From Roridomyces roridus (taxonomy: Eukaryota; Basidiomycota; Agaricomycetes; Agaricales; Mycenaceae), in assembly GCA_029378245.1 (NCBI GenBank), contig JARKIF010000184.1:1-61747 (forward strand): 61,747 nucleotides of DNA. The letters run 5' to 3'. A program made the translations under genes and the position numbers. Below the pieces are notes generated by a model. The model saw only the letters and a list, made by a program, of their open reading frames with translations, was not told the origin of the DNA and did no database searches. Of the stretch, positions 1 to 61,747 are shown piece after piece (the first letter of the stretch is position 1; each line of letters starts with the position of its first letter).

Positions 1-30
1 CTCCCTGACCTAACTGCTCTCTGTTTGCAG

Positions 31-913
31 CCCCGAGCCCGGGAAGGACGATAACCTCTTGGACCTATCCGCCATCCCCAGCTCCCCACCCGACATCGAG
101 ATCTTCTTCGCGCCCTTCTGCGTAGTCGACAGCGGGGCGACCAAGACGCCCGGTATGCACGGTATCACTGTCGTACGTGGCTCTCCTTCTCCCGCCCGCT
201 AGGCTTGTAGCTTGTGGCTGGTGCTGATATCCGACACTTGCAGGGTAGCATCGCGATCGACCCCAAGAGTCAGGGCACGATCGCCCTCTCCAGCGCGAGT
301 ATGCTCGACCCGCCGGTCATCGATCCCAAGTACGCATTACTTGCTTGCTTTGGCTTGCTCCTGACCGACCGCCCCATAGCTACTTGTCCGACACGCGAGA
401 CCTCAGCGTCCTCATCAAAGCCACACGCCTCGCCCTGCGCCTCGCACGTGCAGAGCCGCTAGCCAGCACCCTCTCGCTGCCCGCCGACTCGAAGGACGAG
501 TCGACTTACTTTTGGCCTGGGGATGCGGACCCTGATACCGTGCGTCTACTTTCTTGTTCTCTCTCCCCTATGGTATGCTAAGTGTCTGTAGGTCTCGGAC
601 GAGGCGCTCACAAAGTGGATTAAAAGGAACGGCCAGACGGCGTGGCATCCCGTGCGTACCTCCCTCCCTCCCTCTTCCCTTTCTCCCCCCCAAACAATAC
701 ACGCTCACGCTCACGTGACTCCAGACCTCCTCAGCGAAAATGGGCACCTCCCCCGCAGATAGCGTCGTCGACGCGTCATTACGCGTGCACGGCGTAGCGG
801 GCTTGCGTGTCGTCGATGCGTCTGTGTTCCCTACGTCTGTTTCGGGGCATCCGTGTGCTGTGATTATTGCTGTGGCTGAGAAGGCGGCGGATTTGGTGAA
901 GGGTGATGTCTGA
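31..913 (+). CDS. GMC (glucose-methanol-choline) oxidoreductase, 3' part of gene
   Basis: C-terminal part of an FAD-dependent alcohol/sugar oxidase of the GMC family; the gene starts upstream of the window. I read five exons, 31-172, 244-329, 380-539, 592-651 and 725-913, with GT-AG introns and a continuous frame ending in TGA at 911-913. The spliced text shows the GMC C-terminal domain: [12 protein letters not shown], then AWHP with the first catalytic histidine, [21 protein letters not shown], and SGHPCA with the second catalytic position as histidine. The His/His pair is usual for aryl-alcohol or alcohol oxidases, but the substrate cannot be set from this half. The missing N-terminus would hold the Rossmann GxGxxG. 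Confidence 0.9.
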
Positions 914-948
914 TTCTTTTCGTAGAAAATCTTTGGGGTGGATGGATG

Positions 949-2765
949 GTTACTCGAGTATATTAATTTCCGTCTTCTAATCATTGACATGCTGCTTCAT
1001 TCAATGTTACTCATTCTGAATCTCAGATGCACCCTTTCTTTTCTCTGTTGAACGCGCACTACACTACAAACTACAATCGACCTTCCTTCCTTCCTTCGCC
1101 GGACCTCTCCTTGTCGTATCCTCTCCGTCCATGGATTGGCGTCACTCCAATTCTAACTAACTTCTAACTGTGAGTTTGTCCTTCTTTCTTTCTGGAATCT
1201 GGGACCCCCCGTATTGACTTGACTTGAATAAGTCAGCCGTGCATTTGATTTGATTTTGAACCGACTCTATGTAGATCTTTTTTCAGTTGTACTATATGTG
1301 TTCCCCGCCATATTTGATTAATTTCATTCCACTCTGTCGCTGAGTTTGTGTGTCCGAGGCTTTCGCGTCTGTCATTGAATTTGGGTTTGGTCACGGTTCT
1401 ACGAGTATCCATCCAGCTCCGTTCATGTATGTACTTTACGTACCCCCATTCATCGGGCTGTCTCTGAATTGCATTTCCAATTAGAACTCACTGATGGTTT
1501 GAAGACCAATCCCTTCTTCTCGGTTCTAACCAGCGCGCGCTGTGCGTGTAGTAAATTGTTTGTGCGGGACGTTGTCTTCACGCTTGATGGATCTGGCATT
1601 GGCGGCATGTTCGCGTTGGATTTACTTGCGCGTGTTCTTGACCGGTTGCGGCGCTCGCGACACTTTAATGATTATCCTCATTCGCTTACTACTGACTGGA
1701 TGCAAGATTGGTCTTCTATGTACCTACTTACTGGCTCGCTGACTTGAATTGCAGATTCACCTCACTTTCTCCACGGAGGTACGCCTGCGCTCGAGTGCGG
1801 ATGGTTACTCGAGTTCATTAATTTCCGTCTTCTAATCATTGACATGCTGCTTCAATGTTACTCATCCCTTTTTTCACTCTGTTGAACGCACACTACACTA
1901 CACTACAAACTACAATCGACCTGGTCCTTCCTTCCTTCGCCGGACCTCTCCATCCATTGATTGGCGTTACTCCAATTCTAATTTAACTGTGAGTTTGTCC
2001 TTTCCTTTCTTTCTGTCTGCGACCCCCCGTATTGACTTGACTTGAATTACATTTCGTTTGTTTGCAAGTCAGCCGTGCATTTGATTTTGAACCGACTCTA
2101 TGTGGATCTTTTTTTCAGTTGTACTATATGTGTTCCCCGCCATGTTTCAATTTCAATCTCATTCCACTCCACGCCGTCGATTCATTTCGCTGAGTGAGTG
2201 AGTTTGTCAATGTGTGTCCGAGGCTTTCGCGTCTGTCATTGAATTTGGGTTGGTCACGGATTCGAAGGCTCCGTTCCATGTACTGACCTACCTACCCCCA
2301 TTCATCGCTGTCAGCTCTGAATTGCATTTGCAGTCGTACTGCCTTCGTTTGCAATGATCATGACCTTGGGTGCGCTGCGAGTCTGCACATTCATTCCATT
2401 TCAATCGGAACTCACTGAGTGGTTTGAAGACCAATCCCTTCTTCTTGGTTCTGCGTGTAGTTTGTTTGTGCGGGACGCTTGATGGATCTGGCATTGGCGG
2501 CATGTTCGCGTTGGATTTACTTGCGCGTGTTCTTGACCGGTTGCGGCGCTCGCGACACTTTAATGATTATCCTCATTCGCTTACTACTGACTGGATGCAA
2601 GATTGGTCTTCTATGTACCTACTTACTGGCTCGCTGACTTGAATTGCAGATTCACCTCACTTTCTCCACGGAGGTACGCCTGCGCTCGAGTGCGGATGGT
2701 TACTCGAGTTCATTAATTTCCGTCTTCTAATCATTGACATGCTTCATTCAATGTTACTCATTCTG
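949..2765. repeat. Tandem direct duplication of the region downstream of the GMC gene
   Basis: The same block starts at 949, 1803 and 2699 (marker GGTTACTCGAG, followed by ATTAATTTCCGTCTTC and ACATGCT). This gives two near-full units of about 854 and 896 bp and a truncated third start of about 70 bp. The units share long matching stretches, such as the text before 1800 and before 2690, but differ by small indels. The first unit begins about 35 bp after the GMC stop, so the 3' flank of that gene was probably duplicated. No coding frame survives across units. 2766-3145 holds nothing I recognise. Confidence 0.85.
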
Positions 2766-3145
2766 CGTGTTGTTGGATGGCTGGTGGCTGGCTGCTGGCA
2801 TTTGGGACACTGGATGCGATGGGATGAATGTTGGCCTGCCGGTGACTGTGGGTTGACGCCACAAGTCCGACGGCGTTTTGCGCCCCATCGTCGGGCTGGT
2901 AATTGGACGTGGGTCACCCGGCTGCATTGCGCGATTAATTTCTCGCAGACATTTCTTCTGTGATGCGGCTACACATCTCGACGGCGAGCTTCTGCTTCTC
3001 TGTCCGGGAATTCTGAACGCTGGAATACATCTTTCTGATAGATGCATGTGAGTTATCTTGTTGGATTCGATATCAAGCCGCACACTGAAGTTCCTGAACA
3101 CAGAAGGCCGGTTGGAAATGAACGATCGATATTAAATTGCTACTA

Positions 3146-4420
3146 TCACGCAGTCAACTTGAACTGCTCGAAAAGGGCCATCCCAGTCAGGGTTGCGGTC
3201 TTACCCTTCCCTCCCTTAACCGCCGGAGGCTGCACAAGCTCGGCGCTCAAATTCCCAATAAGCCTAGCATACTCGGGGTTCGGGCTGATCAAATGCGAGA
3301 GGACGTTAACCTGCACCGCAAGTGTGCCCTCACCGTTTTCAAGCGGGAGGGTGATGGTATAGCCCGTAGGGACGGGCGAGCTGATTACGGGTGGGTACGT
3401 CGCGTTGACGCCCGTGGGGCGTACGCTGATGCTGCCTGGGGCGCAGCTGGCAGCGAGGATACGCCCGTTTTCGGACGCGTAGGCGCTGACGAATTCCGTG
3501 CCGGTGCGATCGAGAAAGTCGAACCATACGATGGAATACGGGCCGACCCGGCCGTGGCCCCAATACCAGGACGCAACGTTTTTGGTAAAGGGCTGGTCGC
3601 TCCAGTTCTGCCGAAATGTTAGCTCCATGGACTCTGATCGGGGTTGGAGCCCGAAAATTGAATGGACGGACCTTGTCGTGGTAGCCGGTGCCTGTGAACG
3701 CCAGGCCCGCGCCGTTGATCTCCAGGTTGACGACGGCAGCGGAATCTGGAACGGCGTTGGCCCACCCAATGTGCGGGCCCACCTCGAGATTCTGTCCCGC
3801 GCTCACAGGCCCACATGGGTAATGCGCAGGGGCGGGCTATTAATTGAAGGAAAGTTACGACATCTCCATGGGAGTATGTAAAAAAACAGACGCACCGATG
3901 GGAAAGTAATTGTACCCTTGACGCCTGCCGCGGGAGCGTCAATGTTGATGACATACTCTCGGGTGTACGGATTGCTTGTCCAGCTGAAACCAGTTCCGTG
4001 CCAGTCACCGCAAGAGCTATCGCCGTCGGTGGTGACTGTAGCACCTTGTTCGCCGTTAGCAATGGCTTCCCAGAGGGTGCCATTTGGGTAGGAGACCCAG
4101 ATGCGTGCGACGGTGATGGTGTCGGCGGGGTCGAGGAGAGGGAACGCGGGTTGGGAGCTTGCGAAGAAGGTGACGACGACAGAGGCGAGCATGGAGGGAT
4201 CGGTGGAGACGACGTCAAAGTACCACCAGTCAAAGGCAGAGCCGTTTATGGGTTGCACCATGAGCCCATCGAGCCCGGTAGAGCTGGCGGTGAACTGGGC
4301 GACGCTGGTGCCATTTTGGAGGGCGGAGGGTATGTGGAAGACTTTGGAATATGCGATGGAGACGGTGGCGAAGGCCGTCCAGAGCGCGCCGAGGAAAGAT
4401 GTCGGCGAAAAGCGGACCAT
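3146..4420 (-). CDS. Secreted CrtC/AttH lipocalin-fold protein (Diels-Alderase / kievitone-hydratase-like)
   Basis: Three exons, complement of 3897(3896)-4420, 3672-3836 and 3607-3146, all joined in phase 0, give about 383 residues. The start at 4420 is followed by a hydrophobic stretch that looks like a signal peptide (FLGALWTAFATVSIAYS). Family-like landmarks are FDWWYFDVVS near residue 65, APAHYPCGP after intron 1, GYHDKNW across intron 2, and SWYWGHGRVGPYSIVWFD soon after. These are features of the hydroxyneurosporene-synthase/AttH two-lipocalin fold, used in fungi by Diels-Alderases and kievitone-hydratase-like enzymes. Reaction and substrate are inference. No biosynthetic cluster lies beside it. 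An upstream in-frame TTG at 4456 is less likely as the start. Confidence 0.75.
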
Positions 4421-5765
4421 GGAGAAGAACAAGGAACGAATGTGGGGGAGAAGCAAGGTTAAAAACAGTTGCGGGCGGTGATGGAGCGGTTAGTTCATTT
4501 TCTTTCGATCAATGATAACAACAAACGGCCCCACATAATAAGAGGACAAGGCAGGCCGGCTAGAATGTTCAGGAGCGGCGCACAATAGAAGACAAAAGAT
4601 GGTTCGTTTCATCTGGAGCGGAGTGATATAATAGTCAGTGATTCGTATACGAGTCTCCGATGCGTGACGGCAAATTTGAAGAAACGGTTAACTTGAAGGT
4701 TGAAACACAGGGTCAGAAAGTCCCGTTCAGGCTGCAAGTTCGCACCGGCCAAAGTTACGAGCCTTCTATTCTCTTCTATCAGTGTCACACCCATGTATGC
4801 GCCAGCTTTACGTTGCTGGAAGCGATGTCAGTGTCGGCTGGATTCTGGCCAACTAATTTTGGTCAAATCCAGCCAGGTACGGTAAGTACTAGTACTATTA
4901 TACGTACGAAGTTACGAGTCTAATACGACGGCTCCCTTGTTACTTACGGTGCGCTGAGTCTTTTGGCCTTGATCGTGTCCGGTCTCAGGCTTGAAAGTGG
5001 ATTACAACGCTTGTTCCTCGATGGACTGAGACTCGGATGCACAACCCAGCCGGATGATATGTCGAGTCCGGCTGGCGGTTCCATTTGGCCCAGAGATTGC
5101 TTTCAGCTGGATTCCACTGCAGCTGGGTTTCCGAACCTTCGTATCTCCGCTCCGTGGCGGCAAAGAAACGGGAAACTTGAAAGTTGAAACATGGCAGGGT
5201 CAGAAAATGTCTTCCTCTGCCTGATTCACCGAGCGCCGATCCTCCGTGGATCATCGGCGAACCGGGGCAACTGTGATACGCCACAAGGTGCCAAGGCAGC
5301 ACTCTAGAATTGAATCCTATTCTTGTAAGCTCTTCTGAAATGTGCAGACTCGATCCTAGCAATCAGTTGTCACGACGGAATTCACCCTGCCGGCTTGCCG
5401 TAGTATCTTTGGTATGTTTTTCTGCTTCCGCCATGATCAACCGTACGCGTACTAATGCCACAAATTCTGGGCATACAGTTTGGTTCCTTTCATGCGAAGA
5501 AGTTCGGATTCTCCTGGGTAACCATCACTGGTCCTCGAGAAGCGGACCATGGAGAAGAAGAACAAGGAGCTTCAGGGAAGCAAGGTTAAAAACAGTGGCG
5601 GGCGGTGATGGAGCTAGTTCATTTTCTTTCGATCAATGATAACAAAAAACGGCCCAAACGGCCCCACATAATACGAGGACAAGGCAGGCCAGCTAGAATG
5701 TTCAGGAGCGGCGCACAATAGAAGACAAAAGATGGTTCGTTTCATCTGGACCGGAGTGATATTCA
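4411..5765. repeat. Duplicated 5' end and promoter of the lipocalin-fold gene
   Basis: 4411-4632 (first codons plus about 200 bp upstream of the gene ending at 4420) recurs in the same orientation at 5535-5765. Shared blocks include GAGAAGCGGACCATGGAGAA and the TTCATTTTCTTTCGATCAAT stretch. The second copy has small indels and no gene body, so it is an orphan promoter/start. 4632-5535 between the copies has no convincing gene; 5228-5362 recurs inverted at 10430-10555. Confidence 0.85.
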
Positions 5766-5769
5766 GTGA

Positions 5770-5882
5770 TTTCAATCTCCGTTCCGTTGTGGCGAAACTC
5801 GTCAGCATTTCAACCTCCGCTCCGTTGTGGCGAAACTCGTCAGCGTTTCAATCTCCGCTCCGTTGTGGCGAAACTCGACAGC
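5770..5882. repeat. Three-copy 37-bp tandem minisatellite
   Basis: Three consecutive copies of a unit that reads TTCAATCTCCGCTCCGTTGT followed by GGCGAAACTCGTCAGC, with single-base differences. It lies between the orphan promoter copy and the end of the membrane-protein pseudogene. Confidence 0.85.
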
Positions 5883-5979
5883 TCATGACAAAACATAGGT
5901 CAGAGAATCCAGTTCAGGCCAAGTTACGAGCCTTCTAACCTACAAGTTCTGTCCATACAATTATTTGGTTCCCATGCCT

Positions 5980-8900
5980 TCAAGCAAAAATGTCCCGATT
6001 CTCCCGAGTAACCATGACTGGTCCTCGACCTGGAATCGACGTCAAGAAAATCGGAACATCCACACGGGCCTCGAGATTGCCTGGCTTGAGCCCGCCGTGG
6101 AAGATGTCGTTTAAACCTCCGGCGGCAGAGGCAGCCATGAGCTGCAGTGGATCCGCCGGACTGAACCGTTTGTAATCCACCGACCGATAATTCCAGGCGG
6201 TGGAGAGGACGACGAGGATGCTGAATAAAGCGATGATCGTGCCGGGGATGAGCGCTGCGAATGCAGCGTCGGAAGTGTGCTGCCATCCAAAGGACCTGAT
6301 GAGGAAGAATCCGCTCCTGTTCGTGGCCAAGTTGTCTGGTATTCCGTTTTGAAAAACCTCGCCTTGCGCGGAGATGCAACCGCGCATCACCTAGTAATGT
6401 GGGTTGGAGAGGAATACAATTATGGGGGAATTTCTCACAGTACCGCTGTATTCAGCGACGGCGGCAATGTAGAACTCGAGGGTGCAAAGTATGTCGTCGT
6501 CATCAAACTGGTTGTTGCTCTCGTCAAAGTGTTGTAGGGACAAGTTGAGCTCATCACCCATCACATTGCTGGAGATTCCCTGAGCGGAAGACATCATCTG
6601 TTGAAGAGCAGAGACAGCCGCGAGCCCGGCTGGCCCCATGGAATCTTCCTGGACAGGCTGGACATCGTAACGTGGGTCGGTGTTTATGGTTGGGTCGAAC
6701 GGATCCACGTCGGTGTAATTGACGCCCACGGAGATTATTAAGGGAGACATCGTGCATGAAACGGGCTTCAAGAACGCGTACTTCCCCGATGATTGAAAGG
6801 TCAATGCTGGGAAGGCGTGAATATGAGCCGCACGAAAAATGTGGCCCCGTCACCCACTGTAGTTGTTGCCTTGTGCACACGCAACCATCAGAACATAGTT
6901 GGCCTCATCTCCCAGCGTGTACGCGGTGCTCGAGCCGTCTAGATGCACGAAATCAAAGCCTGGTCTGGAGAACGAACGAGCACGAACTGCCAATGGGGTG
7001 GTCGCAGTTTGCGTCCAACTGAGAGAACGTGATATTCCCATTCTGGTTTCCGCTGTTCCAGTCCGCCACCGAGTCCGTTGTGAGGTTGGCCGCAGATGAT
7101 GCCGTATCCGGGTCCTGGAATTGACATTCAACATCAACGGTGAATCCTCAAGCAAGTATCAGCAATTTTTCATCTGTTCAATCAGATCGGTCACCTTGTT
7201 GAGTCATATTATAAGTCGCGTCCAGGCGGTCCAGGTCATCCGACAAACCCAAGAGAGTTTCCACCGTAAAACCACCCGGAATCCACTTACTATTCGGGAA
7301 CCACACGCTGGAATTCAGATCTGGTATTGTCATCGGGAGGACGCCCCCTGCCAAGGAAAACGTTAGGAGAGGAAGCAAACTGTAGGACAGAGGACGGCGT
7401 ACAAGTTTCGATGTTGAATGTCTGGTCCATGACAGTCAACGACGAATTCCGATCGTCAATAAAGTTGGACTTCAACAGCGCAAACCCGCTGTCTGTCAGA
7501 CCCACACCGAATGCGGGCAGCATTGCTGTCACACAGATGAGGAGAATACACGACGAGCGATTATTGTGCTCACAGCTCTTGCCGATACAAAAATCAAGGT
7601 CGCCACTGGCTTGGTACGTGCGAAGCTCCGGGTTTGCGAGATCGAGTTCACGTCCAGTTACAAATACCTGGATAAAAATCTGCGTCGGAGTCAAGAGTGT
7701 ATTCCACCTGCAAAGGGATCTGAGGTCAGAGTGCGGCGAGATTGGATAGAGTATACTCACGCAGATACTTGAACGCCGGTGAGGAAGATGAAAACAACAG
7801 ACGCTAGCGCCCATTTCCATCGGCGGGTGTCGTTGATGAACGATCCGGCGGAAAGCGCTACCGTTGAAGTGAATTTCGAGAGCAGCATTCCTCGCACGCT
7901 ATAGAGGTGCAAGGTAACCGCATATTGAAGGCCGCAGGCAAAAAGACTGGAAAAGAATCAACCAGAGGTTGTCTAGATAAGCGAGTCACTGACAATGTAG
8001 ACCCTTTGGCAAGGGCTTACAGAAACTGCCGCACTGCCGCACTGTCGCCGCAGCAGCTACCGCACTGGACCGCGTGGTGCCGCACTGATGTCACACTACC
8101 GCAGTGCGGTAGTTTGCTTAAAGGTAAGTAGTACCAAACTGAAAATGAGATGAATGCTTCACTTTGTAGCCTGCTACCCTAGGACTCTCTCTGCGGTGCC
8201 CGTTTTCCCAGAGAGCAAGTCTTTCGTGAGTTAAATCAATTTTAATCAACATTAGCTAAAGTGGGTACTACGAAGTTGAGCCTGTTTCAAACGGCGGAGG
8301 GCAGCCAAATTTGTTGAAATGGGTTCTAGGGAAGCTATTGTATGTTTGCTGAATCCAAATGCCTCCGAGACTAACACAGGCCTTCCTCGTTCTACTGCCA
8401 GTACATAAGTAGTTCAGTTCAGTCTTGACTCTGAGAATTTCGATGTTCAAACTTCAAATGACATGTCGCAGCGACAGTACTTGATACGGTCCAGTCGTTT
8501 CGAGCCCGCATCTAATCTTCTCTGTAAAAGCCTCGGGACTAGTCAACAAATTGATTTTTGGGTGATGGTTTCGCGTTGTGTCACCTTGTTTGGTACGCGC
8601 TCCTTATCCTCAACCACCACCATCGTCGAGATAGTCCTGGGCCCGGCGGACCACACTCCCGAATACTGTAACAGCACTTCCCTCCACTCTCTGGGATCTT
8701 CCCTCAAGCAGGGCTGAGTCCGATCGAATTCCAACCTTCGGTTTTCCATTGGCCCTGTCTGACCTTGCTTCGTCCCTCCCTGACTCGACTACAGGCTTCC
8801 GGTTGCTCCCTTGCTAAATCTTACCTGAAAACGTTGCCAGATTGATCTCTATACGATTGATCTTGGATCCAGTTCGGAGTATTGGCCTAGAGTTACTGAG

Positions 8901-10085
8901 GAGTCGAGGGCTGCGGTTGAAGATGTTGGGGAGTTCATTCCGCTCGATTGCCACCCTCCTATGGCTCAGGTATTCGTTCGCGTTCCAGTAAGTACTCGCT
9001 GATCGGGGAAAAAGCAAGGTGTAAACATTGAATGCGCAAGGAGATGAACTTGAAATTGACTGGGCCGGTGGCACCAACTCGCACCGGCTTTTTGCTCGAA
9101 AGCAGGGGCCGCGAAACTGCCGTAACTGATGCTGTGAGCGTCAGATTAGTCGAAACGATCACAAAACTGATTATCTGGGTGACCCGAGGGGAATTACGCC
9201 CTCAGAACAGCTGCCACTTTGTTCGACACACTTGCTTACAATTGATTTATCTCATGTTTGAACGTTCGCACTCGGAAACGGTCAACGGCAAGTTGAGTGA
9301 GGACAAACCATCTATCCAATGGGGTCCATGTCTCGAGAGAGAGAAAATTAGACTGAGGTGCGGCAATTTACAACTGCTGCTGCGCTGTCACACTGCCGCA
9401 CTGTCACGCCGCTTAGGTACCGCACTGCGCTGCGGCAGTTACCGATTTGCCGCAACTTCCAGAAAGTTGCCGCAGCTTTTTCGTTCAGCTGCCGCACTGT
9501 CAGTGGTACTTTGCCGCAGCTGACCGCAAGGTGCCGCACTCGACTGACTTCAGTATGTAAATATAGTTGAAAAAATTGAGGATCTGTGTTCGATTTTGGG
9601 TTCTTTGGGACTGGAGATACAATACCTCTAGATGCATAGGTGATTCATGCAGGGGGAAGACTCCAAGTGTGTGAATCCCAGTCCAAAAACAGATGAAACC
9701 GGCTCAAATGCGGGTTCTTTGCGACGTGAGATACGATGGCTCTACCTACAAGAGTTCAACATGCACAGGGAAGGTTCAACCACATAATATACCTTGCTGA
9801 GAATTCAACTACCGCAGCTGCGTGCCGCACCACTACCGCAACTACCGCTGCGGCAGCAGTGCGGTAGTTTCTGTAGGCCCCTTTGGCAAGGGCTGTGGAC
9901 ACCAAAGTAACAAATAAGGTCACTGGGCGCGGATTCATCTCCACCCAATAGGCATTGTCAGAGGAAAGAGGGATGGATCCTCGATAGTGAACAATGCCAA
10001 AGAATCCCCATGCAAAGACCAGCAATGCAGTCTGTCCCAAGACTACGGCGTAGGGAGAGCCAAAGATTCGGAAAAAGAGGTTCAT
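5980..10085 (-). pseudogene. Agaricomycete multi-exon membrane protein, split by a transposable element
   Basis: The first exon starts at 10085 with a hydrophobic segment (VVLGQTALLVFAWGFFGIVH) and runs to VSTALAKG at about 9890. The reading resumes beyond the insertion at about 8017: a 56-nt intron, then FACGLQYAVTLHLYSVRGM from 7946, a TM-rich exon to 7761, and further exons to the stop at 5980, with a C-terminal TM near residue ALFSILVVLSTAW. Rejoining across 8018-9878 restores one frame, so the element broke a single gene. A one-base shift near 6980 (between GSSCS and RPGFDFVHLDG) suggests further decay. I know related uncharacterised membrane proteins from Agaricomycetes but no function. 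It may be an old pseudogene, or the shift may be a missed short intron. Confidence 0.75.
8018..9878. mobile_element. Non-autonomous TIR element with GCCGCAC-type subterminal repeats
   Basis: Terminal inverted repeats: TACAGAAACTGCCGCACTGC at 8018 and its near match (TACAGAAACTACCGCACTGC) reversed at 9875. The direct repeat CCCTTTGGCAAGGGCT flanks it at 8002-8017 and 9879-9894. That repeat is nearly palindromic, so part of it could belong to the TIRs instead of being a target duplication. Both ends, and an internal block at 9355-9550, are crowded with GCCGCAC/GTGCGGC motifs, as in the transposase-binding subterminal zones of hAT-like elements. No transposase frame is present. Confidence 0.75.
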
Positions 10086-11187
10086 TTTACAGGACGCGAC
10101 CTGTTGTATGACCAAGGGTAGAATGAGAAGGCAAGGAGACGCAGAGGACTGGGTTCCGACTTATGTATCTTCCATTTGGCGCCCAAGGGTCGCCTCCATC
10201 GAAGCCTCCCGCCTGGGTGCACTGCGGAATACGCCGATCTTCCGAGCGTCAGTCTGTGGTCAATGCGTTACTGTATTTTATCGCTCACCGTGTTTGCAAT
10301 CGCGCCCGGCGCGACTCTGATTTTTCGGCCCAAAGGTGGCATTAGTACGGTCGACGATGGCGGAAGCAGAAAGCATACCAACGATACAACGGCAAGTCGG
10401 CAAATTGAACTCCGTCGCGACAACTATATGCTAGGATGGAGTCTGCATATGACAGAAGAGATTACAAGAATAGGATTCAATTGTAGACTGCTGCCTCGGC
10501 GCCCTGTGGTGTATCACAGTTGCCCCGGTTCGGCGCTGGGTGATTCAGGCACAAGAAGAATTCAGCCCATGGAACCACCGTGCACTTGGCCACAAAATTG
10601 TCAGTCCAACTTCAGATTCAACTTCAGAACTCACACAACAGTCCATCCACCACGCTGGTCCCATCCACCGCAGGCAGCGCCGCACGTAAGTGAATACAGG
10701 TCCCGCACACGGCAGTCGAACATTGAAGCCAACAACCATCAGATTCAGACACGCCCTGTTACTTCGCAGGCCTGTGCCCGTGTGATCGCTAACTCACGTA
10801 TGGCATGCCCTCAACTTGCCCTTGAGCGCTCGTTTTCGGGTAATGTCTGCTTCCACGACGGCTAACGGTGTAGATGGTAGGAATCCGTCGATCGACAGTG
10901 GTTGTCCCGTTCTCGTCGCGAGAGGGTGCTATCGTGGAAATGTCCGGGAATGGAGGCTTGTTCATCGGGTCGGCGGTGGATGGACGTTGACTGAACCGTC
11001 TTGAATCAAAATTGGCTTCATGTACTTACCATAGTTAGCTGGGGAGATCACAAGCATCAAATCGCAGTAACCACGAATTCATTTGGTTCTTGTCCTTTTC
11101 GAGGCTGTAAAGAACGCATAATAAACAGTCAAGTTAGTCCCTTTGCAGAATATCAAATGGAGAACACACCAAAGCTCTAGATCTACT
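10086..11187. other. Intergenic region with an inverted repeat copy
   Basis: 10430-10555 is an inverted, diverged copy of 5228-5362. In translation both give a similar short string (LGWSLHMTEEITRIGFN versus LGSSLHISEELTRIGFN), so it may once have been coding. I see no intact gene in the rest. Confidence 0.5.
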
Positions 11188-12671
11188 TCATTTCTTCGGA
11201 GGTCCCATCTTCCGAATGAGCATCAACAGCGTATCCGCGCAATACGGCTTCTCTCCCTCGCAGATCTTCTTCGTCATCTCGTCCAATCCTTCCGTGGCCT
11301 TGTCAGAGAAGTTGGACACGAGGATCCCGACTTGCAATTCTTGAATTGCCGGGTAGCTGTGCGAAATACGTGATGTGAGAGGAAAGGAAGATCGACATGA
11401 AGAAGAAGATATGCTTACACGGAGGTGAAAGATGAAAATACTTCTTGAAGGATGTTCTGTTCGGACAGGTGCGAAGAGATGGACGCTAAGGCGAGCGCTT
11501 GGAGATCTTCCAGACCCAGCTTCGAAGAATCAAACAGCTGGATGAGCGTGGAAACAGGGAGGTTCACCTTGTCTGCCAACCGATACATTGATTTGGGCGA
11601 GCAAGTCGGCCCGACCACCACGCTCTCCTGTAGCTCTTGCGACTTGAGGGTGCGGAAGTGGACTCTGCCGGTGTATAGGAAGTACAGGAGAGCCTTCCAC
11701 CTGCGTGCATCCGTTAGTCGGATAAATAAGGGATCAGGAAAACACGGTACGTCTTGAACGCGGTGTCCTTGAGGACCAGAACGCGGCCATTCCGAACACC
11801 TAGCCCAGGCTTCACTTTGTCCTTCGTTTCCGACGTTGGGATGAGTTCCATCTCGTCGGTTTCTTGATCCGAGTCAAGGTCGCTGTCCGACTCGTATCCG
11901 TACTCCGTAAAACGATCCTGCTCCGCTTGGTGCTTGTCCAGATCGACGATGGCGGACTCGGAAAACCCGTGTCCATCCAACACTATCGCAATCAGCATTC
12001 CAAATGACAGATTGCGTGGGACACACACTAGCATCGAGATCATCGGAGAAGCCGCGCAAGAGGGAGGTCTTGGCGAATAGGGGAAGAGGGTGAGTCACAC
12101 CATCTGCGCCTCTGCGGCTGAAGGCGTAGAATTTGACGTCGACGAGCTCTTTGCCTGTCAGCGTGTCCTCGAGCGCACCCTCCATCCGGGGCTCCAGCGT
12201 ACGAGGTAAGCTGAGCCCCAGGGTTGAAGCAAACGCCGTCGTGATCGAGATAGTCGGGATCGCCGCGTTGCTTGCATACACAAAGGACGCGAGAGATAGA
12301 TTAGTCGAGCCGTTGGGGAGGGAGTGCTGGATGGGCTTGTCTCCAGCCGAACTCGGGTCAGCGATGAGGTGCTCCGTCTGGATGGTGAAGGAGACGACAC
12401 CGTACGACCCGGACTTGACCAGGTGGGGATCAAAAAAGAGTTGGATCTTGAACGAATCTACGTTGTTCCCAGCGCTGTCAACGACCACAGCTGGCGCGGA
12501 TTGTTGGTCGATGCGGAAAGAAAAGCGCCACCCGAATCCGCAGAGAGGCGTGTACAGGATGCCAGCACCGACTGGGGCAGGACGATGAAAACCCGGTGTC
12601 GAGTCCTGTAAAGTGATTTTGAAGCTCGACACGATGCCAGTAGGTCCCCAGGTCTCGTTGAATTTCTCCAT
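11188..12671 (-). CDS. BTB/POZ-type protein with an N-terminal MATH-like region
   Basis: Four exons (complement of 12029-12671, 11751-11982, 11419-11700 and 11188-11356) keep one frame and give about 441 residues ending GPPKK. The N-terminal 200 residues (MEKFNETWGP onward) resemble the beta-rich, MATH-like front of agaricomycete BTB proteins. The BTB part follows with DVKFYAFSRRG, an acidic insert (DSDLDSDQETDEMEL), VLVLKDTAFKTWKALLYFLY, TGRVHF, then YRLADKVNLP and a helical tail. BTB proteins mostly act as Cullin-3 substrate adaptors; the target is unknown. It is divergent from the F-box gene at 12838. Predicted as intact. Confidence 0.85.
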
Positions 12672-12837
12672 GATGAGTGAGTCAAAGAAAGAGCTCGCGT
12701 GGCTGTGTTTTTGATCCGTGCCATCACTCCTTTTTTTTCCGACCACGAGCATCTTATCTGCCTCCCTGCTAATCCTGCTACGTTGTGGTAATTGTCCTCC
12801 TTGCTTGGGGCTCCTCTCACTGAAAATTCACCAGCGA
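12672..12837. promoter_or_regulatory. Divergent promoter between the BTB and F-box genes
   Basis: Only 166 bp separate the two start codons, which point away from each other, so the promoters must overlap. A CT-rich stretch sits near 12720-12740. Because both products belong to ubiquitin-ligase adaptor families, co-expression is possible but not shown. Confidence 0.5.
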
Positions 12838-14036
12838 ATGCCTCTCCCATTTCCTCAGGAGCTCATCGACAAGACCATCGACTCCTTGGCGGAAATCGTG
12901 CCGCTTCGACCATGGGAGATAGCCAAGTGCGGCCTAATATCTCGAGCATGGGCCAAGCGCAGTCGATTCCATCTGTTTCGCCGTGTCTGCTTCGGCGCAA
13001 AAGAGTCCAGACTGTCCGCGTTCGTTGACATCGTCGGCGCCCGCCCGAGCATCCTCTCAATCATCCGACACATCGAGTTGTGCCTCGGGGATGAGCCATT
13101 CGAGAAATCGATCCTCGAACGGATAAACCCCTGTCCCAATCTCGCGTCCGTGCGCATCTACGTGATGGCTTCGCAGAGCACCGGCACTCAAGGTGTGGAT
13201 GCTCGATTGGCGGACCTAAGCCCCCAGTTTCTCCTCTGGTCGCAATCATCTTCCGCCTCCGTTTCTCGGCTGGCTCTCGAACGCTTCGACACAGGACGAC
13301 GCGTGCCGCTGTCCGTGAACACAGTTTCCCAGATTTTATCAAGCTTCCCATCCGTCCAATTCCTTTCACTCGGCGATGAATTCAATATTGAGGATGTTGG
13401 GTCCGTTTCGATCTCCTTTCCCCCTGGAATGCGCGATTTGACGATATCCGGCCGCGCATTCCCACCTGTGATTTTTGCCCGCCTCATCGCACACCCCTCC
13501 ATGTCACACATCACTTCTCTGGCCCTGTATCAACTTGATTTGGCGGACAGGTCTATCCAAGCATACTTCCGACGCGCTGGATGCCGCCTGGAGTCCTTGA
13601 CATTGGACTCGTTTCCCAACAATGCTAACTCCGGTAATTCAACTACTCGGGCTCCTTCTCCTCGCTCTTAATTAACTCTCATCTAGCAGACGCCCTCCAA
13701 TCCGTCCTCCAATACACCACTACGAATCTCCGGGACTTTACATTCCATGCAAAGCGTCCAAGACAGATACTAGGCGTCCTATCATGTCTCCCTCCCTCGG
13801 ACTGGATCTGCATCACGCTATTTGTCGCCGCGTTTAATGACGCAGACATACCCTGGGCCAAGCTCGACGATGCGCTATCGGACGATCGCTTCGCTCGTTT
13901 ACGGACGTTCAGAGTGCAGCGTAGGCTGGCGGGGCCGGGACCGTATAACCAACAAAACCTCGTCACTTCGCGATCGCGGCGCTGGATGCCGCGAGCCAAT
14001 GAGCGCGGGATACTCGGTGGATCGGTCTTTGGTTGA
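12838..14036 (+). CDS. F-box-like protein
   Basis: Two exons, 12838-13633 and 13690-14036 (phase 1 intron of 56 nt), encode about 380 residues. The N-terminus (LPFPQELIDKTIDSLAE, then CGLISRAW and FHLFRRVCF) is the agaricomycete F-box-like motif. The rest holds leucine-rich beta/alpha repeats (FPSVQFLSL, MRDLTISG, HITSLALYQLDL), as in substrate-binding parts of F-box/LRR proteins in SCF ubiquitin ligases. An upstream ATG at 12718 is in frame but would place 40 extra residues before the F-box; I prefer 12838. Confidence 0.85.
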
Positions 14037-14870
14037 CAAAGTACTCTAGTATCATTTCGTTCCATGTGAGTCCCTCCGGTGACGGCCCGCCGGACTTGGA
14101 CCTGAGAATTCCGCTTCAGATCGAGACGCTTCTGGACTTTGCTGGACTCGAGAAGGCAAGAGAATGAGTTGGAAATACACCTACATCCAAAAAGAAGAAC
14201 AAGAACAAGAAGAAGTCGAAGCTAAAATTTTTGAATGGCATCTCATTGGTTGGCCAAGCATCGCGGGAGAGACTCGGAATCGCTGGCCAATTGGGCAATG
14301 CCAAAGACATGCATGCTTCTCGACGTGCGCAGAAAAGAGACCCCGAAACACACACGGTCGACGTGAGCCACAGCTTTGGGTCCAAGTTGCACAGATAAGC
14401 AGGTGCGGCAGTCCTCGAGGCAGACGGCAGCGACATGAAAAGAAGCCACTTTCGGGCTTCTGCTGCATGAAAAAAGAGAAGTGCTATTTGCAGATGGCTT
14501 CGCGAACCGTCGGAGTTGAAAAAATGAACCTCGAAACTCCAGGTTTTGTACACGATGGCCAAGCTGAATACTTACTATCAGCCTCTTTACCGCTCGCCTC
14601 CAGCTTTACCGTGACCCTCAATTGAACCCAGGCTGCCTTGGAATAATTCAACACCGACCTCGGTCACGTCGGCCGATTTTCTCCGCCCTTGCGAATGCCG
14701 TCCAATGCCGAGCCTCGAGGCGGATTCGTATTACGGGCTTCCTTTCTTCCGCGCTTCTTGTGCGTCGATCCCAAATTATAGCCCCTTCGACTGTCCTTGA
14801 ATTAAAAACAGAGGCTTCCTTACTTCCTCTTCCTGGGCGTCACTTCCAAAATTACAATGCTTCTTTGAAT
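14037..14870. other. Intergenic region, no gene recognised
   Basis: Mixed-composition DNA between the F-box gene and the first helix-turn-helix-like paralogue. A purine-rich stretch (AAGAAGAACAAG type) lies at 14190-14220. The open frames here are short and show no conserved motif. Confidence 0.5.
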
Positions 14871-16018
14871 ATGGAAAATGTATATAACGCCCCTGGGGCG
14901 CTCTCCTCCTCCTCAGCTCCTACCATGGAAAACAACACCTCTCCTCCCTACTTCGCAAAGGGTGCCGACGGGCAGTATCACCCGGTCTGGAATTTTCCCG
15001 TCCACGATAGTCAACCCGCAGCACCGGCCCTCCCTGCAGCTGACGACGGGGCCAATTCTGGAAGCGACACTAATTTCGATTCCGACTCCGACTCCGACAC
15101 TCACTCCGACACCAACACTGACACCAATCCCAACTCCGACACTCACTCCGACTTCAAACCCGCTCCTATCCCACACAAGAACAACGGCACCAGCGGGCGC
15201 CCCGCCGAGAATGGAAAACGGTATGTTTGATCGATTTCTGTCGACCGACCCGTCAACTTATTCTCTTCAGCGCTTTGAATCGTGCACAGAGAGCATTGTG
15301 CAGGGTTCTCGTTCAAAAGCACAAGATCTCGCACACGGCTGTTGAACTTTTACTCCAACAGTCCGAGTCCCTAGTCAGAAAAGCGGTTGCCAACGGGTAC
15401 ACTCCGCCGGATAACCTCCAGAAAGACCCCGACTCTGGTCACATTCCACGCGGGTTTCCGCACCTTGTTAAAAAGGTCTGACGCCCCCTTTTCTCGCGGT
15501 TGGATGCATGATTGACTGATGACTTGCAGTTGAGACGGATCGAGCGTACTGTGGGCAGTCTGAGTACTACCTGGGTCACGCCTCGAGCCCACAAGAGTTG
15601 CAAGACGGCTAGGCCAGGCTCCCTTTCGATGTCCCGCACCATGTCCCCCGGACGTCGTCCCGCCATGAATCGCCGTGAGTTTGGGTCCAGGCCCTTCCCT
15701 GCCAGCGCCACACCGTCGACATCTTCTTCGATCTCCACAAACGTCCACGGCATCATCTCCACCGATTCTCACCCGAGTACACTCACCGCCGCAGATAAAA
15801 CCTCCCACCTATACGGCTTTGTGGGGCATAACTTCTCGGCTGAAGATCAAGACGCGGTATATTTGGAGCTCGTCGGCGCTGGTATCAACGATCACATGTT
15901 GCACATTGTGGCCCGTGCGTCGAAGGAGAAGCTCGAGAAGTTTGTTGTGGAGAAACTGCCCGCTCTCAATGCGGTACATCAGTTGTTGTTGTTGGATGCG
16001 TTGGAAAGGCTTGAGTGA
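14871..16018 (+). CDS. HTH-like family paralogue A
   Basis: Three exons (14871-15220, 15271-15475, 15530-16018) join in frame into about 347 residues. Exon 1 carries the family's N-terminal motif (YFAKGADGQYHPVW) and a run of Ser/Asp/Thr repeats encoded by GACTCC/GACACC-type repeats (15080-15160). Exon 2 is a compact helix-turn-helix-like unit: ALNRAQRALCRVLVQKH, then a YTPPDN end. Exon 3 has a Ser/Pro-rich linker and a helical end (VYLELVGAGINDHMLHIVA ... FVVEKLPALNAVHQLLLLDAL) resembling a SAM- or death-like bundle. I do not know a named family. DNA binding is inference from the HTH-like exon. It shares intron positions with paralogues B, C and D. Confidence 0.75.
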
Positions 16019-16466
16019 AGTTCTGTTGAAATCGAGAGGCGGTTTTCTTGCAGCATGTAACAGTAGTTTCCGATTGATATTGTATGTAACAGTAGTTTCT
16101 GATTTGATTTGGTGCCGAGGTCGAAATATGATATCACGAGATCCGAATGACCCGCCATCAACCTGCAACACTTGAACGTTTGAACCTCTGAGCGGACGAG
16201 GCGAAAATGATTTAATCCAACCGACTTTTGTCGGTGCACGCGCAGCGAGTACTGCATTGTGACAATGTCATGACTGGAGGGCGGAGAACGCCACTACCAT
16301 GACACAAGGCCTTGTGTGGCACCGCGGCCCGCCTTAAGGCTAGAAGTACCGGCAAAGTCAAGGCAAAGTTACCATTCAATTTATCACGTTTTAGACTCAC
16401 GTCCCAAATGCCATACTCAAGTCTACTTGAGAGCCCCGGACGAATTCAGAACGACGCTTTTCCCCC

Positions 16467-17429
16467 ATGTCCACTTCCCCGCGTTTTCTCGAAATCGGCC
16501 CCGACGGACTCTACCACCCGGTGTTGCACCCGCCCACCGCCTTCAGCGCACGTTCTTCGGTTCGGGCCAAAGACCCAGCAGCAGGCAAGTCAAAATCGCG
16601 CCGCTCTAGCGGAGTGAAAAAACGCCAAAAACTTGGGGAGACTCGACGCAAGTGAGTCCAATCGCGGTCAAAATGTAACCGTCTTCCAATCGTCTGGCAG
16701 CCGGAAGGCTCTCACTCGCGCCCAGCGAGCCCTATGCCGAGTCCTCGTCACAAAACACGACGTTTCACCATCAGCCGTTGCAAAGGAGTTTGGATGGGCG
16801 CGTAGCACGATAAACCGAGCCGCCAGAAACGATTACAGTCCCCCCGACAAGGACGCCGATGCCCTGCATCTCCCCGAAAATTTCGCTTTAATCCTTGAGA
16901 AGGTCGTCATTCCTCTTCTTGAATCTCCGAGTCCAAGCCTCAATCGTTTCTCTAGCTGAAGGGCGACGACTCCGATGAGTCAGATGATGAGGGGAGTTCG
17001 AGTCGCTCAAGCTCGATTTCGACGACCAGGTCTGTCAAGGTGCAGTCTTCTTCGACTTCGACACCGCCCAGCCCACGCACATCTCGCAATGCCAGCACCG
17101 CCGCGCCTTCCAGGTCCACCTCCACGCCTTCGGTCACGGTGTTATCCCGGTCGCCATCTCCTGCACCCGCACCCGAATTCACCCTGGTCACCACAAAGGC
17201 CGACGACGCCTTCCTCAAGGATTTCGTCCGGACCCACATATCGCTCGACCCGAAGTGGTGCTTGGCACTCAAAAAGGCGGGGTTCACCAAGGAAAACTTG
17301 GTCCGCATGGCACGCTTCCCGAAAGCCAAGATCGCCGAGTTCATTGCGAGCAAGTTTCCTGAGATGAACGAGGTACAGAAGTTTTTCTTCGCCGAGGCGG
17401 TGGGGCAGCTTGGGATTATTGATGTCTGA
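16467..17429 (+). CDS. HTH-like family paralogue B
   Basis: Three exons (16467-16651, 16701-16902, 16956-17429) give about 286 residues. Exon 1: MSTSPRFLEIGPDGLYHPVL followed by a basic tail (KSKSRRSSGVKKRQK). Exon 2: ALTRAQRALCRVLVTKH, SPSAVAKEFGWARSTINRAA, YSPPDKDADALHLPENF, a convincing helix-turn-helix shape. Exon 3: acidic start (LKGDDSDESDDE), Ser/Thr/Pro linker, and the C-terminal domain DPKWCLALKKAGFTKENLVR then FIASKFPEMNEVQKFFFAEA. Intron phases (2, then 0) match A, C and D. The intron 2 donor is GTCGTC, which is unusual but sits at the conserved position. Nuclear regulator or tamed transposon protein are both possible. Confidence 0.8.
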
Positions 17430-17834
17430 GATGTGTGTCCGTGGTGTGCGGGAGGGGAAAGTCGTATTTCTTGAGCTTCGTGTTTACAGTAGCCCGATTG
17501 TGAATCTATAGCACGTCTTTTATTCCCTAGATGAGGTTTCGTCCATGTGCAGTCGAGGGCGCCGCGAGATGTTACTAGGACGGCCTTGAGTTGAATGGCC
17601 CAGAACGAGGCGGAGATCTCAAGCGGCGGTAAGCATGGCGTTGTAGAATCCTCAGGCCTCAGTTTCCGACATGATGAGCGTGGTGGTCAAGGGGAATGTG
17701 GCTGTGGATCCGGATCATCGGACTTCGTGCGCCGAATCCTTGCCGAGATGATGAAGCAATAAACAAGGAAGCGCCATACTCTTAGGCCATTATCCTACAT
17801 ACATCCGCCCAAAAAAGAACGAAGAAAAATTGGA

Positions 17835-18493
17835 CTACATCCCTTCCAACGCCTCTCCGAAAAGGAATTTTTCAACTGGTGTCATGCCCGGGAAAGTGTT
17901 TGCAATGAATGCGTCCACTTTGTGACCCTTGACCCTTTAAAGGTTGACCCTCGTTATTTCCGCCATGCGTCGCATCGTCTCCTCGGTGAAGCCGGCGTTG
18001 TCGAGCTCTTCGACCCATTTTAGTTCCAGTGGAATGCTCGCGACGAAGTCGTTCAGGAAGGAAAACCGTTCATTGGCACTGGTCGTCTCGGATGGCGTGA
18101 CCCAGTCGATTTCGAGACGCGTATAAATCCCCTCGGCGCGAAGCTAAATTTTCAAATCAGCAGTTCACGGTTTCCAAACGACGTGATCCACGCAACTCGT
18201 TCACAATCGCATCCGTATTTCCTGGGAGATAGTTGTCCACATCCTCGTCCGCAGGCACGTAGCGGTTCTGAGCGGCCAAATTGATCGTTCCGTATCTCCA
18301 CCCCAACCTGCGGCTGAGGACAGTCAGCTGGATTTTGTGCGTGTTGACGAGCTCCCTGCACAGCGCTCTTTGTTTGCGATTCAAAGCAGGGCTGATGAAA
18401 ATGTCAGATGGCAAGTCCAACCGCCGGAAGTACTCACCGGCGACCCCGACGGTTCTTGGACTGGATGGCAATGGGGGGCTGCACGCCGGCCAT
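17835..18493 (-). pseudogene. HTH-like family paralogue D, truncated by an in-frame stop
   Basis: Inverted relative to its relatives. Exons are the complement of 18438-18493, 18205-18391 and 17937-18143, with the same intron phases as the others. It lacks the FLEIGxDG N-terminal motif and starts MAGVQPPIAI with a basic end. The HTH-like part reads ALNRKQRALCRELVNTHK then RRLGWRYGTINLAAQNRY. The C-terminal domain (KWVEELDNAGFTEETMRRMA) is cut by TAA at 17937-17939. The family's final helices (KVDAFIANTFPGM, KFLFGEALEG) follow in the same frame down to 17835. About 8 codons containing a short GGGTCA repeat separate the halves, so a small in-frame insertion created the stop. Confidence 0.7.
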
Positions 18494-18794
18494 GTGAGAG
18501 TGTGTTGAAGAGAGACTTATGAGGGTGTGTTTGTTCACTGCGCGGTTTTCTTTGTATAGGCCGAGACCAAGTTCTAGAAGATTCCATGGAGCATTCCCAG
18601 GAAACAGGATGTCTTTTCTTGGGAAAGAAAACTCACAGTGCCCAAAGCAAAGCCTCGTGGTCCGCCTTCTCACCGCAAAGTTAAAATTCCATCAATCAAT
18701 TGGACGACTTCCATACGCCTCAATTCAAACGATTTCCAGGCCCCACATATAAGATCCCTGAACGACGGGCGATCTCTCTCTCCCCTCCCCTCCC

Positions 18795-19886
18795 ATGCCC
18801 ACTGCCTCTCGCTTTCTTGAAATCGGTCTCGACGGACTCTACCACCCAGTTTTGAACCCGCCCGCTGCCCTCGCCGCCCTTCCTATGGCCCATGATCGTC
18901 AATCCTCGGTAGATGGGGTCGAGAAGGAGCCCGAAAACGAAAACGTACCGCGAGGCCCCATCGTGCAAATCAAGAAACTTGGAAGACCGCGGAAGCTCGC
19001 AATCGTCAGTACTCGGTGAGTCCAACGTCGCTCAGGATATGATCATCTTCCAATTGTCCACCAGGCGGTCTCTCGATCGCGCTCAACGGGCCTTGTACCG
19101 AGTCCTCGTCAGCGAGCACGGCATTGGGCCTACGGCCGTTGCACGAGAGTTTGGATCGACCCTAGGCATTGTTTGGAGAGCCGCAAAAAACAAGTACAGT
19201 CCACGCGACAAGGACGCCGACGCACCCTATCTTCCCGCAAACTTCGCGTCAATCTTGAACAAGGTAAGTAGTTGGTCGCTGTTTTGATCTTGAGTCGATG
19301 ACTGAATCGTCACCCAGCTCAAAGCAGACGATTCGGATGATGAGGAGACCCCGAGTCACTCGACCTCGATCTCGACGACCAAACATGCAATGATGCTGGT
19401 GCATACAGTTCGCCTCGCGACTCCATCTCTCCGAAGAGCTAACAACTCCGGTCGCAGAGGTCTACCCCTCGCAAGGGCGTGCGTAGCTCCACGCGTCTCC
19501 GCCCCAAGTCCGATTCCCCTTCGGCATCGACATCCCTCAGCGCGCGCAAATCTCGCAGAGTCAGCACCGCGGCGCCTCGCAAACCCACCCCCACGCCCTC
19601 AATCCCATCGTCGTCGCCTTCTCCCGCGCCCGACTCGGACTTCGCCCTGGTCACCACAGACGTCTCGGACCACGAATTCCTCCAGAATTTCGCCAAAACG
19701 CACATCTCGCCTGACCCCAAGTGGTGTCTTGCGCTCGAAAAGGCGGGGTTCACGAAGGAGAATATGGGTCGTATGGGGCGTTTCCCGAAGGATAGGATTG
19801 TCGAGTTCGTGGCGAGCAAGTTTCCCGAGATGAGTGATGTGGAGCAGTTTTTCTTCGTCGAGGCGGTTGGGCAGCTTGGTGTTTGA
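18795..19886 (+). CDS. HTH-like family paralogue C
   Basis: Four exons (18795-19015, 19065-19263, 19318-19398, 19458-19886) give about 309 residues. N-terminus MPTASRFLEIGLDGLYHPVL is close to paralogue B. Before intron 1 is an AT-hook-like LGRPRKL, so minor-groove DNA contact is possible. The HTH-like exon reads SLDRAQRALYRVLVSEH, AVAREFGSTLGIVWRAA, YSPRDKDADAPYLPANF. The linker contains an extra 59-nt intron not seen in A or B. The C-terminal domain (DPKWCLALEKAGFTKENMGR, FVASKFPEMSDVEQFFFVEA) is closest to B, which suggests B and C are the most recent duplicates. Confidence 0.8.
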
Positions 19887-20123
19887 AATCGTTGGGAGGA
19901 AAGGAATTTCTTGAGCTAGTTGCGTGCATGTGTGTACAGTAGTCCAAGTGTGAATTTGAAAGCGCGCATTGCCAGAGGAAAGTATGTGGATTGACGGATA
20001 CAGACTGCCTCTTCACCCATCCGATGAATGCTATTGAAAGAATCAAGCAACTGGCGATATCCGAACCACAACACCTTTCATTTGCCTAAATACGAGATAC
20101 CTGGACGTCACCATGTATTCCGC

Positions 20124-20930
20124 TCACGCAGAATGTCCCGCTAGCATCCTGAACGCCGCCCCATTATTATTCTCGGCACGCAGATCGAACGACCACGGTT
20201 TGACTGTGCCGTCATTTTTAGTGGGATAATACAAGAGCTCGTCCTCACGGGGAAGCATGCGGCTGACGACTTCCTCAGGGACCGCGCGAGACACGGGCCC
20301 CATCAGTTTTAAGACGCGGAGGTGTATGGTGTTTGGATCATGAGGTGAAACCTCGAACTGTGCGTGTCCCCTTCCTAGAAGGGCTGAGCAAGGAGAGGAA
20401 CGGGTTAGATGCACTTACCAGCGAACGGGCGAATCAGCTTGCCTCCCACACGCGAGACGAACATATGATTCAACTTGAGTTCGGCAGAGCGTTGCGGGGC
20501 TGTGTTGGTAGGTACGACGTGGAGGAACACACCGCTGGAAAGTTGACGGAAAAATGCTGCTGCAAACCGAACATCATAAGCGGGGATCCCTCCGTGCGTC
20601 TTGCCCAGCCGCGTTTGCCATTCTGGATTCAGGCGTGAGGAATCCCTCGTGGAGAAGCGCCGCGCGGAGGGCGGGGTACGAGATGGCTGCTTGTCCAACA
20701 AGAACTTGCCATGGGAGGCCGTTGGGCAGGAGGAGATCATGGCCTGTGGCGAACGACGATGGCGAAGGTGATGGTGTGCAGCGGAACCGGACGCTCGAGG
20801 CTAGAGACGGTAGACCGGGTCGTGGGGCGCAGTAAAAGAAGCCTCGTCGAAATAATCGGATACGAGGAGCGATTCGGGTTTCAAGGTTGATATGGGCCAG
20901 CCTCGATGGTGTCCCTTTGCTGCGCAATTG
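20124..20930 (-). pseudogene. Uncharacterised agaricomycete protein (RGFFYC/FATGHDLLLP type), probably frameshifted
   Basis: From the 5' side: FRRGFFYCAPRPGLPSLAS, then VRFRCTPSPSPSSFATGHDL, LLPNGLPWQVLVGQAAISYP and ALRAALLHEGFLTPE. A one-base shift near 20635 is needed to continue into WQTRLGKTHGGIPAYDVRF and AELKLNHMFVSRVGGKLIRP. An intron at about 20375-20418 joins the final exon (RGHAQFEVSPHDPNTIHLRV ... LPREDELLYYPT), ending at 20124. I recognise this as a recurrent uncharacterised protein type of Agaricomycetes with no known role. The start is not resolved; related sequence runs up to about 21150. A partial inverted copy lies at 24014-24630. Confidence 0.6.
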
Positions 20931-21538
20931 TTTTTAGAATCAATTGCATCGGATCAGGAGATGGCCCGGAGAGTGCTGTGGCGACGAATGCCAGAGGAAC
21001 AGTGTCTCGAAGCTTTGGGCATCATATATACAGACGATGACAGCTTCCAGGTTTTACGAGGACCCGCCAATTTTCGCGGCAAGGATGAGCTGGTATCGTC
21101 AGAGCCAATGCCGAAGAGAGTGAGGACTCGTCTGAATGCGCGGAGGGTCCAAGGCCCCTAGGAAAGGACGAGCGCGCTCGGGCTCGGAGTCGGTGTAAGT
21201 AATGCTGTGCGGGAGCGGCAGAGTCGAGGTCCGAGGAGCCCACACCCAACACACGCAGAACAGAAATGGTCGACGAAACGGAAGAGAAGAGCGAGCGACC
21301 AAATACACGTCATTAACCCTTCTCGGATCATATTTCGAGCTTCTTGGACTTGACTCTGTCGCTGAATTCTCCAGGTTTCACAAAGTGAGGCCGCGTCGGA
21401 CACCAGCGCTTTTCACGAGTTCCATTTGCTGATTTTCGGGCGGCAGTGTACCGGTGATGTCGGCTTCTTGAGGTTACCGAACCCGAGCATATCATTCGCC
21501 GCAGACGACTTGTCTCTTTTCCCCACACACCCAACACG

Positions 21539-22602
21539 ATGTCTGACCGTCTTGCTCAAGTCTCGCAGCACCTCTCCACCTCCCATGGCCGTGGCCTCCT
21601 TGCGGGTGAGGTCGCCATCATCACTGGTACGTACCCGATGCCGTTGCTCCCACCGTCGACTGACGTGGCGCTCAGGTGCGGGCCAGGGTATTGGCCGGAG
21701 TGCTGCCCTCATCTTTGCTCGTGAGGGTGCCAAGGTTGTCATCAGCGAGTACGTCGTGCTCACCTCCCTCCGTCGCCGACTGACACGTTCCCAGCATCGA
21801 CGAGAAGCGCCTTGCAAGCGTTGCGGATGAGATCAAGGCCGCTGGCGGTGACTGTATCGGCGTAGCAGGCGACGTAGGCGCGGACGACTTCCCCAAGAAG
21901 ATTGTCGATGCGACCGTTGCGTGCGTGTCCTGCTTCTTCGTCTCTCCACCATCTAACCCTCCCTTCGACACACAGGAAATACGGCAAGATTAACCACATC
22001 GTCAACAATGCCGGCTTCACCTTTGACAAGATGATCCACACAACGCCAGACGACACCTTTGACATCATCATGAAAATCCACGTCCGCGCCCCATTCCGTC
22101 TTATCCGCCAGGCTGCCCCGTACTTCCGCCTCAAGCCCGAGGCACGCGAGAACCGTTCCATTATCAACGTCTCCTCGACGTCTGGGCTGCACGGGAACGT
22201 GGGGCAGGCCAATTACGCTGCAGCGAAAGCTGCTGTTATTGGGCTGAGCAAGACGATCTGCAAGGAGTGGGGTCCGTTTGGCGTGCGATGCAATACCATT
22301 GCGTTTGGGTTGATTCATACGCGGTGCGTCCCGCTGCCGTTCCCGTTAAAACTCCAACTTACCCGGGCACCAGGTTAACCGCCGCCAAAGAGGCGGGCGC
22401 CACGATGGAGATTGACGGTAAAAAAGTGGCTCTGGGCGTTCCCGGCGCTACACCCGATGCCGCTACCAACAACCCCTTCATCCCGCTGCGCCGGGGTGGG
22501 AACGCTGATGAGGCGGCCGCGGCGATGCTTTTCCTTGCGTCGCCGTTGGCTAGCTATGTTAGTGGGCACACGTTGGAGGTTACTGGTGGTGCTGGTATTT
22601 AA
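21539..22602 (+). CDS. Short-chain dehydrogenase/reductase (3-oxoacyl-ACP reductase FabG-like)
   Basis: Five exons (21539-21626, 21676-21748, 21795-21920, 21976-22323, 22374-22602) give about 287 residues in one frame. Classical SDR features: cofactor loop TGAGQGIGR, acidic DID after the second strand (NAD-type preference expected), NNAG, catalytic serine in INVSSTSG, YAAAK with the catalytic Tyr and Lys, and the C-terminal VSGHTLEVTGGAGI. It acts as an NAD(P)H-dependent oxidoreductase, probably on a 3-oxoacyl thioester or a similar ketone. It sits alone between two inverted copies of the RGFFYC-type gene. It appears intact. Confidence 0.92.
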
Positions 22603-22841
22603 GGGGACCTTGTACGATGAATCTCAACATGCTTTCTTTCACCTGGGCGTTTGCTGGTGTTCTGGTTATCCAAGAGCCTCTCGTCCTGGCCTCCACCGTG
22701 ATTTACATATTGTTTGCTCTACATTTAGACCTTCATACCGCCCGCCCGTACGTCCAACACACTTCGCCTTGCCGACAAATGGCGCTTCCTACAGTACATA
22801 CTTAAGGCCTCCTCTCGAACATGCAAATCTCCCAACAGACT

Positions 22842-23438
22842 ATGCCCACCACCCCCAATACACTCATCGTCTTCGGTACGTCCATGCAAAGCCCACTTCC
22901 CTTCCTTCTGTTGTTGAGTGCGCTGCGGGCAGGTGCGAACGAAAGAAGACTCGTTCTTCCTCGGCCACGGACGAAGGCATACATTCATTCCAAGGCGTTC
23001 CACAGGAATTTCGTCGCTCGAGTTCAGAGCTAAGACTTGCCTGTTACGTAGACGGCGTGGATTTCGTGCGTCTACCTACATACTTATTGGATCCCCATAA
23101 TTCCTGAACAGAGCTCACTCGTTGCAATTGATAAATTCGACCCCTCGGGCACGAAATATATCGCGTTGAACGAGTCGCGGAACCATCGTGAGTACCAGTG
23201 ACTGACTGCTATTCATTCCCATGGCAAAGCCAAAGCCAAAGTGTGATTTACAGAACGGATATGATACATCCCGCAAGATTTAATTGGGCATGTGAACGCC
23301 AACAGCGTCTCTTTCGCTAGTCTGGGTAACGACGACAACTACTTTATCAAGCACAGGGACGGATGGAATGCTCGGCTTCCCGGGAAACATTTGGAGAATG
23401 TGGCTGAGGTTAAGAAGCAGCAGGGGGCGGCGAATTAA
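22842..23438 (+). pseudogene. Small uncharacterised agaricomycete gene with a frameshift
   Basis: Pieces in order: MPTTPNTLIVFG, an intron, KEDSFFLGHGRRH, then in another frame FQGVPQEFRRSSSELRLACY and VDGVDFV, an intron, SSLVAIDKFDPSGTKYIALN, an intron, and the end SVSFASLGNDDNYFIKHRDG ... LENVAEVKKQQGAAN. The frame changes inside CATACATTCATTCC near 22980, where ATTC is repeated; removing one ATTC would rejoin the frames. The layout of repeated 'aromatic-GHG-R' and 'NYFIKHRDGW' strings resembles a small agaricomycete family of unknown function. Confidence 0.5.
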
Positions 23439-24013
23439 TTTTGATAGTGGGATTCGTGGGGTGAGTTGTGGCCTGAATAATGGAACTCGAAAGGCTGATC
23501 AGGACCCGGACGGTAGCTCCTCTTTGGTCACGAACAGACGCAGACGCATATATTCATGTCCGTGGCGGGCATGTGTTGGGATTTGAGTGACGAGACGGAG
23601 AGGGATGCGGAACATCCGCTCACCAAGGTCCGCGCAATGACGATCATCTCAAACTTGGTCCTCATCCTGACGGATTCATCCTGGGCAGGTTCTCAACGAA
23701 ATCGCACAAGGTTCAGGACTGGTATGATACACCTCGCACCCGGCTTGACGCTCTGGCCATAGTACTCCGATCGTTTGTCACGGCTCTTTCACTGAGCCCT
23801 CGACTACGGCGGCGGAGATGTGAGAGGTGTTCACAGAACTGATATAGACTCCGTGGCTTCATAATTTACTCAGTGCTTGGTGGGCACTGCCCGTGAAAGA
23901 ATCCGAAAGATGGTGATCCGCGGGACACCCGTGATGACCATCGTGACGCTGTGACAATTCCTTCTTGTCTTCTCCCACCGTGACGTCGCGTCGACTCGCC
24001 GACTCGTCCACTC
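23439..24013. other. Intergenic, nothing recognised
   Basis: No frame with motif support on either strand. Confidence 0.4.
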
Positions 24014-24630
24014 CTAGGTAACCTTGGACCCTCCTCGTACAAGTCCTCGCTCTTTTTCTTCGGGATTGGCTCTTGTCTTTGGCCCACTCGCAGGGACGAT
24101 GCCAGTTCATCCTTGCCGCGCACATTTGCGGTTTCTGACAAACCCTGAAAGTTTTCACCTTTATGCGACATCCAATATGCATAACAGAGCTTCGAGACAC
24201 GGGCTCCACGGAGCTTATCGGTACAGTACTCTCCGGCGTGAGTTAATATCCTAATGCCGCGAAATCGACTCTTGAACAATCATAACCAGGGGACGTCCTC
24301 GAAAGAGGCCCATATCAACTTTGAAACCGCAATCGCTCCTCTCATCCGATCACCTCGATATTTCCAGCGTTCAATGCCTGCGATTGTCCTCCGCAAACTG
24401 CAGCCAAAAAACGGCGGAGGTGATGCACTACCACCGTGAAGTCTGGGGTTCGGGTCCACGGATCTTCACTCCCTTTCCTGAGGGCGCTCGCGGCTTCTTC
24501 TACTGTGCCTCACGACTCGGACTCCCACCCCTAACCTCGAACGTCCGGTTCCGCTGCACACCATCACCCTCGCCATCCTCATTCGCCGCAGGGCACGATC
24601 TCCTCCTGCCCAAAAAACAAAGAAAGAAAA
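24014..24630 (+). pseudogene. Truncated inverted copy of the RGFFYC-type gene
   Basis: Copy of the 5' half of the gene at 20124-20930 and its upstream flank, in opposite orientation. It contains AHINFETAIAPLIR (matching AHINLETRIAPRIR near 20870), an insert of about 100 bp at 24352-24450, then GARGFFYCASRLGLPPLTS, VRFRCTPSPSPSSFAAGHDL and LLP, after which similarity stops near 24615. The rest of the gene is missing, so this is a fragment. Confidence 0.7.
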
Positions 24631-26652
24631 GACTCACCCACAAAACAACTGCCCACTTCCATCGCAGTGTGTGGCCCTGGCCGGCGTGAGCAGCGGAGCT
24701 GCCGAGAAAGAACCGCTGGTACACTGGCGTTTGAGGACAAACCGCATGTCATAGTCCTCGTAGTGCTGCGCTTGGGCTTCAGGCACGCCTTCGTGCGCAG
24801 CGTCGCGATGCTCGTGCTGTGGTGCTGCCGGTGGAGGGCCGGTCCTCACGAAAGGAGCACGGCCCGCGGCGGGTTGGGCTCTGTGAAGAGAGAGTGTTAG
24901 CGTCGTGCATGCTGGCAAATACAGACCGAAGAAGAGAGGGAATGAGGACAGAGGGAAAGAGCAAGCCGGAGTGGGGGGTAGGTGGACGGAAAAGCGGTGC
25001 GTGTGGCGCGCCAAGGAGACGCAATCAGCGATGGTGGCAAAGTACGGTGGGCGTGCACATTAGTCTCTCTCGACAGACCGTGGCTCCGTAACCTCCGTAG
25101 TGCACATAGGAAAAGGGGGAAGAGGCGAGGAAGGACGGAAAACGAGGGCCAGGATTGCGAAGGCAAGAAGTCGAGCGGCTAGAGAAGGGGAAGAGGGCGG
25201 CGGCGGACGGGATGGTGGGGAGGCACGGGGAGCCGTGCATGCAGCTCGCGAGCATCGATCGTCGGGCGGATACGCAGGCACGCTCTGCATACATGGCAGA
25301 ATACCGCTTGCCTGCGGAGGTCGTGCGAGGGTGTGTCACGGTGCCCTCTGTGCGGATGTCCACGCCTGACGTAGGACGCCTCCAAAGACGGGATCTAGGT
25401 CGCGCTGAGGGCGGGCAGGGGTATGAGGGGGCTCGTTGCGAGGCGCACAAAGAGTAGGATGTATTCTGCGAAGGAGGGTGGGGTATAGGTTGACGCCGAC
25501 GAAGCGGCGTGCACATTTACATGATTTCCGAGGTGCCGATGCCGGACGGAGTGGTGCGGGGTGGATGTCGCTAGGGCAGCGGCGTGCGGGGAAGTCGGTG
25601 TCGATGGGATGGTGGTGTCTGCGTCTGTATCCAGATCCGAGTGGGATGCTATGTCCTGCTAGCGCGGAGGTAGTATTGCGGTCGACGGCGAGGCGATTAG
25701 AGCGGCATTTACCGAGAATAGACGGATGGGTGTCTGGGTTACGAGACGAGAAGCCAAGACCGCGTACGATAAGAGAGCATTAGATCAGAGTCGATGTATG
25801 TAGTTGCCTGCTTCTGCTTGGCTTCTGCTGTGACGACCGTGCGACGGCGTCGGAGATGAAGATTCCGCAAACGACTCTGGCTCTGGTTCAAGCCGGCACC
25901 GTCAAGATTGACTACGAACCACCCTTGGCTTGGACTTTGGCCGGCCTCATGGCGAGAACTTCACCTGGACCAGTTTTCATAATGCTTAGCATTCGATTCC
26001 TTAGCGCCGTTTATGCCCTATTACTCCCGCGCGGTCAAAGCGTGAGTTTTGGGTCGTAAGATTAGAAACCCGGGCCATGCGGCGTCGATGTGAATTCAAA
26101 TATTATGCAAGCGCCACTTTCCAGTGCAATGTATACTTAACTCCGTCGCTTCTTTGAGAATATTCACTAGTTCCTTCGTCACACCAGATTCCGGTATCCT
26201 CGTTCCCTGAGCACCAGACTTGGCTCGTCTGTGCCTCGGACTTGCGAAGAAGCCACCCTGTATCATGCTGTAACTCGGCCTCGAGTTGCGCCACCGCCAC
26301 TAGCACGTTGTTTCCTTGCCAGATAGCTGTCAACCATGGGACTTCTTACCTCATTGTCAATATACATGTCGAATTTGTGTTGAATACTCAGGGAATGGTC
26401 GGGATGTTTTCATATTAGCAGGCGAGAATACTCAGAAATTGAACACTGGTGCTCTCTTTCACTCCTCCAGACGGCCCAACAACAAGCCGAACACGGCGGA
26501 AATGAATCCGAAATGGGAAGAGTTCTTCAGCACTGCGTGATATCTGGGGCATGATTGATCGAAATGGCTGTCAAGCGCCACAGTGTGACGGGGGACTTGG
26601 AACTGAGTGTCGACTACGTGGCAACCTCCGTTCCACTTTGCTTTCCACATCC
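24631..26652. other. Long non-coding stretch
   Basis: GA/CT-skewed DNA at 24840-25440 gives overlapping open frames on both strands without motifs. At 26103-26333 (-) a short frame has natural-looking composition (WQGNNVLVAVAQLEAELQHD) but I cannot place it. Nothing else is supported. Confidence 0.4.
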
Positions 26653-29600
26653 ATGTCTGACCACTCAAAGCAGCCCAACTTTCTCGACAAGGTCAAGGGC
26701 AGGGTCAAGGACGGAGCGCACAAAGCCCTTGTGAAAGTCACGGACATATTGCACTCCACTCCGCCACGCAGTCCGGCACCCTCACCGCGGCCAGCTCGAA
26801 GCCCGACACCAGCGCTCGGACCGCCACCCGGTGCAACTCCGAGTGAGTCTTTTCGTTCGCTTTCCAGCCACCGCTGATTCCTTCAACCTAGTCTCGACAC
26901 CTACCCCTCAGAGTACGCCCAGCGGAGGCGATAACGGGGAAGATGCGTCGAAAGGAGCTGATACCGCTCACACTGGTGCGTGTTGTCATATCACATACCT
27001 GCTGCTATTCGCGATTGGAATCAGATATGTCGAATGTTGCGCAGGCTAAGACTGGTAGTGATCCCGTTATTAACCCGCATTTCAAGTCCCCACTCACACC
27101 TGCCAAGAGTTCAACTGGCAGGCCTGGAACATCGACGGCAACGCTATTTCCGAACTCCAGAAGTGGGGCGCCGGCCATGAAAACTCTAAATGGAGGAAAC
27201 TCGCTGATGCGATCGATCACTGCTTGAAGTCGAAGACTCTTGAAGCCGTCCAAGACTTTATACCGGATGGCCCAGTCCCCGTAAAGACCCTCGTGAAAGC
27301 CCTGTTGAGTATTGTTCAGCTTGGTATCGTGCGTTATCCATTCCAATTTGGACTTATTCCAGTCAGCTAACTTGCTTGCTCAGAATGTCCCGGTTATTCA
27401 GAAAAAGGTGTATGACTTCGCTCAGGAGGCTATCGAGTATATCCGTACTCTTGTTGGGATTGTCGGTGAGGAAGCGAGTGTACAGAGGGACTTAGGGGTG
27501 ATTTGGTATGTTTCATTCATCTTCTAGTTCCTTCATGGATACTGACACATGTATAGTACGGCGGTGAACAAGATCTGTAAATGGGCAAACGAGCATGTTG
27601 TGAGTTCATCATTTTCACGCGCAGTCCTGGACTCTCAACTCCCATAGCGGAAAATGACTGTATCTGCCGATGCTTTGGGGGACTGGAGCTCTGAGTTTGC
27701 GAAGGCGAAGGAAATGTTCTTGGTACGGCCGGACATCTCACTCAGGACCTGGACCTGTCTAAAATGGGTTCCCTTCAGACCGCGACTGTTCTTCAAATCA
27801 AAGTAGGGCAGGATAATGACCGGCGGATGGTATGTTTACTCTTCTATGTCCTCTCCCTCCACAGAGAACTCACTGCCCAACCAGGATTTCATCAAGCAGC
27901 AGCTTGCCAACCATGTTGCAACGAGGCATAAATTTACAGATCAGAGCAAGAGCCTTTGTGCAACTGGTACTCGTGTGGAAATCCAGAAGGAAATCGGGCG
28001 ATGGCTATCCCCACAGACTTCTAGCAGCGAACATATCTTCTGGATTACAGGTATAGCAGGCAGCGGCAAGTCGACACTCTCTGCAACTATTGTTGACAAT
28101 CTTGGCAAAAAGAAAACACCAGTCGCAGCTCAGTTCTTTATCTCCCGCAACATAGGTGAAACAATCAACCCAAACCACGTTGTTCCCACCATTGCCAAGC
28201 AGCTCGCAGAATTTTCTCCAGCTGCCGCTCGCATCATCCATGACACATTGAAGAATCACTTCCCCTCTTCCTTGGAAGACCAAGTGAAGGAACTTCTATT
28301 AGCTCCGATCCGGGAAATCTGTAAATCCCATGACAGGGTCGTTATTCTCATTGATGCACTGGATGAGCTCCAGGATGCCGCCAAGAGTGTAGAAGGGATC
28401 CTGTCAATAATTGCACCAAAGGGCTGCGATCTTCCTGATTACATCCGATTCATTATTACTTCTCGACCAGAGCACTGGGCTGTTATCTCCAAATCCAAAA
28501 CTCTAGAGCTCTCAGTGTTCAAACAGGATGCTCTCATGACAGACTCATCTAAGGAGGAAGTGCACAACTTCATTGTTGCAAGGATGAAGGAGATTGCAGT
28601 AAAAGAGGATTGGGATGACTGGCCAACTCTGGACCAATTGGACAAGTTATCCAGAAAAGCGGATGGCCTCTTTCACTATGCCACAACTGCTCTTCAGTGG
28701 ATTGAGCAGCAGATTGACAATATTGGGAGACCCTATCGAGAAAAGGTCTTTGATGAATTTGCCCAAAGCGGTATTGGTCAGCTCGAGGATCTATACAAAC
28801 TCATTTTGGGTGCGTTTGATGATCCCAAACAGAATACAGACACACGTGAAGAGCAACAACTTGGCTTTCAGCACGTCGTGGGGACCATTCTTGTGCTTGA
28901 GAAGCCATTGACCATTGACCAAATCATTGCTTTATTGGGTGATATCCCACGAGATGCCTTTGATGTTATCAAGTTCCTACGGCGGTTCCGCAGTGTCTTG
29001 ATTCCAGGCACGACTGCATCATTCGAGGAAGCAACACCACAGATACACAAATCTTTCCGTGATTATATCATAGGTGTGCATGCACCAGCAGAATTCTGTA
29101 TCCTCACAGGCCATGCACACATGGTAACAGCAAGGAGTTGCATGGAGGTTATTGTCAAGGCAGGGATCAAGCCCGATCCTAAACAACAAGATGCTGTTCA
29201 GCAGTATTCTGTTGACCATTGGCACCAACACTTGCGAAAGGCGGTGGAAGAAGGTGCGACGTTGGAGGATAAGGGGATGCAGAAGGTGTTTGAACAGATG
29301 GCAGAGGATAGGGTCGTCAATGTCTGGAAAGGAAGCTTGTGGCAGGTGTTCATTGATGTGGCTGCCACGGGGTGGGGGCTATTGAAGGTGAGAACGAAAC
29401 ATGAAACAGAGAGCTAAGTGAATAATGATGTTTCAGGAAGGTACTAAGGAAGACAAGATCCAGGGACTTTCGGACATAGTGAGGAAAGTGAAAGTGTGTG
29501 CTAGGTCAACATTGAAGAGCATGAGCACACTGATTCAACATGATTCTGCTGGTCCATAGGAAGTGCGTGCTTTTCCACTGTCGCCGGTCCTTGCCTCGCT

Positions 29601-30877
29601 CACTGTCCCTTGCCTTCTCGTCTCTAGGATGTGCGTGCTTTTTCTCTGTCACCGGTCCTTGCCTCGCTCACTGTCCCTTGCCTTCTCGTCTCTAGGAAGT
29701 GCGTGCTTTTCCTCTGTTGCCGGTCCTTGCCTCGCTCACTGTCCCTCGCCTTCTCGTCTCTAGTTCGTGCGTGCTTTTCCTCTGTCGCTGGTCCTTGCCT
29801 CGCTCACTGTCCCTCGCCTTCTCGTCTCTAGGAAGTGCGTGCTTTTCCTCTGTCGCCGATCCTTGCCTCGCTCACTGTCCCTCGCCTTCTCGTCTCTAGG
29901 ATGTGCGTGCTTTTCCTCTGTCGCCGGTCCTTGCCTCGCTCACTGTCCCTCGCCTTCTCGTCTCTAGGATGTGCGTGCTTTTCCTCTGTCGCCGGTCCTT
30001 GCCTCGCTCACTGTCCCTCGCCTTCTCGTCTCTAGTTGGTGCGTGCTTTTCCTCTGTCGCCGGTCCTTGCCTCGCTCACTGTCCCTCGCCTTCTCGTCTC
30101 TAGTTGGTGCGTGCTTTTCCTCTGTCGCCGGTCCTTGCCTCACTCACTGTCCCTCGCCTTCTCGTCTCTAGTTCGTGCGTGCTTTTCCTCTGTCGCCGGT
30201 CCTTGCCTCGCTCACTGTCCCTCGCCTTCTCGTCTCTAGAGAGTGCGTGCTTTTCCTCTGTCGCCGGTCCTTGCCTCGCTCACTGTCCCTCGCCTTCTCG
30301 TCTCTAGAGAGTGCGTGCTTTTCCTCTGTCGCCGGTCCTTGCCTCGCTCACTGTCCCTCGCCTTCTCGTCTCTAGAGAGTGCGTGCTTTTCCTCTGTCGC
30401 CGGTCCTTGCCTCGCTCACTGTCCCTCGCCTTCTCGTCTCTAGTTGGTGCGTGCCTTTCCTCTGTCGCCGGTCCTTGCCTTGCTCACTGTCCCTCGCCTT
30501 CTCGTCTCTAGGATGTGCGTGCTTTTCCTCTGTCGCCGGTCCTTGCCTCGCTCACTGTCCCTCGCCTTCTCGTCTCTAGGATGTGCGTGCTTTTCCTCTG
30601 TCGCCGGTCCTTCCCTCGCTCACTGTCCCTTGCCTTCTTACATTCAGGGAGTGTGTGATTCCCCTTCCATATTAAACTTCAGTCTCACTGGATTTTGTCT
30701 TTCATTGTCTTCCAGATTGTATGGCCCTCCATCCTCTTCATGACCATTGACTTACTATTTTTCAAGCCTTATCCCAGAATCTGGAACAATGGCCTTCTTG
30801 AAACGTGGAATCAACAGCCATCCACCACTCTCGAAGTACCTCACTCAGTGTCTGGCAACCCTACTCCCAAATATTGA
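26653..30877 (+). CDS. NACHT-type STAND NTPase (NLR-like) with a tail encoded by single-codon exons
   Basis: Predicted signal-transducing P-loop NTPase. Ten long exons stay in phase: 26653-26842, 26892-26975, 27025-27054, 27108-27328, 27384-27505, 27557-27599, 27648-27722, 27779-27829, 27867-29387, 29437-29493 (798 codons). Then come 17 three-nt exons (29560 to 30650, every 68 bp) and a last exon from 30716. The N-terminus is a Pro/Ser-rich lead and a helical domain I do not recognise (about residues 100-270). NACHT motifs: Walker A GIAGSGKST, Walker B VVILIDALDEL, RFIITSRPE, then a winged-helix-like IHKSFRDYI. No WD40, ankyrin or TPR repeats follow, unlike most fungal NLRs. The final exon either runs unspliced to TGA at 30875 (about 868 aa), or ATT (30716-30718) is another 3-nt exon before an intron 30719-30777, ending NLEQWPS. 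Fungal NLRs act in non-self recognition and regulated cell death; that role here is inference. Confidence 0.8.
29494..30715 (+). repeat. 68-bp tandem array: 65-nt introns separated by variable single-codon exons
   Basis: After the exon ending at 29493 there is a 66-nt intron, then a strictly 68-bp array. Each unit is donor GTGCGTGC, branch site GCTCACTG, a pyrimidine tract, CTCGTCTCTAG, then three variable bases. The triplets start at 29560 and every 68 bp to 30648, with no indel in 16 steps. GAA is at 29560, 29696, 29832; GAT at 29628, 29900, 29968, 30512, 30580; TTC at 29764, 30172; TTG at 30036, 30104, 30444; AGA at 30240, 30308, 30376; GGA at 30648. Read as exons they spell EDEFEDDLLFRRRLDDG. 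The last intron (30651-30715) is diverged in sequence but is also 65 nt. An alternative is a single 1.2 kb intron carrying a minisatellite. Confidence 0.95.
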
Positions 30878-33800
30878 TGACACCGGTCATCGGTCTCGAT
30901 AAGCGGGTGAGTGGGGATAGATTTTGCATGTACTTTGTATGCAGCAAGGACTGAACAACTTTCTGGATCTCAGACCAACAAGTCAAGTTTCTTGGAGAGA
31001 TGGGAATGTGGGCGATGTGCGGCTGAATACGGGATAACACTTCGCTGAAAGCGACCTCTCAATTTGAAAGAGTCAGCGCAAAATGAGATATGAATATACT
31101 TTGTTCAGCAAGAATGGTCTTGGTAGGACCGGACGCCAATTGAGCAGTAAGCACAGCTCTTGGAGGTTATTTCTCGACAAGCTGGCCGGTTTTGATAGAT
31201 GATCACACTGAGTATATTCTCTGATGCAGTGGGGAATGCCACACCATACATGGACTACAGAAGAGCTTAAATAGGTCCCGAAGTCTCGGACAACTACGGG
31301 TGAAATAGAAATTACATTGGTCAGGTTCATGGGAAGGAATAGAGCTTCGCATAGTAGGCAAGCGAACCCATTATCGTTTTTTCCGGAAAAAGACTGGTTA
31401 GTTAAGATCAAATTTGATGTCTCGAGAGATGGCAGAACATGTAGCATGATTGATATGTTTGCTTTAGTCCACAAATATGAGGCCCTAGGTTATTCCGCCG
31501 CTCAAAACACTCTTCGTTGGCTACAAGGCATACAAGGCCAATTTCATTAGGAAATTTATGCCGCCACACCCATCCCGTTCCGCCTCCCCGCTGCACCAAC
31601 TCGGTGCACATGTATGCCGCTGTTGTGCCCTCTCACCGTGCGCCACCCGTCCCGGCCCGGCCCACCCCACGTCCCGTCCTGTCGCCACGCCGCCGCTGCA
31701 CCCTCTTCCCACCTCTCCCGCCTTCCCATGCTCTGCCGGCCCCTCTGCCGAGCCCCCCCGTTGGCGCCAATCTGCTCACTCCCCAATGTCCTTCCCCATG
31801 CGTCACATACCCGCACCCACCTCGCCACTGCCCCATTACGCACGCCTGTCCCATCTCGTCGTGCACCCGTTCCACCCCACGTCCATACCGCTCCTGTCCC
31901 TCTCCTGCCCCCGTACTGGCATCCATGTCCGTTAGGCAGGCTATCCTGCTCCAGGACTGTGCCACATCAGACCCACCGTCCCCACCTCATCACTGCGCCC
32001 TCTGCCCACACCCGCCGCTGTAGCGCACGTCCCACACCTGCTCACACCACCCACGCACCCACTTCCCACCACCGCCCGCCCTCCCCCAGCGCCTCTTCTC
32101 CGTACCCGAGTCCCCTCTTCGCGCACGCCTGTGCCTGCAACCCGCCGTCTGCCCCGCACACAGACCACACCGGCAGCTTCCATGCATCAGGAAAAAATCT
32201 CCTTCGGAAATCTGGGGGGAATTTGGCATCCCCCAAAGCCAAAATTGCCAGTTTGCCCAGATTCCGGTAAGTCGGGGAGACTGGTTGAATTTGACCCAAC
32301 CTGGTACCAAGCTGGCCAAAGTGGTAGTACTGGTTCGTCCACCAATGTTGAAATGGAGGACTGGATTTGGCTTCTTCCGTTGACTCTGGACCAGGTAGGC
32401 ACCATGGGTCTCTAAGTTCAACTCTTATTGGATGTAAATATTTTATCAAGGTCTTTTACTTTATTTTTATTCAGAGACCATTAAAAACTGTAGTATACAG
32501 CATGATAATTATAAGGGTCTACGCTTATCTAAGTCTCTCCACTCAACCCACTGATAAATAAGTAACCCCCGGGCCCCGAGTCTTCCACTGCCGATGTCAA
32601 AGAGCACAACGTACCGCCGCCAGCCCCTAACCTAACCTAATCCAAATCAAATCCACTCCCGGCGTAACTCCAGAAGATTTTGAAGTCAGAGTCGGAGGGG
32701 AGACTCAAGGGAGACTTCAAGGTGCACCGGTTGCGCACCGGAATTCTATGTTCCCGGATTGCATCCGAACGGTCTGGGCCTGATGGGCAGCCGATTGCGT
32801 GCTCATTGATCACCATGTGACCACTGACATGTGCGGCCGTATGGCACATATACTGTGCAAAAATTCATGGCAGGTACATCTCATTTGGTCGCAGGGTTTT
32901 CAGTTGCAACTGACATGTTGGGTGTCGAAAAGCTTACAACCTTGAGCGTGGGTTACATGTGTGGTGAGCAAGCTTGCAACCCAGTATGGGATGCTTTCAT
33001 GTTCAATTGGATGCAGAAATGGAGTTGGTGGTAGAGAAATTTCTGAGGTTTGATGGGAGTGATTTGAAAATTGATGATCCTTCCTTGCCGAATTCCACAA
33101 ATGGAAATTGGCGATCATTTATGATGATTTCACTCATCTCTGAGCACTAAAATGCCCCGGGGCATACTCTCAAGGTTCAAACACACACAGAATGGTATTC
33201 CACATACTGTAGACTGTGTTTCCGACTCCCCTGCAACTGTCCCGGTCGTATGACCTTCATAATGGGGTACAGATAAAAATTTGAACTAACACAAGCAATC
33301 TTCAGTTCTGTGGAGACGAGTGGCATCAAAACTAACCATATAGCATACCGGACGCTTGCCAGATGCATCCCGTCTCAATCCCGCTGTCCAATCCGATGTT
33401 CATCCTTCCGTGGGGCGGCGCCGAGGGGCCGGATTGATCCCGATCAAATCAGAAGATACTGATACCCCCGGCGGGGATGCGAGCCATGGGCAACATGCGA
33501 CCGATTTGGGATGCAAGCTCACCGAAAGATGAGCGTGAGATGTAAGTTGCCTGCAAAAAACCTGTAAAATCTTGCTAATTTTTGCACAATATATCGCCCA
33601 TACGGCCGCAAATCGACTCTCTTCTCTTCCACCACCACCACCCTCACCCCGAATCACATCTCCTCGCATCTCCCACATTCCGAGAACCTACTTTCACTCA
33701 ACTTTGTATGCTTCTCAGATGACCGGAGGCTGAAGACGAAGAGGGTGCATTGCCTGTGGAGACGCACAAGTCGGTACGTCGAGTGACTCCATCTCGTTGT

Positions 33801-35656
33801 GGGCGGCTGACACAGCCGTGCTCAGCACACGCGAAATCGGCCTGCCACCAGGTTGTCCGCCTTGTCCTCCCATCTCCAAGCAAGGGCGCAGGGGTGCTTG
33901 CCGGCGTGCGTTGCTTTCTCCATCTGGTTATCTTGCGCTAACTGCTGCTTGAGTGCATGAATCACCCACAATGTCAAGAGTGTACGGGCTCCTTGGCCTC
34001 GCGCCCGTGGATACGAAAGCGGAGAGAGGCTTTGAAGGCTATCCACGCAAGGTGAGAAGTACATATCCGTCTGTCCTCATATCCTTCCTACCTCCTGATT
34101 TTGAGGACAGGTGTGCGCGTCAGCATGCGAGTAGTAGCCGTTGTCTTGTCCACGCTCACGGCGTATCGCACCGGCAGTTGATCCTCGCTGGCCATGTGGA
34201 CTGCTCCGGTGCTGACCGGGACCGCCGACAGCTTGCGCTCCCCGCTGCCAAGTACCCTCGGTATGTCCTGTCCAGTCTTATCTCTGACTTGTGCTATCAC
34301 CTCAGACCCCGCCTCCCAGCCAACATCCGCTAACGTCAAGCACGCCGCTGGCATCCCGCTTGTCATCAAGTTCGGAGGCCCTCACCGCAGCGCCGCACCT
34401 CGCCGCATTGACGTCCCTTGCCTCACCGTTCTATTCTCGTTGTCGTATCCACTGCCACCTCATCCCCGTTTAACTCTAGTCCAATTTGTGTCTACCGCTG
34501 TGTTCTCTTGACCACTTCTCTTCTCACTGCCTTTCGCCCAACCTGTGCCTACCCATCGTTAGTGTAGTCCTCTGTGTATGTACATATTCTCAATGCAATC
34601 TTCGTGCCACATCTGTTGGGAATACCAGTTCCAAGGCAACATTGGATCCACCAGATTACCTTGCAGACTGCGGCAATCCGGTCCAGAACAGCCCTACATT
34701 TCCTCGTTTTTGGGGCAAATTATTTTCAAGGTTACAAACTAGGAAACGGCCCCAGTCTCGAAAATATGGTTGGTTTGGTGTCACGACAAGACTTGTTTCA
34801 CGCGTCCAACAGCGGTAAGATGCTGCGGATTGGGTAGTGCGCTACTAAAGCTCGTAAAATGAACTGAATAAAAGTCTAGGAGAGGGTACAGAATACGACG
34901 ACTAGCTACTGCTTTTATACTATGAGGAATAGATCTACGATGCTACACTAATTGTCCTGGCTTCCGACATGCACTATTGTCCTGCACCTTTGTCGTCTCC
35001 TATTGTCGTGTCTACACCGTGTTCTTCATAGAAGCCTGTCATGATCTGACAGTTCACTGATCAAAAACTCCTTCCCTCATCCACGCTGTCATTCATAATT
35101 ATGAAACTGTTCCCACATCTTTAAATAATGTCTTCCTCGGCTTCTTCCTCAATCCGATCGAGACGGGGTTCCCATGACTTTAACGCTGTACGGCGCCAAT
35201 GTATATCTGGTTTATTTGGCGTTGTCACGTGCGCAAATAGGTCAGCGCGTGACATTTGGACCTTTTTTCTGGGTAAGCTGGGCCAATCTGACCTTATTTC
35301 CAAAGGAGCCTTTTCCTGATGTGCGGCCACGGCCAAATTGGTTACCGTACATAACGCGTACATACCGGACCTGTAACTAATCGATGACTTCAATTGAGAA
35401 AATGCAAGTCCATCAAAGAGAATTCCAGCTCTCGCTGTCTGGCGACTGAACCCGCCCGGTCGCCAGGATCAACGATGAGAGAAGCAAGGTCCAAAACTGT
35501 AAGAGGTCAATGAGTAGTGGCAACTGCGTATAACACAGACCTCGACGTTGATACGCAGCGTCACGCGCACTAGTGTATAGTAGATAGCTCGAGTAGGTAA
35601 TGTCCTAGAAGTAGACCGCGAAGCGATACAACTCCACAACACACTAACCACACAAC
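30878..35656. other. Gene-poor region with a C-rich tract
   Basis: No gene supported. 31556-32185 is strongly C-rich on the + strand (CCCACC/CGCC runs) and opens long frames on both strands that look like low-complexity artefacts. 32190-32420 reads like a repeated-element remnant but shows no domain. 33600-34520 has several splice-like motifs (for example GTGAGAAG near 34051) but no conserved protein. Confidence 0.4.
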
Positions 35657-38600
35657 CACCTAATGGGCCCAACAACCCCTGCCAATAGGCAAGGCACCAT
35701 ACATCTGTGGTGCCTCGCTAGTTAGCAGTGAAACTGTTAAAATGGCTATGGCTGAAGAAATAACCAAGGAAATGCTGAAGAAATGCTGGACACCAAGTCC
35801 ACTTGACTTGGTGGTGACCAAGTACCTCGGTGGCCGGCCGAGGTACCCCAGCTTCTCGGCCACTCATCAAAGGTCATCAATAATTGATGGGATCAAAAAG
35901 GCGTGATTTACATGGCAAGTTGAAGTCATCAAAGTTGGTAACTAATAGGGTTGGGCACGGGTACGGGTTCGGGTATGAAACGTCCAACCCGTACCCTTAC
36001 CCAAAAAACCCGTACCCTCACCCACGGGTTAACGGGTTGATTACGGGTGCCGGCATCGTGATGCCGAATGTGATCCACGCGGCGGCATGCCTGATCGGAG
36101 GCTGGGCAAGTCCCGGCAACAACTCTTGATGCATTTCCCGCTCAATTCTTGAAGTTCTGGTGTCGATAAAGCCAGCCATTCAACATTCAAAGGCAAGATA
36201 TGCTTCAATTAGGTCCATCACATCAAAATGATGATGATCTAGCTCACCCGAACCAACCCGCGGGTTTTGGATTTCAAAAAAAGTTGCAACCCGTACCCTT
36301 ACCCGGCCAACCCGACCCGGAAAACCCGGCGGGTTACCCGTACCCGTGCCCAACACTAGTAACTAAATAACGGTGCCAGACAATCACATCAATTATTGAT
36401 GCTATCAAAAAAACCGGAGTTGTAGAGGGAGTGAAGGGCTACCAGAATTGTCAATGAACTTGTACCTGGACATACCTCCATCACTCACAAAACCCCGAAC
36501 AGTGAGTAATCAGTGGGTGATGTTAGCTAAAGGCTGCTCTGTGAGGCATTCCCTACCCATGGCTATACCCAGCCAGAGTCCCGATGTGCTTGCTGTAGTC
36601 TAATGGGTACATGTCCTCTTTACACTCCTATCATTTTGCCCAAGGTCTCAAGATCAATCCCCTAAGGACACCTTTCTTGTTTTTGTGCCAAATCTGTATA
36701 CAGGCTGCTTTCAACTACTTTTGAACATCTGACTACCATATTAATGAGTTCCAGTTGGTACTACCACCCATTTACACCCAGAATCAGTGTCTTTCCACTG
36801 TGTTTGTGCCAGCTTGGCCACTACTCCCAAGTCCCAGACAGGAAATTCTCCGGTTTTTCAGTCATCCTTTGTCCACTGAGTGAGATTATGTGTCATTTAG
36901 ACCCCCAAGGGTCTACCTTGATATGTTAGGCATGGTATAGGGTGCTATTGGGTGCAGAGGGAGGCTGGAGCCTGCCTATAACAGCCACACAAGCTGATTT
37001 TTGTTGAAACCATAATAACATGTCAAGATAGGTTTCCCAGTTGCCCTTCTTAAGCTCAGATGGGTAAGGGAGGTACATAAACTCACCATTGATACAATGT
37101 CTTGCCTGAGAGTGATACTAAGGGCATTTCAGAGGCCATGATCTCCAAGCTGATGGTGGTGTATGAGGCCAGTGTCAGAGCACAGGCCTTGATATCCTTA
37201 TCCATAAGGTATATTGGCACTATAAAATCACTCTGGGGTAGGTTACTACTCTTACCTGGAAGACCAAGGCCATGTTTAACTCCAACATCCCCCATTTTCA
37301 TGTTTGTTGTATTCCTCCTTATCCTTGGGCAGGGTACTCATACAACCAGGGTGGGGGACCATCCTAAGGCTCAAATATTAGTTTGATTCCAGAATACTGA
37401 TCAAGAGAACCTCAGAAAGCTGAGATATGTACATGATCAAATTTACATCATTCCTTTGATATTGAGTCTCAGGGTGAGTTTCAGCTGCTGGGGATATGAA
37501 AAACGCATTCCCCTTCAAAATCTGGTTCAGAATATGTTTTATTAGCTCAGATTGACTGAGAATTGCATGTGGAATGGTTGAACCCGAGAGCAACCTGAGT
37601 AGCATTTATGAGCAGTGGTGTGTTCATGATGAAAGTGTTCAAATCTTCATAACTCAACAACCAAAGAGTCAGCCCATGCAAAACTATATATATTCTGAAT
37701 GCTGTGACCCAGGAGAGTTCCTTTAAGCCCTCCATCAGCCCATTTGACCAACCCCTTGAGCCATAATTCACTGATCACTCTAAAGTTGATCTCCCTGGTT
37801 CAAAGAGTCTACAGCACTCAAAGTGTGATCTCTTATGAGATCAGAGATCCTCTGGAATATGTGAGAAATATAATACAAGCTGGCAACCCAGGGACACTCC
37901 TAGCCTGAGGGATAGGACTGTATCACTGCCAGAGTCAAACTGACTTATGTCAACATCCATGCATCACACTGACCTCAGGACTGCACTAATTAATGATTAT
38001 GGAGTCTCAAACAAAATTTAGATCCACTTTTGAGATTATCCTCCCAAGGGGAAAGGGCCTCTAACTACAAATTGATCTCCAATCAAACCTGCTGGCTCTC
38101 ACACATATTGTAGCATAGACTTCAGGTACAAGGATTTCAGAGGGTCAGGGACAACCAATGAGTAAGTTAGAATGTCTTCCAGCAAGACTGGATAGCAAAG
38201 AGTCATGGAATAACAGGGACTTCCCCTGCACAACAAAGACTGATGTATCAGTTTGCCATTGCTTCCCTATGGGCATTTGAGGCTGTCAAATCACATTATT
38301 ACACCTATAAAGTCCCTTCTGACATTTCCTGCTGCACAGAGTTGCATGCAATGGGTGTATTGGGCAAAACTTCCTTTTTGGGCCACTTGGAGTAGTAGTC
38401 CCAATTAGGACTCGGCATCAACAGAGTCTGGTTAGCCACACATGTAGGTCCACATGAGCAAGTCGGAATGTTTCTTTGCTCCAATAGATCAATGTAAGGA
38501 TTGGGGACAGATGTTCACACTGGCAGAGAAAAAAAGAATGGAGGGAGGGGAGTTGAACTGGAGACCATAGCAAAAACAGAATCAAAGAAAGGGAACACAC

Positions 38601-39114
38601 ATGCAACTAGAGAAGGCAGACTTTGATGGTCCTCCCTTGGGGGTCGTGTGGACACAGACTTGTCCTTACCAGTTACCACTGAGATGACATGATTGTCTTG
38701 CATTTTTGAGATGATGGAGACATCTGGAGCTACAAGTTGATTGACAGCTCTTATAGCCGTTGACTCTACAACTTCGGTTGTCGCTGATGCCATCAATAAT
38801 TGATGGGATCGCACGGCAGTGTGATTCAGTTGCCAACTGTGATGACTTGGTCATGCCATGCAAAATGCGCTTTTTTGATCCCATCAATTCTTGATCGCCT
38901 TTGATGACCGGCGGAGAAGGCGGTACACCTCGGCCGGCTACCAGGGGACTTGTCCACCACCAAGTCAAGTGGACGTGGTGTCCAGTATTTCTTCAGCATT
39001 TCTCCAGCCTTTTCCTCGGCCATAGCCCTTTTAACAGTTTCACTGCTAATTAGCAAGGCACCACAGATGTATGGTGCCTTGCCTATTGGCAGGGGTTGTT
39101 GGGCCCATTAGGTG
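35657..39114. mobile_element. 3.46 kb long-TIR DNA element without transposase
   Basis: Starts CACCTAATGGGCCCAACAAC at 35657 and ends with the inverse at 39114. The inverted ends match, with mismatches and small indels, over about 300 bp (the right arm starts near 38780). It is flanked by the 8-bp duplication CACACAAC (35649-35656 and 39115-39122). Each arm contains a strong hairpin (GCAAGGCACCA ... TGGTGCCTTGC) and ATCAATAATTGATG palindromes. The interior 36420-38780 is AT-rich with only short frames and no recognisable transposase. TIR length and 8-bp duplication fit hAT or KDZ-like families. A third end copy lies at 47345-47666. The element carries a nested MITE at 35946-36358. Confidence 0.85.
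35946..36358. mobile_element. hAT-type MITE nested in the long-TIR element
   Basis: Ends TAGGGTTGGGCACGGGTACG and, reversed, TAGTGTTGGGCACGGGTACG, with the 8-bp duplication GTAACTAA at 35938-35945 and 36359-36366. The 413-bp body has more CGGGT/ACCCG repeats near both ends and no coding potential. Comparison with the other copies of the host element (47370-47400) confirms that the uninterrupted sequence continues directly across the insertion. Confidence 0.92.
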
Positions 39115-40211
39115 CACACAACACACACAACACACACACAATTCCTTGACTAGCACGCTGACACCTAACGGTTGAGTTCGGGGTCGTCTGAAGTATACAG
39201 ATAAGACTGATACTCCGCGGTTTGGTTCTCGGAAGCTTGTAGGTTAATTCTCGAGGTTTCACACCAAGTTCAAATGTCTTTTGAACTAAGAGGAATCTCT
39301 TGACTGGTTTGTAGACTGCTCACAACGAACACGAGGTTACGATGTTAAAAGGTTTTATATTTTATTGACCGAAACACACAATATCCAAACACCAATACAA
39401 CTTCGATACAACACGAAGAGGAACTATAGCGCAGAGGGCAACCCACTACCCCTTAAGTATGTTACTATAGCCGACCCAAGTTGAACCAGAGCTCGGGTGC
39501 CTTTGATATTGCGTCTAAGCTAAGAGAAATGATACAACAAATCTCCGCGGAAGTCACAAGACTGCATGTTAGGTGTCGGATCCGAGAGAAGAACGTAGCA
39601 GGGATAAAATCGCCCGGAGAAGATTTGGACCGGAGTTCCGGGTCGATGTCGAAAGAACCGGAGAGAGAATAGATGGACCGGAGTTCCGGGGCGAATGTCG
39701 GAGGAACGGTGACACCACTAAGGTCGAGGGTGACCGTCTGCCCAGCAATGTGAGACAAGGACCGGACCGGAGTTCCGGATGAGGAATCCGATCGGAGAGA
39801 GGAGAGGGGAGGGACTCGGAAAGACCAAGGTGGAATGCACCAAGAACGTCGATAATCACACTGAAGTACAGACTACAAAAGGAAAGTCTTATATACTAAG
39901 TGTGAGAGATATTTGTCAAGACACTAAAATAGACTTGAGAACGGACATAATCGGCTAAGTGGATATAAGGTGATTAAGTCCGCACGGAGTGATCAAGTGG
40001 ATGTCGATCCAGAACATGTTGGATGAATATCCTGTCAAGGTTCCTTTTCCATGTGAAAAACCCAAATACCCGGAGTAGTCCGAGAAGCAGGAGCCGGCCC
40101 GACAGGATGGAATGGATCCGGAGTTCGGTCAAAGGAACCGGAACTCCGGTCAAAGGAACCGGGGTCCGGAGATGGGATGAAGTTGGAACGGGATGTAACA
40201 CTGCACTATAA
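39115..40211. other. Retroelement-like remnant with ACCGGAGTTCCGG palindromes
   Basis: No gene. The palindromic string CCGGAGTTCCGG occurs near 39632, 39681 and 39768, with degenerate relatives (GGAACCGG, ACTCCGGT) near 40115-40160. The end near 40195 (GATGTAACA) resembles an LTR terminus, but I could not find a matching start or target duplication. Confidence 0.35.
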
Positions 40212-40572
40212 TGTCAGCACCTAGGGCTAAGTCGGGTTCTAGTCGGCAACGAACGAGGCGACCGAGCGAAGAGCAGCAGACGAGACTCAAGAGGTAGAGC
40301 AAGCCGTAGGGAGAATAGACTAGATTTGTCTACAGTACTGAGACTGTAGACGGGTATATATACTACATGATCGAATTAGGTACGAGGGGTAGGGGGTAGG
40401 AGCAGGGGTGATCGGAACAGGTAGGGGTGTAAATGCAGGGGAGAGTGGAGTACCAAGCAGGGGTTGAGACAAGACCCGGCCGATCAGTGATGATCACTGA
40501 TTAGAGTATTGATGGTTGATGGTTGATCGTGTTACAACCCGTCGGGTTGTGGCCTGGGGTCATATCATGACA
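40212..40572 (-). repeat. Gypsy 3' LTR
   Basis: 361 bp, TGTCAGCACC ... ATGACA on the + strand; matches 45988-46348 over its full length by eye. Confidence 0.95.
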
Positions 40573-40608
40573 TTATCCCCCCCGTTCAAGCGCTGCGTCC
40601 CGAAGCGC

Positions 40609-43600
40609 TCAGGACACGATCTTCCATCGTCCGTTAACCCGTTCTTCACGGAGTGCAGTCGGGTTCTTCTGGTAGAATTCCTCTATGCATTCCTCCGCCC
40701 CATCCAGCAAGGCGCGTTTTTCCCAAGTCCATTCGGCCGACGGGTAATCCTTCCATTTGATGAAGTAGCGCAAGGTGTTGCGCTGATTCCCACTGCCCCT
40801 CTTGACTTTCAGAATCTCCTCCACCTCGTACTCATAGTGACCGTCAACCACGTCTGGGGGTGGTGGGTCCACCGTCTTCTGATGTTCGGCCACTGGTGGC
40901 ACCCAGGGTCGAAGGTAGACCGTATTAAAAACCGGGTGAACCTTCCACGATGCCGGCGTTTTGATTTCGTACGAGAGGGACCCAATCTTGCACACCACAG
41001 GGAAAGGACCATAGCGTCGGTCCTCGAATTTCTTGGTGGGTCGGTGCGTCTGCAGATTCTTTCCCTCTAGCCACACCTTATCGCCTGCTTTGTACCCCGG
41101 GTCGGGTTGTCGACTTCGATCGTAGTATTTCTTCATAACATCCTGCGCATGGCGCATTGCCGCTGCGGCTTCTGCCTGTACCTTCTCCATTCGCTGTGCG
41201 AATTCCATCGCCTTCTCCGTCGGGACTTCTCGCAACGGCTCAATTCCTTTCCGCGGATGGAACCCGAGAGTCATAAAGAAGGGGCTAAAGCCCGTCGTCG
41301 CATGAACCTTGTCATTGTAGGAGAATTCGGCCAAGGTCAGCCACTCTGCCCAATCGTCCTGCATGAAGTTGGTAAAGATTCGGAGGTACTGCTCCACCTC
41401 TTGGTTCACCCGCTCGGTTTGACCGTCGGTTTGCGGATGATACGCTGTCGACGCGTTCGACTTCATTCCCAAAAGCTTCATCAAGTCTCGCATAAAGTGG
41501 CCCACGAATTGTGTTCCACGGTCGCTGATCACCACCTCCGGTAACCCGTAATCCTTCCACACATTATCTCGATATATCCGGGCGATCCCTTCGCCTGTAA
41601 TCTGTTCCCTGCAGGGAATAACCCGAATTCCTTTGCCCAGTCGGTCCACAATCACCACGATACTGTCATATCCTTTTGACTCCGGTAATTTCGTGATTAG
41701 GTCGATCGAGACGTTCTGCCATACTCGTTCGGGTACTGCGTTTGGTGACAATGATCCACGAGGTTTGGATGGAAACGTCTTCGTCTTCTGGCACGTCGAA
41801 CAAGCGGCTACGTATCGCTTGATGTCCCGGGTCATGGATGGCCAGTAGTAGTTCCGTGCTACCAATTCCGCCGTTCGATATTGCCCAGGATGACCGGCCA
41901 TGTACGTATCATGGTGAGCTCGGGTTATGTGATGGCGTAGCTCTTTGTCAGAAGGGACGTATACTGCTCCATGCCTAGTCAAGAACCCGTCGTGTTCCTG
42001 CCAGGTCGGGTTCTCCTCATCGGCTTCTTCATCCTTGCTCTTGGCCAAACCTTCCTTGGCTGCATCCTCCCACTTGTTGCGGGCGTCCTTGATGCGTTGC
42101 AAAAATTGGTCCCCTCCTTCCTGGTCCGGGATTGCTCGCAGAAATTCCTCCTTCGGTATCTGTTGAAATTTATCTGCCGGTAGCAACGTGATATCGCTGT
42201 TATCCTTTGCCCCCTTTTCATGGCCATTTCGCCTCGAAAGGGCATCCGTCTTGTTATGCGTCTTGCCCGGTTTGTGGATCAGCAGAAAGTCGTATTCACT
42301 CAGCTCCAGCGACCACCGTGCCTGTCTTCGGTTCAGCTTCTTCGTCGTCATGAAGTAAGCCAAATTCTTGTGGTCCGTCCAAATCTCGAACGTTTTGTTG
42401 CTGCCTTGAAGGAAATGCCTCCACTCGTACAAACCTCGCATAATCGCCAACATTTCCTTGTCGTGGATGTCATAATTTCGTTCCGTGTCGTTAAGAGATT
42501 TGGACAAGAACCCGATCGGGACCCAGACCCCGTTCTGGAGTTGAGAAAGCACAGCCCCGGTCGCGAAATCCGAGGAGTCGGCTTCCATCCGCCATTCGCC
42601 ATGGTCGGTCGGAAAGTGTAGCACCGGTTCGGCGGTGACCAAACTTCAGCTTTTCGAACGCTCTCCTCTCTTCACCTCCCCACCGCCACCGATAGTCTTT
42701 CCTCGTCAAACGTGTCAAGGGTTTGGAGTGGATCCCGAACCCCGCAATAAACCGACGGTAGAAGTTGAGGAATCCAAGGAAGCTCTGCACCTCCTTGACC
42801 GTCTTGGGTTCTGCCCACTCCCGCACCCCCGCAACCTTTACGGGGTCCATCCGAATCTTCCCATCCCCGATGATTACACCGAGGTATTCGACCTCGCGCT
42901 TCTCGAACTCACACTTCTCGGGTTTCAAGTACAAGTCGTTCTCCTGCAGGATTTGCAGCACCTCGCGCACCGTTCTCTGGTGCTCCTCCTTGTTGGAGGA
43001 ATAAATCAAAATATCGTCCAAGTAGACAATAACCCGACCCTCCGCGATCTGTCGGGCAAAGATATCGTTCATCATGCACTGGAAGGTCGCCGGCGAGTTC
43101 GTCAACCCGAAAAACATCACCAAGGGCTCGAACAACCCCCGATTAGTGATGAACGCTGCCTTCTCCTCGTCCCCCTCCTTTATCCGGATATTGTTGTAAC
43201 CCCATCGCACGTCCAGCTTCGTGAACCACGTCGCGTTCCGGAGGTTATGCATTATCTCGGAAATCAGCGGTATCGGGTACCGGTTCTTGATCGTGATTGC
43301 GTTCAACCTTCGATAGTCTTGTACCGGTCGGAGCTTTCCGTCTTTCTTTTTTACGAAAAAGAAAGGAGATGCAAACGGGGACTTCGAGGGACGTATACGT
43401 CCTGTCTTCAGGTGTTCTGCAATGAACTCGTCCAACTCCTTCTGTTCCGGGATCGATAGGGGGATAACCCGACCCCGGGCGGGTTCCGCCCCGTCCTTCA
43501 GTTCGATAGCGTGGTCCCAGCGCTTCCGTTCCGGTAGTTTGTCGAAGTCCTTCTTGTCGAAGACACTGCGAAATTCGTCCAGGTAATGAGCCGGCACGAT

Positions 43601-44650
43601 ATCCTCCATTGCCTGGTCGCCTTTCGCGTTGTGGGCCGCCGCTGCCAATTTCGTCGCAACCGAGCCCATAGCTCGGATATGTTCCGCATGCTGGGCGTCC
43701 TCTTCTTCGTAGATTCGGGTGACGAATACCCGATCGTCAGGTTCCAACCCATCTTCGTCTTCGGCCTCCCATTGCTTCCAGAGGCGCTCGGTGCGGCATG
43801 CGGGCGGGCAACGGGTAAAAGACAATTTTCCGTTACTCCAGTCGATCTCGGGGTTGTGTCGTTTCAGCCACTTGTACCCCAGAATGACATCCGTCTTCCC
43901 GGTGTTGGTCAAGGCGAAGGTCATCACTTCCTCATGATCCTCCACCGTTGTGCGCATTCTGACCACTTGTCGAATCTTGCCCCCCGCGTTGGGGGTGTTA
44001 TCCGCGTTGTAGACCGGTACCGGCATCGGAAGGTCCTCCACGTCGAGCCCATGCCTCTCAGCAAACGCCTGATTCATGAAGCCCTCCGCCGTAGCCCCGG
44101 TGTCCAACAGCCCTACCACCGTATACCCCCGGAGGCTGGCCAAGTCCTGCACCACCATAGGGACCATCACCGAAACCCCGCCCATGGCGCGAATAAAGGA
44201 AGGCGGGTTCTGCAGCTCTTCAATCGCTGTAAGAGCATCGGGTCGATAGAGACGCAGTAGTTCCTCGACGTATTCTTCGGTAATTTCGGTGCGTCGGGTT
44301 TTGAACGTCCAATTCCGCAGCATCTCCACTGCGTGCGGCCGCTGCGCGTACATTCGGTCCAACAGTCGCTCGGCGCTGTTCGGTGGTAGCCCCTTCCACG
44401 ACGCCTTTGGGGTAGGGGGTACGACTTTGACCTTCTTTCGGGGTATCGGCTTCTTACTCCTCCACTCGGGGACAGGAGCGTCGGTTTCTTGTTCGTTTGC
44501 CACGATTTGAGAATCTTTGTCGTTCAATAGAGTATGAAATTGATTAGTGAACGACTTGGGTACATGAGGTATCGAGGGAGACCGGGAGGACGTGGCTTTC
44601 AATCCCGGTCGTTGGAAAAATCCTCTGGGGACTCTTCATCCGAATCCTCT
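40609..44650 (-). CDS. Gypsy Pol polyprotein (protease-RT-RNase H-integrase-chromodomain), one frameshift
   Basis: First frame (to about 42640): aspartic protease LLDTGAT; RT with VRWGYNNIRI, FGLTNSPATFQCMMNDIF and catalytic VYLDDILIYS. One extra base in TTTGGTCACC near 42640 moves the reading into the second frame: RNase H (MEADSSDFATGAVL, IWTDHKNL), integrase zinc finger (HHITRAHHD, CSTCQKTK), core with VSIDLITKLP, VISDRGTQF and HPQTDGQTERVNQE, GPF-type region, and chromodomain (YEVEEILKVKR, YFIKWKDYPSAEWTWE). The start follows Gag by a -1 shift. With LTRs this alike, the break must be recent, a sequencing error, or a programmed shift. Confidence 0.9.
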
Positions 44651-45945
44651 TTGGTGTCGGGTTCTTCCACCATGGCACGGAACTGCGCGGTAACGTGCGC
44701 ATGGGTCGGGCAGTTACGGCGAATGTGTCCTTTGAGCCCGCATCCATAGCAGTGAACTTCGCTGCTAGGTTGGCGACGGCCCGTATTCGTGCGATCGATA
44801 TCCATGGGGGCCGGGACGTTGCTCGCAGTCGTAGCGATGCTGGTACGTATGGTGGGGTTGCTGGTACTGCTTCCTGAAGCGTTCGTGTTCGTGTTCGTGT
44901 TCGTGCGCTGGGTGCCGAATCGGTTGAACCCTTCCGTACGATTGAACCCTTCAAGTCGTTTCGGGTTCTGTATCGGGTTCCGTCCCCCGCCTCCGTACGA
45001 CCCCGAGTTGGGGTTCCCAGCTTTCCCGAATCCCGCCTTATCTCCCGTCAGGAGAGTATTCTTCAGGACGCGGAACTGTCTCTTGAGCCCATCACGCTTG
45101 ATGGCTTCTTCTTTCCACCCTGCGTAGGTCTTGGGGAGTTCTCCGTTAACTCCTTCGTAAATCGATTCCACTACCTCTTGACTGAGACCCGTTTTGAGGA
45201 GGCCGATAAGCGTGGTATTGTCGTATCCCGCCGTTCTGTTATACGAGTCGAGAATGGTGAAGTAGCTCGTGGCCGTACCATTCGCCTGCCGAAGGTGTTC
45301 CATCTTGGCTTGGGCTTCCTCCACCTGGGCCCCTCCCTTGAAGCTGGAGATAATGTCGGCCTCGAACGCCGCGTAGGTGGTGTAGGCGCCAGTGCCGCTG
45401 CCGTTGCACATGGCCTTTACTACGGTTTCGGCCCAGATCGCCGCGGACCCCCCTTTCATGTAAGACAGGGTAAAATTGATCTTGGCGGAGTCCTTTTCGT
45501 ATACGGGGTTGTCCTGGAAGTTAAGGTAGCAACCCGCCAAGAACCCGTCCACGGTCTCGGCAGCCCCCGAAAAGTCGGCGGGGGCGGCAACCCGCGCTCT
45601 GCGGGATTTATCACCACCCCCCTGTTTCGCGTCCAACTGGTTCTTCAGTATATCCAACATGACGCTGTTGGTCTTCGCAATATGGTCCTCCATCATCGAG
45701 ATGCGTTTGAATGCATCCTGGAGATCGTTCTGGAGGTGCAAGACTCCGGCTTGCAACCCCGCCTCCGGGTTCCCGTCTGGTCCCCAGATTTCCGTCAATA
45801 GCCCGCGAGTTGCGGCGCTCAGCGCTTCCGCGCGATCGAATATGTGGGCTTCGCGTGCCGTCTGATCCAATCCTTGATAGTGGATGGCGTCCGTCGACTG
45901 GAACGCATCTCGGTTCGGTATACCCAGTGCAGTAGGGTCCATCGT
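44599..45945 (-). CDS. Gypsy Gag polyprotein
   Basis: About 448 residues from MDPTALGIPN; a longer in-frame start at 45996 would lie inside the LTR. The central part has the retrotransposon Gag region (FLAGCYLNFQDNP, AAIWAETVV), then a Gly/Asn/Thr-rich segment and one CCHC zinc knuckle, CYGCGLKGHIRRNC, near the C-terminus for RNA binding. It ends at TGA 44599-44601 and overlaps the start of pol by about 50 nt in the -1 frame. GATTTTTCC in the overlap could be the slip site. Confidence 0.92.
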   Translation of the reverse strand, partial: TMDPTALGIPNRDAFQSTDAIHYQGLDQTAREAHIFDRAEALSAATRGLLTEIWGPDGNPEAGLQAGVLHLQNDLQDAFKRISMMEDHIAKTNSVMLDILKNQLDAKQGGGDKSRRARVAAPADFSGAAETVDGFLAGCYLNFQDNPVYEKDSAKINFTLSYMKGGSAAIWAETVVKAMCNGSGTGAYTTYAAFEADIISSFKGGAQVEEAQAKMEHLRQANGTATSYFTILDSYNRTAGYDNTTLIGLLKTGLSQEVVESIYEGVNGELPKTYAGWKEEAIKRDGLKRQFRVLKNTLLTGDKAGFGKAGNPNSGSYGGGGRNPIQNPKRLEGFNRTEGFNRFGTQRTNTNTNTNASGSSTSNPTIRTSIATTASNVPAPMDIDRTNTGRRQPSSEVHCYGCGLKGHIRRNCPTHAHVTAQFRAMVEEPDTKEDSDEESPEDFSNDRD

Positions 45946-45987
45946 TTCGTTCGGTCGAGTGTTCGAGTAAAGGGGAGACGAATCTTT

Positions 45988-46348
45988 TGTCAGCACCTAG
46001 GGCTAAGTCGGGTTCTAGTCGGCAACGAACGAGGCGACCGAGCGAAGAGCAGCAGACGAGACTCAAGAGGTAGAGCAAGCCGTAGGGAGAATAGACTAGA
46101 TTTGTCTACAGTACTGAGACTGTAGACGGGTATATATACTACATGATCGAATTAGGTACGAGGGGTAGGGGGTAGGAGCAGGGGTGATCGGAACAGGTAG
46201 GGGTGTAAATGCAGGGGAGAGTGGAGTACCAAGCAGGGGTTGAGACAAGACCCGGCCGATCAGTGATGATCACTGATTAGAGTATTGATGGTTGATGGTT
46301 GATCGTGTTACAACCCGTCGGGTTGTGGCCTGGGGTCATATCATGACA
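45988..46348 (-). repeat. Gypsy 5' LTR
   Basis: 361 bp, second LTR. The sequence just inside (- strand AAAGATTCGTCTCC) does not begin with TGG, so a standard tRNA 3'-end primer is not obvious; self-priming or an internal tRNA site is possible. Confidence 0.95.
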
Positions 46349-47344
46349 TATAACCACAGATCAAGCTTCGACCCAATGTCTAGGCAAGAAGGCGTATAAT
46401 GCAATGCTGCAAGGGCGGGATCTACAGGCCTTATATACTACTCCCTACTGATCTGATGATATAACTACTATTACACGCCTGCCGTTCCTATTTCTGTACT
46501 TTCCCTATAACCCTAGGTGTCCTGTCACCTATATTACATCCCCTCGAACCGCTTCGCGTGGTTCTGTTGCTTATGTTGCTGCTTGGCCCGTCTGATCGGC
46601 GGTCATGCCGTCTTGGCATTCGAGCCGATTGGCATGGTAATTTGATTCCGTCGTTTCATTACACTCTCTTGCTGAGCCAGCTCTTATTATGACTATAGCC
46701 CTCGACCCAGGTCCATAAATAACCTCAGTCCGCCATCTTCATCATTCAAGGCTTACTCCTGGCATATCCTGTCAGACGCGATCATCGCTCTGATCGTCTG
46801 CCGTGATTCCGCCGCTTTCCATGATCATGATCGTACTCGGATCAGTTCTCGATCATACTAGTGTGCCTGCACGAGTTCGACTTGCCCACTTGTCATCTCT
46901 TTTCTGGGTGTCTCTTTAATACCGGAACGAATGGTAGTGTTTCCTCCAACTCACCTACACGAGCCACTCTGTTTGTATACATATATATAGACTTATACCG
47001 GTCTGTGAGGTACCCCGCGAACCTTGCTATAACAGTACTGCGCGTCCGCGCAACCTTCGTCTTTGCTCTGTAGCTAGTCTAGCTCATTTCTGAATACACC
47101 TGGGCTTGGTATATCTCCTTGGGTATGGTATCTCCACAAGTAGTAGTCCCCGCGAACTGCCTATTGGAGTCACTACAACCGACCACTTGAACGAATAGCC
47201 AAGCGTAGTGTACTGACGACTTGTACTTGTCTCATTAATACACGAATAGCGACACGGAGCTCGGTCCTATCCCTTATTGTATATCACCTGACAGAGGCAT
47301 TGGTGTGCGCACCAAAACAGCTAAATAGCCAGATTTCACGCGTG
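46349..47344. other. Degenerate LTR-like DNA right of the Gypsy element
   Basis: 46350-46540 ends in CACCTATATTACA followed by a C-rich CCCCTCGAACC, a polypurine-tract-plus-LTR-end layout for a leftward element. No internal coding region survives. GATCATGATCG-type palindromes lie at 46820-46860. Confidence 0.35.
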
Positions 47345-47666
47345 CGAAATACGCAGTCGTATCACTGGCACTGTTATTTAGTTGCCACCTCTGATGACTT
47401 GGGCTCGCCATACAACTGCGCTTTTTTTGATGCCATCAATTATTGATGGTCTTTGATGAGCGGCCGAGGAGCCGGTGCACCTCGGCCGGCTACCAGGGGA
47501 CTTGTCCACCACCAAGTCAAGTGGACTTGGTGTCCAGGATTTCTTCAGCCTTTCTCCGGCCTTTTCTTCGGCCATAGCCCTTTTAACGGTTTCACTGCTA
47601 ATTAGCAAGGCACCACAGATGTATGGTGCCTTGCCTATTGGCAGGGGTTGTTGGGCCCATTAGGTG
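47345..47666 (-). mobile_element. Single end copy of the long-TIR element
   Basis: Matches the right arm of the 35657-39114 element (hairpin GCAAGGCACCA ... TGGTGCCTTGC, end GGGCCCATTAGGTG at 47666). Its left partner is absent. Its outer end falls directly after an ankyrin coding sequence (HGAAVT) on the - strand. Confidence 0.8.
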
Positions 47667-48113
47667 TGACTGCTGCCCCGTGTGCTATGAGCAAAGACAA
47701 CACTCCTCTTTGAAAACCTATTCTTGCACACGTACAGATAGCTGGTACAGCTACCCTTTTCTGTAAATTACACAATGTCATATACTGGCTACTCTTATCA
47801 TCCAGCAGATGCATTGTTGATGGCAGTAGCTGCTCCTGGTCTGTGTCATCACAGTGTTGCAAATGAGTGAACCAGTTTCTAGCTGCATATTGCGCAAATG
47901 GGTACCTGGTACTATTCCACCTCCAAATATGATCATTTTCTGCAAATAAAAGAAGATAACGCAGACGGGTTTGTGTGATGAACTTTTGCGAGATATTCTC
48001 TCTGAGATCAAAAATGGAGTGCTCTTGATAGAACTCTTTGGAAAGGGCATAGTCTCGCACAGATGGGTGTGCAAAACTGATTACGAGAACTTCACTTGTT
48101 AAGTTCTCGTTCT
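47667..48113 (-). pseudogene. NACHT-ankyrin protein fragment
   Basis: An open - strand stretch translating to EVLVISFAHPSVRDYALSKE, then WDL-like IFDLRENISQKFITQTRLRY, YPFAQYAARNWFTHLQHCDD, LLDDKSSQYMTLCNLQKR, CTCARIGFQRGVLSLLIAHG and AAVT. This is the region between a NACHT module and the first ankyrin repeats in fungal NLRs. Upstream it ends in non-coding DNA with no NACHT core, and downstream the long-TIR element copy interrupts it. It is a remnant, unrelated in its C-terminal type to the gene at 26653. Confidence 0.75.
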
Positions 48114-49919
48114 TTTAAAATTTGGTCAGGCCAGAAGTTGTGCAACTTTTTCTCCCGTTGTCCACTTTTGATTATGGCGGCTGTGCAGTTTCCTTTTTGC
48201 GGCCACAATCACTGATTTTGACAGCTCCGATCACACATTTTTTCCTTTCACTCTCATACACTCAGTTGTGCTTCAATGGACTGGTAACTTTGCAGGAACT
48301 TTTATGGCAGCTAAACTTGCATTCTGCTCTGCTGGATCAAACCACCATTTTGTATGCTGCACACCATATTATTGGTTTAATTCCCTTCTGTGAGGAGGTC
48401 ATCCTAGGCTCACCAAACATCCTGGACTCCTGGTATTCAGCCAATCTCAAAGAGGGCGGCCAATTGCTGCTGTCAGCTGCAGTCCGAGAAATTGGCAAAA
48501 ATATATCATGCATTGAGATCAAGATTGACTTGGTGATGTCAAGTGGCTGTTTCCCGGGCTTGTGGGTGAGGCTTCCCCTGCCAGGCTATTTTCCCATGGG
48601 CAGCAAGGGGCCCATGTTCTCTAGGCACCATTTTCTTGACCATAAGTCCAATGGTGGCAGAAAGTCGGAGGCATCAAGTTGCTGTCCAAATTGCAAGGTC
48701 TTGTCTTGTACAGGGCAGGGGTGGGTCAGCAATGTAAGAAATAACCAGAGCATTTTTGTGATCTCTACTGCATATTCCTACCATATCCAGGTTCAAAATT
48801 CATTTTTAATTTCCGGGTACTCCAGGATATTCTTACCTGGTTGAAGAAGTTGCAGGTCAAGTAGTGGGAATCAAGAAGATCAGGGCTTGGTCTGACCATG
48901 CATGTTATCTGTAGGCCAGTACACTACCCTGGCTTTCAAGTGGTACTGTGGCAGATAGTTTGAAGTATCTCATCCTTTCACTCTTAATTGCACTTGTTAA
49001 GAGATGTTGTCACGTGTTACTCACGTCACGGTGACGGACCTGCACCGTCACATTTGTCACGTCACGCCAACGGCAAGTTGGCGTACAGCCGAACACCCAG
49101 GTTTTCTCCGATGTGATCACACAAATATATGCAACAAGTAATTTCCCCTACTCTGTCAAGAGGAGGGTTCTGTGGGGCTGAAACGTTCTGATCTCCCGCA
49201 AAACGCGTGCGATCAATTTGCACTTGTTTGTACTGCATACTAGGCAGCCAATGGTCATGCTATATCTCACGGTGATCCGTATCACATCCGTGATATGATT
49301 CTGAACCCTGCATGCACCTTCCTGTCTTTCTTTCATGAGCAGTGGCATTGATTCAGTGACAACCCAGGAGTTAACAGGAAATGATCTCCCTTCTGACGAC
49401 TTCAGGAGCCCAAGAAAAAAATTGGCCTGTGATGTATGTGCTCTAAACCTACTATAGAAATCAACCAACTCGAAACAACAAGACTAGATGAGTCTCGATA
49501 CAGACGAATCTATATCTAAACAACCCAATCACAAAGCTCCGGGGCGAGTGACAACTATATTGACAGCAGGCAAAGGCGAGTATAAGTCCCTAGTACAGGG
49601 CCTTATGAAAGGTTGTAGGGAATACTGTGATATTGTCTCGATATGATTGGTTGAGTTTTGTATTGCGAATCAAAATCCTTGATGAAAACCAAGGATGGCG
49701 ATTCTAAAGCGTTTTGTAGATTTTAAAGCTTCACAGCTAACACAAAAGATAGATTGAGTTTGGCTAAAGCCGGGTTTTTGCAATAAAGCAGGTATTTGGG
49801 TCTCTCGATCCCTTTTACACTGGTATCTATGAAGGGCTTTATTGAACAAAAGTAAAAGTACATGTTGAAACTCCCATTAGCTCCATATATGTGGATTTTC
49901 CGAGTGAACCTTCCATAAA
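48114..49919. other. Gene-poor DNA
   Basis: An open frame at 48122-48844 (+, 240 codons) has no recognised domain and no support as a gene. Around 49005-49080 several CACGTCACGG/CCGTGACG inverted motifs suggest a small TIR remnant. Nothing else is seen. Confidence 0.4.
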
Positions 49920-50455
49920 CAGTGTTGTAGATAAGGGTCTTAATAAGGGTGGCTTCTGAAATTAAGGGCTTAACTCAATAATAAGGGTAATAAGGGCAGG
50001 TCATATTAAGGGTTATTTCCCAAAATGGAAATTCCTGCCGGGCATCCTGGGTCAGCCGACAGCCAACCCAGGAGCCTCGGAAGGCGAAGGAACGGCTCAT
50101 TCGGTTATCCAAATGCCCACGCCTGCTCTGTGCACCATCAGTGGTAGCTAATTCACGGGTGGATCAGTCCGTGGGCGTGAGTCGATTGTGCCATCGACAT
50201 TGCATCACTACATACTATCTGCCCTCATCTGCCTCGGTACAATCACTAGTGATTGGCAACTGTGGAAGGTGATGACTTTGGGTACTGCTGATGTTCATCA
50301 AATCTGATCCCGGCTGATCGCGGCATCAGCGGAGATCGAAGTACAATAACCCTTAATAAGAACTTATCATCGTTGAGCTCCCATGTTAAGGCCTTAGCTT
50401 ATCATATGATAAGCCCTTAATAAGATAAGGGCTTATCAACTTATCTACAACACTG
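49920..50455. mobile_element. hAT-type MITE
   Basis: 536 bp with ends CAGTGTTGTAGATAAG and, inverted, CTTATCTACAACACTG, flanked by the 8-bp duplication TCCATAAA (49912-49919 and 50456-50463). CAGTGTTG is a classic hAT terminus. TTAATAAGGG/CCCTTATT repeats fill the subterminal zones. No coding. Confidence 0.93.
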
Positions 50456-50993
50456 TCCATAAATGTATGTTTGAGCCATCAACGTCCATAAATGTGGATT
50501 GATCGACAGATTCTATCAAAGTTCCGCTATCCACATTTATGTGCGGCAGCCGACGGCTAACATACCGCTTGCGTTCCATAAATATACCTCTTTGGATCCA
50601 CAATACTCTCCACCTAATGAAATTGCCTTAGCCAAGCCCGTGGCATCGGGGCTTGGCAACTGATCCCCCTGTCCGCATACCATCCGCCATTGGAAACGCA
50701 AGTAAAACAGACAAGTCCACTTCCACCGACAAGTCCTCTCTTTCCTGACTTCCACCATATCACTCCCCTCCAGAGGTCGCTGTACCCACTGCACTCAATG
50801 TGCTACTTGGAACCGCATCGAACCGCACCCAAGCCGCCCCGATCGCCGCATCTCCCGTGTTGTACGTAGACACCCTTTCTGCCGAGAGCGTGTTCGCTAA
50901 TCTGGAAAACTCAGCGCCCAAATTCTGCTCACGAGATTTGCGGCTCGTGCCCACACTCTTACATCGCGCACGAACCCAAACCACTCCCTCCGG
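50456..50993. promoter_or_regulatory. Upstream region of the HECT-like gene
   Basis: About 540 bp before the predicted start at 50994. The GTCCATAAATGTGGAT and ATCCACATTTATG strings (50485-50545) form an imperfect inverted pair. No TATA box can be assigned with confidence. Confidence 0.35.
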
Positions 50994-52198
50994 ATGACCC
51001 CAATCAATACCTCACGCATGGACCCTGTGCAACGCACGGCTGCGACTGCGCAGGCTTTCATGGTGTAAGTCACTCTGACTTGGTATTTTCCGGTGATCTT
51101 TGCTTATATCGCCCACCCTTCTCAGGGCTCTGGTGACTGGACCTTTCAGACACTCTGCGTCTGTGGCTGTCGTCTTTCCATGCATACTGCCGAGTTCGTT
51201 CCGCTTTCAATCCGCTGCACCTCACGAGCTCACCCTTCTTAATCCAGAACCGACGTAGAATTCGGCACAACAGATAGCGTGCCGGCATCCAGAGGTGCTA
51301 CCCACCAGCCGTTCCCTCCCCCTGTCGTTGCCCCCGCCGTTGCCGCATCCGCATTGCCCCTTGCCGTCGTCGCATCCCCTACCGTTATGGCCGGCGGCGG
51401 CCGCTGCTACCGTTGCCTCCGCTCACCCAAGTTCCCAGCACGAGAGCGATACCCCTGGGTATGTGCACGCAGTCGTTCGTGGGAGTACCAACGCGACACA
51501 GTCGACAGTTATACGCGTATGCGGCAAATTCAAAGCCGGGGCCATTCCTCGATCACCATGCACCCGGCGGTTCCAAACCCGTTCCCAGTGCCTGCGAGGG
51601 GTTCTACTCGCGGTCGTGGCAAGAATCGTGGTGGTGGTGGTAGCGCTCGTGGCGGCGCTGTCGGAGGCGTGCATGGGTCAGGATCTATGTCCGCCGCAGA
51701 TCAGCCCTCGGGCATGGCAGAGATAGTCTTCGTCTGTTGGCCATTGACCGTAAGTCTCCGTCTACCTAATTCATTTCGTCTTGACTCACTCGTTCAAGAT
51801 ACCCGGCCACAGATATAGCTCCGCTGATTCCCTCACGCTCCAAATCAGCTCGGTGGAGGCCGCACAACATTACAAAAAATTCCAGTTGTTCCGCTTGGCC
51901 GTGACGATCCAAGTCCCGCGTGACGGCCTGATCGACATTCCCAATTTCTCCACCGTCCTCAATGCAGAACTCGCCAAGGCCAAGCTCTCGTACCCCTCCT
52001 GCCCGGACGACTGGCACGATCCTTCTGCTACAGATCTTTCTGGCGTGCTGTGGGCGGTCCTGAAACCCTCAGTGGTCAAGTCCAAGATTCAATTCAATGT
52101 CCACCCCACCATGGACCCTTCGCTCTTCAGCTACAAGTATCTCAGCAGTGCATCAATGCAGAAGCCTGCCAGCCCCGTCGCTTCGGTCCCTTGGGTAT

Positions 52199-52378
52199 TA
52201 TTGTTGGATGATGTTCGATGAGTGTGAACAAGAGAAGAATAATGCATTCCGTGGTTCAGCTACAGGCTTATATACTACGGATAATATCTAGAATATTCTA
52301 CTATAGTGAAGAGAGACTTAGTAATAGCTGGGTAAATAGAATCGGGTAGAAGGTCGGGGAATAATGATTACTACAACA
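52199..52378 (-). repeat. Copia 3' LTR
   Basis: 180 bp; TGTTG/CAACA ends preceded by TAT that is shared with the other LTR. Confidence 0.9.
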
Positions 52379-52385
52379 CTCCCCC

Positions 52386-55300
52386 TCAAGCGCGAGTCAT
52401 TCCAAGTCGAGAGACGAAATACTCGTGCTTGGACTTGTCGAGTGCTTTGGTAAACAAGTCCGCGGTGTTCTCCGAGGTAGGGCAGTAGGAAACTGATACT
52501 TCGTTAGAAGTGAGGTTCTCCCGAATGAAGTGGTGCCGAACGTCAATATGTTTGGAGCGGGCGTGGAAACCAGAGTTCTGCGCGAAGGAGATAGTGCCGT
52601 GATTGTCAACAGAGATGTGAGTGGGAAGATGGGGTGCGTAGCCGAGCTCAGAGAGCATACTACGAAGCCAGAGAGCTTCGCGGGTGGCTGATGCAAGAGC
52701 CATGTACTCTGCCTCCATGCTCGATAGCGCCGTGGTTGGTTGCTTCTTTGAGTTCCAAGTCACAACTCCCCCTGCAAGGGTTGAGAGGTAGCCGGTGACA
52801 GATCGGCGGTCGTCGGGCGAGTTAGCCCAGTCGGCATCAGAGAATAACTCGATGGTGGAGTGCTGATCCGACGTGTATTTGATACCGAGATTGACAGTGC
52901 CGCGAAGGTAGCGGAAAACTCGTTTGACGGCGGTGAGGTGAGCGGGGCCGGGATTCAGACTGAACTGGGAGAGAGTCTGAACGGCAAAGGAGATGTCGGG
53001 CCGTGTGGAAATGGCGGCGTACATGAGTGATCCAACCATGTGCTGATAGACACGTTTGATCTCAGGGTGAGACTCCGAGTCTGGCGTCTTGGTGAGTTTC
53101 ACGTGGGGATCCATCGGTGTGGTGGAGGGGTTGGAGTTCTGCATCTGGAATCGCTCGAGAATCTTGGTGATGTACTGTGACTGGCTCACAAAGATAGAAC
53201 CGTCAGTGTCTCGAGTGATCTCCATTCCCAAAAGTTGGCGAATATCACCGAGTTTCTTGATATTGAACATCTGCTCAAGTTCGGATTCCGCGGCAGCGAT
53301 GAGGGCGGGCGATGATGCAAGGATGGTCATGTCATCAACATGAACGGCTATGATCGTGATGTCGGTGCCGCTACGTTTGATGTAAACGCACTGGTCGGAT
53401 AGAAGGCGTGAGTATCCGCGGGAGAGGAATGATGAATTGAGCTCGATGTTCCAGACACGGCCGGACTGCTTAAGACCATAAATAGCCTTGTTGAGTCGTA
53501 GTGCAAGAGTTGTGCCGTCCTGATATAACTCGGGTTGTTGCATGTAAATCTCCTCGTCGAGCTTGCCATTGAGGTAAGCACCGATAACGTCAACCACATG
53601 TATGTCAAGGTTGTAACGGGCGGCGAGAGCGAGAAGTAGACGGATGGTTTCCATGCGAACGACGGGTGCAAAAGTTTCATCAAAGTCGATGCCGGGGATC
53701 TGAGAAAATCCTTTAGCAACGAGACGGGCCTTGTAGCGTGTGATAGAGCCGTTCTCGTCGCGCTTCACACGGAAAACCCATTTACAGGGAATGGCGGTGC
53801 GATCACGGGGTAAAGGTGCTGGGGAAAATGTATTGAGGTTACGGAGCTGATCCATTTCCTCATCCATCGCTTTCTTCCACTCAAGCCAGTCGGGCCGTGA
53901 CTTAGCCTCATCAACTGTGAGTGGATCATTGGAGATGGGATCGGAATTTACGGCAGGCAGTGCAAAGCCGAGTAGTGCACTGTCGGGCTTAGCGTACTTC
54001 CGAGTGCGTGGGCCGAGAATGATGTTGTCCTCCGAGATGGCACTGCTGATGTCGCGTGGTGCCTTCGGGCGGGGTGCAGTGGCCGGTGATGTGGGAATGG
54101 ATGGGGCAGGTGTCAGAGTGCTCGGAGTGGGAGCAACGGGAGACGGTGGAGTGATGGGGGCGGCTGTTGGCGTCGTTTGCGTAGCCTCAGGCTCAACCGG
54201 AGTGGATTTTGACGTGGAATCCAATAAACTCTCCCCCTTGAGCGGAGGCGGAGCTGTGTCAGATGTGACAGGTTCCCGGATGAAAGTGATGTTCCGTGAG
54301 GTAAGTACCTTGTGCGTATGTGGGTTGTAGTAACGCCAAGCACCGGATTCGTCGGAAAGTCCAACAAATTTGCAAGATTTAGTCTTAACAAAGACTTTAC
54401 CGTTCTTGCCATCCTGCTGCGAGACTTCGCAGGGATTGCCGAATTCCTCTAGAGCACTGACGTCAGGCTTCTTTCCTGTATAGGCCTCGTCCGGTGTAAT
54501 CTTATCACCGAGAGCGTGCGAGGGTGACCTATTTTTCAGGTACGTGGCGTAGGCAACGGCTTCGGGCCAGAGGGAAAGGGGTAAGCTGTGTGCGGCGAGC
54601 ATGGCACGAGCATGCTCAATAAGCGTGCGATTGAGCCGCTCGGCAACACCGTTCTGCTGAGGTGAGTAAGGTGCCGTGAGCTCAAGACGGATGCCGCGGG
54701 AGCCGAGATAGTCGCGAACTGCCTTAGAAATGTATTCCTTGGCGTTGTCACAATGAAAAGCTTTGACACGTTTGCCGGTTTGCGTGGAAATGTACGCATC
54801 GTAGTGCTGCATTTTGTCTATGACCTCCGTGCGCTTCTTCATGAAGTAGAGGATAGTGCGGCGTGTCTTTGCGTCCGTGAAGCTGATGTAATAGCGCTCG
54901 CCCGAGATGCCGGTGACGCGCGATGGTCCCCAAACATCTGTGAAAGTGTTGTCACCGATGTCAGAATATGTCCGTTCAGCCTCGGCTGGAAACGGAGTGA
55001 CGTGTGACTTGGCTTTGATGCATGCCACGCACTGTGCTGAGGGTGTGCTGGTGGGATCAACCCTCATCCCATTGACCATGTTGTTGTTCTTCAACATCCG
55101 GATGGATGCCGGCGAGATATGGCCAAAAATACGATGCCATTTGTCCCATGAGTGTGCGGGAGCAACGGCGGCAAAGGTTGGTACAGTGGAAACGGCGGGT
55201 GCAGTCGGAATGGGTGATGGGACTGATGGAACAGCGGGCATGGCGGCGGCGGCGGCCGTGATGCGGTTGGCAGGTTGAGTGATCTGGAGTAAGTAGAGTT

Positions 55301-55670
55301 TACCGATCTTTCTGCCACGCATGATTTCGCGTCGACTGGATCCCTTGGTGAATATGTGCATGTAATCACCGTCAAATTGGATCAGAAAGCCAGCATCGGC
55401 AATGCGGCTGATGGACAAGAGGTTGTATGGCGAGCTGGGGACATGAAGGGAATTATTGAGTGTGATGTTGTATGCCGAACTCTTGACATGAGAGGCAATG
55501 ACAGCGGAGCCGGTGCCGTCGCATTTCACACTGCCGAAACCAGTGATGGTTCGGTCACTGTGCGCGTAAGTGGTGAATAATTCCCGCTTCTTGATGATGT
55601 GAGACGTGGCGCCAGAATCGGCGAGCCAGGCGTCAGGGGACAGAGCGGGTGCAGTGGAGTCCCGTGCCAT
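52386..55670 (-). CDS. Copia Pol polyprotein
   Basis: 1,094 residues, one open frame. Order: protease (WLADSGATSHI, unusual only in lying close to the frame start), GAG-preintegrase zinc region (WDKWHRIFGHIS, CVACIKAKSH), integrase core (DVWGPSRV, FHCDNAKEYIS, SPQQNGVAERLNRT), Pro/Thr-rich spacer, RVT_2 reverse transcriptase (WVFRVKRDENG, ARLVAKGFSQ, AIYGLKQSGRVW, VHVDDMTI in place of the common YVDDM), and RNase H (DADWANSPDDRRSVTGYL, SSMEAEYMALA, KHIDVRHHFIRE, ENTADLFTKAL). It looks intact, but Gag is frameshifted. Confidence 0.95.
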   Translation of the reverse strand: MARDSTAPALSPDAWLADSGATSHIIKKRELFTTYAHSDRTITGFGSVKCDGTGSAVIASHVKSSAYNITLNNSLHVPSSPYNLLSISRIADAGFLIQFDGDYMHIFTKGSSRREIMRGRKIGKLYLLQITQPANRITAAAAAMPAVPSVPSPIPTAPAVSTVPTFAAVAPAHSWDKWHRIFGHISPASIRMLKNNNMVNGMRVDPTSTPSAQCVACIKAKSHVTPFPAEAERTYSDIGDNTFTDVWGPSRVTGISGERYYISFTDAKTRRTILYFMKKRTEVIDKMQHYDAYISTQTGKRVKAFHCDNAKEYISKAVRDYLGSRGIRLELTAPYSPQQNGVAERLNRTLIEHARAMLAAHSLPLSLWPEAVAYATYLKNRSPSHALGDKITPDEAYTGKKPDVSALEEFGNPCEVSQQDGKNGKVFVKTKSCKFVGLSDESGAWRYYNPHTHKVLTSRNITFIREPVTSDTAPPPLKGESLLDSTSKSTPVEPEATQTTPTAAPITPPSPVAPTPSTLTPAPSIPTSPATAPRPKAPRDISSAISEDNIILGPRTRKYAKPDSALLGFALPAVNSDPISNDPLTVDEAKSRPDWLEWKKAMDEEMDQLRNLNTFSPAPLPRDRTAIPCKWVFRVKRDENGSITRYKARLVAKGFSQIPGIDFDETFAPVVRMETIRLLLALAARYNLDIHVVDVIGAYLNGKLDEEIYMQQPELYQDGTTLALRLNKAIYGLKQSGRVWNIELNSSFLSRGYSRLLSDQCVYIKRSGTDITIIAVHVDDMTILASSPALIAAAESELEQMFNIKKLGDIRQLLGMEITRDTDGSIFVSQSQYITKILERFQMQNSNPSTTPMDPHVKLTKTPDSESHPEIKRVYQHMVGSLMYAAISTRPDISFAVQTLSQFSLNPGPAHLTAVKRVFRYLRGTVNLGIKYTSDQHSTIELFSDADWANSPDDRRSVTGYLSTLAGGVVTWNSKKQPTTALSSMEAEYMALASATREALWLRSMLSELGYAPHLPTHISVDNHGTISFAQNSGFHARSKHIDVRHHFIRENLTSNEVSVSYCPTSENTADLFTKALDKSKHEYFVSRLGMTRA

Positions 55671-55699
55671 AAAAGCAAATCAGGTGATTCGGGGCTGGG

Positions 55700-56551
55700 G
55701 ATTGGTTCCGCGACGTGTGCATGATTCTTATTGGCATAACGCTCCTTCGATTGGCGCGTGTTCTGCTCCTTCTGGGACTGTGTGAATGTTCTCCCAGCTT
55801 TCACGTCGCGGCAATCCGAAACCATGTGCCCAATTCTGCCGCAGCCATAGCATGTGACTTTGGCGTTGAATTTGGCGGGCTTGCCGAATTTCTTGCCGTG
55901 TGCCGGGAGCGCTACCTCGTCGGATGAGGGTTTTGGCTCGTCGCCGGCGGTCCTGCTCGAGAATACGAGCCACGAGTTTGGTGGAGTCCGTCAACGATGC
56001 CGTGTCGATGCCTGAGGTAAAAGTGTCCCAGGAATCCGGCAGTGACGTGAGAAGGGTGATGGAGTATTCCTCCTCCGATAATTTGGCGCCCTGGGCGGCC
56101 AACTTGGTGCGTAGATTTTGAGAGCTCGAATGTGCTCTTCAACGTTCCCACCTTCCTCGCAGTGGAGGCGTGAGAGTTGCCGACGGAGAAGGATGATGGC
56201 GATCACACCTTTCGGCTGATAGGTGTCGGCAAGGGTGGTCCAGGCTGTGGATGACGATGTGGCGTCAGTAATGTACACCAACGGATCGTCGGAAACACGA
56301 AGACGGATCTGGGAGAGGGCCTGTCGGTCCTTACGATCCCAATCAAGAATTTCCTTCGCCTTCGCGCCCTGTGGATCAACGATTTCTCCACTGGCGTTAA
56401 GGGTGTGGACGGGGCGTGGAATGGTACCGGTGACATATTCGATCAGATTCTGATCAGTGAGAATGTCGGTCATTTTCACAGCCCATGTAGCGTAGTTCTC
56501 CTCCCCAAGGAGATGCTGGATGCGGTAGGCGGATGTCGATGATTCGGACAT
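55700..56551 (-). CDS. Copia Gag-like protein, frameshifted
   Basis: Starts MSESSTSAYRIQHLLGEENY at 56551 with the usual Copia Gag features (W..KM, LADTYQPKG, LSRLHCEEGGNVEEHIRAL). Near 56120 the frame breaks (AAAATCTACG); the sequence resumes as NLRTKLAAQGAKLSEEEYSI and TLLTSLPDSWDTF. The CCHC knuckle CYGCGRIGHMVSDC lies near 55850. The break would separate the knuckle from the capsid part. Confidence 0.85.
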
Positions 56552-56584
56552 GATAACAATGTGGGGATGGTGATCCTAGGTTTA

Positions 56585-56756
56585 GATCGAGAGGCGTCGA
56601 GTGTGCGTCGGAAAACGGTGATCAAGGCGTGTGACGGTTTGAGCTGTCAAGCTGGCGTGTGATTATCGAGAGGCGTCGAGTGTGCGTCGAAAACCGGTGA
56701 TTAACGTGTGTGACGGTTTGAGCGGTCAAGCTGGTGATAGACGTGTGATTATTCGG
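56585..56756 (-). repeat. Two tandem about 85-bp repeats in the Copia leader
   Basis: The string ATCGAGAGGCGTCGAGTGTG recurs at 56587 and 56669, each followed by a TGTGACGGTTTGAGC stretch. They lie between the LTR and the Gag start. Confidence 0.8.
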
Positions 56757-56776
56757 GAGAAGTTCAGTTACGGCCG

Positions 56777-56788
56777 GGGCCCATAACC
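56777..56788 (-). promoter_or_regulatory. Copia primer binding site, half-tRNA type
   Basis: Next to the LTR the - strand reads GGTTATGGGCCC. This pairs, with about one mismatch, with the anticodon-loop stretch GGGCUCAUAACC of eukaryotic initiator Met-tRNA, the half-tRNA primer used by Copia and Ty5. The match to the tRNA is from memory of the conserved loop. Confidence 0.6.
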
Positions 56789-56966
56789 TATTGTTGGATA
56801 ATGTTCGATGAGTGTGAACAAGAGAAGAATAATGCATTCCGTGGTTCAGCTACAGGCTTATATACTACGGATAATATCTAGAATATTCTACTATAGTAAG
56901 AGAGACTTAGTAATAGCTGAGTAAATAGAATCGGTAGAAGGTCGGGGAATAATGATTACTACAACA
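56789..56966 (-). repeat. Copia 5' LTR
   Basis: 178 bp; differs from the 3' LTR by about three substitutions and small indels. Confidence 0.9.
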
Positions 56967-58430
56967 GGTATGGCTGAGTGCGTATCCCATTCTACCTACC
57001 CGATCTCCTCGCTCAGCAGTTTTGCAGTGCCCCGATTTGGCCATCTACTCGGACCCCTGGACGACTTGAATCCTGCACTCTCTGGCCCTTCCCACGCCTG
57101 CTTCGGTATCCGGTTTGTCGACCGACACGTGCTTGCCCTCAAGACCAATCGACCACCCCGATGTCTTGACGAATGCCCAACTACGGCGGTGAGTTGCAAG
57201 CCTGTAACGCAACTCGTGGGCACTAACGTCTTTGTGACAGACGGCTGTTCCGTTGCACCCGAGTACACCTCCGGCTCCGGCTACGGCGTCAACTCTTGTA
57301 CGCCACCGCTCGCCAACATCACAGGTGAGTCATAGCCATCCGTGACTTACCATTCTACATTCTAACGACGATCCAGAACGTGGGTCATGATCGCCGCATT
57401 CGGAGTCGTCCGAATGAGGTACGCCCACACCGTCACTCATATCGCCGTTTATTCTCACATCTCGCAGGACTATTGATCTCACCGGCGTTTCCACCATCGG
57501 TTTCTCCCAGGCACGTTGCTGCCATTCCATCGCATCTAGGGCTCATATCACTCTGCAGCATATTGATCTCACCGCAATCGACGATGACCTTCCCCCTATC
57601 GACGACGACGACGACGACATCCCCCTGTCCCGCTGCTTGCGGATTGCCGCCCTAGACTAGTACCGGCGTCGACAGGCCTTGAAGCTTCCCAGCCTTTGCC
57701 GTTGCCCGAGCCCCTGCCGCTCCTTATGGACGGGGTGGACATCTTCACCGGGTATGAGGTCTTCGACTGGAAGACCTCTGTCCGTACGGCGTCTGGTGCT
57801 AGTACCGAAGCCACCATCAACCTTCGCGCCAAGAGCGTCGACGCTGCCTCAGCAGGCCTCCTCGCAATTATCAAGAACATCGAGCTTCGGCGTCTCCGTC
57901 CTGACGCCCTTCTCTGTGGTCCCGACTACCCGGAGGATGTCGTCTTCTGCTCGCCCAAAGCTCAGTATCGTGACTTCTTCGGTCACTATATGTCGCTCCG
58001 CATGTAAGGCCAAGTTCCACCTCACCAACGATTCTCACCCCCTTTGCAGATCTGAGGACCCAACGCAACGTGGGTCTAGAGCCGCGGTCGGTCCTGGACC
58101 TGAGCGTGCAACGTTCCAGGCAGCCGCACAACGCATGGTTCTCGTCTCTTCGTGCTGGAGGCACTCTGTGTACTCCTCCGACGTCTACATTCTCAACCTC
58201 AGCGTCATCGACTCGCACTCCACCCCCGAGCGAACCACGGCAATGCGCGCGTACGGCGCCTTCATTGCGCTGTTCCTATTCAAGATGACTCAGGGGCCTC
58301 CCCCGGTCTCGTTCTGGCTCCTCCTCGTCTGGCTCGAGGGTCCGCATGCTATGATATCAGTGCCCGAGCGCATTGTACAGCACCTGGACCCAAACATACA
58401 AGGTTGGCCCCGTGGTACAAATTCAAGCAC

Positions 58431-58978
58431 TAGGGCTCCGACCCGGCCGTTGACGGCGACGGCCGTCGCTCTGACGGCCGTCATGGGAGGTCGGACGGGC
58501 CCCACCCGGCCGTCAGACCATGTTGCGAGGCCTCAAAACGGCCGGGTGGTACCCGTCAGACCCGTCACGGCCGTCATAACGGGTCGGAGCGGTGACAGCC
58601 CTGCCTCCAGCCAAATCGACCATCATATTGATGTCAACGTGATGCCGGCAAGTCAAAATTACGGATCGATACCTATTGATACTCGGGAAGCCTCCAAAAC
58701 CAGCCAGAACCGCAGTAGTGGGCCATCGGGAAGATTGCCGATGACCCATGTGCGCTACCCCTGGAGCATCAAGTGATGATGGCAGCTCGGCATGGTTAGT
58801 TAGCCGAGGACCCGTCACCACCCGTCATGGCCCGTCGGCCGGGAACGGTACCCCTCAGCCAAGGAACCGGACCCGGACCCGGCCGTCAAATTGTGGCTTC
58901 AGAGGGCTGTACGGCCGGGCCGGCACCCGTCGTGACGGCTCGTTGACCCGTCATTTTGACGGTCGGGTCGGAGCCCTA
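58431..58978. mobile_element. hAT-type MITE inside the HECT-like gene
   Basis: 548 bp, ends TAGGGCTCCGACCCGGCCGT and, inverted, TAGGGCTCCGACCCGACCGT, with the 8-bp duplication TCAAGCAC (58423-58430 and 58979-58986). GGCCGTCA/TGACGGCC and GGGTCGG repeats crowd both ends. Removing it rejoins WYKFKH with TDNFPTVAQ in one frame, so it interrupts an exon. Confidence 0.95.
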
Positions 58979-60047
58979 TCAAGCACACCGACAACTTCCC
59001 CACCGTCGCCCAAGCGAGTCATCCTCTGCGCGTATCCTGGATCCAGCACTTTGAGTCTGCGGTGTGTCATGTCTATTCTCCCTCACGTTGCTGTAGCACT
59101 GACACTCAAGCATCCAGCCTGTTATATTTGCCGTCGGTCGCAGCGAGCAGGAGCATGAATACGCTCCCTGGACCAAGAAGGACTGGGCGGATGCAAAGAG
59201 CAGCTTCTTACTCGAATGGGACGACTTTGACTTTGGCCAGGTACGTCACTCAGACCCTTCATTCCGCTCAAAGCCTGAGCAACTCTGCAGACAATCAGGG
59301 CACTCGGTGCTCTGCCCTTCTTGGTGTCTGTTTACAATCGTCGAATCCGGCATCCAGACGACCTCTCTCCCCACCTCCGTTTTTACCAGTGACGATAATC
59401 GAGACGATGCACGGACCACTGCATTGTTTACTAAGCTCGGCGAGTTGCGCATCAAGTGCTACCTGCGCGGATGTGGCCACCCCGCCGGCGCAGTGCCTCA
59501 GCTGGTGACCCAAGCTCAATTCGATGATGCTCGAGGCGATCCCCTTCTCCGTTCCTACCGTCTCCTCAGCGGTTCGAGTGACAACGACATGCTGCCGATT
59601 TCCCCGGGCTGGGCGATCGAGGTTAGCTCTATTCTCCTTCGTCGTCCTTCATCCATCCAATTACATCTCAGTTCACGTTCAATCACCGCAGACCGAGGAG
59701 CAACCACGAAGAAAACTCCAGGTACGTACGCACCTCTACGTTTCGGAGACCCCTCACTTACTCCTTGACAGCGATCATCTATTCCGACCGCCCTCGATAT
59801 GCACACATGCGCCGACCAGTGCGGTGTGGACCTCAACAAGGGTATGGAGCTTCTCCTGGGTCCCGCAGTCTCCGATCCTAACGTAGCCACTCCATTGGAC
59901 CTGTGGTTCCATGAGCAGATTGGAAATCGAAAGTACAATAGAATCTAGATTCGCAAAATGAGTAGCATAAAATGTTTCGCCTCCAATTGATAGTCAAATA
60001 AAAAAATAAATGCTGAAACCACGGAACGAGCTTCTCCTTCTCCTTGC

Positions 60048-61654
60048 ATGAGTCGCCGCGAGGTCACTCCCATCGACGGCCAGGATCTCAACGCACCTCG
60101 TCCCCAGCGCCGCCATCGTGCACCGCTACGCGCCGACGAATCTTTCACGTTGGCACCCCCGCGTCAGGAGCAGGTACAGGGGTCAATGGACTCCGATGAC
60201 AGCAGCGACGTAGAGGTGGTGGAGCGGATTCCAGAGGACGATCTCGATGCTCCAGGCACACCCCCTGGATCTCCTCCAGAGTCCCCTACCTTCGTGGATC
60301 CGAGAGCATGTCGACCGTGGGTCCTATCTTGCTCTCTTCACACTTCTTCTTTTGCTCATCGCTGCCCAAGCCCTGCCTACCTACGAAGCCCAAGTAGAGG
60401 CCCTTGTCGGCGAGATCCATCGACGTCGCGGGGAATCCTACGGCCGTGCAGGAACCCTAGACCCTGAGCCGATGGAGGACGTCGACTTCTCTAACTCCCC
60501 GCCTGCCGCTGAAGAGAACACTTGTAAGGTCATTCTGTCCCTCGAGTCTCGACATACCTGACGTGCAAAGATACGATGGTCGTTTGGCTTGCTATTGCCG
60601 TTGGCCACCTCAAACGCGACCATATCATTCCCATGCAGGTTCTCTCGATGCCACCATCTTCCGTCGCATCGCCAGGGACAGTGACCTTGCGCTTGTTCGT
60701 CGTCAACTAGCCGCGTTGCTTTCTCAGCATACCGAGGACCTTCTTGTGGGCTGGAGCAAAGTCCTCGCTTCCGCCGAGCACGAGGACTTCATGAGTGCAG
60801 CCTTTCACTTTGCAGAGATAGGCCTTGCCGCGGATCTGGAGTTAGGCCTTATCAACGTATCCAGGTGGGAGGCGCCGTTGACGACGCGCGGCGCCATCGT
60901 GTCATTACCGCTGCCGGTTGTCTCCCGCCACACCCGTCTATGCCCTCTATCTCTATACGGACAGTGCTGAATTGCCTTCTCTCTTCACCTTATCTGACCT
61001 CTAATCCACAGAACTGCTCTCCACTCCGCCTGCGAGTGGAGTCTCTTTCTTCGACGCTCCTCAAAACGCCGCGTCGGCTGCAACGCCTGCAGTCCCACCC
61101 GCACCAGTCGCGGAACCCGCCGTTGGTGGCCCAGACCTCATCACAGCCTTCCTTCGGCTCCGATACGCCCCCGTTACGAGATCCTCGACGACGTGGCCGA
61201 CCCCATCTACGGCACGGCGTATCGCAACTTCAAGCGCCATGTAGGGATCGAGGAGATTGGTATTAGTGTGGGAGTGCTCCAACCCGCTGGCACGCCCGTG
61301 CTGCTGTCGTCGACGTTGAAGGTCTCCGCGTCGGCCTTGACGAGATTGCCAGATCTGTAGGCATTAAGACCACACCTTCACCTCCAATCGTACCGTCGTC
61401 CATCAAGCAAACAGGGTCCGACGCGAGATAGGGAGCCTCCTGGAACGAGATCCTGCACCAGACCCGCAGGCCGAGGGCTATCAGGACGTGCTCGACTTGC
61501 AGTCCATTCTGGAAGTCCTTCTCCATACACGCCCGTAGCCCGCGAGGCCGTCGAGATGAACGCAGACACCGTCCACGTCCGGGCGGCCAAGATGTCTTTT
61601 GAACCCCTCAAGCGGTCGCTTGACCGAGTTGAGGCACTTATTAAAACGTGGTAG
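60048..61654 (+). CDS. Unrecognised multi-exon gene
   Basis: Start MSRREVTPIDGQDLNAPRPQ at 60048, then an acidic Pro-rich stretch (DSDDSSDVEVVERIPEDDLD). After an intron (about 60295-60370): LPTYEAQVEALVGEIHRRRG. A further exon from about 60640: RRIARDSDLALVRRQLAALL, LVGWSKVLASAEHEDFM, AEIGLAADLELGLI. Later pieces: FDAPQNAASAATPAV, VGIEEIGISVGVLQPAG, and the end HVRAAKMSFEPLKRSLDRVE ALIKTW at 61654. Frames change several times around 61190-61500, so exon limits there are unsure and damage is possible. Its end is loosely similar in style to the VDAASAGLLAIIKNIE part of the HECT-like gene next door; that link is weak. Confidence 0.45.
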
Positions 61655-61747
61655 TAGTCGGTAGTATAACTTCAAAGAGCGTGTCGTAGTAGCCATGAAA
61701 AGTGATGGTTTCTATTCATGGATGACGCAATCTAATTCGACGGCAGT

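Follow-up and report, generated by a model that had tools for sequence, protein, structure and literature searches.

We analysed a window of 61,747 nt from the fungus Roridomyces roridus (also known as Mycena rorida), in which a forward-strand gene with a nucleotide-binding core runs into an array of closely spaced splice-like signals (Table 1). A sequence-only reading had taken this gene to be of NLR type, and Pfam agrees: the core matches PF24883, a NACHT-type nucleotide-binding domain, at 92.1 bits (cut-off 24.8, E = 5.8e-26), and a second NACHT-type entry, PF05729, at 41.2 bits (cut-off 26.7, E = 2e-10). To judge from its sequence, the core exon probably starts near position 27885, inside the open frame. 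WD40, ANK and TPR superstructure repeats are common, not universal, in fungal NLRs; Pfam showed none of them in three scanned pieces, of which the core open frame was one. Comparison of the core between copies indicates weak constraint (pN/pS 0.63–1.00 on few differences). The 49-nt intron behind the core is spliced out in many Mycena gene models and in the model P0049, the exons on either side of the array are conserved in those paralogues that have them, and the conserved C-terminus stops 53 codons past the array. The frame of the 3' exon is open in C95 (the copy in the window), C82, C116, C224a, C224b and C257; by eye, a similar C-terminus is present in M. vulgaris P0111, its start in M. 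capillaripes P0018, and its end in P0049 and M. leptocephala P0104.

Table 1. Features of the NLR-type gene and its array, in window coordinates; the micro-exons are predictions.
Feature	Position	Strand	Basis or remark
NLR core (NPHP3_N/NACHT) open frame	27807..29387	+	Pfam; edge from sequence; ends in phase 0, AAG before GTGAGA
Intron, 49 nt, GTGAGA...TTTCAG	29388..29436	+	Identical in 8/8 copies compared
Conserved exon, 19 codons, EGTKEDKIQGLSDIVRKVK	29437..29493	+	Homologous to ..KDKMQGISNILMKAK in Mycena models
First flanking intron, 66 nt, outside repeat	29494..29559	+	65–66 of 66 nt identical, 8 copies
Micro-exon 1, GAA (E)	29560..29562	+	GAA first in 8/8 copies with 5' end, redundant C116 included
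16 near-identical 65-nt introns and the 15 micro-exons between, GTGCGT...CTCAC...AG	29563..30647	+	Sequence, TRF
Micro-exon 2, GAT (D)	29628..29630	+	Predicted from sequence
Micro-exon 3, GAA (E)	29696..29698	+	Predicted from sequence
Micro-exon 4, TTC (F)	29764..29766	+	Predicted from sequence
Micro-exon 5, GAA (E)	29832..29834	+	Predicted from sequence
Micro-exon 6, GAT (D)	29900..29902	+	Predicted from sequence
Micro-exon 7, GAT (D)	29968..29970	+	Predicted from sequence
Micro-exon 8, TTG (L)	30036..30038	+	Predicted from sequence
Micro-exon 9, TTG (L)	30104..30106	+	Predicted from sequence
Micro-exon 10, TTC (F)	30172..30174	+	Predicted from sequence
Micro-exon 11, AGA (R)	30240..30242	+	Predicted from sequence
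Micro-exon 12, AGA (R)	30308..30310	+	Predicted from sequence
Micro-exon 13, AGA (R)	30376..30378	+	Predicted from sequence
Micro-exon 14, TTG (L)	30444..30446	+	Predicted from sequence
Micro-exon 15, GAT (D)	30512..30514	+	Predicted from sequence
Micro-exon 16, GAT (D)	30580..30582	+	Predicted from sequence
Micro-exon 17, GGA (G)	30648..30650	+	GGA last in 8/8 copies with 3' end, redundant C116 and C448 included
Last flanking intron, 65 nt, different sequence, GTGTGT...CTCAC...TTCCAG	30651..30715	+	Sequence
3' exon IVWPSILFMTIDLLFFKPYPRIWNNGLLETWNQQPSTTLEVPHSVSGNPTPKY and stop (IVWPSILFM...PTPKY; stop 30875-30877)	30716..30877	+	

Within the array, AG-NNN-GT occurs at 17/17 positions 29560+68i (i = 0 to 16), just as the sequence-only reading had described in reporting triplets at 68-nt steps, and the triplets are separated by 16 stretches of 65 nt each. 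The branch-like motif that it had pointed out is present as CTCAC in all 16 stretches, with its A 25 nt upstream of the 3' splice site, and each of the 16 predicted introns carries both the GT...AG and the branch motif signals. TRF places the array at 29557–30638 (period 68, 15.9 copies, 95% matches, 0% indels). The proposal of a uniform series of 65-nt introns holds for the 16 repeats but not for the flanks, since the intron before the first triplet has 66 nt and is unlike the repeat, while the last flanking intron also has 65 nt but a different sequence. Both neighbouring exons are in phase 0 at the array, as claimed. With its flanks, the predicted tract of 17 triplets would read KVK-EDEFEDDLLFRRRLDDG-IVWPS, and a direct junction without triplets would run from AAA, the end of the conserved exon, into ATTGTATGG of the 3' exon. 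A structured RNA or small-RNA array was rejected on the Rfam search of 26500–31500 at gathering scores (0 matches) and on the folding of two units, which is no better than that of shuffles (z = +1.47). A straight-through coding repeat was also rejected: a 68-nt unit puts the next one into another reading frame, and all three frames are mixed in several Mycena models.

Exact array junctions number 193 across the genome, all within one NACHT/NLR gene family at about five places, and copies in this family carry from 5 to at least 59 triplets per array. The five main loci are C95 (17 triplets), C82, C224a, C224b and C335; C116 and C448 are redundant contigs. Six distant paralogues from other NLR families, taken from many that were listed and scanned about 2.5 kb past the frame, contain no array. 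For a pooled analysis, 173 units were chosen to begin with GT and end with AG, but no unit had to be skipped in parsing the arrays of the five main loci. In this pool, variation comes close to saturation at the triplet positions (pi 0.685, 0.631 and 0.658), and the other 65 positions are nearly invariant (mean pi 0.044; 28 never vary, GT and AG among them), with 3 deviating bases in the CTCAC motif. The three most variable of the 68 positions in this pool are exactly those of the triplet, which a random choice of three would hit once in 50,116. Ranked separately for each locus, the triplet positions come first, second and third in C95, C224b and C335; in C82 and C224a, third place falls to one position of the 65-nt part and fourth place to one triplet position. 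The commonest 65-nt sequence occurs in 39 copies, which are preceded by 8 different triplets and followed by 7.

With C335 counted up to its error-rich end, the five main loci hold 174 triplets of 11 kinds, all of them 3 nt long and none a stop, and seven of the 65-nt parts have changed length, to 64, 66, 79 or 83 nt. Independent positions would give 28.7 stops in 174 triplets; judged by triplet kind, the absence of stops is weak evidence of coding, because shuffling the 11 kinds by column also gives a stop-free set in 16% of cases. Intervals other than 3 nt occur in C448 and in the last ~0.5 kb of C335, and we judge these to be sequencing errors at contig ends.

Gene models of other Mycena species read through array units. 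Among the 120 homologues listed, 18 hold at least one unit; units occur in models of 11 other named Mycena species, and in 9 species a single model holds two or more. In M. sanguinolenta P0041, 21 intron-derived residues are identical in 10/10 units and the exon-derived residues vary; exons of 3 and 6 nt are implied in the Mycena arrays, and 6/9 of the implied 6-nt exons in M. sanguinolenta begin YGA (CGA or the stop TGA, between which the protein sequence is ambiguous). As in R. roridus, E comes first after the KAK exon in P0017, P0018, P0041, P0042 and P0098; the first residue is R in P0006, S in P0019, V in P0043 and A in P0045. A Mycena-type read-through peptide, searched against the R. 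roridus genome itself, found no match, which says little because the frames shift. In the public gene models that we inspected, the array is either taken for exon or passed over. P0049 is transcript-like, being an 853-codon intron-free ORF on a 2808-nt contig, and it joins the flanking exons in phase, from which it follows that the 3' exon is coding; by eye it has about two residues beyond the direct junction and no clear tract, and its own gene may lack the array. Its predicted structure (26 sequences) is helical and too poor for use (mean pLDDT 60.6, residues 802–853 below 50). A tail-directed search gave 6 matches among 141 candidates, none a protein with an evident spliced tract, and no array was confirmed in relatives' DNA in the viral and genome contig collections searched.

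The sequence-only reading had itself named the simplest competing account, in which a single long intron from 29494 to 30715 holds a minisatellite. On this account the inner AG and GT are relics or decoys and no triplet reaches the mRNA. We regard it as weakened and unlikely. P0049 would fit it, in that both flanking exons are joined without an evident tract, as would P0004, a public model from which most of the array is left out; minisatellites normally undergo duplication of blocks and changes in length, and no triplet-bearing transcript was seen. What a long intron does not predict is that variation should be concentrated in precisely the three nucleotides that AG and GT enclose, that 174 triplets should stay at 3 nt and free of stops while seven 65-nt parts change length, that GT/AG should be invariant and the branch motif nearly so, or that the pattern should recur in M. 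sanguinolenta. Such an intron would moreover span 1.2 to ~4 kb or more, where the neighbouring introns have only 49 and 66 nt.

The reading that we favour, and consider reasonably probable, is that the triplets are single-codon exons which a stepwise splicing ratchet would join into a hypervariable receptor tail; within this NACHT (NLR-type) gene, the predicted tract would lie between two conserved exons and is likely to be hypervariable, with residues that are charged and bulky. Splicing would proceed from 5' to 3' by intron definition: removal of one 65-nt intron would join one codon to the growing exon and bring the next GTGCGT donor to its edge, a ratchet akin to recursive splicing that would leave one residue per step and spare a 3-nt exon from having to accommodate two spliceosomes at once. 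The same exons might instead be skipped at random, the splice sites being equal, with each transcript carrying a different in-frame subset of codons, since every exon is phase 0-0 and any skip keeps the frame; this we think decidedly unlikely. In fungi, splicing of short introns usually follows intron definition between the nearest sites, and this favours inclusion of every exon. Variable subsets are nonetheless suggested by the nearly identical signals of the array introns and by flatworm micro-exon genes (MEGs), which vary by single residues through exon skipping (PMC7653826).

Two pairs of copies are co-linear and probably allelic. The aligned flanks of C95 and C224b are identical at 4053/4101 and 2120/2124 positions, around arrays of 17 and 28 triplets; those of C82 and C224a are identical at 3714/3729 and 2645/2656, around arrays of 34 and 36 triplets in different order. 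Flanks that differ by 0.2–1.2% in the two pairs thus enclose arrays that differ in triplet number and order. Depending on weights, unit alignment finds 5–11 of 15–16 aligned triplets to differ between C95 and C224b and 5–18 of 20–29 between C82 and C224a; in the same alignments the 65-nt parts differ by 0.8–2.4%. Hypermutation of the codon is unsupported: across three runs of identical rare introns the triplet is different in 0/10 unit pairs, which means that a triplet moves together with its intron, and a separate codon mutator is not seen (a weaker fourth run, in C95/C224b, has differing triplets in 2/4).

Of the two modes of intron gain suggested earlier, tandem duplication of the triplet with its 65-nt unit finds support in exact blocks of 3–4 units that recur inside C224a, in a run of identical units in C335, and in adjacent equal triplets above expectation in 5/5 loci (without a significance test); introner-like spread does not, with 193/193 exact junctions confined to this NLR family. 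The splitting of a once-continuous charged exon by repeated introner-like insertion after each codon would explain near-identical introns between unlike triplets, and we hold it to be very improbable: none of the 193 junctions is dispersed, the five main loci have just 11 triplet kinds, in runs and repeated blocks, copies with flanks only 0.2–1.2% apart differ in triplet order and number, and phase-0 insertion after every codon is hard to picture. An assembly artefact is scarcely credible, for although C448, C116 and the last ~0.5 kb of C335 have the scattered short indels typical of poor long-read ends, C95, C82, C224a and C224b have few, each of these four has triplets and intron variants absent from the others, and units also occur in assemblies of other species.

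If the triplets are single-codon exons, unequal exchange would add, drop or shuffle residues with the frame intact, since exactly one codon and one intron come with every unit. By analogy, the tract would most likely serve self/non-self or ligand recognition by the C-terminal, sensor-side end of the receptor, and selection would favour novelty in the tract, in the same way as for the hypervariable codons in the repeats of HET-E/HET-D type NLRs of fungi. We tentatively put forward, as a possibility, a Mycena-type spliced minisatellite whose units each hold an intron and one codon, in which the ratchet would write an allele-specific recognition tail of 5 to at least 59 residues, recombination would edit these residues in a frame-proof manner, and equal splice sites may add combinations at the mRNA level.

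Among systems with which the array may be compared, MEGs are flatworm genes and not NLRs, and aphid bicycle genes have exons longer than the array triplets; we know of no bicycle gene whose introns form a tandem repeat. Podospora HET-E, HET-D and HET-R (WD40; also ANK and TPR NLRs) are, like the gene here, NACHT-type receptors, and fungal NLRs of high internal conservation have near-identical tandem repeats with a few hypervariable codons each and a length that varies between alleles (PMC4986451, PMC12222747). The array is similarly near-identical, with hypervariable codons, and variable between probable alleles, but as DNA and not as a protein repeat; whereas the HET-type repeat is a folded protein module, the unit here is almost wholly intron-like and would encode one residue, so that the tract would be built by splicing. 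Schistosome and tapeworm MEGs also have tiny exons in series, each a multiple of three nucleotides long, and are defined by at least 7 exons, of which micro-exons (<70 nt, divisible by 3) make up at least half, with a run of at least 4 (PMC7653826); in the predicted model, which would come under this definition, a 57-nt exon is followed by an unbroken series of 17 exons of 3 nt each. MEG exons are described as <70 nt, in passages that make no mention of identical tandem introns (PMC7653826), and here every predicted exon is one codon. Bicycle genes likewise combine many micro-exons with fast-evolving proteins, yet almost all their internal exons start at codon position 2 (PMC9168663). Isolated 3-nt and 1-nt exons are known experimentally from Drosophila homothorax and Arabidopsis APC11, intron definition with recursive splicing being the proposed route for the 1-nt exon (PMC7392893, PMC4674806); the arrays here have 17 to at least 59. 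In recursive splicing through RS-exons every splicing event restores a donor where the exons meet, as proposed here, but cryptic RS-exons are removed without trace (PMC6224609), whereas each step here would leave one codon. Fungal introner-like elements are also many near-identical introns, dispersed in unrelated genes (PMC4457414), unlike the present intron, which is confined to one family and multiplies in tandem.

If the triplets are exons, we found no more extreme exon array in the open-access literature, and coding sequence would make up ~4% of the array. The locus would then offer a strong natural test of the minimum size of exons and of sequential intron-defined splicing, as well as a clear-cut example of introns gained through tandem duplication, with one residue per gain, and for many Mycena genomes the public models of this NLR family would have an incorrect C-terminus. 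For the family itself, it would mean a frame-proof diversification of an immune-type receptor and a new route to a hypervariable tail.

The array in the window gene is regular in its geometry. As the sequence-only reading had it, a triplet lies between AG and GT every 68 bp (17/17 triplets), and the flanking exons it placed in phase 0 are both in that phase. The stretches separating the triplets are 65 nt long in 16/16 cases and carry a CTCAC motif in all 16, its A 25 nt from the 3' splice site; TRF reports a period of 68 with 15.9 copies, 95% matches and no indels. The two introns that bound the array, of 66 and 65 nt, differ in sequence from the 65-nt repeat, and the open frame upstream of the array matches NPHP3_N and NACHT with scores above the Pfam cut-offs. 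Spliced literally, the triplets would encode the predicted tract EDEFEDDLLFRRRLDDG.

A genome-wide count of the exact junction CTCTAG-NNN-GTGCGTG gives 193 occurrences, versus 4 for the reversed control, and every one of these 193 falls in the window or in eight fetched stretches around NLR copies (see table). Judged by co-linear flanks, the window locus (C95) and C224b occupy the same chromosomal place, of which contigs C116 and C448 are redundant, error-prone versions, and C82 likewise corresponds to C224a; we infer that the co-linear copies are alleles, the assembly being dikaryotic or uncollapsed for another reason. Between copies, the NLR core gives pN/pS of 0.63-1.00, on few differences.

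Array loci and other features of the R. roridus genome
Feature	Position	Triplets	Observation
C95	window 29560+68i	17	
Upstream exon	window 29437-29493		
Downstream exon	window 30716-30877		
C224b	C224:727239-	28	
C82	L039	34	one array intron, at L039 5432, is 83 nt; internal 18-nt duplication brings a second GTGCGTGC donor
C224a	C224:652232-	36	
C335	C335:1-9000 (L043)	at least 59	longest array; contig ends inside it; predicted tract EKRKDRKREWWWRWGEELEEEEE..., 39/59 residues charged
C257	C257:553842-556907 (L046)	5	NLR open frame interrupted; core matches end at 555266, restart at 556665
C464	C464:96000-105900 (L045)	5+5	broken inverted NLR copy; array in two inverted halves, one flank on each
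Separate tandem repeat	window 5769-5882		38 bp x 3.0
Separate tandem repeat	window 56586-56734		79 bp x 1.9
Recent mobile-element insertion	window ~32840-33603		missing from co-linear C224 copy; 33000-33603 ~100% identical to several other genome places
Retrotransposon genes (Pfam)	window 40612-45996 (-)		RVT_1, RNase H, integrase, chromo, gag
Retrotransposon genes (Pfam)	window 52389-55679 (-)		RVT_2, integrase

Variation within the unit was assessed in 173 units from C95, C82, C224a, C224b, C335, C464 and C257, leaving out units whose 65-nt part has another length, each locus's last unit, and all of C116 and C448. In these units the three triplet positions have nucleotide diversities of 0.685, 0.631 and 0.658, against an average of 0.044 over the other 65 (highest 0.366), 28 of which are invariant; the CTCAC motif shows 3 deviating bases in total. 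Taken by locus, variation is greatest at the three triplet positions in C95, C224b and C335, and in C82 and C224a a position outside the triplet ranks third. The 65-nt sequence with the most copies (39) has 8 different triplets before it and 7 after it.

In the five main loci, the 174 triplets comprise GAA (47), TTG (43), GAT (20), AAA (14), CGG (12), TTC (10), AGA (8), TGG (8), CTG (6), GGA (5) and TCC (1), encoding only E, D, K, R, L, F, W, G and S; none is a stop codon, a depletion that is weak when judged by triplet kind. C464 contributes one further kind, TTT. With redundant contigs counted, the first triplet is GAA and the last GGA in 8/8 copies with the respective end. Intervals that are not 3 nt long occur in C448 and the final ~0.5 kb of C335, stretches rich in short indels that we take to be sequencing errors.

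That the array is a minisatellite inside one long intron seems unlikely to us, as nothing in such a repeat would make it vary chiefly between AG and GT, retain those signals, or hold every triplet to a length of three bases. All three features would be accounted for if the triplets were single-codon exons, the intron being held constant by splicing and concerted evolution and the codon being free to vary, or selected to.

Co-linear copies carry arrays unlike in both length and order. Aligned over 4101 bases, the left flanks of C95 and C224b show 44 mismatches and 4 gap positions; their right flanks show 3 mismatches and 1 gap over 2124 bases. For C82 and C224a the counts are 14 mismatches and 1 gap over 3729 bases, and 11 mismatches over 2656 bases. 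Exact blocks of 3-4 units recur within C224a and C335 holds a run of identical units; the triplet differs in 0/10 unit pairs of these, versus 2/4 in a weaker C95/C224b run, so that units mostly move as blocks. Neighbouring equal triplets exceed expectation in 5/5 loci.

Named homologues among the matches listed belong to Mycena and Roridomyces (P0001 and P0004 to R. roridus itself). At least one translated array unit follows the NLR core in 18 of the best 120 of 182 homologues above the cut-off, covering 11 named Mycena species, and 9 Mycena species have at least two units in one model among the 120 listed; DNA was read in R. roridus, and arrays elsewhere are known as read-through protein alone. 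In P0041 (M. sanguinolenta), 21 intron-derived residues are identical in 10/10 units while exon-derived residues vary, and 6/9 implied exons start YGA (CGA or stop). Implied exon lengths in Mycena models (n = 21), which frame selection in gene models biases, are 6 nt (15) and 3 nt (6) if the model's donor lies 4 nt downstream. Two Mycena vulgaris models, P0110 and P0113, have an R run (KRRRRRRR) or E run (ERAEEEEEEEENE) near the array site, as if a GAG microsatellite were coding for a run of charged residues there.

The homologue P0049, a transcript-like record, is an 853-codon intron-free ORF on a 2808-nt contig, in a region where the window gene has several introns, and joins the homologue of the upstream exon in phase to the 3' exon. 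By eye it is only about two residues longer than a direct junction predicts, and thus has no evident tract; it supports the predicted coding flanks, not the triplets. A tail-directed search (6 matches among 141 candidates) yielded no protein with an evident spliced tract.

A 3-nt exon could not be shared simultaneously by spliceosomes. Intron definition combined with recursive splicing, proposed elsewhere for a 1-nt exon, would here act as a ratchet leaving one codon at each step. We infer that the triplets are spliced and that the tract has a function and is under selection. The portions of open-access papers covered by our literature search held no description of such an array. HET-E/HET-D type NLRs combine near-identical repeats with hypervariable sites under diversifying selection (PMC12222747, PMC4986451), and offer the closest biological logic to the R. 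roridus array.
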